In this document: one piece after another, positions 1-64,000 of the stretch | Numbering within the stretch: position 1 is the stretch's first letter | Layout: the number at the start of each line of letters is the position of its first letter | Assembly: GCA_963854735.1 (NCBI GenBank) | Contig: OY978109.1 | Location: forward strand, 864,018 to 928,017 | Direction: 5' to 3' | Origin: Marvania coccoides | Taxonomy: Eukaryota > Chlorophyta > Trebouxiophyceae > Chlorellales > Chlorellaceae | DNA length: 64,000 nt | Program-made: the position numbers and the translations under genes | The notes under the pieces: model-generated | What the model was told of the DNA's origin: nothing | Databases searched by the model: none | The model's input: only the letters and a program-made list of their open reading frames with translations

Positions 1-637
1 TGGGGGAAGCCACCACCGCCGGAGGAGGCTGCAGCGGCAGCACCAAATTCACGACGGAATTTTCGGTTTGGGGCTCAGCCCAGCTGGCGACGGAGTCGGC
101 GAGAATGTCACGCATATCGATGGAAGAATCGACGCCGCCGCAGCCGTCGCTGTTCGCCAGGGAGGTTGCGGAATGCGGCAGCTGAATGACGGGAGGCAGA
201 TCGCAGTCTGCTGAAAAAAAAGGGAGGCTCTGCTGGGAGTGGGGGGCTGGAAGAGAAGGCATCGTGATTTCGTTGTCAACAAAGGCCTGCAGGGCAGCTT
301 GGAGCTCGCGCTGCTGCTGCGAGGGCGTCTCTTGCAGCTGGGCAGCGTTGTGGTGGGGCTGTTTGGGGGGAGCGAATGCTGAAACGTCCTGCAGCCAGCT
401 CAGGTCCAGGCTGCCCAGCGCGGTCAGGCTTCTGCCGTCGCTGAGGGTCAGCAGGCGGCTGAAGCCGCGGGAGCAGCAGTCCTTGAACGAATAGTCGCTG
501 GCGTAGGTTGGCATCACCTCCAGACTGCACTGCGGGGAGGTGAAGAACCCCACATCATTCTTATCGGGCACGGGGAACTTGAAGAGAGGGTCGGAGGAGG
601 GGATGCGAGCGAAAGGGGAGGGCGAATTGGTAGTCAT
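1..637 (-). CDS. Partial hypothetical protein (N-terminal 212 codons, runs off the window)
   Basis: An open frame on the minus strand starts at an ATG at 637-635 and stays open for 212 codons to the window edge, so only the N-terminus is visible. The protein begins MTTNSPSPFARIPSSDPLFK. It is rich in Ser, Pro, Gln and Asp, has a Cys pair near residue 53 and Gln-rich stretches near residue 110, and shows no signal peptide or membrane segment. The composition resembles a disordered regulatory N-terminus such as a transcription factor activation region, but that is inference only. I do not recognise a family. The start is the first in-frame ATG after an AT-rich upstream region. Confidence 0.6.
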   Translation of the reverse strand, partial: MTTNSPSPFARIPSSDPLFKFPVPDKNDVGFFTSPQCSLEVMPTYASDYSFKDCCSRGFSRLLTLSDGRSLTALGSLDLSWLQDVSAFAPPKQPHHNAAQLQETPSQQQRELQAALQAFVDNEITMPSLPAPHSQQSLPFFSADCDLPPVIQLPHSATSLANSDGCGGVDSSIDMRDILADSVASWAEPQTENSVVNLVLPLQPPPAVVASP

Positions 638-1319
638 AATGCACAAAATATTTTTACAGGTTTCTGCCTGCGGGGGCCGCAAAAGTTTCGGAGGGCGTCA
701 GAAATGTCACAAATACACTATGATATAGGGTTTTGAAATGCATGCCGGAACAATTGCGGCAAAAAACTCACTTGGGTGTGCGTAGATACCTTTTTGTAGA
801 AAAAATACGGGCAAAACCCTAGCGAAAGAAGTAATCAGAATGCAAAGAAATTTGTCTTCTTTAAAAAAAAAAGTTGGACAAAAGAACAGTTCAACAGCTA
901 ATAGAAATGGTAAATTTGCGTGACTTCTAGGCAGCTTCTCGCGTTTTTTTTTTCGGCTTTGCGTTTACTGCATACATACATTACAGGGCCATATATATAT
1001 ATATATATATATTGCGTTAATAAACTAACTCGGATCCTTTCGAATTCGCTTTAGGCATAGGCGATTGAAAGGCGGGCACTTTGTGAAAGCTTCGTCAAAA
1101 ACCTCTGAAATATTGCAGTGGAAGCAATTCCACGCCGCGGGCGCTGTGAAAACCTTAGGAAGTAGAGTTCGAGGAACGCTCTTAAGGGCGGCATTGCCTT
1201 AATGGACGCGCTGGCGTGTCATTTATTGGGCGGAATTGCCCAGAGGCCATTTATTTTCCAAAGTGCTGCAGACATCTTAAAAAAATCAATGTATTTGAAT
1301 ATATAATAAAAAATAATCA
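638..1319. other. Intergenic region with an AT microsatellite
   Basis: This AT-rich gap lies between the 5' end of the partial gene (minus strand, start at 637) and the 3' end of the SET-domain gene (stop at 1320). It holds a run of about ten AT dinucleotides near 992-1011 and poly-T/poly-A tracts. It should contain the promoter of the partial gene and the 3' untranslated region of the SET gene. I see no further gene. Confidence 0.5.
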
Positions 1320-2792
1320 TTAGATAAGCGAATCTCCGTAGCAGCTCAGCGCCTCTGCTGCCGCCGCCAGCCCCCTCTTCACCTCCAGCCTCGCTACCAC
1401 TGCAGCCCACCTCCGCCCCCCCAGAGCGTCCCAGCCCTCACTGAGCAGCCCCTCATCCGTCTCAATGCTGGTCGGCAGCGCTGCCAGCTGCGCCACGCAC
1501 CGCCTCCGCAGCTCAGCTGCAGACCGCCGCTCCCACTGCCGCTCATCCTCCCCCATCTCCGGAAAAGTTTCAGCAGCGCTTCTCGGCACGTTCCTCAAGT
1601 GCCCTGCCCCAAGAGATAGAAACGTGGCCGCCCGCCTTCGCGCCGCCACCGCCTCCTCCCCTTGTGCAGCCAGCAGCGCGTCGGGCGCAGAGGCGCCATT
1701 CAACTGAAAGCTCCTCGTCCCAGGGGCGACCCCGCCCTCGATGCCCAGCACAGCCATCAACCGGCCAGCGTGCACGCTGGGCTTGGGCGGCAGCCTCCCT
1801 TGGCTATCTTTATTACCGTCCATGGGGTCGCAAAAAGAAATTCTGTCGTACGGATTTCCAGGAAACACAAACCCGTAGTCGCGCATCAACTCCGCGTTGG
1901 ATTTGTGCAGGCAGCCGTACGAGATGCAGACCTCCTGGCCAGGCGGAATGTCGCGCAGCGCCACCAGCTGAAATGCGTCCTGGGCGGCGTTGAATCGAAA
2001 CTGGGCGTCGGGGGATGCGGAGTGGTTGGCAAAATCTGCGCAGGGCACCATCAACGACACGTCTTCGCCGTCCAAAGTTTCGCTGAAGCAGCGGCTGTTC
2101 ACCATGCACACCGCCCACAGCATGTCTTCAAAAGTGGGCGCCAGTGACAGCTCGCGCAGCTCAGGCATGCCGGTGGCGGGGGAGAACACGGCGGCGTAGA
2201 GCGACGCGAGCTTGGCGCGCTCCGACTGCACTAGAGCCGTTAATTCGGGGACCTGCAGCTCTGCTGCCTCTTCTTCTCTGTAGTTCATGAGGCAGGTCAT
2301 CTCACACTCCTGCATGCATTTCGCCGATTTTATTGGTGGTTAGGGTTTGATGAGAAAAAAGAGTTAAAAATAAAAAATAAAAAAATGCAATAATAGTGTT
2401 TGTTGAATGATTAAAATTCCAGTTTAATACCAGGCACTGACCAGTGGTAGGAGCTGAGTGTAGAGCTGCCAAATGCCAGTGCCGTGGGAACGCAGCCACA
2501 GCAGCCATGCGGTGAGTCGGGCCGCCCAGTGCACGTCTTGCCGAGCCAGAAAAGCCGCGAGGGGCAGCGGGAGTGGGCCGTGGAGGAGCTGCCAATCTGC
2601 CAACACCCGCCGACTGAACTTATCGCCGTGGTTGCGGGGTTCGTCCGTCACAGCCAACAGGTTGGCCCAGTCTACCTCCAGTAACACAGTGCCGGCAGCG
2701 GTGGGGGTGGTGGTTGGCACTCTGAGGCCCCTCCCCAGCGGCGTCGGGCCCCCTTGAAGAATTGCCTCTGGAGCCACCATAGAAGCCAGCAT
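1320..2792 (-). CDS. SET-domain protein lysine methyltransferase (Rubisco LSMT/SETD3-like)
   Basis: Two exons, 2792-2442 and 2309-1320, are joined in frame across a 132-nt GT-AG intron (donor GTCAGT, acceptor ATGCAG). The split SET domain shows GPTPLGRGL in exon 1, the S-adenosylmethionine-binding NHS motif (ADFANHSASPD) and then GQEVCISYG with a downstream DYGFV. This arrangement is typical of the LSMT/SETD3/SETD6 group, which methylates lysine or histidine in non-histone proteins using SAM. A helical C-terminal region fits the Rubisco LSMT substrate-binding domain. The N-terminus is uncertain: I chose the ATG at 2792 because it sits just before the SET start, but an in-frame ATG at 2999 would add 69 basic, Ser/Thr/Pro-rich residues resembling an organelle transit peptide. 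The substrate cannot be deduced. Confidence 0.82.
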
Positions 2793-3809
2793 GGCGAACT
2801 GGAACTCGAGGCTGGGAGGCGCTGCATTTGTTGCTGTTTGTCGAGAGACGGCGGGCCTGCGGCGTGTTTGTGTTGGGAGTATGGTTGAAGAAGGTGTGTG
2901 GCGGTTGCAGGGCACTCGGTGGTGCAAAAATGGGCCAATAGGAGAGCGAAGGAAGCGTGGTGCCCGCTCGATGGGGGTTCCCCGACATTTAGTTTCCATT
3001 CGATGCACCAAATCAATAAAATACCGCGATCATTGGAAATTTGGTCCACCTAATTTTCAAACATTTTCGCGTGAGTGAGCTTGAAAGTCGAATTCTTTGC
3101 TCAGCTGAGGTGCTAATTGAAATTGTTCTTTTGCATTAAAAATAAATTTATTTATCCCCGTCAGCAACCATTCTCTTCGTTGTTCTGATGGTGAATGTTG
3201 TTTTCCATGAGTCTGTAAAATCTCTCATTTGACATTAGGTCTTATTTATTTTTATTTTTATACTGAAATTCTTTGGATATTCTCCCACTGCAGCTGCGCT
3301 TTAGCCTGGGTGGGAAGTTTGCCGCGATCTTTATCTTTATTCTTCTCGGAAGCACCGCCCACTCTCTCAGAAGGAAGTGTCTGACTTCATTGGGCTGTTT
3401 GAACATATCGGCGCCCCTTCCAAGGCAGGAACCACATCATGTTGATGGCTATGTGTCAGTTATTTTTGGTTGGTGGCTCCAGCAGAGCTTGCTGCTTGGA
3501 AAGAGGGCATTGTTATTAAATGACACCGTGTGTGAAGCCAGTTTTCTTCTAACTAATATGCGAATTAATTTGCTTTCGACTTTTGTAGACGTCGGTTCAC
3601 CACAACGTTGCAAACACACATGGGTAAGTAAAATATTGAATGAATCTCACCCGTTCCTTTGATCATACGCAGGGGACAATGGAAGCTGCCGGAACTGTGG
3701 CGAAAGACCCACTGTTGGCCCTGTTGTCTACGGGCGGCGGCTGCTGGCCTGGCGGGGTCTTAGTTGGCAGGGTTTAATTACCTCCACATCGAAATTCAGA
3801 GGGTAGAAG

Positions 3810-4035
3810 ACAAGCTAATGAGAAGGTGATTCAGAGGGAAGAAGAAAAGAGAAGAAAAGCTGGGGCCACAGCTATGGCAGATAGGAATGATCTAGTCGGT
3901 GGCAACCCAATACTTGCTGTCACCAGGCAGCAGCTAACTGGCGACCAGCGACTAGATCAGTCCTGATCTGGCCAAGCTGTGCCTCCAGCTTTTATTCTCC
4001 CCTCTGAATTCCCTTAATCAACTTGTTTTCTCCCC
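3810..4035. repeat. Long fold-back (inverted-repeat) element
   Basis: The left arm (about 3830-3901) and right arm (about 3941-4012) are near reverse complements. Both contain AAAAGCTGG, CACAGCT, TGGC, AGAT and GATCTAGTCG in the same order once one arm is inverted. GATCTAGTCG and CGACTAGATC at the inner ends are a perfect 10-bp pair flanking a loop of about 50 nt. Weaker pairing extends outward. This could be a fold-back or MITE-like element, or a precursor of small RNAs; the sequence alone does not decide. Confidence 0.6.
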
Positions 4036-4058
4036 CATCAGCTGCTGCTCAGTAAAAG

Positions 4059-4131
4059 TGGCAGGTAGTCTCCACGAGCTTATCCTAGTTTGGCGTTTAA
4101 AAGCCAGGAAGTTGTCAGAGACTACCTGGCA
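4059..4131. repeat. Short hairpin (inverted repeat)
   Basis: TGGCAGGTAGTCTC at 4059-4072 pairs with GAGACTACCTGGCA at 4118-4131 (13 of 14 bases). An inner TTTGGC...GCCA pair brackets the apex. It lies 24 bp from the larger fold-back element and may be part of the same structure or transcript. Confidence 0.5.
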
Positions 4132-4460
4132 TCCTGACCTAGTAAGGCTGAAAGCCTCTCCCTCGTTTCTGTGCAATTTTGCTTTCTTTGATTTTTCATT
4201 CATTATTTTGCATTCTTCCTTTGCTTGTTTCATTAGTCGGGCGATTATGTTTTGTTCCCATGCACATTTTATTTGGTGTAGATGTAAAATCGCAAGTTGT
4301 GCTGATAGGCGCAGTGTGCAAGAACAAAGTCGGAAATGTAGTTGGCGCCTCTGTGGGTGCGCAGATGGTGAACAAAGTTCTTTCCCTCGAAAGGACAGTA
4401 CTCTCAGCACCGCTCAAGTACAACTATATTATGGCATTGTTTCTTCATTTCCGCAGTCAA

Positions 4461-5912
4461 TTACAGCTTCGAGAGAGCATCCTGCAGCAGGTCCACCCTG
4501 AACTCCAGTCTTTCATTTTGTTCCTCTTTTTCCTGCACCTGCCTCCGCAGCTCAGCAATACGCTCCGAGTCTGCCGTGGCACGCTGCACCATCTCATCGT
4601 ACTTGACACGCAGCACTGCCGTGTCTGCCAGGGCAATATCCAGCCGACGCAGCAGCTCCTCGCGGGCAGGGTGCTCTTCGACGGCAGCAGGCGCCTGAGT
4701 AACAGCAGCAGCAGCAGCTTGAGACAGAAAGATGCGGTTGGTGCGCGCCTTCTTGGATGCCCTCCCGTCTGACGGCTGGTCGTCATCATTTTCTGTAATT
4801 TCCGTGTCGTCTCCGTCCAGATCGTGGGACCCTTCCGCAATATTTTCCTCGGCCGTCTCTTCGCTCAGCTCGGCCGTCACCTGGTCGAGTGTTTTCTCGG
4901 GGATTGGCAGGGTCTCGCCGAATCGGTTCTCCACCAGGCACTCGGCAAATGTTTTCACGGAAAACACGCCAAGGTTGGATGCGATCATGACCCGCTGCCA
5001 GGCCCCCTTGTGCACCGTGTTGGGGTCGCCCACGTGAGATCGGTAGTCGAGTGGCGCTTTTTTCCCGGGACCTGTCGCAAACCCGTCGCAGCAGGAGATA
5101 CTGCCGTCCGCCATCACATTTCCCACCGGCTTCCGCCATTTTGCAGCGGCACCCTTGCGGTCAGGGACGCAAACGACGTTTCCGACGAAGATTAACTCCC
5201 ACGCCAGGAGGTTGCGCAGCGTGACGTCGGCGGGTTTTGCCGGGACGATACCGGGGTCGCCGGGGAAGAGGGTCATCACCCATGCAGGAATCTCCGGGAA
5301 TTCGGTGCCGATGAGCAATTCCAAGAAGCGGCGGAGACACGTCAGGGATACCACCGGCGACGTGGTCGGAGAAGAGCGCGTGGAGTAGCTTTGGCACGGG
5401 GGAGGGTGCACCAGGTCGTGCGGCACGGATACCATGCGCTTCATGAAGGGGACTACCTCGCGTTCGTCAGCTTCCAACGACCTGCGGGCTATGACGTGCC
5501 ACTCTTGATGGGGAAAGTGGTTCTCGGCGAAGGAGAACAGCTCAACAATATTCTTCTGCCAGGTGCGCAGCGCGGGGGGGTTGTCAGTACAGAGCATTGG
5601 CACGGACACCTCGCCAGCGCAACCCAGGATGCGGAGGCGTAGCGAAGTGGCAGTGGCGTTTTCGGAGGGGGCGTCGACCCCTGCCACGCTCAGGACGACA
5701 CATACACCTGCCGCGATGAGGTCGTTGAAGTGAATGGCCGGGTTTCCGGTCAGTTTGCGCACTGCGCCTAAAACCTGGGCGGGCGTGGGAATGTCCTCCG
5801 GAGCCAGTGTCTCCAGGTAGTCGGTGTGGATGGAGCAGGAGCCAGGCTTGATGAGAGATGCCCAAACCGCGTCATTTTCGGGGTCGCCCCGGATGCCATG
5901 GAGCCCCTCCAT
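4461..5912 (-). CDS. Hypothetical intronless protein with acidic linker, basic patch and C-terminal coiled coil
   Basis: A single open frame of 483 codons starts at an ATG (MEGLHGIRGDPENDAVW). The first 350 residues look globular, with several Cys and Trp residues (for example ISCCDGF and WQRVMIASNLGVF). They are followed by an acidic stretch (DLDGDDTEITENDDDQ), a basic KKARTNR patch that could be a nuclear localisation signal, and an Ala-rich then heptad-like C-terminus (EELLRRLDIALADTAVL onward) predicted to be a coiled coil. Unlike most neighbours it has no introns. I do not recognise a family. A nuclear or chromatin-associated role is a guess from composition. Confidence 0.6.
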   Translation of the reverse strand: MEGLHGIRGDPENDAVWASLIKPGSCSIHTDYLETLAPEDIPTPAQVLGAVRKLTGNPAIHFNDLIAAGVCVVLSVAGVDAPSENATATSLRLRILGCAGEVSVPMLCTDNPPALRTWQKNIVELFSFAENHFPHQEWHVIARRSLEADEREVVPFMKRMVSVPHDLVHPPPCQSYSTRSSPTTSPVVSLTCLRRFLELLIGTEFPEIPAWVMTLFPGDPGIVPAKPADVTLRNLLAWELIFVGNVVCVPDRKGAAAKWRKPVGNVMADGSISCCDGFATGPGKKAPLDYRSHVGDPNTVHKGAWQRVMIASNLGVFSVKTFAECLVENRFGETLPIPEKTLDQVTAELSEETAEENIAEGSHDLDGDDTEITENDDDQPSDGRASKKARTNRIFLSQAAAAAVTQAPAAVEEHPAREELLRRLDIALADTAVLRVKYDEMVQRATADSERIAELRRQVQEKEEQNERLEFRVDLLQDALSKL

Positions 5913-6219
5913 TTATCTAGGTATCTGCAATATAGAAGCGCTACAGGTCGTGAAGAAGGAAATGAGATCGATGCCATGAATAATGAATATTAATTCGCGG
6001 CAATCGTACCCCTCTCTAACCCCACTCGAACCAAACGTCTCCGATATTCGCAATGTCTTGATTTATTTCAAACAAACGGGCACGCAACGGCAGAACAAAC
6101 GGGCAGTAAAATGCATGTACACACGTGTAAAAAAATACCATGTACACGAATACATGTGCACAGCCTTTTCTGTACAGCAAGGAAAATTGAAATAAATACA
6201 CACACAAAAAGTCGGTGGC
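5913..6219. other. Intergenic region
   Basis: About 300 bp of AT-rich sequence lies between the start of the 483-aa minus-strand gene and the stop of the coiled-coil gene. It presumably carries the promoter of the former and the 3' untranslated region of the latter. I see no other gene or repeat. Confidence 0.4.
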
Positions 6220-6803
6220 CTATTTCTTGGCGAGCACATCTTGCACTAATTTTTTAATGCCTTCCATTTCGGCCATTTCCGCCTGCAGCTTGTCCAGCTT
6301 GGCCTGCATCGACGCTCCCCCGGCGGCAGCATCATTCTCCACCGGAGAGACACCTCTGGCGGCCAACTCCGTCTCCTTGGCGGCCATCTCCTTCGCTTTG
6401 ACCATCACGGCGTTCTCCCTTTCGACCAGCGCATTCTCCTCCAATGAATGCCCTTTTCCAGGTGTCCGGAGAGCGGCAACCTCCGTCTTTGCCGCCACCA
6501 ACTTCTCCTCGGCATCTTTCAGCGCCAGCTGCAGCTCGTCAGGCTTCGCAGTAGCGGCCTCCAGCTGGCCTTTCAGCACGGTGACGTCCTTCTCGGCAGC
6601 GGTCTGAGCGGCCTCCAGCTGCCGCTCCAGCTCCGCGACGTCCTTCCCAGCAGCGGTCTGAGCGGCCTCCAACTCCAGCTGCAGCTCACCAGCCTTCACA
6701 GTAGCGGCCTCCAGCTGGTCCTTCAGCGCGGTGGCGTCCTTCTCCGCGGCTTCCCGTCAATTGTTGGAACTCCTCCTCTTTCCAACCCACCTTGAGCTTT
6801 CAT
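6220..6803 (-). CDS. Small coiled-coil protein (hypothetical)
   Basis: The main frame (6749-6220) encodes about 176 residues of almost uninterrupted heptad repeat, with internal repeats of the form ELQLELEAAQTAAGKDV and QLEAAQTAAEKDVTVLKGQ, ending LVQDVLAKK. No in-frame ATG precedes these repeats in that exon, and a stop lies just upstream. A possible solution is a first exon at 6803-6791 (ATG AAA GCT CAA G) spliced over a 41-nt GT-AG intron (donor GTGGGT, acceptor GGGAAG). This gives 180 aa and keeps frame, but the intron is much shorter than others here (78 nt or more), so the start is tentative. The family is unknown; a structural or scaffolding role is likely from composition alone. Confidence 0.45.
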
Positions 6804-7122
6804 GCAGCATGCAGCGCATGCAAACACCACGCAAGCTTCATATGAACTCCGGCCTCTTCTTACAATGACCGAGTTTTCCTCGAGCAGGGCCTGCAAGGCT
6901 GGCGCCAGTGGGCGGTGGCGTGGGCGGCCTTTTCCTATTTTTATCCTTTTTTTCCTTTCATGCGCTCCCATGGCCGATAGTAATACTAAGCTGCTGCCGA
7001 ACCACGGTAAAATTTCCCCCTTTTCAGGAAAATGCTTTGACATCACATCAGAATTTCAAACACAAATTTCACACTCTTGTGAATACATCTTTCCCCGCTC
7101 TTTCCCAGTACACTTTTCCCCC
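6804..7122. other. Intergenic region
   Basis: About 320 bp lies between the coiled-coil gene start and the stop codon of the nine-exon gene. Plus-strand open frames that cross this interval are shadows of the low-complexity exon to the right. I see nothing else to annotate. Confidence 0.4.
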
Positions 7123-9244
7123 CTACATGCTGACCCCCAGGTTCTCCAGCTCCTGCAGCAGCTGCCGCAGCGCGTGATTTGGCCGAGACGTCGACTGCGC
7201 CCCCAGCCCCGCCCCCACCCCCCGCTCGTAGCTCATCCCATCAAACGCTATCACAGGGTCAACCAGGGGGGCGCCGCTGCCACAACACCGCAGCACGCCC
7301 CGCAGCTCAGCCCACCTGGCAGCGTCCAGCACGCAGGCAGCCAGCACCCCGTCCCCAGGGCTGAGATCCAGCGCTGCCACGTCCGCAGTTGGCTGAGACA
7401 CACCCCCACCGCCACTGCTGGCCGGTGCGTCCACCTGCTGCTGCAGAGAAGTAGCAGGTACCGCCTCTGCTGCTGGTGCGACAGGGGTTATGAATGCCTC
7501 CATTCCCGGCAGCAGCAGGCTCAGCAGCTCCCTGTAGTCGTCAGTGGCAGGCTCAGCAGCGGGAGCGGGAGGGAGAGGCGTGGAGGGCACAAACACGGGC
7601 GCTGCAAGCGAAAGGGAAGATGCCTTCATCGCTGGCTCTGGCTCCGGCGCTGGCGGCGCTGCGCTCGTCGCATCTGCAGCAGCCTCTTCGCCTGCGGCCT
7701 CCTCCTGCTGCTCCTTGGCTTTCTTCTTCTTTTTCTTCTTCTTCTCCTTGCTGCCGCTCTTCTCCTCCTCTTCGTCAGCCGGCAACGCCGCCTCTGCCTG
7801 CTTTGCCGCAGCTGCCGCCTCAGCCGCCGCCCTTTTCTTCTCTGCCCGCTTGGCTGCCGCGGCTGCTGCGGCAGCAGCCCGCTCCGCTTCCGCCCTTCGC
7901 GCCTTCTCTTTTGCCGCCCTCTTTGCCGCCTCCTCTGTTTCCCGCTTTGCCCGCTCCTCAGCCTCAGCTTCAGCCTTCTGCTGCTTCAGCTTCTCCTTCT
8001 GCCGCTGCCGCTTGGCCGCCTTCTTGGAGGAGGCCTCCTCCTCGGCGCGCTGCGCCGTCTCCTCCTCCTCCAGCAGCGCAGCCATCGCCCGGTCGGCTGC
8101 AGCCTGCAAAAATGAATCGACAAAGGGCAAGAAGGGGAGGGTGAAAAGAAAGGCAGCGATTTAATGCAGTACTGAACACTAATCTACTATATTGTCATGT
8201 TCCTCGTTACTTGTGAAACCATAGATATCAAATATTGCGCCCCAACTGCCTCTTGATTAACTTTTACTCACCGCCTTCTCTGCGAGCTCCTGCCGCCTCT
8301 TCTCCTCCGACGCCTTGGCCTGCTCAATGCAGATCGAAAGCAGCTTGTGCAAATCCTGCAGTGCGTCATTAAGAATAATACCCAGGTTTTGAGAGTTCAA
8401 CGCCCAATTTTCGCAAACTCTATCCACGTCAAAAATAAAATAAAATCCCGTTGCTCTTCAAGAAATGCATTACCCACCTTGGCGTAGCTCCTCAGCATCA
8501 GCCGTTTCCCTGAGGTTGTCCAGTACCTCCCAGCAGCCTCGTCGTGAATCGCAATCCTAGCGCTCCAGTTCTGCACCGCCGCCACCACCCGCTTGAACTC
8601 CTTCTCCTGCGCCTTCATCTCCGACAAAAAAGGGTCATCCACGCCCTCACACCGCTTGGCCACCGCCTCCAGCCGCGACAGCAGCTCCACGATGCTGACG
8701 TTGAGCAGACGGCGCGTCTGGTGCGGGGCGGCGCAGCAGTAGCAGTGCGGCATGGCGTCTATGTCGCCCAGAAACTGCGTATATCCCCGGTCAGGCAGCC
8801 ACGTCACCAGCACCTCGAACGCAAACGCAATGTACTCCGAGGCAAACTCGAGCGCCATGCGGGCGATGCCTGCGCACTTGGAACGCACCAGGTAGGGCAC
8901 GAATTTTGCTAAGATGACCAGGGGCTGGGTGTAGTGCAGCATCTCCGTCTGGTCGCAGGCGTCCTTCTTGGCGACGGCGCTGTAGACGTCGTTGATCGCT
9001 GTGGTCATGAGCGAGGATTGAAGGGCGGCGCTGCTGAGAATCTCCCGAGCGCAGTCACTGTTGGAGCTGTGGACGGTTTGGATGATGAAGATGAGGGAGG
9101 TGTGGAGGGGGACGTTGTGGGTCCACTGCAATCGAAATGAAAGAAGTAAGAACTCTCTTTGTAACCAAGAGAGAGAGAAATGAAAGAAGAGAGCCTCTGA
9201 GGGGAGGGTAAGAAAGATGGAATAGGTGGTTTATATATATGTGT

Positions 9245-9287
<43 letters not shown>

Positions 9288-11689
9288 ATATATCTATTGA
9301 ATTTTCAACGTACCTTTGTATCGTAGTCGTCTCCCCACCCTTCGGAGGTCTTCTGGTAGGCCAGCCACAAGATGAGGTCAGCCCCAGAGATGCCAGCGCG
9401 GCTGAAGTGGTCACACACGGCCATGGCTGCACAAAACGGCAATAACGAGCGGGTTCTCAACGGGTAGTCAAATAACGAGAGAGACAAAAAAAGTCAAAAT
9501 AGGTTTAGTGCGCAGTTGCAGAAAAAGGAAGGAAAAACATCACAAAATTGAACACATAATGCGACGTCAAAAAGATTAACAAATAATAAAATAAAAACTT
9601 GCCTCGGGCTGCCCCCTGCGTCGACTCTGCTGCCTCTTTGCTGAGATCATACCCAGCATTGACCGCAACAAAGATGCACCCCAAGGAGGCACGCAGTGCC
9701 ACGGCCCAGACCATGGCCAACCCCGTCTGCGAAGTATATAGATAATAAACTTAGCAAATGTTTTATTCAGAAAGGCGCATGCACAGCGAAAAATATGATG
9801 GAATTTTATTACCTCAGACATGTTGCGGGATGGCTCCAGCGGGCACTTGTCCAGCGATTCCAGTATGATTGGCGCCATTTTGACCATCTCCATGCTCTGG
9901 TCGTCGCGATCCACGCACGCCTCTGACAGCAAAAAGAAAGCAGGCTCAAGCACGGGCCACACCAGGTCGGCCTTGATGACGCCCTTGGACTGCGCCTTGA
10001 CGAACCACGTGGCGATGTTGCGCAGGGTGGTGAAGTAGGAGTTCTTGGCCAGCACTTGCTGCATGTACCTGCTGTTTTCTGAGTGGCAGGTGGAGGCCAG
10101 GAACTGCAGGGAGAGGGCCGCCAGGGAAGCCCCACACAGCTGCATTGCATGGCCGCCTTCCTCCTTCTTCACCGCAGTCTTGCTCCACGTCTGCATTTTG
10201 GGACGGGGCAAGGGAAAAACATTTTCTTCCTTCTCAAACTGAATTTTTGACATTGCGCCGTCACACAAGTTCATAGTAGTATTTTTATTTACCTCTGCAA
10301 TGTCCAGCACCATTGGGACGAGGGAGGTGGAGGACAGTCCCTGCCCCTCGATGACCCCCTCACCAGCCAGCGCGTGCAGCAGCCCAATGACGGCACGCAA
10401 CGCAGGGAACGGGCTCACATAATCAGTGTACAGCCCCCTCTCCAGGGTGCTGGGGTACATGCGCTGCACTATGGCCTCCATGCACTGCGGTTCTTTGGCA
10501 AACAGCAGCAGAGCTGAAACCCCTTCCTCAGTGTCCTTGTGGGCCATGAAGTCTGCGACCTCCTTCTCAGAGTGGGACATCACTGATTTAAGATCAGCGT
10601 GGTAGCAGTTGATCAGATTGAACAGGCCGCCGTCTGCATTAATTGAAGGAAGTATTGACTGAGCACACAAAAATAGGGGGGAATGGATACAATGAATGAA
10701 TGATCTGTACTTGTCTTGCCTGCTACGAGTCTGGCGAGGGTAGCGAAGCACGGCAGCGTCCGCGCCTTGCTGGCGTCTTCTGTGAAGTGCGCAGCGTGGA
10801 AGCGGTGGAATGAGCGGAAGACTCGGAGGACTGACGCAAGGAAGTAGCCGTACACAGCCAACTCCTCGCCCTCGTCGCGCGGACCTATCCGCCTGAAAGT
10901 AGGGTAGGAAAAAAAAGGCGTAAATTTGATTGGAAAGAGTACTTCAAGTTGCGAAATAATAATTACTTGCCACCCGTCGTCCAACAGGGCCCTAATGCAC
11001 ACGTGCGCGGCGCGGGAGAGGCCCTCCCAGTGCGGGCTCGCCATTTTAGAGCAATCCACCGCCGCCAGGATGACAATGTGGTGCGCCAGCGTGGACACCA
11101 AATCGATGAAGATGGCACGTTCGCTGCTGCTGTTGGCAAGGCACCTGAAAAGGGAGTTTCTGCCGTTCTTTATGCCGGCGGATGCTGTCGAGGTCTTGGG
11201 CGTTTCCCCCTTGAGGCTAAAGAACCCCGCCAGCTGGGCGGCAGCGCATGACAGCAGCACCGCCGTGTCGTTGAACGTCGGGGGCAGCGCCCGCACAACG
11301 CCAGAAGTCCACACGTTGTCATAGTTGAGACAGTTGGGGAAGTCGCGCTGCGCGGTCTCAACCAGCAGCTCAGCCACAGCGAATGCGCGAGTTTGTGTGG
11401 CCTCCACCGGCTGCACCACTTCGCACAGCGCTTGGGCAAACGCAGCAGCGATAGGCTGCTGGTCGGCTGGGGGTGCGGCGGCTTTTTTGCGGTCTTTCCA
11501 GAGGTCGTACGCTGCGTTGAAGCAGTTGGTGTCGACTGTGCCGCCGTCGTTCTCAATGGCAGTGCAGAAGACAGCCAAAATGACCTCCTTGCGCTCGTTG
11601 ATGGCGTCGAAGTAGGTGGGCGAGCGCCGCCGAGGGTAGACCGTGTCGATGGCCTCCACCAGCACGGCAGTGGCGACAGGTTTCCCCAT
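7123..11689 (-). CDS. Large helical protein with Lys/Glu/Ala-rich coil and degenerate C-terminal U-box motif
   Basis: Nine exons rebuild a 1,188-aa protein: 11689-10974, 10892-10711, 10633-10293, 10190-9813, 9726-9603, 9426-9314, 9125-8478, 8355-8272 and 8103-7123. All phases agree. The intron after 9603 needs a GC donor (GCAAGT). Residues 1 to about 830 are helix-rich and could form an alpha-solenoid. About 200 residues of charged Ala/Glu/Lys coil follow, with a run of nine lysines. The C-terminus has DPVIAFDGMSYERG and PNHALRQLLQEL, which match the start and end of a U-box (ubiquitin E3 ligase fold), but the central Trp/Pro part is missing. Enzymatic activity is therefore doubtful. I cannot name the N-terminal family. 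An AT dinucleotide run sits in the intron near 9250-9280. Confidence 0.7.
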
Positions 11690-12088
11690 GTTTGGTTGTT
11701 TATGAATGTGATGGAGGTCGACTGGGCGGAAGTTAATGCCAAGCAGATGGGGTGGGCTGGACTAGAAAAATATGTAGAGGTGCGGGGACTACAGTGCGGC
11801 GAAAGCTGCACCTCTATTTATTATATTGTGATTTGCGATAACTGATCGTGAGAAAAATTGACTCGCCTTGGATGGGGCTGTGGGTCTTGTGGTTGGTAAT
11901 ATGGCATTGTAACTAATATTTTTAATATTTTAAGACCTTGTATCGTCCGGCTTTCAGACAAGCAACAAACAAAGCAGAGCATGAATTTGAAATAGATGAT
12001 GACCACCCTGGCCTTCATTCGCTCGATTTCATTTATTTACAATGTGCCAACGATAGCTGAAAGTACAGGAGTGGTGGGACCAGGGCAA
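11690..12088. promoter_or_regulatory. Divergent intergenic/promoter region
   Basis: The helical U-box-like gene (minus, start 11689) and the first sulfotransferase gene (plus, start 12089) diverge from this 399-bp AT-rich interval, which must hold both promoters. I can point to no specific element with confidence. Confidence 0.4.
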
Positions 12089-13889
12089 ATGGTCCAGTTA
12101 CATAATTTGCAACATTTTCAACTGCAATTTCGAGGCCTACGCAACAAGAAGCAGAGGTAACATTACCTATTTTTCAGAGTAGAACTACGCTTCAAATCAC
12201 AGTTCACTCATCCCGATCTTCTTTTCCTTCGCAGTGTAAAAATTGGCATTGTTGCTGGGCTGGTGTTCCTTTTCTTGATACTTCGCCCCAGCCGACAACC
12301 CACCTCACCTACTGCATCTGGGGTGCAAAACCAGTAAGCAAGACCAGCGTTCGGAGCGTGCGCTACGTGCCTTTCGAAAAAGTTGATTGCGTTCACCGCC
12401 GTCGGATCGATTTGACATCATCTACTCCATCCCACTGCAGGCCCCGACCTCATCCCGTACCTCACGATGTCATGCGAAGCGAAAAGCTCGAGGGATCGCT
12501 ATCCGGTGAGCGCAATAGTTGATCTGCACACAAGAAACTCTTTTGGCTTGTCCCTCGAGCTCGCTTATTATTTTCTTCTCTTCGTTTCTCCTTAGATGAA
12601 GACGGCAGCGTCGATGACGACGACTACCTGGCGGGACTGACAAGTCAGGTGGACCACTCGGCTGTCAGGCAGCAGCACCGCAGCAGTGGCAGCAATCCAG
12701 GCGACGACAGCAGTGGCAGCGGCAGCCATGAGGATGACGATTACATTGAGGACTGGGAGAGCAAAGGGGAGGCAGCAGACCTTGACAGCGGCAGCAGCAC
12801 ACGTACGGGCGGTGCAGAAGGAGAGGACGGCTCTCCTCGCTTTGAGCCTGGAACTCCGTTTTTGAGGGCCCTGTCCACATGCGACACGCTGGAGTGCGTG
12901 AGGGACGCCCACGCTCTGCAGAAACCCCCTGGCACCTTTAATTTCCCTGAGTTTTTGATAACTGGGTTCCAAAAAGCAGCCACGACCTCGCTCTACGGGT
13001 AAGCACCAAAAACGTTTTTTTCGGGGGGGGTTCAAGTGTATTGTTGCCTAATTCACTTTACTGTTAATAATTTTTCAGGCACCTGTCCTTGCACCCCCAA
13101 ATAATCAAACCGGCAGGCAAAGAGCCCGAATTTCTGTCGTTCACGTGCCACTACAACCCGCCCTTTGAGTGCCCCGCTGCCTCCTCCAAAAAGTACCTCC
13201 ACACAACCCTCCACCTCCAAGACTACATCAACGCTGGCGGTAAACTCAGCACATTTGAGGCCAGCACCCACCTGGTGCGCAACGGCGATGTTTTGGCGCC
13301 GAGGCTGCGTGCGGTGATGCCGTGGCTGAAGCACGTCATTCTCATGCGGGAGCCCATCAGCAGGGCGGCCTCCATGCTGATCCACCTCAAGGACGTCAGC
13401 AAGGAGGGGTGTCTGATGACAAGGAAGCTGGGGGACTGCCTGCTCACCGAATCGCAGATCAGCGGAGCTCCCAGTGGCGCTCGCACCACCAACTACTCGT
13501 CACCCATAAAGGCGTGGCTGGATGAGTGGCCGGCTGAGCAGCTGTACATCATCCAGTACGAGCAGCTGATTGAAGAAGGGCACGAGACGGAGGTTCTGAG
13601 CGGTCTGAAGCGGTTTTTGGGGGTGAAACCTGGTGTGCCGGCGATGAAGCTGGGCATCCACAACTCGAGAAAGTACAAAATAAGGCCCAAGGGGTGGAAA
13701 ATGAGGCGGGAAACGTACGAGGCGCTGGTGGATCTGGTGCGGCCCGACGTGGACGCGCTGTTGGATGTGCTGGAGGAGCATGACAAGGGCGGCAGCAGGG
13801 CGGCGTGGCTGCGGCGGTGGCAGCAGGTGTGGGAGGACAACCTGGGGAGCTGCGACGATGCCGGCATTTGCAACATACTGCTGTCTTGA
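12089..13889 (+). CDS. Type II membrane carbohydrate-type sulfotransferase, copy 1
   Basis: Five exons (12089-12156, 12235-12333, 12441-12505, 12596-12998, 13079-13889) give 481 aa. A short cytosolic N-terminus precedes a signal anchor (VKIGIVAGLVFLFLIL, about residues 24-39), the layout of Golgi sulfotransferases. An acidic Asp/Ser linker follows, then the catalytic domain. Near residue 200, GFQKAATTSLYG is the 5'-phosphosulfate loop that binds PAPS. MREPISRAASML near residue 295 is the 3'-phosphate-binding motif, and KEPEF between them is also conserved. The enzyme should transfer sulfate from PAPS to a glycan or cell-wall polymer in the Golgi; the acceptor is unknown. The next gene is a paralogue with the same exon pattern. 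A TGTAA lies 11 nt after the stop, probably too close to be the used poly(A) signal. Confidence 0.88.
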
Positions 13890-14116
13890 GCATTGCACGT
13901 GTAAATACACATTATGAAGTGGTCGCTGGGTGGCAGTTGGTTTTGGCACCAAAAAATTTGCAAAAAATGGAAAGGAGCCTAGTTTGTAGCTGTACGAAGA
14001 TACTCATTTTCAAGTCTTTGTTTCATTAGAAAAATACACTGGAAGGATAATTGAGTAGTGGGCGACCGAGCTTGAGCGTGCCGAGTTGGAGGAGGCTGAG
14101 AAAAAGGGATTTTACC

Positions 14117-16064
14117 ATGCCCCACTCCCAAAAAAACTCAAAGTGAGACAATTGGGCGTCGTTGGTGTCATCGCATTATTTTCAGTTCATGCGGTCACGC
14201 ATTCAGACCGCAGCGTGCTCTAAGGACCTCTTCAACAAAAATCAACTAATCTTTTTCCCAACCTTGTTTCCAGGGGCCGACGATTCCGGTTACTTGTGGT
14301 AGCAGCTGTTGTATTTTGGTTTGCGTTCGTAAACAGGTGCGCCGTGGGAGTGGTTGAATTTTTAGCATCTGAAGCATAAAAGCGATTTACCTCTGTTTTT
14401 TTGTCTGTACAGGCGACAGCAAGACGGCACGGGGCTGAGAATTCTTCAAACCAGCTCAAGGTACGATCACGATGGTGGTTTTCTCATTGTATAGAGCAGT
14501 GGCAACGTTTGCCGCCCGTTTCATCGTTGCCCCTTTTTCAACTGTCTGGAGGGCCTTGGCTCACTCCTGTTCTTTGCTGGAACGTGTGTTGCAGGGACGG
14601 CAGAAGAGTTTTGCGCAGCTCAGCAGCGCAATTCGACAACGAATGGTGCGTTTTTTTTTGTTTCAGAAATTTCATTTTGTTAAAATAAGAGTGTCGTTGC
14701 CTAAAGTAACACCATTCTATGTGTGCAGGACCCCAGCAGATACCTCAAGGGAAGTAAGCAGCAGCAGCAGTAACATACTTACCAGCAGCAGCAGCAGCAG
14801 CAGCAGTAATGGCGGCGACGGCGTGTTGCGGTCGGCAGCAGCCACCAGCAGCGGTTCCCGCCTGCCATCGGCTGTAGACCAGCCTCTGGACCGCCAGAAC
14901 TCCATGGTGGCTGCCGCGCTGGACCACGTGCAGCGCGTGGCAGACCAGGACGAGTCTTTGCAGTGGAACGACGACCCGGCAACGCAGGCGGCAAGGGACG
15001 CCGCGTTGGCGGAAATGATGGGGCTGCAGTCCAAGAGCGACGGCCCCACCTTTGTGACGCGGGACCACACCCTGGCGCGCGCGCGGCTGTCTCGTGACAT
15101 GGTGGAGGCCATTCGAGGGTGCCGCTCCCTGGAGTGCATCAAGATTGCGCACACGCGGCCGCCTGGGCGCGCCAAGTACAACTTCCCTCACTTTATGATG
15201 ATCGGGTGGCAGAAGACCGCCACCACGTCGCTGTTTGCGCACCTGAATCAGCACCCAGACATCTCTCGGCCCTGGGACAAGGAGCCGGAGTTCTTCAGCG
15301 AGACGTGCAACTACGACGTGCCAGCGGGGTGCCCGCCCAACGCCACCGCAGACTACATCACCCGTGTGCTGCGTGCCCAGCGCTACACCGGGTACGACGG
15401 CCAAATGGCGGTGTACGAGGCTTCCACGCACTACTCACGAAACGGACACCTGCTGGCGGCGGGCGTGGCGGCGGTGTTCCCCTGGGTGAAGATTGTGGCG
15501 TCGCTGCGGGAGCCCGTGTCCCGCGCTGCCTCCATGCTGGTGCACCTGGTGGATAAAAACGTGACTGGGGGGGGGTGCTTGGCGCGCACTGGCATGGACA
15601 TGGGCCACTGCCTGCTCACAGAGAGCCACATCAGCGGGGCCAGGTGGGGGGGCGCCACCGAGTACTTCATGCCGCTGAAGGCGTGGGTGGACGCGTTCCC
15701 CCGCGAGCAGGTGTTTTTGGTGCAGTACGAAAATTTGACGTCTGAGGCGTCGCAGCGTGCGGAGCTGGTTCGGCTGAAGAGGTTTCTGGACATTGACCCC
15801 CACATGCCTGCCCCCCCACACGCCACCCTGGCGCTGCACAACTCCAGGAGGGGGCGCATAAACCCTGACGGGTGGCCCATCAAGCGGGAGGTGTATGAGG
15901 AAATTTTGAGCGTGGTGCGGCCCGACTGCGAAGCTGTGGCGAAGCTGGTGTCGCGCAAAGGGTTTGGAGACGGCGCGGCGTGGCTGGCCAACTGGGAGAA
16001 GGTGTGGAACGACAACCTGGCGACGTGTGACAAGAATGGGCAGTGCATCATGCAGCTGTCCTAG
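14117..16064 (+). CDS. Type II membrane carbohydrate-type sulfotransferase, copy 2 (tandem paralogue)
   Basis: Five exons (14117-14142, 14274-14336, 14413-14460, 14595-14645, 14729-16064) give 507 aa. The first exon encodes only nine residues. The next encodes the signal anchor RRFRLLVVAAVVFWFAFV. A serine-rich stem encoded by CAG/AGC repeats follows (about 14757-14810), then the sulfotransferase domain. This has IGWQKTATTSLF (5'-phosphosulfate loop, about residue 220), KEPEFFSETCNY, and LREPVSRAASML (3'-phosphate loop). Large parts of the catalytic domain align with the upstream gene, including HISGA/QISGA and the CDKNGQC/CDDAGIC ends, and the membrane anchor is in exon 2 in both. This indicates tandem duplication. 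Same PAPS-dependent Golgi activity is inferred; acceptor unknown. Confidence 0.88.
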
Positions 16065-16485
16065 GAAAAGTAGCGTGGCTGTGCTGGGGTGCAGCGCAGT
16101 GTGGCACTGCAGTTTGCTATACTATTTGTTAAGCTGAAACTTTTGACCCGCATGACATGACCTTTTTCTTACATTTTCATTTATCTGACGACGACTCCAC
16201 ATACCATAATTATAAGATTTTATCCTCGTTTCCCTGTTTTTCTCCGACTTACACCACTTAATAGTGTCTCCCAAGGCTGCTACCTCTCCTCTTGGGAAAT
16301 TTCAAATTCATGTTTTCATTCACATATCTGTTTGCCCCTTTTCGTTCCCCTCTGTTTCAATGATTGATTGCTGCTTTTTCAGGATAAACGTTTGCAATGC
16401 CTTGCACAACACCATAATTTATTACGACAAAAAAAACACAAGTACTTCAGGAGATAAAGTAGATGAAATATTAATTTAGTTGACT
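16065..16485. other. Convergent intergenic region
   Basis: About 420 bp of AT-rich sequence between the stop codons of sulfotransferase 2 (plus) and the glycosyltransferase (minus). It presumably holds both 3' untranslated regions. No further gene or clear repeat is visible. Confidence 0.4.
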
Positions 16486-18343
16486 TCAACGCTCCTCCTC
16501 TGCTCCGCCAATGTCCGATTTTCTGCTCCTCACTCGGACCGGTCGCGCTGTTGTTTGTACTGCTGCCGGCATGGGACTCTCCTCAGCCGCACCAGACTGC
16601 GTATCTTTTGCTGCCGCCGCTGTGCTGTCCGCCACCTCTTCCTGCGGCGCCGCGGTGACTTCCTCCCTCTGCTCTGCCGGCCTCTCTGCGGTGCCGCCAA
16701 CCCCCGCCGCCCCCCGCTGCTCTGCTGCATCTGCCCTTGTTTTAGAAGGCACAACTGCACTGCTGTTGCCACCTGGAGCTCTCTTCTCTGCTGCCTCTCT
16801 CTCTCGCTTCATTGCCTCCCGCAGCCCCCTAACCATGAGCTGCGGCTCGTACAGCCTCGAGAACAGCCCCTTCTTCTGCAGCTCCACCACCGTGGCCGCG
16901 TCCCCCCACACCAGCCGCTCCTTGAAGAACTCCATCAGCTGGTCGTCGGTTTTCAGAGAAGCCTCCAGAAAAGCCAGTCGGTCAAAGGGGAGGATGAAGC
17001 ACCGCTCCGCGTCCTCCTCGGTGGGCTTGCAGTCGCAGCGGTCCCTCCTTGCCTTCAGGTCTGAGAACCGATTGAAGGTGTAGTGCAGCACCGCCGCCTG
17101 GTCTGAGCTCCACTCTTGGGGCGCCTTGAAGTAGTTGTGCCACCGGTGGGCGCCGTTGGGCCTCAGCCCCGGCCGCACCCGCGCCGCGCTCTTGCCGTTG
17201 CCGTATGTTGTGAAGTAGTTGGGGTTGCCCCTGGCCACTGTGGCGTAATTTGCAAAGTAGGTGTCGCTGATGACGTGGGAGTAGCTGCGCTTGAAGAGGG
17301 ACACCTCGGTGAACGGGTCCTCCACGTCGGTGGTCTCTGCCAGCGACTCGTAGTTGGGGAACACCAGGAGGTCCACTGCGGGGGGGACGCTGGCCATGAG
17401 GCGCTGCAGCGAGTAGTCGCGGGTGCCCCCAGGGTATAGCAGCTCGTCGGTGTCGATGTGCAGCAGCCACTCCACCCGGTCCCGAAACGCCATTTGAATG
17501 CCGACTGGAAGGAGAAGGAAGGAAGAGGAGACGGGGGGTGGGGGGTGGAAAGGTGGTGGGCGTAGCTAAGAAATGGAATATACGGCCCTTCCATTTATAC
17601 GAATATACAATTATTGCGCATTAAATAGTACTACTTACTCTCCATGTTGAGTGACTGCCTCACAAACAGCTCGTTGTTGCACGGCTTGTTGAAAAACGCA
17701 GACAGCCAAGACTCGTTCCAAATGCGGCTCCCCGCGTGGCGCTGCACCAAGTCGGTGTCGCTGGGGGTCACGGTCACTCCCGGCTCAGCGCGCAGCGCGG
17801 CGTGCGCCTCTGCCGAGTTGGCCTGCCCCTCCACGAACAAATAGAAAGTCGACACGCCCAGGGCGCGGTGGTACGCCATCCAGATGCGAATCTGGTCCAC
17901 GCTCTCCGCGGTGGTCACAATGAAGGCGATCGAGGGGCCCTCGCCCTTGCCGCCGGCGCCAGGCCACTCCCACTGCTCGCCGTTCAACCCCTCTGGCAAA
18001 GGGGCCTTGCCGCGGTGGAAGGTGGCGTCCATTTCTGCGTCGGTCCTGCGCAGCTGCCGCTCCAGGCGGGGCAGCTTGTTGGCGCGTTGAATGAAGGCCC
18101 GCTCGCTGAAGAAGAAGAAGAAAGTCGGGGTTAGCGGCGCAGACAACCCAGGCCGCACAGTGCGCTGCAGCAAGTTGAAGAAACAGCTGCTCACTTGAAG
18201 AGGTCGAACGCGTCGGACTCGGCGGGGTCGTATCCTCCCGTGAGTTGCAGCAGAAGGGCAAAGGCGGCGAGCGCAAGAGGCAAAAAGAGTAAAATTCGAG
18301 CATTGAGCAGCGCGCCAGGCCCCGCGCGGGGGCCTGAACGCAT
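16486..18343 (-). CDS. Type II membrane glycosyltransferase, GT92/DUF23-like (DTD motif)
   Basis: Three exons (18343-18195, 18105-17639, 17504-16486) give 544 aa. An N-terminal signal anchor rich in Leu/Ala (ARILLFLPLALAAFALLL) is followed by a luminal domain. SIAFIVTTAESVDQIRIWMAYHRALGV marks the nucleotide-sugar-binding start. RQSLNMEIG, spanning the second splice, and WLLHIDTDELLYP supply the metal-binding DTD motif (about residue 223). HYTFNRF near the end is also typical. This pattern fits the GT92/DUF23 family and related GT2-like Golgi enzymes. The C-terminal 90 residues are an Ala/Glu/Arg-rich low-complexity tail ending in a basic patch. The product likely extends a cell-surface glycan; donor and acceptor are unknown. 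It is next to two sulfotransferases, so a shared glycan pathway is possible but only inferred. Confidence 0.78.
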
Positions 18344-18885
18344 GGACTTGAATTTTGGATCTATGGCGAAGACCTCTCGATCATCAACCGACGCAGGTGA
18401 GGATTGAAAAAATAAAATAAGAAATCACGATGATTAGAGCAGATGGTTGAACAGTCGACAGTAAATTGTCGATATATATATAGGTGCTGTAAAAGAGGCT
18501 AGATTGAAGCACAGACGATGATTGCAAACGAATTTTGTTTCAAAAAATAAATAAATTTAAAAGCGCTTCGGCAGCGCATTGTTACAATGCAATCATATTT
18601 TGGAACACTGATGACTTTAAAATGATCTGATCTACTGCAATCACCCCAAAATTTGGGTGGTTGAAAAATTTGAAAGAAAAAATTGAGGATGAAGCCAAAC
18701 CCACGAGTGCTCAAAGAGCGCATGTGCTATGCACATTGTTTGAAGTTGTTTTTGTGAGGATCACACCCCCGTGGCCTTGACTCATAAGTCAACGTTGTCG
18801 ATCACCAATTCGTTTCAATCACGAAGTCACCATAAGCCAAGACCGTGATCATAAGGCTACCTAGCCCATCAAAAAATTATTATAA
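18344..18885. promoter_or_regulatory. Divergent intergenic/promoter region
   Basis: This 540-bp interval separates the divergent starts of the glycosyltransferase (minus) and the OMA1-like protease (plus). It is AT-rich, with a short TA run near 18471-18482, and must carry both promoters. No gene is visible. Confidence 0.4.
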
Positions 18886-20065
18886 ATGTGGAGGCGAAGG
18901 GGCGTCCAAGCGGCAATCTCCAGCGTTAAAGCTGCCCTCTTTCAGTCATCCCGTGGAGCGGGGGCACCGTCCAGCAACGCTCCCTCCCTCCTTTCACAGC
19001 AGACTCGCTCTCAGTGGGGGCGTCCTGACCGCGTCGTGGTTGTCAAACCTGGGCGCGATGGCTACTACCGCTTTGGCGGCAACGGCGGCGGTGGTCGCGG
19101 CGATGGCTACAAAAACCTTTCGCAGCGCCAAGTAAAGCTGCTGATGGTTGCGGGCGCAGGAGGCACCGTCGTGTGGGTTTCCAGCCGGCAAGAGGTGCCC
19201 TACACTGGGCGCGTCCATGCCATTTTGGTGGATCCCAAGACTGAGCGTGACCTCGGCCACCAGACGTTCAACGAAATCATCGTGGAGGCAAAAATGAAAA
19301 GGTCGCTGATGCCGGTGAGCCACCCTGCGGCGCAGGTGGTGCGTAAGGTGGGCTCCCGCATTGCAGCGGTGGCTGGGGACGGCATTGGCGGCGGCTTTCA
19401 AGACCACATGAAGGTCGGTTGCAGAGAAGACACTTTGTGCAAATTTCGACATAATTTTATATTCGCCGACATTCCCCTCACCCAATTTAAATATATACAC
19501 TGTGCAGGGCTTGATCTGGGAGTTTGTTGTGATCAACTCGCCAGAGGTCAACGCATTCGTTTTACCCGGGGGCAAGGTGGTGGTGTACACGGGGCTGCTG
19601 CAGCTGATTCGACGAGAGGACGAGCTGGCGGCCGTGCTGGCGCATGAGGTTGCTCACGTGGTGGCCAGGCACGTGGCTGAGCGACTGACCAGGGGGTCTG
19701 TGATGGAACTGGCGCGCATGATTGCTTACTGGGGGTTTGGGCTGCCCATCCCGGAAGGCGCCATGGCCGCTGCGTTCTTTCTTCCAAACTCCCGCAAGGC
19801 GGAGACTGAGGCTGACGTGATTGGGGTGCAGCTGGCGGCGCGGGCGTGCTACGACCCGTCGGCAGCGGTGGAGGTGTTTGAGAAGCTGGACGCTGAGGAG
19901 AAGAAGCACGGGGCCAACGCCATTCCCAATATTTTGAGGACCCACCCAGTCAGCTCCAAACGCATCGCCTCAATAAAGCAGATGCTGCCCAAGGCGGAGC
20001 TGCTGCGCGAGGCGGCAGGGTGCGAGGGTGCAGACTCGTTTCTGAAGCGGCTGGGGTGGGAGTAG
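18886..20065 (+). CDS. OMA1: Mitochondrial M48 metalloprotease, OMA1-like
   Basis: Two exons (18886-19413 and 19508-20065) give 361 aa. The N-terminus (MWRRRGVQAAISSVKAALFQ) is basic, amphipathic and free of acidic residues, as in mitochondrial presequences. One hydrophobic stretch near residue 83 (VKLLMVAGAGGTVVWV) could be the membrane anchor. PYTGR and the following region match the start of OMA1-type M48 proteases. HEVAH (exon 2) is the zinc-binding HEXXH motif; ETEAD downstream supplies the third ligand, followed by RTHP as in the family. OMA1 proteases sit in the inner mitochondrial membrane and cut partner proteins under stress. Family and zinc site are seen directly; location is inferred from the presequence. 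Confidence 0.88.
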
Positions 20066-20173
20066 GTGATGTAACTGAAGGCTGCTTGGCGTTGAGCCAG
20101 CTTTCATAAATGAATTAAATGGGCAGTCACAAATGTTGGTAGAAAAAATTGGGGGGAGGTGAAAATCACGAGA

Positions 20174-20353
20174 TGGTTGTATTTTTTAAAGACATGTACA
20201 ACCAAAACATTCTAGTGTGTTTTGGTTGTAATTGTATTTACAAAAAATACAACCAAAACAGTCTAGTGTGTTTTGGTTGTAATTGTATTTACAAAAAATA
20301 CCAAAACATTCTAGTGTGTTTTGGTTGAAGAATGTTTAAAAAAAAATACAACC
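20174..20353. repeat. 50-bp palindromic tandem repeats between convergent genes
   Basis: About 2.7 copies of a 50-bp unit start at 20199, 20249 and about 20299. Each of the first two holds ACAACCAAAACA, an 8-base spacer (TTCTAGTG-like), then TGTTTTGGTTGT, a perfect hairpin. The cluster is itself bracketed by GGTTGTATTTTTTAAA (20174-20189) and its approximate inverse ending ACAACC (to 20353). TGTAA occurs on the plus strand at 20227 and 20278 and on the minus strand at 20242 and 20293. It sits between the 3' ends of the OMA1-like and DnaJ genes and may form a two-way 3'-end processing region. Confidence 0.7.
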
Positions 20354-20369
20354 GACCACACGCAGCCAA

Positions 20370-21937
20370 TTAGTCCTTTTTGCCAAACCAGCCGCTGCCC
20401 CCAGACTTGGGCGCCTTCTTCCCGCTCTGCAGCGCCTTGAGCTCCTCCACCAGCCGCTTCTCCTCCCCCCCCAGCGTCTTGGGGATGTTGACCTTGACGT
20501 GCACCAGGTGGTCACCCCTCGCTGCCGTGGCCCCCAGCTTGGGCACCCCCCGCTTGGACATCACCAGCGTGGTGCCTGGCTGCGTGCCTGCGGGCACCTT
20601 GAGGTCCACGGGGCCGTCCACTGTGGTCACCTGCACCGTGGTGCCCAGGATTGCCTCCACGTACGACACCTCCACGTCGGAGTGGATGGTGGTGCCCTCG
20701 CGGCGCAGCTCGGGGTGGGGACGCACGTTGACAAACACGTACAGGTCGCCAGGACCGCCGCCCTTGCGGCCCGCGTCTCCCTCTTGGCGCACCCGCAGCC
20801 GGGAGCCCTCGTCCACGCCTGGCGGCACGCGCAGTGAGATCCGCTTGGTGCCGCGCACGCGACCGTCGCCCTTGCAGGTGGTGCACGGGGTGGACACCTC
20901 GCCTGCGCCGCCGCATGCGGGGCAGGTCGACACCTGCTGGAACATCCCCAGGGGGGTGCGCACAGCTTGCACCACCTGGCCAGCGCCGCCACAGGTCGAG
21001 CACGCCGAGGGGGTGGTGCCGGGCTTGGTGCCTGAGCTGGAGCAGGTAGCGCACCCCTGCAACCGCTCCACCTCCACCTCCTTCTGGCCCCCGAACACCG
21101 CCTCCAAGAAATCTAAAGAAAGGTCGTACCGCTTGTCGTCGCCCTGCACGGGGCGGTTGCGCATGCGAGCGCCGCCGCCGCCGCCCATGCCGCCACCGAA
21201 CCCGCCGCCGCCCATGCCGCCCATCCCTCCGAAGAAGCTCTCAAAGATGTCCATGGGGTTGGAGAAGTCGCCGGGCTGGCCGCTGAAGCCGCCAGCGCCC
21301 ATGCCGCCGCCCTTGAGCCCGTCCTCGCCGAACCGGTCGTAGATCCCCTTTTTGTCGTCGTCAGACAGCACCTCGTACGCTGCCGAGATGTCTTTGAACT
21401 TTGCCTCCGAGTTGGGGTCCTTGTTGACGTCAGGGTGGAATTTTCGGGCCAGCTGGCGGTAGGCAGACTTAATGGTCTTCTTGTCGGCGCCGCGGTCGAC
21501 GCCCAGGATCTGATAAAAGTCGCGGCTGGCGTGGGTGACCAGCGACAGGGCGCGGCGTTGAGTTTGATGAGTGAACGCTGCGGCCAGCGGAGCGTTGGTG
21601 CCTCCCAGGCAGCGAAAAGACGTGGGAATGGAGGCTAGTGGGGACACGCATCCGGCCGCGCAGCTGCAATAAAAACGTGGGGGTGAGACAGAGGAGCGGC
21701 GGGAGCCAACCACACACAACAATGCAAAAATGGTGGCTGGATGGAAGCACATTGTGGCTGAAAGATAGAAAATTGCGTCCATCTGCGTGCACGGTGGCAC
21801 TCTGGGGGCACTAATGGCACTGACCTCACGCTGTGGGGCCGAACAGCACCCGTGCGAACATTTCTAGAAGCAGCTGGTCTGCTGCAACAGGGGCCATCGA
21901 GGCCGGGGCTGGCGCCCAGAACACCCATTACGGTCAT
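20370..21937 (-). CDS. Type I DnaJ/Hsp40 co-chaperone, organellar
   Basis: Two exons (21937-21825 and 21663-20370) give 468 aa. The presequence (about 90 residues, ending near [12 protein letters not shown]) is basic and Ser/Ala-rich, suggesting import into mitochondria or plastid. The J domain ([18 protein letters not shown]) carries the HPD triad. A Gly/Phe/Met-rich region follows. Four zinc-finger CXXCXXXG-like repeats come next ([32 protein letters not shown]), then the two C-terminal substrate-binding folds. This is the complete type I architecture of bacterial DnaJ and its organelle descendants, which stimulate Hsp70 ATPase and hand over unfolded clients. The Gly-rich stretch at 21150-21310 is coded by near-perfect GGC/CCG repeats. 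Mitochondrial versus plastid targeting is not settled. Confidence 0.9.
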
Positions 21938-22504
21938 CTCGACCTTTGCAATTCAAAATGTGGGGCCGAGCAATGCGAAAAAGTGCTGGGCAGCGATCGA
22001 ATGTGGACAAACTCGAGCGGTTGCGCGTCGGCTGCGGCACCGGGCCTTTAAAATTGTATTTATACGTACGACGTGGATGAAATTAATGATTACACCGCAA
22101 ATTGTGCCCACCAGCGATGTTTTTGGAGGAAATTCCCGGGACAAAGAGCGCACTATTGAAACTATTAAAAATTTTATTGAAAGACTGCAAGCCTCGAGGT
22201 TTGACGGCCTCTTCGTTTCCCAGATAATTTCAAACTCATTGTAAGTCAGCACGGAGGCTACAGCCCCCGCGCCGCAGCGAAACTTGGCTTTTATTTTTGG
22301 CTGCGCTGTGCACATTGCGATTTTTTTGTGGGGGCAGCGGTTTTCGCTTTCGTTAAATTAATTAGAGCCTGGATCAGCAGTGTGCATTTTATACACGGCC
22401 AGCGGGCGGCGCCGCTATCGTTTCCGAGCGCCTGTTTTGATTGACGGCCGATTGGGTTCTAAATACTATTATTTTATGTTTGCGCAGGGAAACAGCGGCA
22501 CACC
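21938..22504. promoter_or_regulatory. Divergent intergenic/promoter region
   Basis: The DnaJ gene (minus) and RPS5 (plus) diverge here. TTTGCGCAG just before the RPS5 start (22482-22490) looks like a 3' splice site, so a 5' untranslated intron in RPS5 is possible. No coding gene is apparent in the 567 bp. Confidence 0.4.
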
Positions 22505-23089
22505 ATGGCGGCCGCAGTGGATGTCAAGCTTTTTGGCAAGTGGAGCTTCGATGAGGTTGAGGTGAACGACATCTCCCTGGAGGATTACCTGGCGGTGAAG
22601 CCCAAGTACGCGCGGTTCACCACCCACTCCGCGGGCCGCTTCCAGAAGAAGCGCTTCCGCAAGGCGCAGTGCCCCATCGTGGAGCGCCTCACCAACAGCT
22701 TGATGATGCACGGTCGCAACAACGGCAAGAAGCTGATGGCGGTGCGCATCGTGCAGCACGCCTTTGACGTGGTGCACCTGCTCACCGACCAGAACCCCAT
22801 CCAGGTGCTGGTGGACGCCATCATCAACGGCGGACCCCGTGAGGACGCCACCCGCATCGGTTCCGCGGGCGTGGTGCGTCGCCAGGCTGTGGACGTGTCG
22901 CCCCTGCGCCGTGTCAACCAGGCCATCTGGCTCATCACCACCGGCGCGCGCGAGTCGGCGTTCCGCAACATCAAGACCATCGCCGAGTGCCTGGCCGACG
23001 AGCTGATCAACGCCGCCAAGGGATCCTCCAACTCGTACGCAATCAAGAAGAAGGACGAGCTGGAGCGCGTGGCAAAGGCCAACCGGTAA
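22505..23089 (+). CDS. RPS5: Cytosolic 40S ribosomal protein S5 (uS7)
   Basis: One exon encodes 194 aa, the usual length. It carries the conserved [22 protein letters not shown]-terminus, [27 protein letters not shown], and the C-terminal block [48 protein letters not shown]. This is the eukaryotic uS7 of the small-subunit head, which contacts mRNA and the E-site tRNA. The start is the only sensible ATG ([10 protein letters not shown]). Codons are strongly GC-ending, as expected of a highly expressed gene. TGTAA at 23252-23256, about 160 nt after the stop, may be the poly(A) signal. Its GC-rich, intronless coding part contrasts with neighbours. Confidence 0.97.
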
Positions 23090-23482
23090 ACAGCAGCAGC
23101 AGCAGTACAGTGAGAACAACATCAATTTGGTGGATGACGATTTTATGGTGGAACGGCAACAAGCGGGCGGTGGTGCTGATGGGGAGGAGCGGCGATTGAC
23201 TGGACGGCGTGTTTGAGTGTGTTCAATTGTGGTGCTCAAGCGGCGCCATCCTGTAAAAAAATTAAATGGCCATTGCTTCTTCTTGAGATTTTCAGAGGGG
23301 AGGAGGGACAAGAGAGACGACGAATTATTTTGAACAAAAAACCCTGAACCTGCTCGCATTTTGTGTTCACATTAAATTTAGCTTCAACATTAATGCGGTT
23401 TACACCGCCCCAAAGCCATTAATTCACCGCCGCAGCTCAAAGATTGACTGGCAGCACCCATCTCCCAAGTGTTTGCGACATT
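23090..23482. other. RPS5 3' region and promoter of the lipoyl-KGD4 gene
   Basis: About 390 bp follows the RPS5 stop. It begins with a short CAG repeat, has TGTAA at 23252, then AT-rich sequence up to the next gene's ATG at 23483. No coding gene is visible. Confidence 0.45.
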
Positions 23483-24399
23483 ATGAGCTCTGTTACTTTT
23501 CTTCGAGCGTCTCGGACGCATGTTGGACGGGTCTTGGCGAAGAGCACGTGGCTGAGCGGCGATTTCGGAGGTGTGGCTCGCCAACTCGAGTCATCGAGTA
23601 GTAATCCCTCTGCCGCACGACCTCCAGCGTTGCCTTCGCCGACGCAGCTGCGGCCATTTATCGCCTCTCCAGCTGCGATGATGGCCATCCAGGTCGCGGT
23701 GCCTCAGCTTGGCGAGAGCATCACAGAGGGCAGCATCGCCGCCATTCTGAAGCAGCCGGGTGACCGGGTGGAGGAGGACGAGCCCATCATGCAAATCGAG
23801 ACGGATAAAGTCACCATCGACGTGCGCGCGCCCCGGGCAGGCATCCTGGAAGCCATCCTGGTGAGACAGTTTTTCCAGAGAGAGGAAGATTCCGCCGCCC
23901 GAAAATTTAATTTCCAATGTTTGTTGAACTGTTGCCTTTGCAGGTGAAAGAAGAGGAGGATGTGACGGTGGGCCATCTCATAGCCATCATCAACGAGGAA
24001 GGAGCTAAAGCAGCAGCGCCAGCAAGTGCTCCTGCTGCTGCCGCTCCTGCAGCGGAGACCAACATTGCAGCTGAGGCCGTGGCGGCGCCTGAGACGGCAG
24101 GAGCAGCAGAGAGCGCTGGCCCCTCCTCTTCGACGCGTCGCCAGCCCTCCATCAGATTTCCGCCGCGCCGCACAGCAGCTGGGGAGGTAATCAGCATGAT
24201 GCCGGCAGAAGCGGCCAAAGAAGCGGCAGCAGGGGTGGCAGCTGCGTATCAGAAGCCCGTCCTCATGGCTGCGCCCCCCAAGGAGCCTCGCCTTTTCGTC
24301 AGAGTGGCTCCCCGCCCCTCCGGGCCGCCGGCGCCCCCCAGAAAGGATCTTAGCGAGTGGGAAATCGAACAAATCATGTTGGGAGGGGCTGACATGTGA
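23483..24399 (+). CDS. Lipoyl-domain protein with KGD4/MRPS36-like C-terminus (2-oxoglutarate dehydrogenase component)
   Basis: Two exons (23483-23860 and 23944-24399) give 277 aa. Residues 1 to about 75 form a basic, Ser/Arg-rich mitochondrial presequence. Residues about 78-155 are a complete E2o-type lipoyl domain starting VAVPQLGESITEG, with the lipoylated lysine in ETDKVTID. An Ala/Pro linker follows. There is no catalytic acyltransferase domain and no E3-binding domain; the gene stops and citrate synthase follows on the other strand. Instead, the tail has PSIRFPPRR (about residue 200) and ends SEWEIEQIMLGGADM. These match two conserved blocks of KGD4/MRPS36, the small subunit that tethers E3 to the 2-oxoglutarate dehydrogenase E1-E2 core (IRFPxRR and E-x-E-x-I-x-x-GG). 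It looks like a fusion of a lipoyl arm with KGD4; function in that mitochondrial complex is inferred. Confidence 0.75.
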
Positions 24400-24814
24400 A
24401 TGGAATGATGTACTAGTAACACCAGTAGCTATTGGTGAGTAACTTGGCAATTTTGTTTCAACGCCATTATTTTTCAAGTGAAAAAAAAACAAAAAACATA
24501 GAAGAAAATGTAGGGAGAGATGAGCCAATGCACGAAGAAGAGAGCACAAATCAAGAAAAAAACGAACAACAATGTGAAGAGAAAAGTGTACAGCGGGAAA
24601 GGGGAAAAAATGAGAGGAAGGATAATAATCTCGCCGGTACAGCTGATATGTTACGTATGCTGTTGGTTTGAGTTTATATAGACCAAGTTTGAGCTTTACC
24701 ACGTTGGGCTTTGCCAGGGCCACCACTTTCAAAAAGCTACAGAAGGAAGAAATAATAAAATGACAAGCCTTCTCTCAAACTACTGACCAACCAACTCCCA
24801 ACTTTGTTTCCATC
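24400..24814. other. Convergent intergenic region
   Basis: About 415 bp of A-rich sequence between the stop codons of the lipoyl-KGD4 gene (plus) and citrate synthase (minus). Importantly, no E2 catalytic domain is encoded here in any frame I could read. Confidence 0.5.
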
Positions 24815-26367
24815 TTAAGCAGCGTGATTTGCCGCTGCCTTTGCCCTCAGCAGGTCCATGGTCATTGACTTGGGTCGCTCAATGGGCAGCCCCAGCGCCC
24901 GAGACCATATGCCCTGGCTCAGCACGCCCAGCGCGCGAGACACCCCAAACAGCACCGTGTAGAAGCTGTCTTGGGTGATGCCGTAGTACTGCAGCAGCAC
25001 CCCGCTGTGCGCGTCAACGTTGGGCCAAGGGTTCTTCACCTTGCCGGTCTGCGTGAGCACGTCGGGCACCACGTCGTACAGCAGGCTCACCAGCTTGAAC
25101 AGCGGGTACTCCGGCATGTGCTTGAGGCAGAACTCGCGCTGCGACATGTAGCGGGGGTCGGTGCGCCGCAGCACAGCGTGCCCAAACCCAGGAACCACTT
25201 TGCCGCTCTTGAGGGTGGCCCACACAAACTCGGTGAGCTGCTCCTTGGTGGGGGCGTCCCCCAGCTGCTCCCGCACCCCCGTCAGCCACCGCAGCACCTC
25301 CTGGTTGGCCAGCCCATGCAGCGGCCCCGCCAGCCCCGTCATCCCAGCAACGAAGCACAGGTAGGGGTCGGACAGCGCTGATCCCACCAGGTGGGTGGCG
25401 TGCGCCGACACGTTACCTCCCTCGTGGTCTGCGTGGATGGTCTGGTACATGCGCATCATCTCCAGCGCGCCCTCGTCTGCACCGTACCCCATCATGTGGG
25501 CCAGGTTGGCGGCCCAATCCAGGCTGGGGTGGGCCTCGGGGACGGCGGGCAGGTCGGGCTTGTAGGTGCGGCGGTAGATGAGGGCTGCCACCGCCGGCAG
25601 TTTTGCGATCAAATCCATCGAGTCCTCAAACACCGGCTCCCAGTACTTGGTCTTGTGGATCCCCGTCTCGTAGGCGGCGGCGAACTTGCAGCCGGGCTGC
25701 AGCGCCAGCACCGCTGCTGCAAACTGCGTCATGGGGTGGGTGGAGGGCGGCATGGCGGCAAGCACGGCGGGGATGTGGGCGGGAAGGGCGCTGCGTTCGC
25801 GCAGCATCTCGGTCACGGAAGCCACTTGCTCGGCGGTGGGGATGTCCCCGGTGAGGAGCAGCCACAGCAGGCCCTCGGGGAGGGGCTCTCCCCCTGGGAT
25901 TGCCGCCGGCAGCTTTGCCTGCAGCTCAGGGATGTTGTGGCCGCGGAACCGAATGCCCTCGTCGGCGTCCAGCAATGAGGTCTCCCACAGCATGGCGGGG
26001 ATGCCGCGCATGCCGCCCAGCGCCTGTTCCACGGTGACGGTGCCCAGAGAGGCGGAGCCGCACTCCTTCTTCAACGCCTTGAGGCGCTCCTGTTGGACGG
26101 AAGGGGGAGGGGGGTGGGGGGGCAGCGATCAGGGCTGGCGACAGCGTGAGGCGGATGCCCGAATTGAGGGCAAACGCGCAAAGTCAATCAGCTCAATCGC
26201 ACCTGTTCGGCGGGGATCTTTTCGGCCAGTACGGCTTTGAGGTTGGTGCTGGTGGACAGGAATCGGTTGCCAAAGATGGATCCTATCCCAAACTCGGCCC
26301 CCAGCACCCCCTGCGAGATGGGGCCCAGGGCTTGCGCCAGGGTTTTCATGGATGTTGTTCCACGCAT
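24815..26367 (-). CDS. CS: Citrate synthase, mitochondrial
   Basis: Two exons (26367-26203 and 26089-24815) give 479 aa. The first exon encodes the presequence ([20 protein letters not shown] and on). The enzyme body is the long eukaryotic mitochondrial type ([21 protein letters not shown]). Active-site histidines and aspartate are visible: [44 protein letters not shown] and [11 protein letters not shown]. It condenses acetyl-CoA with oxaloacetate to start the TCA cycle in the matrix. The start is the first ATG of the presequence exon; one six codons downstream is also possible. It is convergent with a 2-oxoglutarate dehydrogenase-related gene. Confidence 0.96.
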
Positions 26368-26584
26368 TTTGGGTCTGATGTCGCCCTCTGCGGCGCACAG
26401 AGGACAAGGGGCCGGCAAACACAGTTCCACAGCAAGGGTTGCGTGTTTATAAACAGATCGGGTATTTTTTCAAGCAGTTCAAAATGGGTTTTCCTTCAGC
26501 TAGTCCCCCATCACAAGGGGGCAGCACGTAGCCTGGTACTTCTTCAGTTACACGACGCATTTAACACAACCCGCTATGCGCCCT

Positions 26585-27552
26585 CTAGTCCCTCTCGCTG
26601 ATGGCCACCAGGTGCTCCTCCACCTCTGCCTCTGTCATCACCCGGAAACCGCCGCCGCCTGCCGCCCCCCCAGCCACCCCCACCTCGATGTCGCTGGCCT
26701 TCAGGTCCTCAGCCAGCACGTGCTGCAGCGCAGCGATGGCAGTCTGCACGGTGTCGTCGAAGCTCAGCGCCGCCATTCCCCCCGCCTGCCCCTTGTGCCG
26801 CTTCTCCAGCCAGTTGGTGGCCTCCTGGTCCTTGGCTCCGCTGGCGGTGGCCTTGTACCCCACGTAGTACCCTGCGGGGTCCACCTTGAACAGCTGCGGC
26901 CCCTTCTCCTCGTCCACGCCCGCGATGATGGGCACAACGCCCAGAGGGCGCATGTAGGCGTGCTGTGGAGGGCGGGAGAAGAAGAAAAACGTGACTAGTT
27001 GAAAAAATGAGCCGATGCACCTAATGTGTGATACAGCCTGGGTAAATAAAAGAATGAAATGGCTTTCCATGCCTTACCTGGGTGAAGACCTGAGCCTGGT
27101 CTGCCAGGATGCGAGCAAGAAAGTCGGGGGGGATCTCGTACCCAAACTTGAACCGAAACTCTGCTGCCTCGGAGCGCGCCTTCTGCACCAGCGACCGCGA
27201 GTCGCCCTGCATCCCCGTCACCAGCATGCCGATGCCGCGGGTGATCTTGTGGATGGCCGTCACCGAGGTGGGGTCAACCAGCTTGTCGGGAACCTTGCGC
27301 TGGGTGACGAAGCACACGCAGTCGGCGCCACGGATGGCTACCGCGGTGAGTCCGCTGGTCTTGACGGCCTTGAAGGCGTACTCTGAGGGTTGTTGAGAAA
27401 AGAGGAGGAGCGGTGAAAAGAGAGGTTGAAGTAGAGAGGCAGAACAAAAACAAAGCACAGGTGCGCGTGCAGCACTCACCGACTTGGTACAAACGTCCCT
27501 CTGGACTGAAAATGGTGATGTGGCGATCATAGCCTCCGCTTCCCCGCGACAT
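26585..27552 (-). CDS. PSMA6: 20S proteasome subunit alpha type-6
   Basis: Three exons (27552-27480, 27382-27078, 26962-26585) give 251 aa, the usual length. The N-terminus [32 protein letters not shown] is diagnostic: the alpha-subunit signature crosses the first splice and alpha6 uniquely begins [53 protein letters not shown] and GYYVGYKATASGAK complete the fold. The subunit lies in the outer alpha ring that gates the 20S core particle. The C-terminal 25 residues carry a Gly/Ala-rich insertion before EHLVAISERD. No catalytic Thr is expected in alpha subunits. Confidence 0.96.
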
Positions 27553-28008
27553 TTTTTGTTTTGCTGATCAAACCTTCGATCAGTGGGAACCAGGGGGGGG
27601 CTGGTGCGAGCGCTGGGTGCTCCTCAGTATACAGCCAGACGTTCTTTACGGGTGTCGGGGATCACAGCTTCCTTGCCGCTTCTCTCTTTCACCTCTGTTT
27701 TGATCACAAAATATGAAAAATTGGAAGCAACTCAAGGGCCTTGACGCGGGTTCAGAACCTGCTTATTTTAGTCTTTGTCAATGTTATTGGTTTGTTTAGT
27801 GCAGTGGCGTCGCGTTTTTGCGAGCCTCAATTCCTCTCGACTCGAGGGCGCTAGAAAAATTTGCCAAAAATCGAGATTTGGCCACCGCCAACACCTTTGC
27901 ACGCTTAAATTACAGACTATATATCACCCGCATTGTCCTAGCACTGCGGCCGCCACGCATTGTGCTTCTCAACAAAAAAAACTCGGAACACACTGTGGTG
28001 CGGCAGCT
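27553..28008. promoter_or_regulatory. Divergent intergenic/promoter region
   Basis: A 456-bp interval between the proteasome alpha6 start (minus) and the plastid uL24 start (plus). It must hold both promoters. No coding gene is seen. Confidence 0.4.
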
Positions 28009-28902
28009 ATGGCGTTCATGGGGCAGGCAACGATGCAGCGCAGCGGATTTTTCGGCAGCAGCAGCTTGATGGCTGGCCCGCGGCCACAGGTGGTGAGCCG
28101 CAGAATAGCCGACTGGTGGTGTTTATTCTTGGTTCAATGGCTAAAATAGGAGTATTTTGTCCCGTGCTTGCAGGCCCAGGCGCGCAGCAGTGTGGTGGTG
28201 CAGGCAGCCATGATTGTGAGTCGATTGAATTGGGCAATGCGCGACAGAGCGGCTTCCGGCTGTGGAATGTTTGGTGGCCGCATGTCTACACCCACTTTAT
28301 CTCTATCAAAACGGCGTTCTTTTGGCATTTTCTGATGCTGCCTTTATTACCTCATCGCCTATGCAGGGTCCCGGCAAGAAGTGGGAGCACTATGAGCTGA
28401 CCAAGAACGGAAAGACTGTGCGTGTGAAGATGCACGTTCGGTCTGGCGATCTGGTGCAGGTGATTGCCGGCAAGGACAAGGGCAAGGTTGGCAAGATCAT
28501 GAAGGTGAACACCAAGACCGGCGAGGTGCTGGTTGAGGGCACCAACATCAAGACCAAGCACGTCAAGCCCGCTGCCAACAGCGAAGAGGAGACTGGGCAG
28601 ATCGTGAAGAAGGAGTACCCCGTGCACCACTCCAACGTGCAGCACTACTCGGAGTCGGCCAAGGCCACGTCGCGCGTGGGCATGAAGGTGGAGGGCGACA
28701 AGAAAGTGAGGTACCTGAAGAAGACCGGAGAGGTGAGAGAAAAAGCAGTTGATGGGTTGGAGAAGCATTGTATTTACTAGTCGAATTTATTTGCCTAACA
28801 ATTATCCAGAACAGATCCACGTATATTCATCCACAGTGTTTTTTCTCAGCGCTGCTAATTTTTTCTTCCTCCCTCTTTTTTTCGCAGGTCATTGACAAGT
28901 AA
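28009..28902 (+). CDS. RPL24: Plastid 50S ribosomal protein L24 (uL24c), nuclear-encoded
   Basis: Four exons (28009-28092, 28174-28215, 28367-28732, 28888-28902) give 168 aa. The first two encode a transit peptide ([20 protein letters not shown]) ending in a V-V-Q-A type cleavage region. The mature part has the KOW motif [24 protein letters not shown] and the bacterial-type uL24 tail ([23 protein letters not shown]). It is not cytosolic RPL26. The last exon is only 15 nt (VIDK and stop). In green plants and algae this gene is nuclear, whereas red-derived plastids usually keep rpl24 in the plastid genome, so it supports a green-lineage host. The simple transit peptide without a secretory signal also argues for a primary plastid. 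Confidence 0.9.
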
Positions 28903-29022
28903 TTGTATAATTACTATTAAGATATACAATGAAAGATATTAGAGTAGAAGTACACCATTTCAGTTTTTAATGATTAACTTTTTTTTTTTTAACACAACAA
29001 ACCAAAATTACCGATTGATTTT

Positions 29023-32000
29023 TCACACGACGTCCAGCAGCAGTGCCACGCCAGCAGTGGCCCACCGATCCGCAGACTGCTTTCCGCCCCGCAGCTGCAC
29101 CGTAAACACCTCCTGCCTAAACCTCGCTTCCGTGGTGTACACTGGGCAGGGGTAGGCGTCAGCTGGGGGCGCCGCCTTGTCAGCAGGTACGCCACGCACG
29201 TGCAGCACGGGCAGCGCGCAGGTCATGGCCTTGGGTTTGCTCTCCTCCAGCCACCCGCCGCGCTCGTCCCACCGCGCTCCCTCCAGCGTCAGCCCGTGAA
29301 TGTAGGCGCCCTCCCTGGGCGGGGCGTCAACCTGGCTCTGCGTCTTTCTCGTCACCTCCGTCACCAGCGCGGTGCCGTCCAGCGCCCACCCCGCCTTGCG
29401 CGCGGCCACCTGCTGCACCGCCGTCAAGAAAGACGCGGGGTTGAACAGGCCAGGCAGCCACACGCTGGGGAGCAGCGCAGCGGGGGAGGCGGCCCAGGCG
29501 GTGAGCTGCGCGTGCCGCGCAGCCAGGTTCTTCACCCAGGAGATGAGGGGGCGTAGCGAAGGGAAGGCCGCCGCTGCCCAGCTGGCCGGCACGCGGTCAG
29601 CAGCCAGTGCCAGTGCCAGAGCGTCCATGGCTTCGCTCATCACCAGATCGCCCTTCAGGCCCAGAGCCAGCTCAGCCAGGGAGGCCCGGACTTGCGCCAG
29701 CACCAAGTTCATGCGCTCGCACTCCTGAATGACCACCATGGCGTAAGGGCCAGGCGCAGCTGAGAGGCCGCCTTCAGCGTCGGCGGCAGCAGCTGCGGCG
29801 GCGCGCACATCTTCCATACTGATGCCGTGAGGCAGGCCCTCCAGCACCGCCTCCATGGCAGCTTTGCACCGCTCTTCCACCCCTGAGCCGCCCTTTCCAG
29901 AGGAAGCTCCAGGCTGCAGCGCCGCCAGCGCGGCGCAAAGCTCCTCTGCGCCGCGCTGCGCCATGCCTCGCTCCGCGTTGGGGTGCAGCCCCAGCGCGAT
30001 GCTGCCCTCCTTTGGCACGTTTTCTTCGATCCATTTTGCCACTCCTGCGTGCGACAGGTCGGTGGGAGGCAGCCGCAGCCCAGGGCACACAGTCCCGGTC
30101 TCCAGCAGCGCGGGGCTCAGCAGGGTGGTGAGGTACGAGGCCAAAAGGCGCCTGTCCCACCCCTCCACCACGTGGCCCCCGTACATGATCTCTCCCACCA
30201 GATATCGCAGATCTTCCCAGGGGACGCGCGTCCCCGAGTCAACGTAGTTCACAGCCAGCTGTGCGGAGCACCGCAGGTCTCCGGCGCTGAAGGGGTAGCT
30301 CATATTCCACCCGATGCCGCTGCGCGCGCCAGGCGTGTTGCCCACTCCGTACTTTTTGCGCTCCTGCAGCGCCGCGTGGAAGAAGCACAGCGCAAACAGC
30401 ACGGCGCGGTACTCGGTGGCGCGGGCGCAGGCATCCAGCGCAGAGTCGTCAAACATGCCCCACGCGCGAGCCAGATTCGCCCGCAGCCCCTGCGGGGGTT
30501 CGTTGGTGAGTTTGACGCAGGCCTGGAGGAGGGACGGCGGGAGGGGGCGCTCCAGGGAAGGAGGGGGCTCAGCTGACAGAAACAACCTGCAGAACCCAGA
30601 AATTCACACGTTGAAAGTTGTTCAGTTGAAAATTAATAAAATTGTAGAAAAAAGAAAAAAAAGTGGTGGGCGTAAATTTTTTTTGTTGAAAATACCACGT
30701 ACTGGAAATCGGGGTGGGCGTCCTCGAGGCCGTCCACCGCCCTGTCCAGCTCCTGCCACGTCCAGTCCATGGTGAGGTGGATGTTCTGCAGCAGCACCCA
30801 CCCGCCGTGCGCCTTGGCGTGCCGCAGCTGGGCCATGGCAGGGGCCTCCTGTCCCTGGCCAAGCGACAGCGATGCGTAGCGCCCAGCAGCCACCAGCCCG
30901 CGCTTCCTGGCGATGGCCTCGACTGAGGCTGCAGCGTCAACGCCGGGAGAAACGAAAATGAAAACGGGAGTTGAGGGGCTGGCGTCGCCCAGCGCTTTCT
31001 CAAGCTCAAACGGCTTTGACGCCTGGAACGTGGGGCCCATGACGGTGGCCACGAACGCAGACAGCGCTGCGCCCAGGCGATCCGGCCGCAGCGCTCGCAC
31101 CGCCAACAGGCGCTGCAGAGCCCCCAGCCGCTTCCATTCTCCGGGCAGGGTCTCTTCTTCGGGGCGTTCCCCGTCGATCCACTCCTTCCACCGCTTGGCA
31201 GACACGCCCAGGTCTTGTCCCACCCCGTCAAACCCTTCAACCCCCTCCAAGGCCAGCGCAGCGCCCCAGCTGGAGGCACTCAGCCACTCTCCCGCGGGGT
31301 TTTCTTTGCCCAGCACCTGCGGGCGGCGCAGCAGGAAGTCGAGCGCGGCGGGGGGCAGGGCGTCCCTCGAACGCAAAATCGCGAGGCTCAGCTGGGCAGC
31401 AGCAGCGGGCTTGTGGCGCTCAAACATGGCCTGAGAGACGTAGCTGTAGACCGTGCTGGTGACCGAGGCGATGAGCGCGTCAACCCTGAGGCGCAGCGCC
31501 GCTGGGTTGTTGGCGTCGACCGCTTGCTGCTGCAGCTCCTCTTCAGCGTCCTCAGGGAGGCCAGAGGGCGCAGCGTCCATGCCCTTGCCCATCACCTTTG
31601 CGAAATTGGCCATTGAAAACCAGTACACGCGGTCCAGCGCTGCGAGGGAGTCCATGAAGAAGTAGAGGAGGGAGCCCCGGGCTGCCACAGGGCGGTAGGC
31701 CTCGGTGGTGGCGCTCAGGCGCACCCCCGCCTGCTTGGCCTTGGCCACGTTGTGCGCAACCTCTGCCGCCTTGGCTTTGGTGGCCTCCAGCGAGTCCACC
31801 AGTGGTTTGTCTTCCAGGATGTCGCCCTGGGCAGCAGCCAGGCGGGCCAGGAGGCCGTCCTCCAGCTCCTGCAGGGTGACGGTGTACTCCGCCAGCTGGG
31901 CAGCCAGGGCAGAGGCCTGGGCCTGCAGCTCTGCCGCTTCGTGGGACACCACTGCCGCCAGCAGCTGCTCCTCCAGCCCCTCTGGCGTCACGGCGAAATT

Positions 32001-35000
32001 GACGAGGGTGGTCTGGGCAGCCACCTCTGGGCCGTAGTGCGGCGACGCCAGCTTTGTGTGGAGGTAGAGCCTGAACTCTGGGTGCATCGCCACCTCTCTG
32101 CCCCCCAGAATGAGCACCATGGAGCGGCCGCGGCGGGTGGTGCGCCGGGCAACCAGCGGCTCAAGCGCAGGGTCGATGGCCTCTGGCAGGTTCTCGATGA
32201 GAAGCGGGGTGCCCTCCTCCACGCAGCGCACCACCTTTGCAATAGAAAAAAAAACGTTGATAAAAAGATTAAATGTTTGAAAAGAGCGATTGATAACTTA
32301 CCGAGTCCATAAACTTGGCTGCTCCCTGCTGCAAGACCACAACATTGCGGCCTCCCTCCCTGGTCCGCACCCATTTTGCTCCATGCAGCTGAGGGTCGAT
32401 GAGCAGCGGCCAGCGCTGAGTGGCACCCACAATGGCAGCGTTCTCACGGCTGAGACGGTCCCCGGGAAGACCCTCCTTTGCCCAAATTGCCTGCATTTTT
32501 TTTGATAATGTTGAGAGTAAAATAAAATATAAATTTGATAAAAACATCTTTTCTTTCAACCCACCGCTGACGCTGGAGTTGCGAGGATGGTCATGGGGGA
32601 GGCATGCTCAGCCAAGGGGATTTTCTTGGTGCGCGCCTCCGGCACCCAGCACTCCTCTACCAGGTGAGCCCTGAGCTGCGCGTTGAATGCGCCAGCGTAA
32701 GACACAAACAGCGCCGAAAGGAGAGCGTCCCCGATGAGAGTGCCTGAGAGTTATTTAATTAATGCAGTTGTAGTTTAGAACTTCAAATTAAAAATCCAAG
32801 TTTCACGCATGGCGGGCAAAAGAAAACAAATGAAATACACAACGTCGTATACAATTCAGTTAAAACTCACACTCTTTCTTTTTGATGTCGACAATGGACT
32901 CCGTCCAGCGCTCAAACTCACTGCCCAGCCCTCCAATCACGCGGTCCGCCAGAGCAGCTTTGGTCGCGGTCTTTTCCGCCTGCGCTTCTGCCGCCACCTT
33001 CTCCTCGGTGGCAGCAATCAGCGCCGCCTCCAGCCCCACCACCTTCTCGCGCAGCTCTGTGATGCGGTTGCGAATGCCGGAGAGCTTGCGGTCTGCTTCT
33101 GACAGCTTCCGGTTTGCCTCTGCCAGCGCCAGTCGCTTGGGCACCACAATTTTATAGATGCGGTGGTACTTGCAGATGTTGGTGGCCCAGGCGCACAGAC
33201 CAGCTGCCGCCAGCGACTTGACCCTGATGGCTTCAGCAGTGAAGGTGGGCTGGGACAGGAAGTCACGCTCCACGCGCTCCACGCAGGCGGCTGCAAAACG
33301 GAGTAATTGGCGAGGACCCCATGGATGGTTTGATGCGCATTCTAATACTTTTAAGATAAATACAGTGTGTTGAATGCAATAGTGCAATCAACCAGACTTA
33401 CTTGAGACATTGTCTTTGTCAAAGTTAACAAGCAGTTTGAGGAAGCCGTCGAGGGACTGGGCGCCCATCCACTTCTTGCCAGCAGCCCAAGTCAGGTCTC
33501 GGGGGACAGTGCCGTTGGTGGAAGTCAGGATCTGGAAAGAACAGCGGAAAATAGTTATAACATGAAACAGCAAAGAATAACTCTAAAATTAATTGTTTGT
33601 ACAACTCACCATGCAGGCAGCCACCACGTTGACCACCTCGGCGGCGGGGTTGCCGAAGGAACGCAGCTCTCCCAGCGAGTTTTTGTCCAGCGAGTTGAGC
33701 GCTGCCTCTGCCGCCGCGATGATGGGCTCTGCGGCCGCCAAGTCCGAAGAGCACTCAGTCTGCACGCTGGAAACCTCAGCTGCCAGCGCAGCTGCAGCCG
33801 CCTCGTCGCCTTTGCTGGCCTCCACCGCCTCGTCCACGATCGCCCGCTCTTTGCCGATGGACTCAATCAGCGCTGCAGCGGCCGCCTTTTTCTCGCCCAC
33901 GATGGCCTTTTCAGCCACCAGGGCCACGCGCAGGTCCTCCACCGCTGCTGAAGCCTCCGATATCTTCTCCGTGCCGCGCTCCAGGCGCTCCCTGGACGCC
34001 GTGAGCCCCGCCCCAGCCTTGGCCAGGATGTTGCGGAACGTGCCAATCATCTCCAAGAAAGATTTGGGGGTGCTGTAGTTGTGCCGCCTGTACTGCTCAA
34101 GGTACATGCGGCACGCGCCCTCCACAGCGCCGTGCGCGTTGGCCATGTGCGCCGCCAGAGCCGCCCTCAACGCAGCGTTGCCTTCGCCAGACAGCGCCGC
34201 CTCAGCGGCCAGGGAGCGAGCTGCCACGGCCTCCAGCGCGTCGCGCGACCAGGGGCGTAGCCAGTCGTACACTACGCTGCCCACCAGCGAGGGGAACCGC
34301 CTGGCGAGGCCCCTCAGCCGCTCGCCAGCTGGGCTGAGGCACAGCACAATGTGCAGGTTTTGGCGCAACTTCTTGATGACGTAATTCCAGCACGCCTCGG
34401 GGGTGTCTTGGCCGCCTGCGGCCTTGACTTGCGCGCGTACAGCCGAGCCCAGCACCTCTTTCTCTTCTGCGCCAATGAGGCCGCTCACGTTGCCGGTGGC
34501 CAGCAGCTCGTTGATGGACACCATGAAGCGGTCGTTCACAAGGTGCGCGTCGGTCAGTATGAACGCAACGCGCTCCGACTTGGCGCCGCAGCGAGTGAAC
34601 AGCGTGGCCAGGTCTGCCAAAAATTCGGCCACGCCGTAGGTGGCTGACACGGTGACTTGAAACACCTCACAGCCAGAGACGTGCGCTGACAGGCGCGCCA
34701 GGCTCTGTTTTCCGCTTCCTCCCACCCCGATCATGGCCACGTGACCGCCTGGGACAGCCAGCACCCTGGCAGCGCGAGTGACGTGCTCGGCTGCCTGAGG
34801 GAACAAAACCAGATCCATGGAGGCAGCGGGGTGCGCCTCGTTGTGCTCCTGCAGCCGGGCCTCCAGCGTGCGGCGCAGCTCCTCCTGGGAAGGGACCTCG
34901 TCGTAGGGAGCAACTGCGTCGCCGTCGCCTTCGCCTCCACCGGCGCTGCTGCCGGTGAATGAGGTGAACAGAAGCGGGCGGGCTTCAATGTCCGTCAGTT

Positions 35001-38000
35001 TCAGCCCCTGATGCACCAAATGGCGGCGGGCAGAGGCGGCACGCAGCTGCGCAAACGTGGCGCAGTCGGCCTCGGAGGTGAGCCTGTCGGCGTACACGCG
35101 CTCGCACTCGTGGGCCCACAGCCTCGCTGCCTTGAGGGTGTCGGCTTTGTCGCTAGAGAACGCAGCAGGGGTCATGCGCAGCAGACCACCAATCACCGCT
35201 GCCACCTCACGCAGGGTGAAGATGTAATGGAACTTGACGGCGCTGGCGACAAACGCGGCGACGATGGCCTTGTGCAGGTCCACGGCGGCCTCCACCAAGA
35301 AAGGGCCGAGCCTTCTGAGGTCTTCGCCAAAGCCCGGCGCTTCAAGGTGGCCCTGCACCAGCGACGAGAACATGGCGACAGCGTCCTCGGTGGGGGGAGG
35401 GGGCACCGCAAAGGTGGCAAAGTGACGCTGCAGCCGGTCGGAGAGGGTGAAGCTGCCTGCCGCGGGGTTCATTGCGACCAGGTACTGCACGCCAGAAACC
35501 TCCTTGGGGATGGCCTTGGCCTTGTCAAACCAACCCTTGGAGTCGATGCCCTGGCGCAGCAGCTCCAGCGCAGACTGGGTGTCGTACTTGTCTTTGCTGG
35601 GCATGTTGGCGTCGTCGACAAAGAACACAAGTTTCTTGGAGCCAGGGGGGCCGTACCGACTGCCAGTCTTGCGCTCCAGGGGGGCCTCCAGCGCAAGCTG
35701 CATGGAGGGTCCGTCGTGGAAGGCGTTCAGGGGCAGCGCATGCGTCAGATCTGCAACGGAAATAATATTGGGAAGACATAATTATTAATCGCAAGGCAAA
35801 ATGATGTTTTGATAGGGAAAAAAAAATCAAAACATATTATTTGGATTGAAAAGTCTCACACGTCTCAGAGTCCAGGCTGCTCATTAGGTCTCTGATGATG
35901 GCGGTCTTTCCTGTGCCAGCGCCGCCCACCAGCATGGCGTTGTGCCCGTTCTTCAGCAGCAGCTTCAGCAGGTACTGCAGGCGGACGGTCTCCACGGTGG
36001 GGACAAACAGCGCTGCGGGGTCCAGAGGGGTGCCGTCAGCGGCGCCAGCAGCTGCAGCGGCGGTGGCGGCAGAAAAATCAAAGCGAGGCACCAAGGCCGT
36101 CCAAAGAGTCCACGCGCCGGTGTGGGCGTCAAAGTAGTAGTCAAAGACAGTGCCCTGGGTGGGGAACGGCTCAGCCTGCGTTGCCTTGAACTTTCCATGC
36201 CACCACTTTGAGAAAGACGCTCGGTGGTCCTGCAGCTTGTCGCCCTGGAGGCAGCCTCCCAAGGCCCACACGCATGCAAACACGAACTTGCACTCTTCTA
36301 CGCGGCGGTCCACAGCCGCGTGGTGCGCGTGGGTCTCCTCGGGCAGCATTCCTTCCAGCAGCTTGCACAGCGCTTCCACCTGGTTAACTGGGGGCAGTGG
36401 AACCACGGTGGCGCAGCTCTTGGAGACAAACTCCAGGGCGCCGTCGACGTATTTCTCAAACAGCGGGGCCAGCACGGTGCGCAGTTCGCCCGAGGTGTGT
36501 TTGTCCAGCCAGGAGTCTGCCGCCACGCGCCACCCAACATCATCAGCTGAACCGAAAGAAGCATTTTGAGGGGGGGATTTCATTACAAATTAGTTGAAGC
36601 TGTTGTTGTTTGAAATCATTCAGCAAATGCAAAAACATGCACAATTTACGAATGCAAACAAAATTATTTCAATATATTTTTATATTTCTCACCGTTGAGG
36701 TAGATGACTCCTCCGCGCGACACCGTGGCAGGTGAGGCGTGGTTCAGGTGGTTGATTTCCAGCAGCAGCCGCATCGATGGCACCAGTGGGATGCGCTCGT
36801 TGGACGCCAGCGTGAGCACCTTGTTGTCGTCCATCACGGTGTTGAGCGACTCGATCCACTCCGCGTCAATGTCGCCGTCAAACACGATCCACTGGTGGGG
36901 AGTGCCGGCGGTGGTGGACATGTCGCGGAAGGTGGCGCTCAGCAGACCCTCTTTCCACTCGCGGGTCTGGGGGTGGAGAAAGCCATAGAGCTCGCCGCGG
37001 GTGACCGATTTGGGGTTGATCACCTTGACGACGGTCTTCTGGCCAGACAGCTGCAGGGCGCGCTGCAGGGTGCGCCACACCGCGGTCTTGCCGCACCCGG
37101 CGGGGCCCAGAAGGAAGACAGACCAGCGGACCTCGAAGATTTCTCGCAGCTGGGACACCTTGAGCAGAAAGCTGGGGTCTGGCTGGTACCCCAGCTCCAA
37201 AGCTGCCTCTTTCACCTGGGAGAATTTATCGATACTTATTTTAAGAGTTTTATTAATTTAAATAGCCAAATGCAACTGTAAAATCCACCAAACCTTTGAC
37301 TCGAAAGAAACGTCAACGGCGCGGGGCACTTCCGCAGAGGTGCCCGGGAACAGATCCTCCAGGAGCCCAGAGAACACTCCAGCATCGTCGGCAGTCAGCT
37401 TGCCCAGGTTGAAGTCACGCAGCGCGCGTAGCAGGACTTTCTCCTCAGACAGCTCTGGCGCTGCCCGCTTCATGCCACCAGCCACGTACAGCGTGGTTTT
37501 GATGGCGCGCAGCTTCCAATCGTAGTGCTTGGCCTTGCTGAGGAGGTCCTCGCACAGCCTGTACAGCGCGATGAACTTCCTTGAGAGGGTGCGTGCTGCC
37601 TGGAATCCCTCGGCCATGAGCATGATCTCGGTGATCAGCATCAGGTCGGGGGCAGCCATGGAAACGGGGCGGAACAGGGCCTTGAGGGACTCGGGCAGCT
37701 CGGCGCGCCCAATGTAGCCAGGGTTCATGGTGATGTGGGCCATGGCTGCGGGGGGGGGGGAATGATTTAGAAGCGAACTAATAGTTTGATGTTTGACCGT
37801 GTAAGAACGGTTGCTTTAACATTGCAAAAAAACACATCTCACCGCTGTGTTTGAGTGCGATCTCGGTGCCCTCAAACACGAAGCGCTTCTGGCGTGCCCT
37901 CAAAGCGTCGAGGACCGACTTGTACTGCGTCGAGCAAACGGACAGCACCGGCACGGGGATGCGATTGAACTCGTCGAAGCAGCCCCACGCCCCAGTCTGC

Positions 38001-41000
38001 GCCAGTCCCTTGTAGATTTGGCCCATTGCTGCACAGCAAACGAGAGTATTTAAAAAATTTAAAAAATTTATCCGCCAAACATGCTGCCTATTATAGCGCC
38101 CATGATGGACGCCACCTACCTTTGTAATCCATCTGGTCTGAGCAGTTGAACACGTAGCACTGAATGCCCAGGGCACGAGCCAAATCCTTGGTGGTTTCCG
38201 TCTTGCCGGTGCCTGCAGGGCCAGCCGGAGCGCCGCCCAGAATGAGGCGCTGAGCCTGCAGAGTATATGAACATAGTTGTATTAAAAATTTAAACCTATA
38301 AAAATGGCTAGTAAGTACAGTCAAATTACCTGCGTCAGCGTGATGTAGCAGCGGTCGGTGAGGGGGGTGATGCACAGGCAGCCGCAGTTGCCAATGTACT
38401 CAAACTGGTAGGGGATAACGGCGTCGCAGATCTGCACCAGCGGGTCTCCCGTCTTGGGGTCCCTGCCGTAGCGCATCTGCGACTGCCAGGCAAAAGCGTC
38501 GGCGCTGTCGCAGCGCCCCTCAATGAGGCGGGCCACCACGTCGCGAGCGTGAACATCGATGGTGCACAGCGTGATGAGCTTCTTACGGTCGTTTCTGCAC
38601 AGGAAAATTAAGGAGCGAGATAAAATAATCAGCTTAATTTTTGTACCAGGGAACAATAATGCTTCTCTTACTTGGACAGCTGGCCGTTGATGAGGGTGAT
38701 GAGGTCGCCGAGCTGGGTCTTTTGACGCTCCAGCACCCCCTTGAGAGCGTCCTCGTTGCCGCCCTCCAGGTCAGCAAACGCGTCGTTGACTTCCTGCGTG
38801 AAGTAGGTCCTGCTGACAACCATCACGGTCTGCGCAGACCAGTCAAGCACCCACTGCGAGCGAGGGAGCTCCTCGTACGCCGGCATAGCTGCCTTGTACT
38901 CTGCACGCAGCGCTGCCTGCATGGCCTCCACCACGCGGGCCAGCCACACCTCAGCCGGACCCTCGCACACGCACTCCCCGTCAAACGCAACGTACTCGCC
39001 CTCCCCGCTGTACATCCCGGTGGCCACGGTCGTGGGTTTGCCCTCTGCGTCCTTTTTCCACTTCAGGCGGTGCAGGTTGTCAAACAGCTTGGGCAGGTGG
39101 CGCTCCACCGCAATGCCGCTGGACCCCTTGGCCAGAATATCCAGCAGGTCAGCCTGCGACACAAAGTAGAAGCGGGGGAAGGCCTGGCGTTTGGTCTCCA
39201 AGTATTCTTGCAGCGCACGCTCGCGCAGCTCGAGAGAGCGCAGCATGGCTTCCAGGCGCTCGCGACGGCCAGGCACGCTGCACGCCGCGACCACTCCAGG
39301 CAGGGAGGGCGCGTGCCGAAGCAGCTCCTTGCACTCTGCGTTGACTTGGTCAAAGGCAGCAGTCTCCTCGGGCAGCTGCGCCCTGATGTCCGCAGACCCG
39401 CAGAAAATGGCCTCCAGCGAGGTCCACTTGCGCTGCATGTCTGTCCACACGCTGAGCACCGCGTCTACCGCGGCGAGGCGCTTCTGCGAGGTGGCCACCT
39501 GCTCCCGAAAGGCAGCGTTGCCAGAGACAACTTTGCAGGCGCTGAGGTTCTGCAGGGTGAGTCCGTCCGACTCCAGCGCCTCCATGATGGTCTCGCTGAT
39601 CACCACCAGGGGCACGCCATCTGGGCGCGGCGCAAATTCCAGCCTGGACCCCTCCCACCGAGCCTCAATGTCTGCCAGAGAGCGCTCAACCACGGCCTCG
39701 CGCTTGGCGTTGTCCACCACCTCGGCGCATGCATCGGCGCACTGGTCCAGCCGCAGCGCCAGCAGCGCTCCCAGGGTGAGTGAGGAGGGGTCTGCTGGCA
39801 GGCTGGCGCCCAGTGTGTGGGACAGGGCAGCCCAGTGGCGCTCCTTCATGGCGGGGTGGGAAAGCTCCTTGACGAGGGGCAGGACGGTGGCAATGCCCTG
39901 CACCTTGGCCTCCAGTTGGCGGTAGGCCTCGAAGGAGTGAACTGTGCGCGGCAAACTTTTGAGACGCTTCACCTTCACCCTGCACTCCTCTCCCAGCGCC
40001 TCGGCGTCTACCTGGGGCCAAGGCATTGCGTCCCAGGCAGAAACAGCGCCCATGGTGACGCCCGCCTCCTCCCACAGCTGGCGCAGCGCATCGATCTCGT
40101 CTTGGCAGCGCTGCAAAATTGCCGCCGGGTCAACGCCTGGGTCGGTGGCCGAAGGGGGCTTGTCCGACAGCAGCGCTGCACACTCCCGCAGCGAGGCTGC
40201 CCTGGCGGTGAGAGAAGTGAGGTTGCTGTGCTGCTGCTCGGCCGCAGAGTGGGAACGGGCTCCAATGGCCAGCTCATCCAGGGCTGCAGCCGCGTGGGCC
40301 ACCGCGGCAGTGGACAGTCCAGCAGGACCAGCCCCAAATGGCGCAATCTTCTGAAAATAGGCGCGGAATACCTCGGCTTCCCTCGCCAGCGCTGCCATGC
40401 ACCGCTGAACCTCGGTTGCCTCGGCGGTGATGGCTGGGGCGAGCTGCTCCTTGGCCAGGGCCGTCTTGCGCTGCAGCGAGCGCCACGCATGAGGCGTCTC
40501 GGACAGCTGTGTGGCTGTATCCTCCAGCAGAGGAGCTCCGCAGCGCTGCAGCACCGCCGCCGCCTCCAGCAGCGGACCAAGCTCGGCGTCGGCCCCTGCC
40601 ACGCGCTGCGCCACCCTTTTGAAGCAGCGCATCCCGCCGTAGAGCTGCTCTGTGTTGGTGACCACCACCGAGGCCCGCCTGGAAGCGGCGGCGGCAGCAA
40701 CTGACGGTCGCCGCTGGCCAGGCACCTCGACGAACGAGCTGCGGCCGGAGCGGGGCACGCTGATGCTGGACCTGCTGGCGAAGGGAACGGCTGGCTTGAC
40801 GACGCTGGATCGGCGCTGCGACGAAGAAGAAGACGAAGGCGCCGCAGCGGTGGTTTTGATTGTTGCTTCGGCGTCTTGCATGAACCCCGAGATCTCTTCC
40901 AGCGCCGTCTCCACCCTGGATTTGAGGCTCTCGGTGAGCGTGTTCACCCGCTTGCCCGCCTCCCTGGCCATTCCCGCCTTGGCTGGCTCCCAGTCCACGC

Positions 41001-44000
41001 TGATCCAACCACACGCCACAGTGGCCGGCAGGTGCTTCAGTTCAGACTGCATGGCGCGCAGCTTGATAACCTCCGCCTCAATCAGGCCCATGGATGCCGG
41101 GACTGGGGGCGCGGGCTGCCACAGTGCCTGGAGGTGGCCCAGCTGGGTGGTGGTGGCGGCGCAGCGCGCCAAGCTGGCTGCCAGCGCCTGCTGCAGCGCG
41201 TCCACGGCAGCGGCGACGATCATGGTTGGGGAGGTGGGGCGGAACTCGTGAGCCCCCGCAATGGCATCGTCCAGCGCGCCTCTGCAGCAAAACTCTGCCA
41301 GCGCTGCGGCGGCCCACCCCACCGCCTCTGCAGCGCTGCCGGGAGAGTCGTGCACGGAAAGGCCCTTCCACTCGCCCAAGGGAGGGGTCCACTGCAGCCC
41401 CAGGCTGCTGGACAGCTGGATGCCGACGGTGAGCAGCTGGGCTGGCGGCGCTGGCGACGCCAACAGCGCAGCCAGCGAGTGAAGGCAGGACACCACGGCG
41501 TCCTGCAGACCTTGCCACGCGATGCCCGCCACGTACGCTCTGAATGCCTTCCACTCGGCAGACGCGGGGTTCACGCCCACAGCGTTAGCAGCTGCTGCAA
41601 GTTTGTCTGCCACGCGGGTGGCGCCCTCAGCCACAGCCTCCTTGCGCTGCTTCACCAGCTCGCCGATCCAGGCGCAGAACTCGGCGAGGGACTGCTGGGG
41701 CGAGGTCGCACGCTTGAACCCAGCGACTGTGGAGTCGGCCAGTGGCAAGTCTTTCAGCCATTTTTCTGCCTCGGTGTGCGCAGCCCCGGCAGCGTACCGC
41801 AGCGCCTTGACCTGCTTTGACAGGTACCCAGCGGAGTCTACAGCAGTGATGACAAAGCTGTCGAGGTCTGGGCTGGTCCAGGTGACCTCCTGCGCCCGCC
41901 TGGCGTCCTTCTCTGCCGCCTCCAACGCCAGCGCCACCAATGGAGCTTCCACCTTGAGCAGGCTGGTTCTGGCGGTGTTGACCTGCGCCACCAACTGCCC
42001 CAGCGCCGCAATGTGCTGCAGCAGCGAAGACTCTCGGCGGTAAAAATCCACAGCAGGCCGCGGCACCGGGCACGCCAGGCTGGGCAGCGACATCAGCGAG
42101 CGGACCTCCTGAAGGAGCTGCGTGAGTTTGGGGTCAAAGTTGACGCGCAGCAGCGCCTCTTCTGTGGCTGCCAGCACCGGTTGGCGCATCGTCGAGTCTG
42201 ACAGCCCAGCGGTTGCGGTGCACCACTCGGCCATCACCGCGGTCTCGTAGTGGCGCAGCGCGGTCAGCGTGGTCTCGTACACCCGCATCATTTCCCTGCC
42301 GGGGTCGCTGCCCATCACCGAGGGGGGCAGCGTCTTGAGGCGTGCCATGGGGACGCAGAGGCGGTCCTGCAAGGAACGCACCCAGGCAACGGTGCCGGCG
42401 CAGGGAGGGGAACCCCCGGGCAGTGGGGGAGCGTACTTTTGTGCCTCAAAAGTTTCATGCACAGCGCGGGCGTCTGCGATGTAGTTTCGCACCGCCTCCA
42501 GCTGCGCAGCCTCAATCTGCCGGCGCACTGGAGGCCTGTCCGCGAGCCCTTCCAGGCTGTCAAACACCTTGAACACATTTTCCACGTTGGGCACAGCCTG
42601 CAGCACCTGCGAGACCAGCGCGGCGAGGCGGGAGTCCAGGGAGGACACAATTTGGCGCCAGGCAGCAACTGCCGCAGGGAAGCGCCTGTCACCCAGGTTG
42701 AGGGGGTCGCACTCCTCGGCGAGCAGCTTTTCTTGGGCCTCAACAAACTCTCCGTGCAGCTGCCTGGCAGCCTGGGTGAACCGGGGCCCGATGGGGCTGC
42801 CAAAATCGACGCCCTCCAGCTTGGCGTAGGCCGCTGCCGCTGTTGCCACGCCGTATATGTCCTGGCACCGCACCATGAAGGCGTCCAGGGAGTCGAAAGC
42901 GTGCCCCGACCCTCCCCAGTGGCAGCCTGGGTCTGTCTTGGCGCGTGCATCAGCGTAGCAGCTCTTGCAGTGGCCCATGCTGCGCAGAGCGCCCCTTGCT
43001 TTGTCCGCTGCCTCGCCCATGGTGCCCTGCAGCAGCTCCCGGCCGTTGATGCACCTCTGCGCCACCGCCACCACGTCCTCTGCCATTGCTTGCACCATGG
43101 CTGTCACGTTGGCGGTGGTGGAGCGGAAGGGGGCGCAGTGGCGCCAGGCCAGCAGCAGGCCGTGCATGTTGAGCGTGCACGCATCTGCCACCGACAAAAG
43201 GTCGTCGCAGCCGGCCAGGTGCTCCAGCGTTGGGCGCAACGAGCGCAGGGCAGAAGCCACAGCACGCGAAGCAGCCTCTGCCTTTTCCAGCTCTGCCTCT
43301 GCGCGCGCCACGCGCTGCGCTGCCGAGCTGCCGCTGGCGGTGAGTGCGGACAGCACGAGCTGCGGCTGCATCCGGTGCAGCTGTTGGCGCAGGGACGCCA
43401 GGGCCTCAGCTCGCCCCGCCCACGACTCCGCCTCAGCCACCGCCTTGCTGCTGCCATTTTCGTCATCCAGGAATTGGGAGCGCGAGGCCAGTATCGCTGC
43501 CTCGATGGCTGCCTCCCAAGAGGATGCTGCACCGTCCAGCTGCACAATGGTGGCTCTGTCCAGCACGAAGCCCTTGTCCGCCACAGCGCGCTCCAAGGCG
43601 ACGAGGTCGACTGCCGCAGGCACCGAAAACGGCTGGTTGGGAGCTGTTTGGAGGCTTTTTGCAATGCTGCTGCCGCGGTGGCCAGTCAGCAGCGGAAATA
43701 TCAGCCCAGGGAGGAGCGCCGACGCCTGGGGCCCTTGCGCGAGCTCCCCCGACACCACGATATCATCAAAGTTTTCTGGGGACAGCGGCTGGGAGGAGGG
43801 GCGGACAAAAAAGACGCAGCGCCCGGCGTGGGCCTTGACGCCGGCCTTGTTGCTGGCCACCAAGCAGCCGTCCTCGAGGTGGAACAGCAGCGTGCATGCT
43901 TGGTTTGAGTGGTCGAGAAAGCTGAACAGCGCGTTTCTATAATCATGGGGCACCGGATTGTTTTAATTTGAGTGAGCAGCAGCAGGGAAGAGAGAGTTTA

Positions 44001-44155
44001 AAACCGTATTTGTAAGCTTACTTGTAGTTGGACTCTAGAAACTCATTCCACATTTCATCACCGACTCCAAGGCCTGGGCCCAGCTTTCGGAAGATCCTGG
44101 GGGCCAGGCGCTTGGCCGCGCTGTCTTCTTGAGAGGGATCTTTGCTGACGGTCAT
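29023..44155 (-). CDS. Axonemal dynein heavy chain (outer-arm type likely)
   Basis: Fifteen exons rebuild exactly 4,600 aa: 44155-44022, 43936-38672, 38594-38330, 38255-38120, 38028-37843, 37745-37294, 37215-36693, 36546-35860, 35750-33610, 33531-33402, 33290-32871, 32743-32565, 32490-32302, 32234-30703, 30586-29023. The tail and linker fill residues 1 to about 1,880. AAA1 has [13 protein letters not shown] (about 1,898) after [17 protein letters not shown]2 has [11 protein letters not shown] (about 2,180), AAA3 [11 protein letters not shown] (about 2,530) and AAA4 [13 protein letters not shown] (about 2,890). The stalk coiled coils and microtubule-binding tip lie at about 3,130-3,440; AAA5, AAA6 and a full C-terminal domain follow. 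The C-terminal domain and the N-terminal tail resemble outer-arm chains, but exact paralogue assignment needs a tree. It powers ciliary beating, so the alga has a flagellum. A Ser/Arg-rich insert interrupts the tail near 40,665-40,850. Confidence 0.95.
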
Positions 44156-44383
44156 TTTTGTAAAGGTTCAGACTTTGTCATACCGGAAATGCCGTCAACT
44201 GGCACCGCGTGAGTTTGGTTTATTGTTTTTGCGTCGCCACCCCTCAGTTCATGCAGTTTTCCGCGCCAGTGTCGCAGTCAACAAAAAAATGGTCAGCAAC
44301 GCACGACTGCATCCACAGGTTGGAGAAACCCACCTCATTGTCTTTGATATCCAATTAATTAAAATTATTGAAACGTTTGCATC
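44156..44383. promoter_or_regulatory. Short divergent promoter region
   Basis: Only 228 bp separate the dynein heavy chain start (minus) from the PSB33-like start (plus), so both promoters must be compact or shared. No clear element can be named. Confidence 0.4.
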
Positions 44384-45297
44384 ATGGAGCGAGCAGTGAT
44401 CAGACCATCCGGCGGAGCCATGTTGCAAGGCAAGGATTTTGATTTTAAAATAAAATAATAACTTTGCAGTGATGCGCATTGTTGCTGATTGCCACATTTA
44501 GTATCTGCAGGCCATGCGATCGTCCGAGTAGCGGCTCCATTTGGCCGTTGCACGTTGCAGCGGTCCCCTTGCTCTGCTCCTGTTGCGCCTGCCGGCCCCA
44601 CATCAAGGGCTGCTGTCACCTGCAGCGCAGGGTCTGGATTCGGAGGGGCTGGCGGTGGCGCTGCTCCTGCCAAGACAGGCGGCAAGAAGAAGCCTCGCCT
44701 GACTCGGTACCTGGAGGTGGAGGAGGGCAGCGCTGCTGCTGAGCCCGACGGTTGGATTGAGATTCCGGACGTGGACTTCACATCAACGTTCTTATCGAAG
44801 CCTATCAAGCCCATCATTCTGGCCACGGGTCGCGCCATCATGCTGTACAAGGTCGAAAACCAGATGTTTTGCACCGACGCCAACTCCACCGCGTTCAAAG
44901 TGAGCCATGCATGAATGGGATTTTGATTGGTTATTTTTCCGTCATGCTTTTCAAGAAAGCATAGTTTTTCTGTCCGAAATACGCGCATTTCTTTCTTCTT
45001 TCAAGATCCCCATGTGTGATGAACAGGTCTCACACCCATTTCTTCCTTCTTTCGCAGTACCCGCTGGCAGACGCAAGCATCCTGGGGCTGAAGACCGGGC
45101 CGGCGGTGGAGGTGAAGCTGGACGGCACCGTGTACGACCTTGCCACCGGCAAGGTCATTTCTTGGTGCCCCAAGAACAGCGTGGTGAGGTCGGTGCTGGG
45201 GTCGCTCAAAGACAAACAAGACCCGCAAGACCTGCCGGTGTACCCCGTCAGGGTGGACGGGAAGAAGGTGTTTGTGAAGTTGTCAGCAGAGAAATGA
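44384..45297 (+). CDS. PSB33: PSB33/TEF5-like Rieske-fold thylakoid protein
   Basis: Three exons (44384-44429, 44511-44899, 45058-45297) give 224 aa. The first intron needs a GC donor (GCAAGG), the only choice that preserves frame with the ATG at 44384. The N-terminus is an Arg/Ser/Ala-rich plastid transit peptide ending near AAVTCSAGS. The core (PIILATGRAIMLYKVENQMF, ADASILGLKTGPAVEVKLDG, YDLATGKVISWCPKNSVVRSV, LPVYPVRVDGKKVFVKL) matches the Rieske-like fold of Arabidopsis PSB33 and Chlamydomonas TEF5. As in those proteins, the Cys-His pairs that would bind a 2Fe-2S cluster are absent. PSB33 is a green-lineage thylakoid protein that stabilises photosystem II and light-harvesting complexes. 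The exact start is less certain than the body. Confidence 0.8.
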
Positions 45298-45534
45298 CGT
45301 ACTAGTGCTAGAAATTAGCGAGTGAGAAGAAGAATGAAATACTCTCTGGGTTTCTTAAAACTTGCAGCTGGTGGGAAATCAAATCGAAAAAAAAACTTGG
45401 GTCGTACATCCACCCTCATTATGATGATATTTATAGTACGAAGGGCATTGTCAAAATTGAATAAATCATCAGAAAATAAAAATAGTGTTATTTGATTTTT
45501 AGCTGGTTGGAAAAGGCTTTAAACTTGTGAAAAA

Positions 45535-45991
45535 TTAGGGAAGGTACGCCTCGGGCGGCGGCGGCAGCATCCCTCCTCCCCTCTGGTCCATAAACGACAC
45601 CAGCGCCAGGTAGGCCACTCCAAAAATGATGGAAATGGCGCCGGTCACGATGGCGGTGCCCTGCCCGCGGACGAGCGACTCCTTGGGTTCTGTGGAACGG
45701 ACGACAGTCGGTGGAGGAGGCACGGCAGCGGGGGGCGGCGAGGCGGGCTTCTGCTGCTCTGGCGTTGGTTCACCGCCGTCGGTGGCGGAGCGGCGCAGGG
45801 ACCTCCGGACGGGGGCAAGAGGCGTTCTGCGCGAATGTGGAGGGAGGCATTGGTTGATGATTCGCTACCGTGGCACCGAAACGCATTAATTGCAACAAAA
45901 ACTTGCGCACTTGCCTGTGGCTGGGAGAAAAAGATGAGACCGCAGGACGAGACTGGAGCTGCATTGTTCGTGTGGACGCCATCATCGCCAT
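45535..45991 (-). CDS. Plastid-targeted single-helix membrane protein
   Basis: Two exons (45991-45915 and 45826-45535) give 122 aa. The intron uses a GC donor (GCAAGT); the nearby GT would break the frame. The N-terminus (MAMMASTRTMQLQSRPAVSS) is Ser/Arg-rich and lacks acids, like a plastid transit peptide. A Pro-rich segment follows, then one membrane span (GTAIVTGAISIIFGVAYLALVSF) and a short tail, DQRGGGMLPPPPEAYLP. The RGQGTAIVTGA...FGVAYL block and the PPPPEA end look conserved, and I would expect homologues in green plants, but I cannot name the family. It ends convergently with PSB33 and starts divergently from the export adaptor. Confidence 0.7.
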
Positions 45992-46232
45992 GCTGTCGAG
46001 TATTTAAAAGGGACCAGAATTTGTTCGAGGCAGCTGGCAACGCAAACTTGTTCTTTTATTTTAGAGCTTGTTTTGCTGGAAACATAAGCAGTGAAACGCC
46101 CTGCTGGTTGCTGTTTATATTTTGAATAAAAAATTGGTTTGAACAAGGAGAACCCAGATCGTTTCCAGTTTCGCCGACCACCGCCTTTTGAAGACTGATT
46201 TAATTTTGATTACATTTTTGCGTTGCACTAAA

Positions 46233-47279
46233 ATGGAAGACGACGCTCCTCGTGGCCTCGATCTGTCGCTGGACGACATCATCAACCAGAAGAGGGACGA
46301 GGGGCACCGGCAGTATCGGCCTGATCGCCATGCCCACCGCCATCATGGCGCCGGCGATTGGCAGCAGCAGCAGCAGCAGCAGCAGCCTTACGGCGGTGAC
46401 AGGCGGCAGCAGCAGCACCAGCAGCACCTGCAGTTTGGGCGTGGAGGTGTCAGGAGGGTGAGCTAGTTGCTTGAGCCCGTTCTTCTGGGTTGTTCTCTCT
46501 ACTTGTAGTACTTTGATAAATTTCTAAAAAATATGTCTTTTAATCTCTCTCTCTCTTTGCAGTATGATACCATAGGCAGAGGCGGTGGCAGGGGCAGAGG
46601 CGGCGGCCAGTGGCAGGAATACCCTCAGCAGCAGCACCAGCAGCAGCACCAATACCGTCAACAGCCGCCCCCTGCCGCTGATTACCGAGCGAACCAGCGG
46701 TGCCTTTTGGACGCAGAGGGAAACGCGGTGTTTACGTTTCACAGAAACGAGCTCGTGAAAATCTCACCTGCAGGGGAGGTCACGCTCAACTCTGGTGGCC
46801 ATTTCAATGTAAGCAAAAAGAAAGCTGGGGGTTTCTGATGAAATGCAGTGCAGCTGACACACCGTCTTCTTCTTCTTTGCATGCAGCGCGAGACCCTAGC
46901 GTCCCTGAACGACGCCCTCAACCCTCTGGGCGTGCGGGTGACCTCCCTGGACGAGGACAAGCGCAAGGGGCTGTGGAGCATCTCCGACGGAAAGTCGCTG
47001 GTGAGGTACTCGGACGGGGTGGTGCTGCCGGCAAAGGGGCCGCAGAACGCCGACAGGGCGCAGAAAATGGCTGCAGCGTTTCAAAACCCAAACAGGGCAA
47101 TGGCCACCGCGGCGACGGCGGCGTCCAACGCGATGGCGGCAGCAGCTGGAATCATCCCGCCCTCAGCAGCAGCAACATCAGCATTCCAGTTCGCGCCGCG
47201 GGCAGAGGGCAGCGTGTTCAACCGGCTCGGAGGGCGGGGGCGTGGAGGGGGTGGTGGCCAGCGATACCAGCCGTACTGA
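46233..47279 (+). CDS. mRNA export adaptor, UIF/ALY-like (UAP56-binding motif)
   Basis: Three exons (46233-46457, 46563-46808, 46887-47279) give 287 aa. Residues 8-20 (GLDLSLDDIINQK) match the UAP56-binding motif (LDMSLDDIIK type) found at the N-terminus of ALY, UIF and similar export adaptors. A Gln/His/Arg-rich region with a run of eight Gln follows, then GRGGGRGRGGG boxes. The middle has a small domain beginning LLDAEGNAVFTFHRNELVKISPAGEVTLNSGGH and ending RYSDGVVLP. The C-terminus ends [22 protein letters not shown], a second motif shared by RNA export factors. The protein should load the helicase UAP56 and NXF1-type receptors on mRNA in the nucleus. The next gene, SAC3, acts in the same pathway. 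The exact family within this group is not certain. Confidence 0.65.
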
Positions 47280-47974
47280 GTTTATGAGTACGTTGATGAG
47301 CAAATGCAGCAGCGAGTGTTTCAATGCTTATTGGAAGGGAAAAAAAATTTGACCAAAGAGGTCCCGTAGAATGAATGACACAGTAGTAAATCGCCATCGT
47401 CAGCATCTATTCCAACCACCCCGTCGAGCGCCCCCACACATACATTGGCCCCTGACGGCTCCCCTAGGGACCCCACACTCCGATGAACCGTCGCCGCCAC
47501 CGCCCCCACATGCGTGCTACACTCCACGACTGCTCAGCACTCTGATCACCTCCCCCTTATTCTCTCAGCTCCATTCGAAGCGATCCTCACCACCAGTCCC
47601 GCTGTTCACTGACCCCCGCTCTGCGGTGCCCTTCGATGGCGCAGTATGGGTGCCACCTGGCCGCAGTCTCCAGCCCAGTAGTGCCCACCCGCGATCGAGC
47701 AGGGGCTCCCTCGCGAGTATCCCTTCAGCCACGTTTTTTCGGTTTTTTCATTTTCATAAATGCACTGTTTTGAACAACGATTGCAATCGAGCATCCTAAA
47801 ACATCTGTTTTATTTTGATCATTCAACATTGTTGTGTAAATATTTTTTCACCGTTTTCGGTGGTTGTTTCGAGCGTAATTGTTCACCGCTATCGCGTTCG
47901 ATGCGCGCAGATGCTTTACGACAGCGCCAGCTTTGAACAAAAATGATCTTTGCTGAAAACTAAAGTGGAGAGAG
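47280..47974. other. Intergenic region
   Basis: About 700 bp separate the export adaptor from the SAC3 gene. The left part is unusually C/A-rich on the plus strand and gives a 142-codon frame (47371-47799), but this lacks codon bias, domains or conserved motifs, so I do not call it. The right 200 bp are AT-rich and likely contain the SAC3 promoter. Confidence 0.4.
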
Positions 47975-50900
47975 ATGGCAGGCCAGCAGCTTGGGCAAGG
48001 CTTCGGCCAAACGTTTGGCCAACAGCAGCCTGCCTTCGGCCAGCCCTTTGGCCAGCCCGGAGCCAGCAGTCCAGCCTTCACTTTTGGCGCCGTGCCAACA
48101 CCGCCGCCGCCCCTTCCTTCTCCACAGCAGCAGTTTTCTTTTGGGCAGTCAGCTGCGCAGCCGAGCATACCGTTTGGCCAACAACCCAGCGCCCCAACGG
48201 ACTTTGGATTCGGCCAACCGCAGCAGCAGCAGCAGCAGCACCAGCCTGCGCCCGCCTTTGGCAGCAGCGGTGGCGGGTTTGGATTCGGCGCGGCGGCTCC
48301 CCCTTCTGCCGCACCAGCACCAAAATCATTTGACTTTGGCAGCGCGCTGCGTAGAGAGGCCCCCCAGTCGCGACCAGCAGCCCCATCGGCGGAGGATGCG
48401 GAGCAAGAGGAAGCGTTTGACTACGAAGCAGCAAAGCGAGCGGCTCTGGCGGCGATGCCCTCTTTTGGAGGAGGACCTGGAGGCGGTGGGGGCGGTGCTC
48501 GCGGCAGCAGTGCTCCGAAGCCCAAGAAAGCAGCAGCAGCAGCAGCAGGAGCAGCAGGAGCAGCAGCTTCCGGGGCGCGGCTTCCCCCACCCCCCGGCTT
48601 GTTACGGCGTGGCGGGCCCAAGGCGGCAGCTGCGGGAGAGACCCCGGAAGAACAGGCCCGCCGCCTGCAGCGTGCCTCCAGGTTCGCCCCAGTTCCTTCC
48701 TCCCAAAGCCCAGCTGCTGCCCCTCCTCCAGCCGCCACTGCAGCCCCTCCCCCTCCTGCAGCTGCAGCTGCAGCTGCTTCTTTTTCTGCTGCCGCCCATG
48801 CTTTCGGCGGTGGCGATGACGGCGAGGAGGGCGCTTGGGCAGGCCGCGGCCCCATCGTCGGCACCTGCGAGGAGATGTGCCCAGCAGACGAGCGCGTGCG
48901 CCGCCAAAACATGTCCGACATCCAAATATTCGAGCGCGTGGACCCCAACAACAACACCCGCACCTCTGCGGAGCTGGCTGTCAAGCGGTTTGCGCGCACC
49001 ATCGACAACCCCCAGCCCTCTGACTTCCGCACAAGGGGGGCGCTCACGCGGACAATGGCCTACCTCAGGGCGCTGCTGGACAAGACAGGTGAGTGGGTGG
49101 TGAATATAAAAACCATTTGCCGTCAGTTTTGTAATTAACCAGTGTTTTTTTCTTCCAAAAATCTGCAGACGTTCGTTTTGGGCTGGTGCACAAGTTTCTG
49201 TGGGACCGCTATCGCTCTGTGCGCCAGGACCTGTACATCCAGGGCATTTCTGACGGCTTTGCCATCTCCATCTACGAGGAAATCGTGAGGTTCCACATTC
49301 TGTGCCAGCACGAGCTGGCCGGCGAAGACCAAAACGGTGAGCGGCGTGTTTTTTTTTAATGTGATTTAAAACTATTCATCGCCTCACAACACTGCTAACA
49401 ACCATATTTTTTTTTCCTAAAACCCCCTCTTGTGCAGTCACCGAGATGGAGGGTTTCAACTCCCACCTCAACGTGGAGCAGATGAACAAGGCAATGATCT
49501 CGCTGCACGACATGTACGACAAAGCCGCAGAGGCAGGCCGCCCATCGCCAAATGGTGGGTGAAGGAGAAGAAAATGATAGGAAAATAGCACCGTTTTTAT
49601 CTCCATTTTTTTCCTTCATTTCTTTTCCTTTTTTTTTCGTTCGCCCAGAGGCCGAGTTTCGGGCGTACCACATGCTGTCCATCATGGCCACCCACGGCAA
49701 GTTCAAGGGCGACCCCCAGTCGATGCTGACCATGCTGCAGACGCTGCGGCCAGAGGTGCGCAGCGCCCCCCTGGTGCAGTGGGTGATCAAAATCAGGCAG
49801 GCCTACTTTGGGGGAGACTTTGCGAGGTTCTTTCTGCTGGTGGAGGAGGCGCCCTACCTGCCCGCGTGCCTGGCCCACATCTACTTCCCCACCGTCAGGG
49901 CCTCTGCGCTGCGCAACATGGCAGACGCAATGTGCCCGCTGCTGGCGAGACCGGCGCTGCTGGAGGCCTCCTGGCTGCGTCGCACGCTGCGAATGGAATC
50001 TGACGACGAGGTTGTGGCGCTGGCTGCCTCCCACGGGTTTGCAGAGAGCACCGTGGACGCGGAGACAGGTGAGGTGGTGGTGGTGCTGAGAAAGGGAAAG
50101 TTTGTGGAGACGCCGGACCCCGCGGTGCCGCCCAAGCCCTCGCCGTGGATCTCAGCCAAGGCGCCGGGGCTGCGCAGCGTGTGCGTCACCTCTACCGCTG
50201 GGCGACCGCTGTCGGCTGAAGAGGCAGCAGCGCTCAGGGAGGAGGAGCGCAGGGCGGCGGCAGCCAGGCAGGAGGCGGTCGCAGCAGCCCAGGCCGAAGC
50301 GCAGCAGCGGCGGCAGGCAGCCCAGGCCGCGGCTGCCGCTCAGGAGGCTGCACGGCGTGAAGCAGAGGAAGCTGCGCAGCGGCAGGCCATGGAGCGCCAG
50401 CGCGCGGAGCTGGCCAGAGCGCAAGCGCAGCAGCAAGCAGAAGACGAGGCGCGCCGGCGGGCGGAGCAGGCGGCAGCTGCAGAGGCGCGGCGACAGGCCG
50501 AGGCTGCGGCGGAGCGGGAAAGGCGGGCAGCTGAGCAGCGTGCTGCCGCAGAGGCGGCGCGTCGCGCGGCCGCTGAGGCCGAGGCCCGGCGGCTGGAGGC
50601 TGAGAGGCGGCGGAGAGCGGCCGAGGAGGCTGAGCGGCGGCGGCGAGAGGCAGAAGAGCGGCGAAAAGCTGAGGAGCTGCAGAGGGCTGCTGCGGCGTTG
50701 CGGGCGCGCGCCATCTCGCGGCGCTTTCTTGAGCGGTGGGTGGTGTCCATGCGGCGCCTGGTGGCGGAGCGCAGGCGGCAGGAGCGCATGGCAGCCAGCT
50801 TGAAGGCGTGCCGAGTGGGGGTGGCGCCTCAACCCGCTTCAGAAGCAGAGATGGCGGTGGCTGAGGTGCAGCTGGGCCAGCTGGCGCTGGGCGCGGGCGC

Positions 50901-52281
50901 CGCCCAGCAGGAGCGTCGGCCTTTGGATCTGCCCGCCCTGGTGGGACCGCTGGTGGCACGACGCAGCGCCGCTGCGGACGCTCTCGTCTACAAGCTGGCT
51001 TTGCTGAGCTGTGCGCAGCATGTGCAGCATGTACAGCCCCCCCCCCTGGCGCGCTGGCTCTCCCTGCAGCTGTCTGGCGGCACCGTGCGTGGCGCAGCCC
51101 ACGTGGACGGTCCAGTGCGGGTGGAAAACAAAACGCTGGCGACATGCATGGTGCCGGGGTCGGTGGGAGGCGCCGCTGGGGCTGTAGTAGCCGTGGCTGG
51201 GGGCTCGCCCGACGTGGCGGCGCTGAGGAGCGCAATTTCTCCGGCTGCCGCCATTCCGGTGCTGTTTGTGGCAGCGGACGCGGCAGACGCGCAGGCATGG
51301 GCGGAGGCGTGGGGTGGGGAGGCGATGGGAGTGAGCGTGGGGTGCTCCTCAGCTGGGCTGGCGTTCTCGCGGCCCAGGCTGGTGCAGGGGCTGCGGTGGC
51401 TGGCGGCCCACGCTCCCCCGCAGCCGACGCTATCTGTGGTGCGGCTGGAGGACGCCGCCAGGGACGCGCTGACGGCTGCGTTGCCTGTTGGGCATCTCAG
51501 CGCTGCCACGGCTGTCGCTGCCTTGCACGCTGCATTGGACGTCGTGGAGGCCGCAGTGAGGGACGCGCAGGCCTCTGCCGAGGCCGCCTGGCGGTGGCCG
51601 CCTACCGAGCTGAGCGAGGGGGGCGTGCTGCGGGCGTGGTACGAGCCTGACACCGCCGCTGCGCTGCTGCTCGCCCTGGACGACGTGCGGGCGCTGTCTT
51701 CTTCTCCGTTGCTTGGCGACGCCCAAGTGGCGGTGCACATGCGTCTGGGCGCTTCTTTGGCAGACCGCCAGCTGTTGCTGGTGCTGCCGGTGGAGGCGCA
51801 CGCACGGTTCCGTGCGGCGCTGGATGCGCTGGCTGCGCACGCGGCGCAGCAGCAGCGGGACAGCGCAGCAGGGCTCAGTGAAGCAGCTCGTGCCGCAAAA
51901 CAGGGCACCACGTCCCCAGATCGGTCTGCCAGCCCCACTCGGCTGAACAAGCGCAAGTGGCGGCACTCACCAGAGTCGTTGGATGCCAAGGGCGCCAACG
52001 CCAAACTGCAACAAACCCTGTCGTCAGTGCAGCAGCGCCTGGCGCTGGAACGCAGCATGGAGCGCAGCTTTGAGTCTGAAGTGGCTGCGGTGGCAGGGGT
52101 GGGCGGTGGTTGTGAAAAGGCGGCAGCAGCAGCCGAGGACATCCCTGGGGCAGCAGCAGCTGCTGTCTCTAGTGGCAGTGGTGGCGTGCTGCAGGAGCTG
52201 AACACGGCGCTGGCAGCAGAGCGCAAGGCGTCGGCGTCGCTGTGGAGCAGAATGCGCAGCATGGCGACGTCGCTGTTTTGA
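47975..52281 (+). CDS. SAC3: SAC3/GANP-type TREX-2 scaffold with FG repeats
   Basis: Four exons (47975-49088, 49169-49336, 49438-49554, 49649-52281) give 1,343 aa. The first 150 residues have FG-type repeats (GFGQ, FGQPFG, FTFG, FSFG, FGFG), as in nucleoporins and GANP. The SAC3 domain follows, from GTCEEMCPADERVRRQ through DPNNNTRTSAELAVKRFARTID, DVRFGLVHKFLWDRYRSVRQDL and the helical repeats to about residue 640. Residues about 700-880 are an almost pure Ala/Arg/Glu/Gln sequence that likely forms one long helix (CID-like position). The rest resembles the GANP C-terminal half (for example LPVFVAADAADAQAW-like) and ends in a coil. The protein docks mRNA export to nuclear pores. TGTAA lies 48 nt after the stop (52329). 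The 3' end was later copied to 56461. Confidence 0.9.
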
Positions 52282-52655
52282 TTCAAGCGTATTATTTGAC
52301 TGTGCTGCCATGTACCTGTTTGAACCCTTGTAAAGTTTTTTTTTAACCGAGCGCGTTTTCTTTTAAATGAGGCAGAAGGCCAGTTGTAAAGCGAACGGGC
52401 GGCTTGAGCACAACAATGTCGAATGGAAACTAAGCCTAGTCTATCAAGAACATTTTTCTCAACAACGACAATTTTAATATATATCAGTCTGCAACAAATT
52501 TGAAAAAACAATATAAAAAAATTGTGCACGCTGCCTGCGAGGTGTTCTGTTTCATACAAAAAGCTGCAGCAGGATGTTCGGCATCCTGAAACGCCCCATA
52601 ACTATGTGTTAAGTGAAAAAATTGTTAAATTAAGTAATAATACGCTCTCTAAGAT
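52282..52655. other. Convergent 3' region, duplicated downstream
   Basis: This 374-bp gap between the SAC3 stop and the first kinase stop carries the SAC3 3' untranslated region with TGTAA at 52329. Nearly the whole interval recurs in the copy at 56665-57064. Confidence 0.6.
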
Positions 52656-55434
52656 TCAATCAGAGGCGGCTCGCAGCTCGGCGGCGATGTCTGAGAACAT
52701 CGGACGCGCTGCGGGGTCCGCCGCCCAGCACCGCCGCATCAGTGAGACGTAGGACGCCACAGACGATGCGTGCGTCCGGCGTTCTTCTGAAGAAAATCCG
52801 GGCAGCGCCGCCATCTCAGGCACAGCAAGGCGGTCGCCGCGCAGCACTGCAAACGGGATGGCCGCCGGGTTGGCATCATCCCACGGCACGCGCCACGTCA
52901 GCAGCTCCCACATCACCACGCCGAACGAGAACACGTCGGATGCCGCCGTTGAACGCTCGCCACGGAGCGCTTCTGGCGACAGCCACCGAGGGTTGGTTGC
53001 TCCACCACCGCCGGCCGTTGCCGCCGCGCCCCGCGTTTTCACGTTGATCACGTCCTCAACAAGCTTGCTCAGACCCATGTCGGCCACCTTGACGACCCAG
53101 TCCCCCGCCACCAGCAAATTTGGCGTCTTCAGGTCGCGGTGCACAATGGGCGGTGAGCGCGTGTGCAGGTGCAGCATGCCGGCGGCGGCGTCCGCAGCCA
53201 TGCGCACGCGCAGGCCCCAGGAAAGCTGCAAGGCAATCTCCTGATCACGGCGTCCTTTTTGGAGCAGGTCAAACACGGATCCCCGTGAGCAGTACTCAGT
53301 GGTAAGGGCGGGCGGCTCGGTGCAAAACCCGAGCAGTTGCACCACGTTAGCATGCCGCAGAGGCGCCATGGCGGCCACCTCGCCCACCAGCGCAGCGCAA
53401 GAGGCCACAGCAATCTCGGGCTCCTGCAGCCGGGTCCCAGTTTGTGACGCTATCGCCGCAGCGGCCGAGGCGCTGGCCACCGTCTTGGCGTCCAACAGCA
53501 GCTTCACCGCAACGGGGGCGTGCCGCACCTTAGCCAAAAACACCTTGCCAAAAGACCCCCATCCCAGGGCCTCCACAATGCGCACCTCGTTCCAGGCAAA
53601 CTCCAGGTCACGGACGTGCGTGGGCACCTCGAGGGCAGGGCCTGGACGACGTGCAGGTGGTTCTGATCGCTGGGAGCTCTGAGGGGAGTGCGTTTCGCGG
53701 AGGGATTCTCCATTCCCCGTTGCCATGTCGCCTGCGTGACTGTCGATCCAGCGCAGCACCGGGTCGCTCGTGGTGGGGCCATGGGGGTCGCTGGCGGTGC
53801 GGTCGACGCTCGTAGGCGCTACTACTGGACTCGCTGCTGGAAGTGTCAACACCAGCGAATCCTCAGGCCGCGTGGCGGGCAGAGGACTCGTGCTGGTCTT
53901 CGGCTTTTCCTGCGCGCGCTGTTTTGTGCGCCTTCGAGCGACCAACCAAGCAGCAGCCGCTACGAGGACACATGCTACGACCCCACCCGCCACCCCGCCA
54001 GCAATGACCGCGGGAGAAACCGAAGGAGACGGCGATAGAGTGGGAGACAGCGGGACGGAAACCATGAAGGCGCCATTTTTTACTACTGGGGTCGGCGTGG
54101 ATTTTGCCACACTGGTGCCATCGCCGAGTCTGCCATTGTCATTCCATCCCCAGCAGAACGCCGAGCCGTTGGTGGCCAGCGCGCAGGTGTGGTAGCTACC
54201 AGCGCTGATCTGCGTCCACGCCGTGCCGCCCCCGACCGGGGTCGGCGTGGATTTGGCCACGATGGTGCCGTCGCCCAGCTGGCCGTTTCCATTATATCCC
54301 CAGCAGAACGCCGAGCCGTTAGTGGCCAGCGCGCAGGTGTGGCTGTTACCAGCGCTGATCTGCGTCCATGCCGTGCCGCCTCCGACCAAGGTCGGCGTGG
54401 ATTTGATGGCGGTGGTGCTGCCGTTGCCGAGCCGGCCATCGTCATTCCTTCCCCAGCAGAATGCCGAGCCGCTGGTGGCCAGCGCGCAGGTGTGGTAGTT
54501 ACCAGCGCTGATCTGGGTCCACGCCGTGCCGTCCCCAACTGGGTTCGGCATGGATTTGGCAACGCTGGTGCCGTCGCCTAGCTGGCCGTTTCCATTATAC
54601 CCCCAGCAGAACGCCGAGCCGTTGGTGGCCAGTGCGCATGTGTGCCATTCACCAGCGCTGATCTGCGTCCATGCCGTGCTGCCGGTGACCGGGGTGGGCG
54701 TGGATTTGGCCGCGGCGGTGCCATCGCCGAGCCGGCCATCGTCATTTTTTCCCCAGCAGAACGCGACGCTGCTGGTGGCCAGCGCGCAGGTGTGGAAACT
54801 ACCAGCGCTGATCTGCGTCCACGCTGTGCCGCCCCCGACCGAGGTCGGCGTGGATTTTGCCACACTGGTGCCGTCGCCCAGCTGGCCGCCGTCATTCCCT
54901 CCCCAGCAGAACGCCGAGCCGCTGGTGGCCAGTGCGCAGGTGTGATAGCTACCAGCGCTGATCTGCGTCCACGCCGTGCCGCCCCGGACGAGGGTCGGCG
55001 TGGATTTGATGGCGGCGGTTGTGCCGTCGCCGAGCCGGCCATCGTCATTCCTTCCCCAGCAGAACGCCGAGCCGTTGGTGGCCAGCGCGCAGGTGTGGCT
55101 GTAACCAGCGCTGATCGCCTCTGGCGCGAGCTCGAGCGTCGCTCCTGCTCATGGGATGGGACGGGGAAAAGAAAAAAATATTATAAAATAAAATTAAAAA
55201 AGGCGCTAAGCATGAATTCGGATTCATCAACACGCAGGTATAAATTGTCCACCAAGCTGGCGTACCCTGCTGCTGCAAAAGTGCCCTGCTGCTGCGATGC
55301 CGCCCCGCCCTAAGGACGTCGGCGAGGTGATCGCGGTGCGATGAGGTATCCTCTTCCTCGGCACGAATCATGGGCACACGAGCGACCCAAATGGCCAGAA
55401 ACCACACGCACGCGCACATACGGCCCGCATACAT
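52656..55434 (-). CDS. Receptor-like kinase 1: seven RCC1-like repeats, membrane span, TKL-type kinase
   Basis: Two exons (55434-55266 and 55144-52656) give 885 aa. Exon 1 encodes a signal peptide (MYAGRMCACVWFLAIWVARV) and a short stretch ending RALLQQQ. Residues about 66-416 are seven almost identical repeats of about 50 aa, each with ISAGxxHTCALATxGSAFCWG and LGDGT, like the blades of an RCC1 propeller. A membrane span (AVIAGGVAGGVVACVLVAAAAW) lies near 440-460. The kinase (about 575-880) has GWGSFGKVF, the ATP lysine in VAVKLLL, HRDLKTPN, and ADMG where most kinases have DFG; APE appears as SPE. All catalytic residues are present. It probably senses an extracellular signal; ligand unknown. 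The tandem repeat DNA could cause copy-number variation. The neighbouring kinase gene is a paralogue in its cytosolic half. Confidence 0.85.
54070..55144 (-). repeat. Tandem 150-bp coding repeats of receptor-like kinase 1
   Basis: Seven near-identical units with a period of about 150 bp encode the RCC1-like blades. The minus-strand core of each unit reads ATCAGCGCTGG, then CACACCTGCGCGCTGGCCAC. Low divergence suggests recent unit duplication or ongoing gene conversion. The span is about 54070-55120. Confidence 0.7.
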
Positions 55435-55572
55435 TTCTTGGATAGAACACACACGGCGATTTGAAGTGTAGGACAATCGATATAATTGAATAAACAAAGA
55501 AACAATCAAATAATTAAATAAACATCATTATTATATAAGGGCCAGATCAGCACAGTGCCCTACCATTTATTA

Positions 55573-55896
55573 CTGGACCAGACCTAATGTTTGCGGGTCC
55601 TATAATTTGCGCGGATTCTCAGTTGGGATTTTCGCGAGTCCTATTTTTTGCGTCAATTTGGGCCCATGAATTTTTCCTGGGCCTATTGTTTGCGCGGTTT
55701 TTGAGAAAATTTTCTGAATTTCGGGCTCAAAACACACCCTCTTTTAAAGGCGCGTTTTCAGGATTTTTTTTTCCTGGCCCATATGGGCCTATTTTATGCG
55801 AGGTTTTTGCCCCTGAATTTCCCCTGGGCCTTTTGTTTGCGCGGTTTTTCGCTGGCAATAAATTTATGAAACGCAAAATTATTAGGTCCGGTCCAG
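55573..55896. mobile_element. MITE-like element with terminal inverted repeats and TA target duplication
   Basis: CTGGACCAGACCTAAT at the left end pairs with ATTAGGTCCGGTCCAG at the right end (15 of 16 bases), and weaker pairing continues inward. Each end is flanked by TA, the target duplication of Tc1/mariner-type elements. The 324-bp interior has no coding frame of note but repeats GGGCCTATTGTTTGCGCGG with variation near 55597, 55638, 55678, 55784 and 55825, mostly 40 bp apart. It is non-autonomous if mobile. No second copy is in this window. Confidence 0.65.
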
Positions 55897-55899
55897 TAT

Positions 55900-56194
55900 A
55901 TTCGATATATTACTCAAACCCCGCGTATATATAGTAATTATTAAAATAAAAAGACATTGGCTTATCTATACTGGAGTTATCTATGCTGGAGCCCTGCCCC
56001 ACCAAAACTCACTTCATACACTGATGCCGATGATTCGTCGCCTCGCGTGGGCTCTGACGCTGGTGGCCGCCGTGCTCCATCAGGTGGGTCACACCCGGCA
56101 GGAACGCCTCTTCCCCCTTATGGCAACGCACGCCCGGGCGCTGACATCCCCGCTCATTTACAGGCCAATGTCGAGTGCCGGCAGGTACGGACTG
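55900..56194 (+). repeat. Duplicated segment matching 60552-60848
   Basis: About 290 bp, including TTGGCTTATCTATACTGGAG, the signal-peptide exon and its intron, are nearly identical to the sequence upstream of and within the secreted-protein gene at 60678. Homology begins in AT-rich sequence near 55900 and ends abruptly at CGGACTGC. Confidence 0.8.
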
Positions 56195-56214
56195 CTATTA
56201 TAACTGCCAGCTAG
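56024..56214 (+). pseudogene. Truncated copy of the subtelomeric secreted-protein gene
   Basis: Exon 1 (56024-56083) encodes MPMIRRLAWALTLVAAVLHQ, a signal peptide differing by three residues from the intact copy at 60678. The intron keeps its GTGGGT donor and TTTACAG acceptor. Exon 2 (56164-56214) diverges after CRQVRTA and stops at once (IITAS). The product would be 36 aa, so this is a broken copy made by the segmental duplication. Confidence 0.7.
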
Positions 56215-56460
56215 GCCAATTCTGGCCGATCCCAGCGCGCCCCCAATCCAGATGTTTTATATACACATAACTGATTAAGCGGCGCTGCAGCCCCTTTTCA
56301 GTCCGCAGACGATGAGGTGGCTGTTGAGGTTTGAATTTTTGTTTGGGTATGCAAAATCTTCAAGCCGAAAGCGCCGTTCCCTTCGCCTATACGCTTCAAA
56401 TGTCCACACGCATTTAATTTTGATGCCCTTGCATTTAGTCTTTCATGTCAGGGCGAAGCC

Positions 56461-56664
56461 AGCTTTGAGTCTGAAGTAGCTGCGGTGGCAGGGGTGGGCG
56501 GTGGTGGTGAAAAGGCGGCAGCAGCAGCCGAGGACATCCCTGGGGCACCAGCAGCTGCTGCCTCTAGTGGCAGTGGTGGCACTCTGCAGGAGCTGAACGC
56601 GGCGCTGGCAGCGGAGCGCAAGGCGTCGGCGTTGCTGTGGAGCATGGCGACGTCGCTGTTTTGA
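56461..56664 (+). pseudogene. Duplicated 3' fragment of the SAC3 gene
   Basis: Matches 52066-52281, the last 70 codons of SAC3 (SFESEVAAVAGVGGG to the stop). It keeps the frame apart from loss of four codons near the end (SRMR absent before SMATSLF). No upstream SAC3 domain is present, so it is a non-functional tail. The homology continues through the 3' flank. Confidence 0.85.
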
Positions 56665-57064
56665 TTCAAGATTATTATTTGTCTGTGCTGCCATGTACTT
56701 GTTTGACCCCTTGTAAAGTTGCATTCTTTTAACCGAGAACTTTTTCTTTTAAATGAGGCAGAAGGCCAGTTGTATACGAAGGGCCGCTTGAGCACAACAA
56801 TGTCGAATGGAAACTAAACCAAGCCAATCAAGACTTTTTTTGTCAACAACAATTTCAATGTATATCAGTCGGCAACAAAATTTGTCGCAGTTTAAACTAT
56901 AATATGGAAAAAAAAAAATTGCACGCTGCCTGCGAGCTGTACATAATATGTTCTGTTTCATGCAAAAAGCTGCAGCAGGGGCGTTCGGCACCCTGAAAAG
57001 AGCCCCCCAAAAATATTTGGCAGCCAGCCGCTGTTAAATAAAGTAATAACACGCTCTCTAAGAT

Positions 57065-57120
57065 TCAACCAGAGGCGGCTCGCAGCTCGGCGGCAATGTC
57101 TGAGAACGCCGGTCTCGCTG
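57065..57120 (-). pseudogene. Duplicated C-terminal fragment of a receptor-like kinase
   Basis: About 17 codons, PAFSDIAAELRAASG then stop, match the end of both kinase genes and belong to the same duplicated block as the SAC3 tail. The copy ends at a short GATCTGGATCTGG sequence at 57121, about 110 bp before the intact second kinase stop at 57231. Confidence 0.8.
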
Positions 57121-57230
57121 CGGGGATCTGGATCTGGATATATATGTGAAAAAACTTAAAAAATAGTGAGTATGCAATAAGTTGCATACAAAAAAAAAAA
57201 GCTTGACCAGCTGCACGCATTAGAGTGGGA

Positions 57231-59904
57231 TCAGCTGGACGCGGCTCGCAACTCAGCGGCAATGTCTGAGAATGTCGGTCGTGCGGAGGGGTCTGCCGCC
57301 CAGCACCGCCGCATCAGCGCAACGTACGACGCCACAGATGACGCATGCGTTCGCCGATCACCGTCGGAGAACCCAGGCAGCGCTGCCATCTCGGGCACCG
57401 CAAGACGATCTCCACGCACAACAGCCACCGGGATTGCCATGGGGTTGGCGTCATCCCACGGCACGCGCCACGTGAGTAGCTCCCACATTACCACGCCGAA
57501 CGAAAACACGTCGGATGCCGCCGTCAAGCGCTCGCCGCGGAACGCTTCTGGCGCCAGCCACCGAGGGTTGGTGGCACCGCCAGCCGTTGAAGCGTGCATC
57601 GCATCCACCACCAGCTTGCTCAGTCCCATGTCGGCCACCTTGACCACCCAGTCTCCCGCCACCAGCAAATTTGGCGTCTTCAGATCGCGGTGCACAATGG
57701 GCGGTGAGCGGGTGTGCAGGTGATGCATGCCCGCTGCGGAGTCGGCGGCCATACGCAACCGCACGCTCCATGAAAGCCACGACGCCGTCTCTGGATCGCA
57801 GCGGCCCTTTTGGAGCAGATCAAACATGGAGCCGCGGGAACAGTACTCGGTCGCCAGGGCGGGGGGCGCGGTGCAGAACCCGAGCAGATGGACGACGTTG
57901 GCGTGGTGCAGGGGTGCCATAGCAGCCACCTCGTTCACCAGGGCGGCGCGCGAGGCCACCGCGACATCGGGCCCCTGCAATGTAGGCACGGCGCTCCCAG
58001 TCTGCACTGCGGCGGCCGAATCGCTGGCGACCGTCTTGGCGTCCAGCAGCAGCTTCACGGCGACCTGGGCGTGCCCCACCTCGGCCAGAAACACCTTTCC
58101 AAACGACCCGAAACCCAGCGCCTTCATCACGCGCACCTCGCTCCAGGCAAACTCGAGGTCGCGGACGTAGGCAGGGACTTCGCCCGCAGGTGGCTCACCT
58201 TGCCGGGTGTTTGGGGGGGAGTGCGTGCTGCGGAGGGATACTCCGCGACTGTCGATCCATCGCAGCACTGGATCGCTCGGCGGTGGCGGTGGCAGAGGGC
58301 TGGGTCCTGGCACCGTCAACACCAGGGAATCCTCCGGCCGCGTGACGCCCTTGGGCATCTTCTCGTTTACTTCTTTCTCTTCCTGCGGCTGGGGGGTGGG
58401 GATCCGTTTCCTCGCTCTGACAGCGAACCACACGCCAGCCGCACCTAGAATGCACACCCCGCCCACGACAGCGCCGGCAATGGCGGCGATGGATGCGGTC
58501 CCCGCGCTGCTGGTCGTGGGAGGGGGAGGGGTGGACATGACGATGATGGTGGGGGGAGAAGACTCGACGGCAGGGGTAGGGAGTGGCGCAAAGGACGTGG
58601 GAGGAGGGGGCGATGTCGCCGGAGGCGGGGGAGACTTTGGAGGGGGGGGCGCCATGGGCGGAGGCGCCATGGCGGGCATGGGCGCTGGCCAGGGAGCACC
58701 GATGGGTGCGAGGTAGCCCTCCTCGCAGGTGTACAAATCAATTGTGCCCTGCACACAAAAGATTTGACTTGACTTGAGTTTCTGGTGGTTACAATACATG
58801 TGCATTTGGTGCGAATATCCAATCATGTCGCTCTCACCTCGAAGGAAATTTCCTTTTCGCCGGCGGCGCAGTTGGTGGGGGGAGCGCCACCAATGGTATC
58901 GTACAGTTTCACAAAACTCATTTCAGGGAGGCCACGAGGGGGTTTCTCTCCAGACTGGGAGGCCACGGTCCAGCGAGCCCAGGGGGCGCTGGTGGACTGG
59001 GCGCTGGTGGTAGGGTTGGGGCCCAAAGTGACTGCAGTGAAAGTAACACACAGACACACAAACAAATTAACCCTAAGTAAGTAAGTACGGCGATTAATTA
59101 ATTAATCCCAAGTAAGTACAGTAACCCTAAGTAGGTAATAAAAAGTGAGAGTAATCAATCGGAGATGTAAATAGTGTAAAAAAATCTCGTTTCATCATTA
59201 AAAATGTTTGATTCAATCATTGATTCTATGATAGTTAGATGCAATTCAAATTTTCTGGCGAGTTGCATACAGAGACAGCTGTGGTCGACTTACTCGTCAC
59301 ATTCACGAAATTGTTGGTGTCAGCCTGCAGTCAGCGGTGAAGCAGACGCGTTTTAAATGGATTCAAAAAATTACCCACCAAAAAGAAGAAAGACAGTAAC
59401 ACATGTAAACACGTATTTAATTACGAGCTTGTTATTACGGTGACGGGGATACAGGCATAACCAGTTTATTATAATACATAAATACGAAGGACCTACCATG
59501 AGCTGCCCAATTTTAAGCTCTGTGCCAGAAGCAGTGCCCTCCCAGCCCTCGGGGTTGTACATGTTGGCATCTGCGCTGCTCAGGGTGGCCTTGCCTCCAA
59601 TGCATGTGTATACAGCGAAGCCGAAGGCCTTGAAGTTCAAGTACAACGTGGCCTGGGGCGGGGCGTCCAGAGTCTGGGGGTCGGGAGTGGAGCAGCTAAT
59701 GACCGGCGAGGCATCCACCGGCGTTTGGAGCAGAGCACGGCCACGACGAAGGCTTCCTGTGGACTGGTCTACGGTACCAACGTCCGTTAACGGCAATGTT
59801 GCACGAGCCAGCGGCAGGCACATGACCCATACTGTCACAAATAAGCAGGCCTGTGCGCCAAACCGCTCAGCCAGTGCCTGTTTTTCGTGGCGTTTGTCAG
59901 CCAT
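57231..59904 (-). CDS. Receptor-like kinase 2: DUF3455-like ectodomain, Pro-rich stem, membrane span, TKL-type kinase
   Basis: Four exons (59904-59497, a 31-nt microexon 59324-59294, 59031-58838, 58748-57231) give 716 aa. A signal peptide (LFVTVWVMCLPLARA) is followed by LRRGRALLQ, like the RALLQQQ of kinase 1. The ectodomain (PPQATLYLNFKAFGFAVYTC to PTNCAAGEKEISFEGTIDLY) matches the pattern of DUF3455 secreted proteins of unknown function. A Pro-rich stem, a membrane span (SIAAIAGAVVGGVCILGAAG, about residue 297) and a kinase follow, with GFGSFGKVF, VAVKLLL, HRDLKTPN and ADMG. The cytosolic half is clearly paralogous to kinase 1. An upstream in-frame ATG at 59961 would add 19 residues; I chose 59904 because it places the signal peptide closer to the N-terminus. 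Ligand unknown. Confidence 0.82.
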
Positions 59905-60677
59905 GGTGATCTGCGTGGAGCACGAGAAGATAGACTGAAAAAAAACTATACAGTTTCTCATCAGACCCCCTCTGCAGATTCATCAGCGACCGTGGGTAAC
60001 TCACAAAAAACACCGTCTCGCAATTTGAGATGCCGGAGGCAGTAGGAGACAGCAAAGGGGAGATGACCTAAAATTTAATAAAAAAATACAATGATGATAG
60101 AGCAAAAATGAGGGCAACCTTAGTGGAAACGAAAATTACAGTGCATCTTACCAAAAACAGCTATTGCAGATAAAAATGAGATTCAGAGACACCGCAGTTA
60201 CGGATTTATGAGTCAGCGGAAGATGGCTCCGATGAATGAGATCAGCGGGTCTTGATGTAGCGGCGGGGCGCCATCCTGCAAAGAAGAAGAAGAGTTAAGA
60301 GTTTGGTGAGACAGGAGTTGGGTGGAGCAAACGTGTTGTTATTGGAAACGCGGAGCAGCAGCTCAAGTTTTCTCACGTTTTTATTTTTATGATTGAGAAC
60401 CTACTTAGTAGGCTACTATGTAAAAAGGCAACTCATAGAAAAGTTCTTCTATGAGAATAACGTATTGAATGATTGAATTTAGTGAATGATTTGTCAAATA
60501 TCATAACATATATTGTGCGCATCAACAAAAGTTTGGATAGCAGGTTTTGACAGTAGATATATTAATCAACCCCCGCGTATATATATAGTAATTATTAATA
60601 AAAGAATACATTGGCTTATCTATACTGGAGTTATCTATGCTGGAGCCCTGCCCCACCAAAACTCACTTCATACACTG
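59905..60677. other. Intergenic region
   Basis: Mostly AT-rich. TCTTTGCAG then ATGGCGCCCCGCCGCTAC on the minus strand near 60245-60285 could be a splice acceptor and a ten-codon frame (MAPRRYIKTR and stop), but I cannot link it to any gene; it may be a 5' untranslated exon of kinase 2. The right end, from about 60552, is the duplicated segment also present at 55900. Confidence 0.4.
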
Positions 60678-61471
60678 ATGCCGATGATTCGTTGTCTCGC
60701 GTGGGCCCTGGCGCTGGTGGTCGCCGTGCTCCATCAGGTGGGTCACACTCGGCAGGAATGCCTCTTTCCCCTTGTTACACCACACGCCCGGGAGCTGACA
60801 TCCCCGCTCATTTACAGGCCAATGCCGAGTGCCGGCAGGTACGGACTGCAACCCTGGTGTACACCTACAACGCGGCAACTCGTAAGTGCAATGCCTTCGC
60901 CACGCGTTTGAAGCGTGGCACTGTTTCAGCCCAGTTTGCAAGGGCTGGCGTCAATGCTGTCCTCGACTGGGTGCCCACGGCCAAGGTGGGCACCCGGACG
61001 GTGTCGATGGTTCGCGTGATGAAGTGGCAGGGGAAACCAACACGCGGACCTGACGGTCGGCCCATCCCAGGGTCAGTCCGATGGACCTCCCCGCCCCCCA
61101 AGCCCCTTCTCCTCCACCACCCAACCCGGGTTATACACCGGGGGGGTGAGTTATACACAATTTACCTGGTTTTTGGTGTGGTTTTCGACTGTTTATTTCA
61201 CGCTGAATATGGTGTAATAACGTCGCGGCATTGTGGAGCTGGTTTTACACTCTGGCGCTCTTATTATACTCTCGAGGTTGAATTTAAAACTATCGAGCTC
61301 TCGTTACAAATATTAAAACGCAAAACACATTATTCAACCCATTTGCGGCGGAGACAATGTCTGGCTAAAGCGCCTAGCGGTCTGCAGGTTTCGGGGGGAG
61401 GTTGTTGGGGAGGTAGTCCGTCTCGCTCGTGCCGCCCTCATCCCACTAACAACGGAATGGGTCTTGAATGA
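60678..61471 (+). CDS. Small secreted protein of unknown function (subtelomeric)
   Basis: Two exons (60678-60737 and 60818-61471) give up to 237 aa. Exon 1 is a clean signal peptide (MPMIRCLAWALALVVAVLHQ); cleavage after ANA is likely. The mature part begins ECRQVRTATLVYTYNAATRK and stays plausible through TPSGSVRW-like sequence to about 61090. After that, base composition turns AT-rich and the protein loses coding character, so the true 3' end may be a lost or spliced exon (a GTCAGT lies at 61071). I do not recognise a family. The YNAATRKCNAF segment faintly recalls Kunitz domains but has too few cysteines. A broken copy exists at 56024. Confidence 0.5.
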
Positions 61472-61766
61472 ATGAGAATATTCTAGGATGGTATTAATAG
61501 AAAGAGAGAATAGGGTGATAAGACCACTGGAATGCAAAAAACAGAATTAGAGCCTAAGAAAGGTATCATTAGTCATTGTATTATATATAAACAAAGAGGA
61601 GCATCTTGTGACAAAAGGAGCAGCTGCTACACTAATTGAGGAAAAAAATCGACATTTTACCCTAAAATCCAAAAATAATAATTGTGGGCTCCTTAACACA
61701 AACTCTTACAACAATTCACTGCAGCAGGGCTGTCAACTGCTGATGTAAATACTACCTTTTCCGTTG

Positions 61767-62061
61767 CTCTACATAGGACTCGGCCCTCTCTCCGAAAGGT
61801 TTAGGGGGGTTTAGGAGTCGAATTTTTGGTCGTTTCCAGCAAACGAACACAGTTTTGAGATCGCGTTGATGCATACATTCCAAATATGCAGCCAGTAAAT
61901 ACTGGTTCATTTTTTTTATCTCGCCCATCCCGCGAATGATGCCAACTCTGAGCATCGCCAAGGCGGGGACAAATTTGACGATGTTTTCACATTAAACCTC
62001 CGTAATACTTGTAAACGTTTAAAAACAGTTAATCAACTGTGCCTTCAAGCAAAAAATAATC
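61767..62061. repeat. Subtelomeric direct repeat, copy A
   Basis: About 295 bp, starting CTCTACATAGGACTCGG and ending TTCAAGCAAAAAATAATC, repeats 477 bp downstream with few differences. It contains GGTTTAGGGGGGTTTAGG, a degenerate telomere-like motif. The short minus-strand frame inside (MAMLRVGI...) is present in both copies but has no recognised domain. Confidence 0.85.
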
Positions 62062-62243
62062 TAGGGGCGTTTTACCTACCCACCGGGAATCGTTTAGGGT
62101 CATTTAAGGTTTACATTTTTTGCGCCCCAGACACTAATAAACATGTATTTGGAACCGTCAACACAAGACGCATCCAATGGTATCCTCACCAGGAACAACA
62201 GAGAAGTTCACCAGGGTCAAATCCTGAATGAAAGGCAGTATTT

Positions 62244-62539
62244 CTCTACATAGGACTCGGCCCTCTCTCCGAAAGGTTTAGGGGGGTTTAGGAGTCGAAA
62301 TTTTGGTCGTTTCCAGCAAACGAACACAGTTTTGAGATCGCGTTGATGCATACATTCCAAATATGCAGCCAGTAAATACTGGTTCATTTTTTTTGTCTCA
62401 CCCATCCCGCGACTGATGCCAACTCTGAGCATCGCCAAGGCGGGGACAAATTTGACGATGTTTGCACATTAAACCTGCGCAATACCTGTAAACGTTTAAA
62501 AACAGTTAATCAACTGTGCCTTCAAGCAAAAAATTAATC
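62244..62539. repeat. Subtelomeric direct repeat, copy B
   Basis: The second copy of the 295-bp repeat, offset by 477 bp from copy A. Differences are scattered single bases (for example TTTTTTTGTCTCAC against TTTTTTTATCTCGC). Both copies keep the telomere-like TTTAGGGGGGTTTAGG. Confidence 0.85.
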
Positions 62540-63265
62540 AAATGTGCCTCCACCTGACAACCGGCATCTTTTCGGGCGAGGCGCCGCAGCGCCTGCATTG
62601 TGGGCGGGACAGCCCTCGGGGGTGATGGGCATGGCCGTGGGCGAGCGAGCGTTGCCCCGCAGGCGTCTCCCGGGCCGCGGGATGCCTTAGAGTGGAGGGG
62701 CTGGCGGCGGGGGGGGGGGGCTCTGCCCAGATGCCTCCCAGGCCGCTGGAGGTATGTAGCCGAGCCGCTGTCGCCCCCCGGCCCTCGTACTCGCCCGTAC
62801 TAAGGTAATGCACCACTTGGGTCCGTCGGATTTGCGCAGGAGGGCGAGGCGCAGGCCCCTCCAGCTCCCCAGTTTTCCCCGCCCCCCCCAAGGAGGACTC
62901 CCCTTGCTGGGGGCTCGACGGCGGTGCGCGGCGTGGGCAGACGGGCCGCGGGCGGTGGCCACGCGCGTCGCGGGCCGGCCTGCAGCCGTAGATGGGGGTG
63001 AAGCTTGGCGCTGGGGGGTGGTGAGGGCTGTGGAGTGAGCGTCGGGAGTGGTGCTGCCCAGATGGCTCCCGGACCCGCTGGCCGGGCGTTTGCGCGGCCC
63101 CGCGGCGTGGCTGCCCCCCAAATGGTCTCGCCAAGGTAATGCGCGGCAGCGGCCGGTGAGAATATACGTTTCGATTTTGGGTTTTAGGGTTTAGGTTTAC
63201 GACTCTTCGGAAATTTAGGTGTCGACCAGGGACCGCTCTCGCTCCCCGCCCCCCCCTCCAAATAG
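62540..63265. other. GC-rich subtelomeric region with two similar blocks
   Basis: Composition jumps to very GC-rich. GCCCAGATGCCTCCCAGGCC...AAGGTAATGCAC (62735-62811) and GCCCAGATGGCTCCCGGACC...AAGGTAATGCGC (63056-63145) are related blocks about 325 bp apart. Each ends in a potential splice donor, so upstream exons of the terminal gene may lie here, but I could not join them reliably. Open frames on both strands are probably composition artefacts. GGTTTTAGGGTTTAGG at 63178-63195 is interstitial telomere-like sequence. Confidence 0.4.
63178..63195 (+). repeat. Interstitial telomere-like repeat
   Basis: GGTTTTAGGGTTTAGG lies about 400 bp inside the telomere, just before the terminal exon's acceptor. 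It contains one perfect and one variant TTTAGGG unit. Confidence 0.7.
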
Positions 63266-63601
63266 AAGAAGGAGAAGAGCGAAAAGAAGAGCAAGAGGAA
63301 GACACAGATCGTGATCACGCCCGTGCATGTGGGTTCCCGCGGGAATACGCGCGACAACGGCAACTGTTTGGCGCAGCTCTTGGGGCGCGACAAGGACGTT
63401 CGGGCGTACTTCAAGAAGGCGTACTCTGGGGTGAACCTGTACGAGATGGGAGCGCCTATGAAAATCGACAACTACGTGCGAGCCGATGACGTCTATGTCG
63501 TGGTCCGCCCGGGGGGCAAGGTGACGCGCATTGTGTGCGGCGATCGCGAGCAGTACAAATACGGCATCATCTCCAGCAAGAAGAACGGCAAAAAGCTTTA
63601 G
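63266..63601 (+). CDS. Terminal exon of an unknown gene, abutting the telomere
   Basis: An open frame follows a strong splice acceptor (pyrimidine tract ending CCAAATAG at 63258-63265). It encodes about 111 residues: a Lys-rich start (KKEKSEKKSKRKTQIVITP), then a globular part including GNTRDNGNCLAQLLGRDKDV and DDVYVVVRPGGKVTRIVCGD, and a basic end, SSKKNGKKL. There is no in-frame ATG at the start, so an upstream exon is missing or unresolved. The last codon (CTT) and the stop (TAG) are formed by the first TTTAGGG repeat at 63597. The original C-terminus may therefore have been lost when this end was capped. I do not recognise the family. Confidence 0.5.
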   Translation, partial: KKEKSEKKSKRKTQIVITPVHVGSRGNTRDNGNCLAQLLGRDKDVRAYFKKAYSGVNLYEMGAPMKIDNYVRADDVYVVVRPGGKVTRIVCGDREQYKYGIISSKKNGKKL

Positions 63602-64000
63602 GGTTTAGGGTTTAGGGTTTAGGGTTTTAGGTTTTAGGGTTTAGGGTTTTAGGGTTTTTAGGGTTTAGGGTTTAGGGTTTAGGTTTTAGGTTTAGGGTTT
63701 AGGGTTTAGGGTTTAGGGTTTAGGGTTTAGGGTTTAGGGTTTAGGGTTTAGGGTTTAGGGTTTAGGGTTTAGGGTTTAGGGTTTAGGGTTTAGGGTTTAG
63801 GGTTTAGGGTTTAGGGTTTAGGGTTTAGGGTTTAGGGTTTAGGGTTTAGGGTTTAGGGTTTAGGGTTTAGGGTTTAGGGTTTAGGGTTTAGGGTTTAGGG
63901 TTTAGGGTTTAGGGTTTAGGGTTTAGGGTTTAGGGTTTAGGGTTTAGGGTTTAGGGTTTAGGGTTTAGGGTTTAGGGTTTAGGGTTTAGGGTTTAGGGTT
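63597..64000 (+). repeat. Chromosome-end telomere array (TTTAGGG)n
   Basis: From 63597 to the window end the sequence is TTTAGGG repeats. The first 110 bases include variants (TTTTAGGG, TTTTTAGGG and TTTAGGTTTTAGG); after about 63695 the array is perfect. The G-rich strand runs 5' to 3' toward the end, as expected for a right-hand chromosome terminus. This Arabidopsis-type repeat is common in green algae and plants, and is also found in some other groups. Confidence 0.98.

What the first reader, a model, noticed from the sequence alone, without database searches (positions are those of the whole stretch)
23483..24399. Fusion of a mitochondrial lipoyl domain with a KGD4/MRPS36-like linker, lacking any E2 catalytic domain
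The sequence shows a complete E2o-type lipoyl domain (ETDKVTID lysine loop) followed by a linker and a tail with IRFPPRR and EWEIEQIMLGGA, then a stop and convergent citrate synthase. Established: in eukaryotic 2-oxoglutarate dehydrogenase, E2o lacks an E3-binding domain and KGD4/MRPS36 links E3 to the core through short conserved blocks at its two ends. Inference: this alga carries a bifunctional subunit that both tethers E3 and supplies an extra swinging lipoyl arm, an arrangement I have not seen described.
Basis: partly seen in the sequence, partly recalled or inferred. Interest (0 to 1): 0.82.

Follow-up and report, generated by a model that had tools for sequence, protein, structure and literature searches.

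The report
Lipoyl-armed KGD4 linker subunit
A green alga encodes a protein that joins the small adaptor thought to hold the E3 enzyme in mitochondrial 2-oxoglutarate dehydrogenase to an extra copy of the swinging lipoyl arm, and the same combination turns up in many green algae and in some quite unrelated single-celled eukaryotes.

Summary
Confirmed and extended. Window 23483-24399 (+) holds a two-exon gene (intron 23861-23943; 277 aa): presequence-like start, E2o-type lipoyl domain (Lys109), Ala/Pro linker, then the blocks RQPSIRFPPRR and KDLSEWEIEQIMLGGA, and a stop; no acyltransferase. The window's own tail misses the Pfam KGD4 model (PF10937). A profile of tails from nine relatives, eight matching PF10937 at E up to 1, scores it 26.6 bits against at most 11.7 in 5000 shuffles. 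Both blocks occur in 55 of the 120 listed best hits (Chlorella, Coccomyxa, Prototheca, Tetradesmus, Cymbomonas among them), and the layout also in Eimeria and Besnoitia, so a pseudogene is unlikely. The genome has a separate E2o with its own lipoyl domain and no E3-binding domain, an E1o motif, and no convincing second KGD4 tail. Most likely this is the alga's E3-recruiting subunit (KGD4/E3BPo) with its own lipoyl arm, paralleling E3BP of pyruvate dehydrogenase. A lipoyl-domain tree is against one clade for the fused proteins (p 0.012, only 77 columns). Lipoylation, binding and transcription of this gene are not shown. Nothing listed in ten paper searches describes the fusion.

The parts
23483..24399 (+). 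Whole gene, lipoyl domain-KGD4 fusion, 277 aa (exon 1 23483-23860, exon 2 23944-24399 with stop)
   Evidence: relatives of like length
23483..23686 (+). Residues 1-68: presumed mitochondrial presequence, poorly conserved (18.8% mean identity over the first 70 residues in 40 relatives)
   Evidence: targeting inferred, not tested
23687..23860 (+). Lipoyl domain, first part (residues 69-126), with the lysine loop ETDKVTID
23807..23809 (+). Lys109 codon, predicted lipoylation site, invariant in alignment A1 (23 rows)
   Evidence: the DK motif is found in 64 of 66 proteins of this type, the other two (P0240, P0241) begin inside the domain
23861..23943 (+). GT-AG intron, 83 nt, phase 0
23944..23991 (+). 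Lipoyl domain, last part (residues 127-142)
23992..24138 (+). Ala/Pro-rich linker (residues 143-191), presumed flexible
   Evidence: sequence; low conservation; low confidence in the model of a relative
24139..24204 (+). N block RQPSIRFPPRRTAAGEVISMMP (residues 192-213), counterpart of the E3-side end of KGD4/MRPS36
   Evidence: role from PMC9974300
24343..24390 (+). C block KDLSEWEIEQIMLGGA (residues 260-275), counterpart of the E2o-side end of KGD4/MRPS36
   Evidence: role from PMC9974300

Best explanation
This is the alga's KGD4/MRPS36 (E3BPo) subunit of mitochondrial 2-oxoglutarate dehydrogenase, made as one chain with an E2o-type lipoyl domain. Shown here: gene structure, intact lipoyl domain with its lysine, the two KGD4-like blocks, conservation of the whole layout, a separate E2o without E3-binding domain, and no convincing second KGD4-like tail in the genome. 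Inferred: the C block docks on the E2o core, the N block holds the E3 dimer, Lys109 is lipoylated, and the arm, on a 49-residue Ala/Pro tether beside the bound E3, visits E1o, E2o and E3 like E2o's own arms, or takes electrons from neighbouring reduced arms and passes them to the tethered E3. It would work like E3BP of pyruvate dehydrogenase, built from different parts.
For: Lipoyl domain: Pfam 5.1e-19; its three best NCBIfam matches are E2o models, over their N-terminal 118-125 positions only. KGD4 tail. Conserved layout: 55 of the 120 listed hits carry both tail blocks, and 0 of 67 proteins with the E2 active-site pattern do; P0022 is labelled by MMETSP as a transcript of type 'complete'. 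Genome: E2o with its own lipoyl domain, 2-oxoacid_dh and no PF02817, E1o N-terminal motif PF16078 6.7e-15, the window tail found only at its own place. Mechanism by analogy: MRPS36 binds E3 by its N-terminus and E2o by its C-terminus, and eukaryotic E2o lacks the E3-binding domain (PMC9974300, results section read); KGD4 is called E3BPo in Chaetomium (PMC10203282, passages).
Against: The window's own tail does not match PF10937, nor do two of the non-green relatives as full proteins (P0138, P0160), and P0146 stays under the cut-off. hhalign aligned only the C block, so the N block rests on position and residue pattern. The genome search reads exon by exon and scores only the best candidates, so a lone KGD4 split by introns could be missed. 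No transcript, lipoylation or binding data exist here. A study quoted in a review saw no gain in human complex activity on adding MRPS36 (PMC8146983, passage).
Confidence: 0.82

Rival explanations
1. The lipoyl domain is only a structural or docking module; it is not lipoylated or does not take part in catalysis, and the protein acts as a plain KGD4.
For: No lipoylation data; the E2o core already brings 24 subunits with arms (PMC9974300).
Against: The lysine is invariant in the 23 rows of A1, and the motif is present in 64 of 66 proteins of this type, the other two beginning inside the domain; the domain is about as conserved as the binding blocks (56.5% against 53.4 and 61.6%).
Confidence: 0.12
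2. The lipoyl part serves another lipoate complex (for example branched-chain or glycine decarboxylase) and the KGD4-like tail is a general E3 hook.
For: E3 is shared among these complexes (established knowledge).
Against: The domain is E2o-like and tends to group with E2o lipoyl domains of like origin (weakly supported); the C block matches the end of KGD4 that binds E2o.
Confidence: 0.05
3. Truncated E2o duplicate or pseudogene whose tail resembles KGD4 by chance.
For: It has only the N-terminal part of an E2o, and the own tail misses PF10937.
Against: Layout conserved over Chlorophyta and beyond; 0 of 5000 shuffles reach the score; frame open, splice sites intact.
Confidence: 0.02

Closest known systems
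KGD4 / MRPS36 / YMR31 (E4 or E3BPo subunit of 2-oxoglutarate dehydrogenase, PF10937)
   Same: Conserved N block and C block on either side of a low-conservation stretch; E2o of the same genome lacks an E3-binding domain
   Different: Carries a presequence-like start plus a full E2o-type lipoyl domain in front; own tail is not found by the Pfam model
E3BP (protein X) of the pyruvate dehydrogenase complex
   Same: Non-catalytic subunit that would recruit E3 and bring a lipoyl arm
   Different: [quoted passage not shown] this protein has neither
E2o (SucB/DLST)
   Same: Lipoyl domain of E2o type followed by an Ala/Pro linker
   Different: No catalytic domain; a separate E2o is encoded on contig C1
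Chaetomium KGD4 found joined to holocytochrome c synthase in a database entry (PMC10203282, passage)
   Same: KGD4 reported as part of a longer annotated protein
   Different: Partner unrelated and behind KGD4, and described there as a fused, misannotated protein

Membership tests
KGD4/MRPS36 (PF10937) | Score above the Pfam cut-off | tested here: not met
   Window tail: no match. Relatives of the same layout: met in P0084 (6.4e-8), P0128 (7.9e-6), P0123, P0155 and P0139; not in P0146, P0138 and P0160
KGD4/MRPS36 (PF10937) | Similarity to tails that do match PF10937 | tested here: met
   26.6 bits against at most 11.7 in 5000 shuffles; hhalign probability 97.5 over the C block
KGD4/MRPS36 (PF10937) | Conserved blocks at both ends (E3 side and E2o side) | tested here: met
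   the C block by profile, the N block by position and pattern
KGD4/MRPS36 (PF10937) | Binds E3 and E2o | not testable with these tools
   needs protein chemistry
E2o (SucB/DLST) | E2o-type lipoyl domain with lysine loop | tested here: met
E2o (SucB/DLST) | 2-oxoacid dehydrogenase acyltransferase domain | tested here: not met
   TIGR01347 scores 91.4 bits against a cut-off of 378.65
E3BP (protein X) | Lipoyl domain | tested here: met
E3BP (protein X) | Peripheral subunit-binding domain and E2-like inner domain | tested here: not met
   no PF02817 or PF00198

The most novel reading that the evidence does not exclude
A lipoyl-armed KGD4 is a widespread form of the E3-recruiting subunit of 2-oxoglutarate dehydrogenase, in green algae and in several other lineages (coccidian parasites, unnamed protists, perhaps chrysophytes). 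Either it was fused several times, or it is the older form, the arm being kept similar to each lineage's E2o arm, and the small lone KGD4 of animals and fungi is a reduced remnant. In both cases this complex has its own E3BP with a lipoyl arm, reached independently of the one in pyruvate dehydrogenase.
Probability: 0.5. Interest if true: 0.8.

Novelty: new variant of a known kind. Interest (0 to 1): 0.72.

Why it matters
How E3 is held in eukaryotic 2-oxoglutarate dehydrogenase was explained only recently, with work in yeast, Chaetomium and mammals. A conserved form in which the E3 adaptor carries its own lipoyl arm would change the count and placement of swinging arms in a TCA-cycle enzyme, give a direct test of how arms share electrons near E3, and supply a second, separate case of an E3BP with an arm. 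The named relatives seen are filed mostly as 'hypothetical protein', some as dihydrolipoamide acetyl- or acyltransferase or a 'succinyltransferase component at N-terminal half'.

Tried and rejected
Truncated E2o or pseudogene: rejected by conservation. Missed downstream acyltransferase exon: relatives end at the same block, and one is labelled a complete transcript (P0022). Stand-alone KGD4 in this genome: the one PF10937 candidate (C6:470590, E 0.0247, under the cut-off, one stop inside, L022) was taken as chance; I printed its six frames and tested it no further. P0084 also gave a weak match at C8:914271 (E 2.25, 11 bits, residues 88-182), taken as chance and not followed up; its other matches are lipoyl domains of E2 genes and of this gene. 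A tail-profile search of the protein collection for stand-alone KGD4 gave 9 proteins with E up to 10, none with a Pfam label; by eye seven look like pieces of the same fusion, while P0242 (93 aa) and P0244 (54 aa) are undecided and P0242 could be a lone KGD4; the search reaches only proteins sharing exact 5-residue words and of similar length, so it is no proof of absence. Solved structures with the tail profiles: no KGD4. A phage search with exon 2 gave no match and was of no use. Single origin of all fused lipoyl domains: AU p 0.012 against; green alone 0.199 and others alone 0.372, tested after the tree was seen; 77 columns only, so weak. Heublein 2014 and Zhang 2024 are not held and are known here only by citation.

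Full report
OBSERVATION. The window lies in a genome of 22.46 Mb in 15 contigs. Reading 23483-24399 on the + strand gives exon 1 (23483-23860), a GT-AG intron of 83 nt and exon 2 (23944-24399, stop included), 277 aa. The nearest upstream in-frame stop is at 23420 with no other ATG between, and keeping the intron would stop the frame at codon 155.

LIPOYL DOMAIN. The three best NCBIfam matches are E2o models, aligned only over their first 118-125 positions and far below their full-length cut-offs. Among solved structures the best sequence matches are E2 chains: two E2p first, then E2o. A model of the relative P0001 (51% identical over 99% of the query), made from an alignment of 40 relatives, gives a confident lipoyl fold with the lysine between two strands, confident stretches around the two tail blocks and low confidence in presequence and linker (mean pLDDT 71.5, pTM 0.39); Foldseek ranks an E2o lipoyl domain, 1ghj, third (E 4.9e-7), after two integrative models with E2 chains. 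The window's own spliced protein was not modelled.

TAIL. The window's own tail does not match PF10937. Relatives outside the chlorophyte-type set do: as full proteins P0084 (6.4e-8), P0128 (Eimeria media, 7.9e-6), P0123, P0155 and P0139 pass the cut-off, P0146 stays below it, P0138 (Besnoitia) and P0160 have no match; as tails, 8 of 9 match at E up to 1. Of 23 full-length members of A1 one matches at E up to 1, with the score that P0084 has, and of 16 chlorophyte-type tails 3 match at E up to 10, best 0.0096. A profile of the 9 scores the window tail 26.6 bits; 5000 shuffles reach at most 11.7, and each of the 16 tails beats 500 of its own shuffles. hhalign between the two sets gives probability 97.5 over the 19 columns of the C block; the N block is supported by the shared I.F position and its conservation. 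Membership in KGD4 is therefore by homology through intermediates, not by the curated score.

DISTRIBUTION. One search gave 3455 proteins and lists the best 120; of these 55 carry both tail blocks. Named ones include Chlorella sorokiniana, C. variabilis, C. vulgaris, Micractinium, Parachlorella, Prototheca wickerhamii, Coccomyxa, Tetradesmus (Chlorophyceae) and Cymbomonas (Pyramimonadophyceae). Of 116 further proteins listed, 10 show both blocks by looser patterns, among them Eimeria media and Besnoitia besnoiti (Apicomplexa); P0160, labelled as a chrysophyte, has the N block but its model ends without the C block. In a set of 66 fused proteins, the window's included, sorted by pattern from 246 proteins, 64 show the lysine motif (P0240 and P0241 begin inside the domain), 65 the N pattern (not P0074), 65 the C pattern (not P0063) and none the E2 active-site pattern. 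That sort put aside broken or intron-retaining relatives such as P0003, P0036, P0042 and P0050. None of 67 proteins with the E2 active-site pattern carries both blocks.

GENOME CONTEXT. The same genome has an E2o on contig C1 whose 376-aa open stretch holds its own lipoyl domain, the acyltransferase domain (2.4e-83) and no PF02817 (over the sucB cut-off), and an E1o N-terminal motif. No convincing second KGD4-like tail was found: the family gives one sub-cut-off hit with a stop, the window tail finds only itself, and P0084 gives one weak hit at E 2.25 besides lipoyl domains. These searches read exon by exon and score only the best candidates. So the fusion appears to be the only KGD4, and the complex would have two sources of lipoyl arms.

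ORIGIN. In a tree of 64 lipoyl domains (35 of the 66 fused plus P0160, and 28 of 104 full-length E2-type proteins, 20 taken as eukaryotic and 8 as bacterial by my labels), chlorophyte-type fused domains lie with green E2o, one further E2o (P0177) and the bacterial ones, and the other fused domains with 12 of 13 non-green E2o (split 94/95, not starred). One clade for all fused is rejected at p 0.012; one clade for green (0.199) or for the others (0.372) is not. With 77 columns this is weak. It fits repeated fusion, or an old fusion whose arm stays matched to the lineage's E1o and E2o.

HOW IT WORKS. MRPS36 binds E3 by its N-terminal residues and E2o by its C-terminal residues, and is proposed to stand in for the E3-binding domain that eukaryotic E2o lacks (PMC9974300, results section read). 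Transferred to this protein, the C block sits on the core, the N block holds E3, and the lipoyl domain hangs on the E3 side on a 49-residue tether. The likely roles are an extra swinging arm and an electron relay to E3. This parallels E3BP of pyruvate dehydrogenase; KGD4 has already been named E3BPo (PMC10203282, passages). All binding and chemistry here are inference.

NOVELTY. Ten searches of the held open library listed no paper whose title or shown start of abstract describes a lipoyl-KGD4 fusion; three of the lists were partial (25 of 50 papers, 12 of 463, 15 of 152). Passages or sections of six papers were read, no paper in full. In the main text of PMC9974300 no word begins with 'plant' or 'alga', and its E2o and MRPS36 sequences were retrieved from bovine queries. 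Subscription papers, preprints and supplements were not seen. I rate it a new variant of a known kind.

Noticed in passing
window 63597-64000: About 57 copies of TTTAGGG, the plant-type telomere repeat (recalled), at the end of the window, which is also the end of contig C13; the gene lies about 39 kb from it.
   Followed up: partly
window 22507-23089 (+): A reading frame that looks like ribosomal protein S5 (RPS5, named by eye) lies directly upstream. Two database gene models (P0019 and P0030, the latter Prototheca wickerhamii) join such a protein to the lipoyl-KGD4 protein right after its last residues: conserved gene order, probably merged models, though joined transcripts are not excluded.
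   Followed up: partly
P0128, P0138, P0139, P0146: Eimeria media (P0128) and Besnoitia besnoiti (P0138) proteins and two unnamed look-alikes of the Eimeria one, with a lipoyl domain and a KGD4-like tail; the Besnoitia one is named 'putative dihydrolipoamide acyltransferase' although no acyltransferase domain was found.
   Followed up: partly
P0043 (Closterium sp. NIES-65): A protein with repeated lipoyl-type stretches and neither acyltransferase nor the two tail blocks; may be a faulty gene model.
   Followed up: no
P0242 (93 aa, unnamed): A short protein with both tail blocks and no lipoyl domain; a possible lone KGD4 of an unnamed protist, or a fragment.
   Followed up: no
window 20197-20353: 51-bp minisatellite of about three copies.
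   Followed up: no
window 54088-55116: 150-bp tandem repeat, 6.8 copies; could encode a repeat protein.
   Followed up: no
window 55962-55991 and 60616-60645: The same 15-base doublet occurs twice, 4.65 kb apart towards the contig end, which may mark a larger duplication.
   Followed up: no
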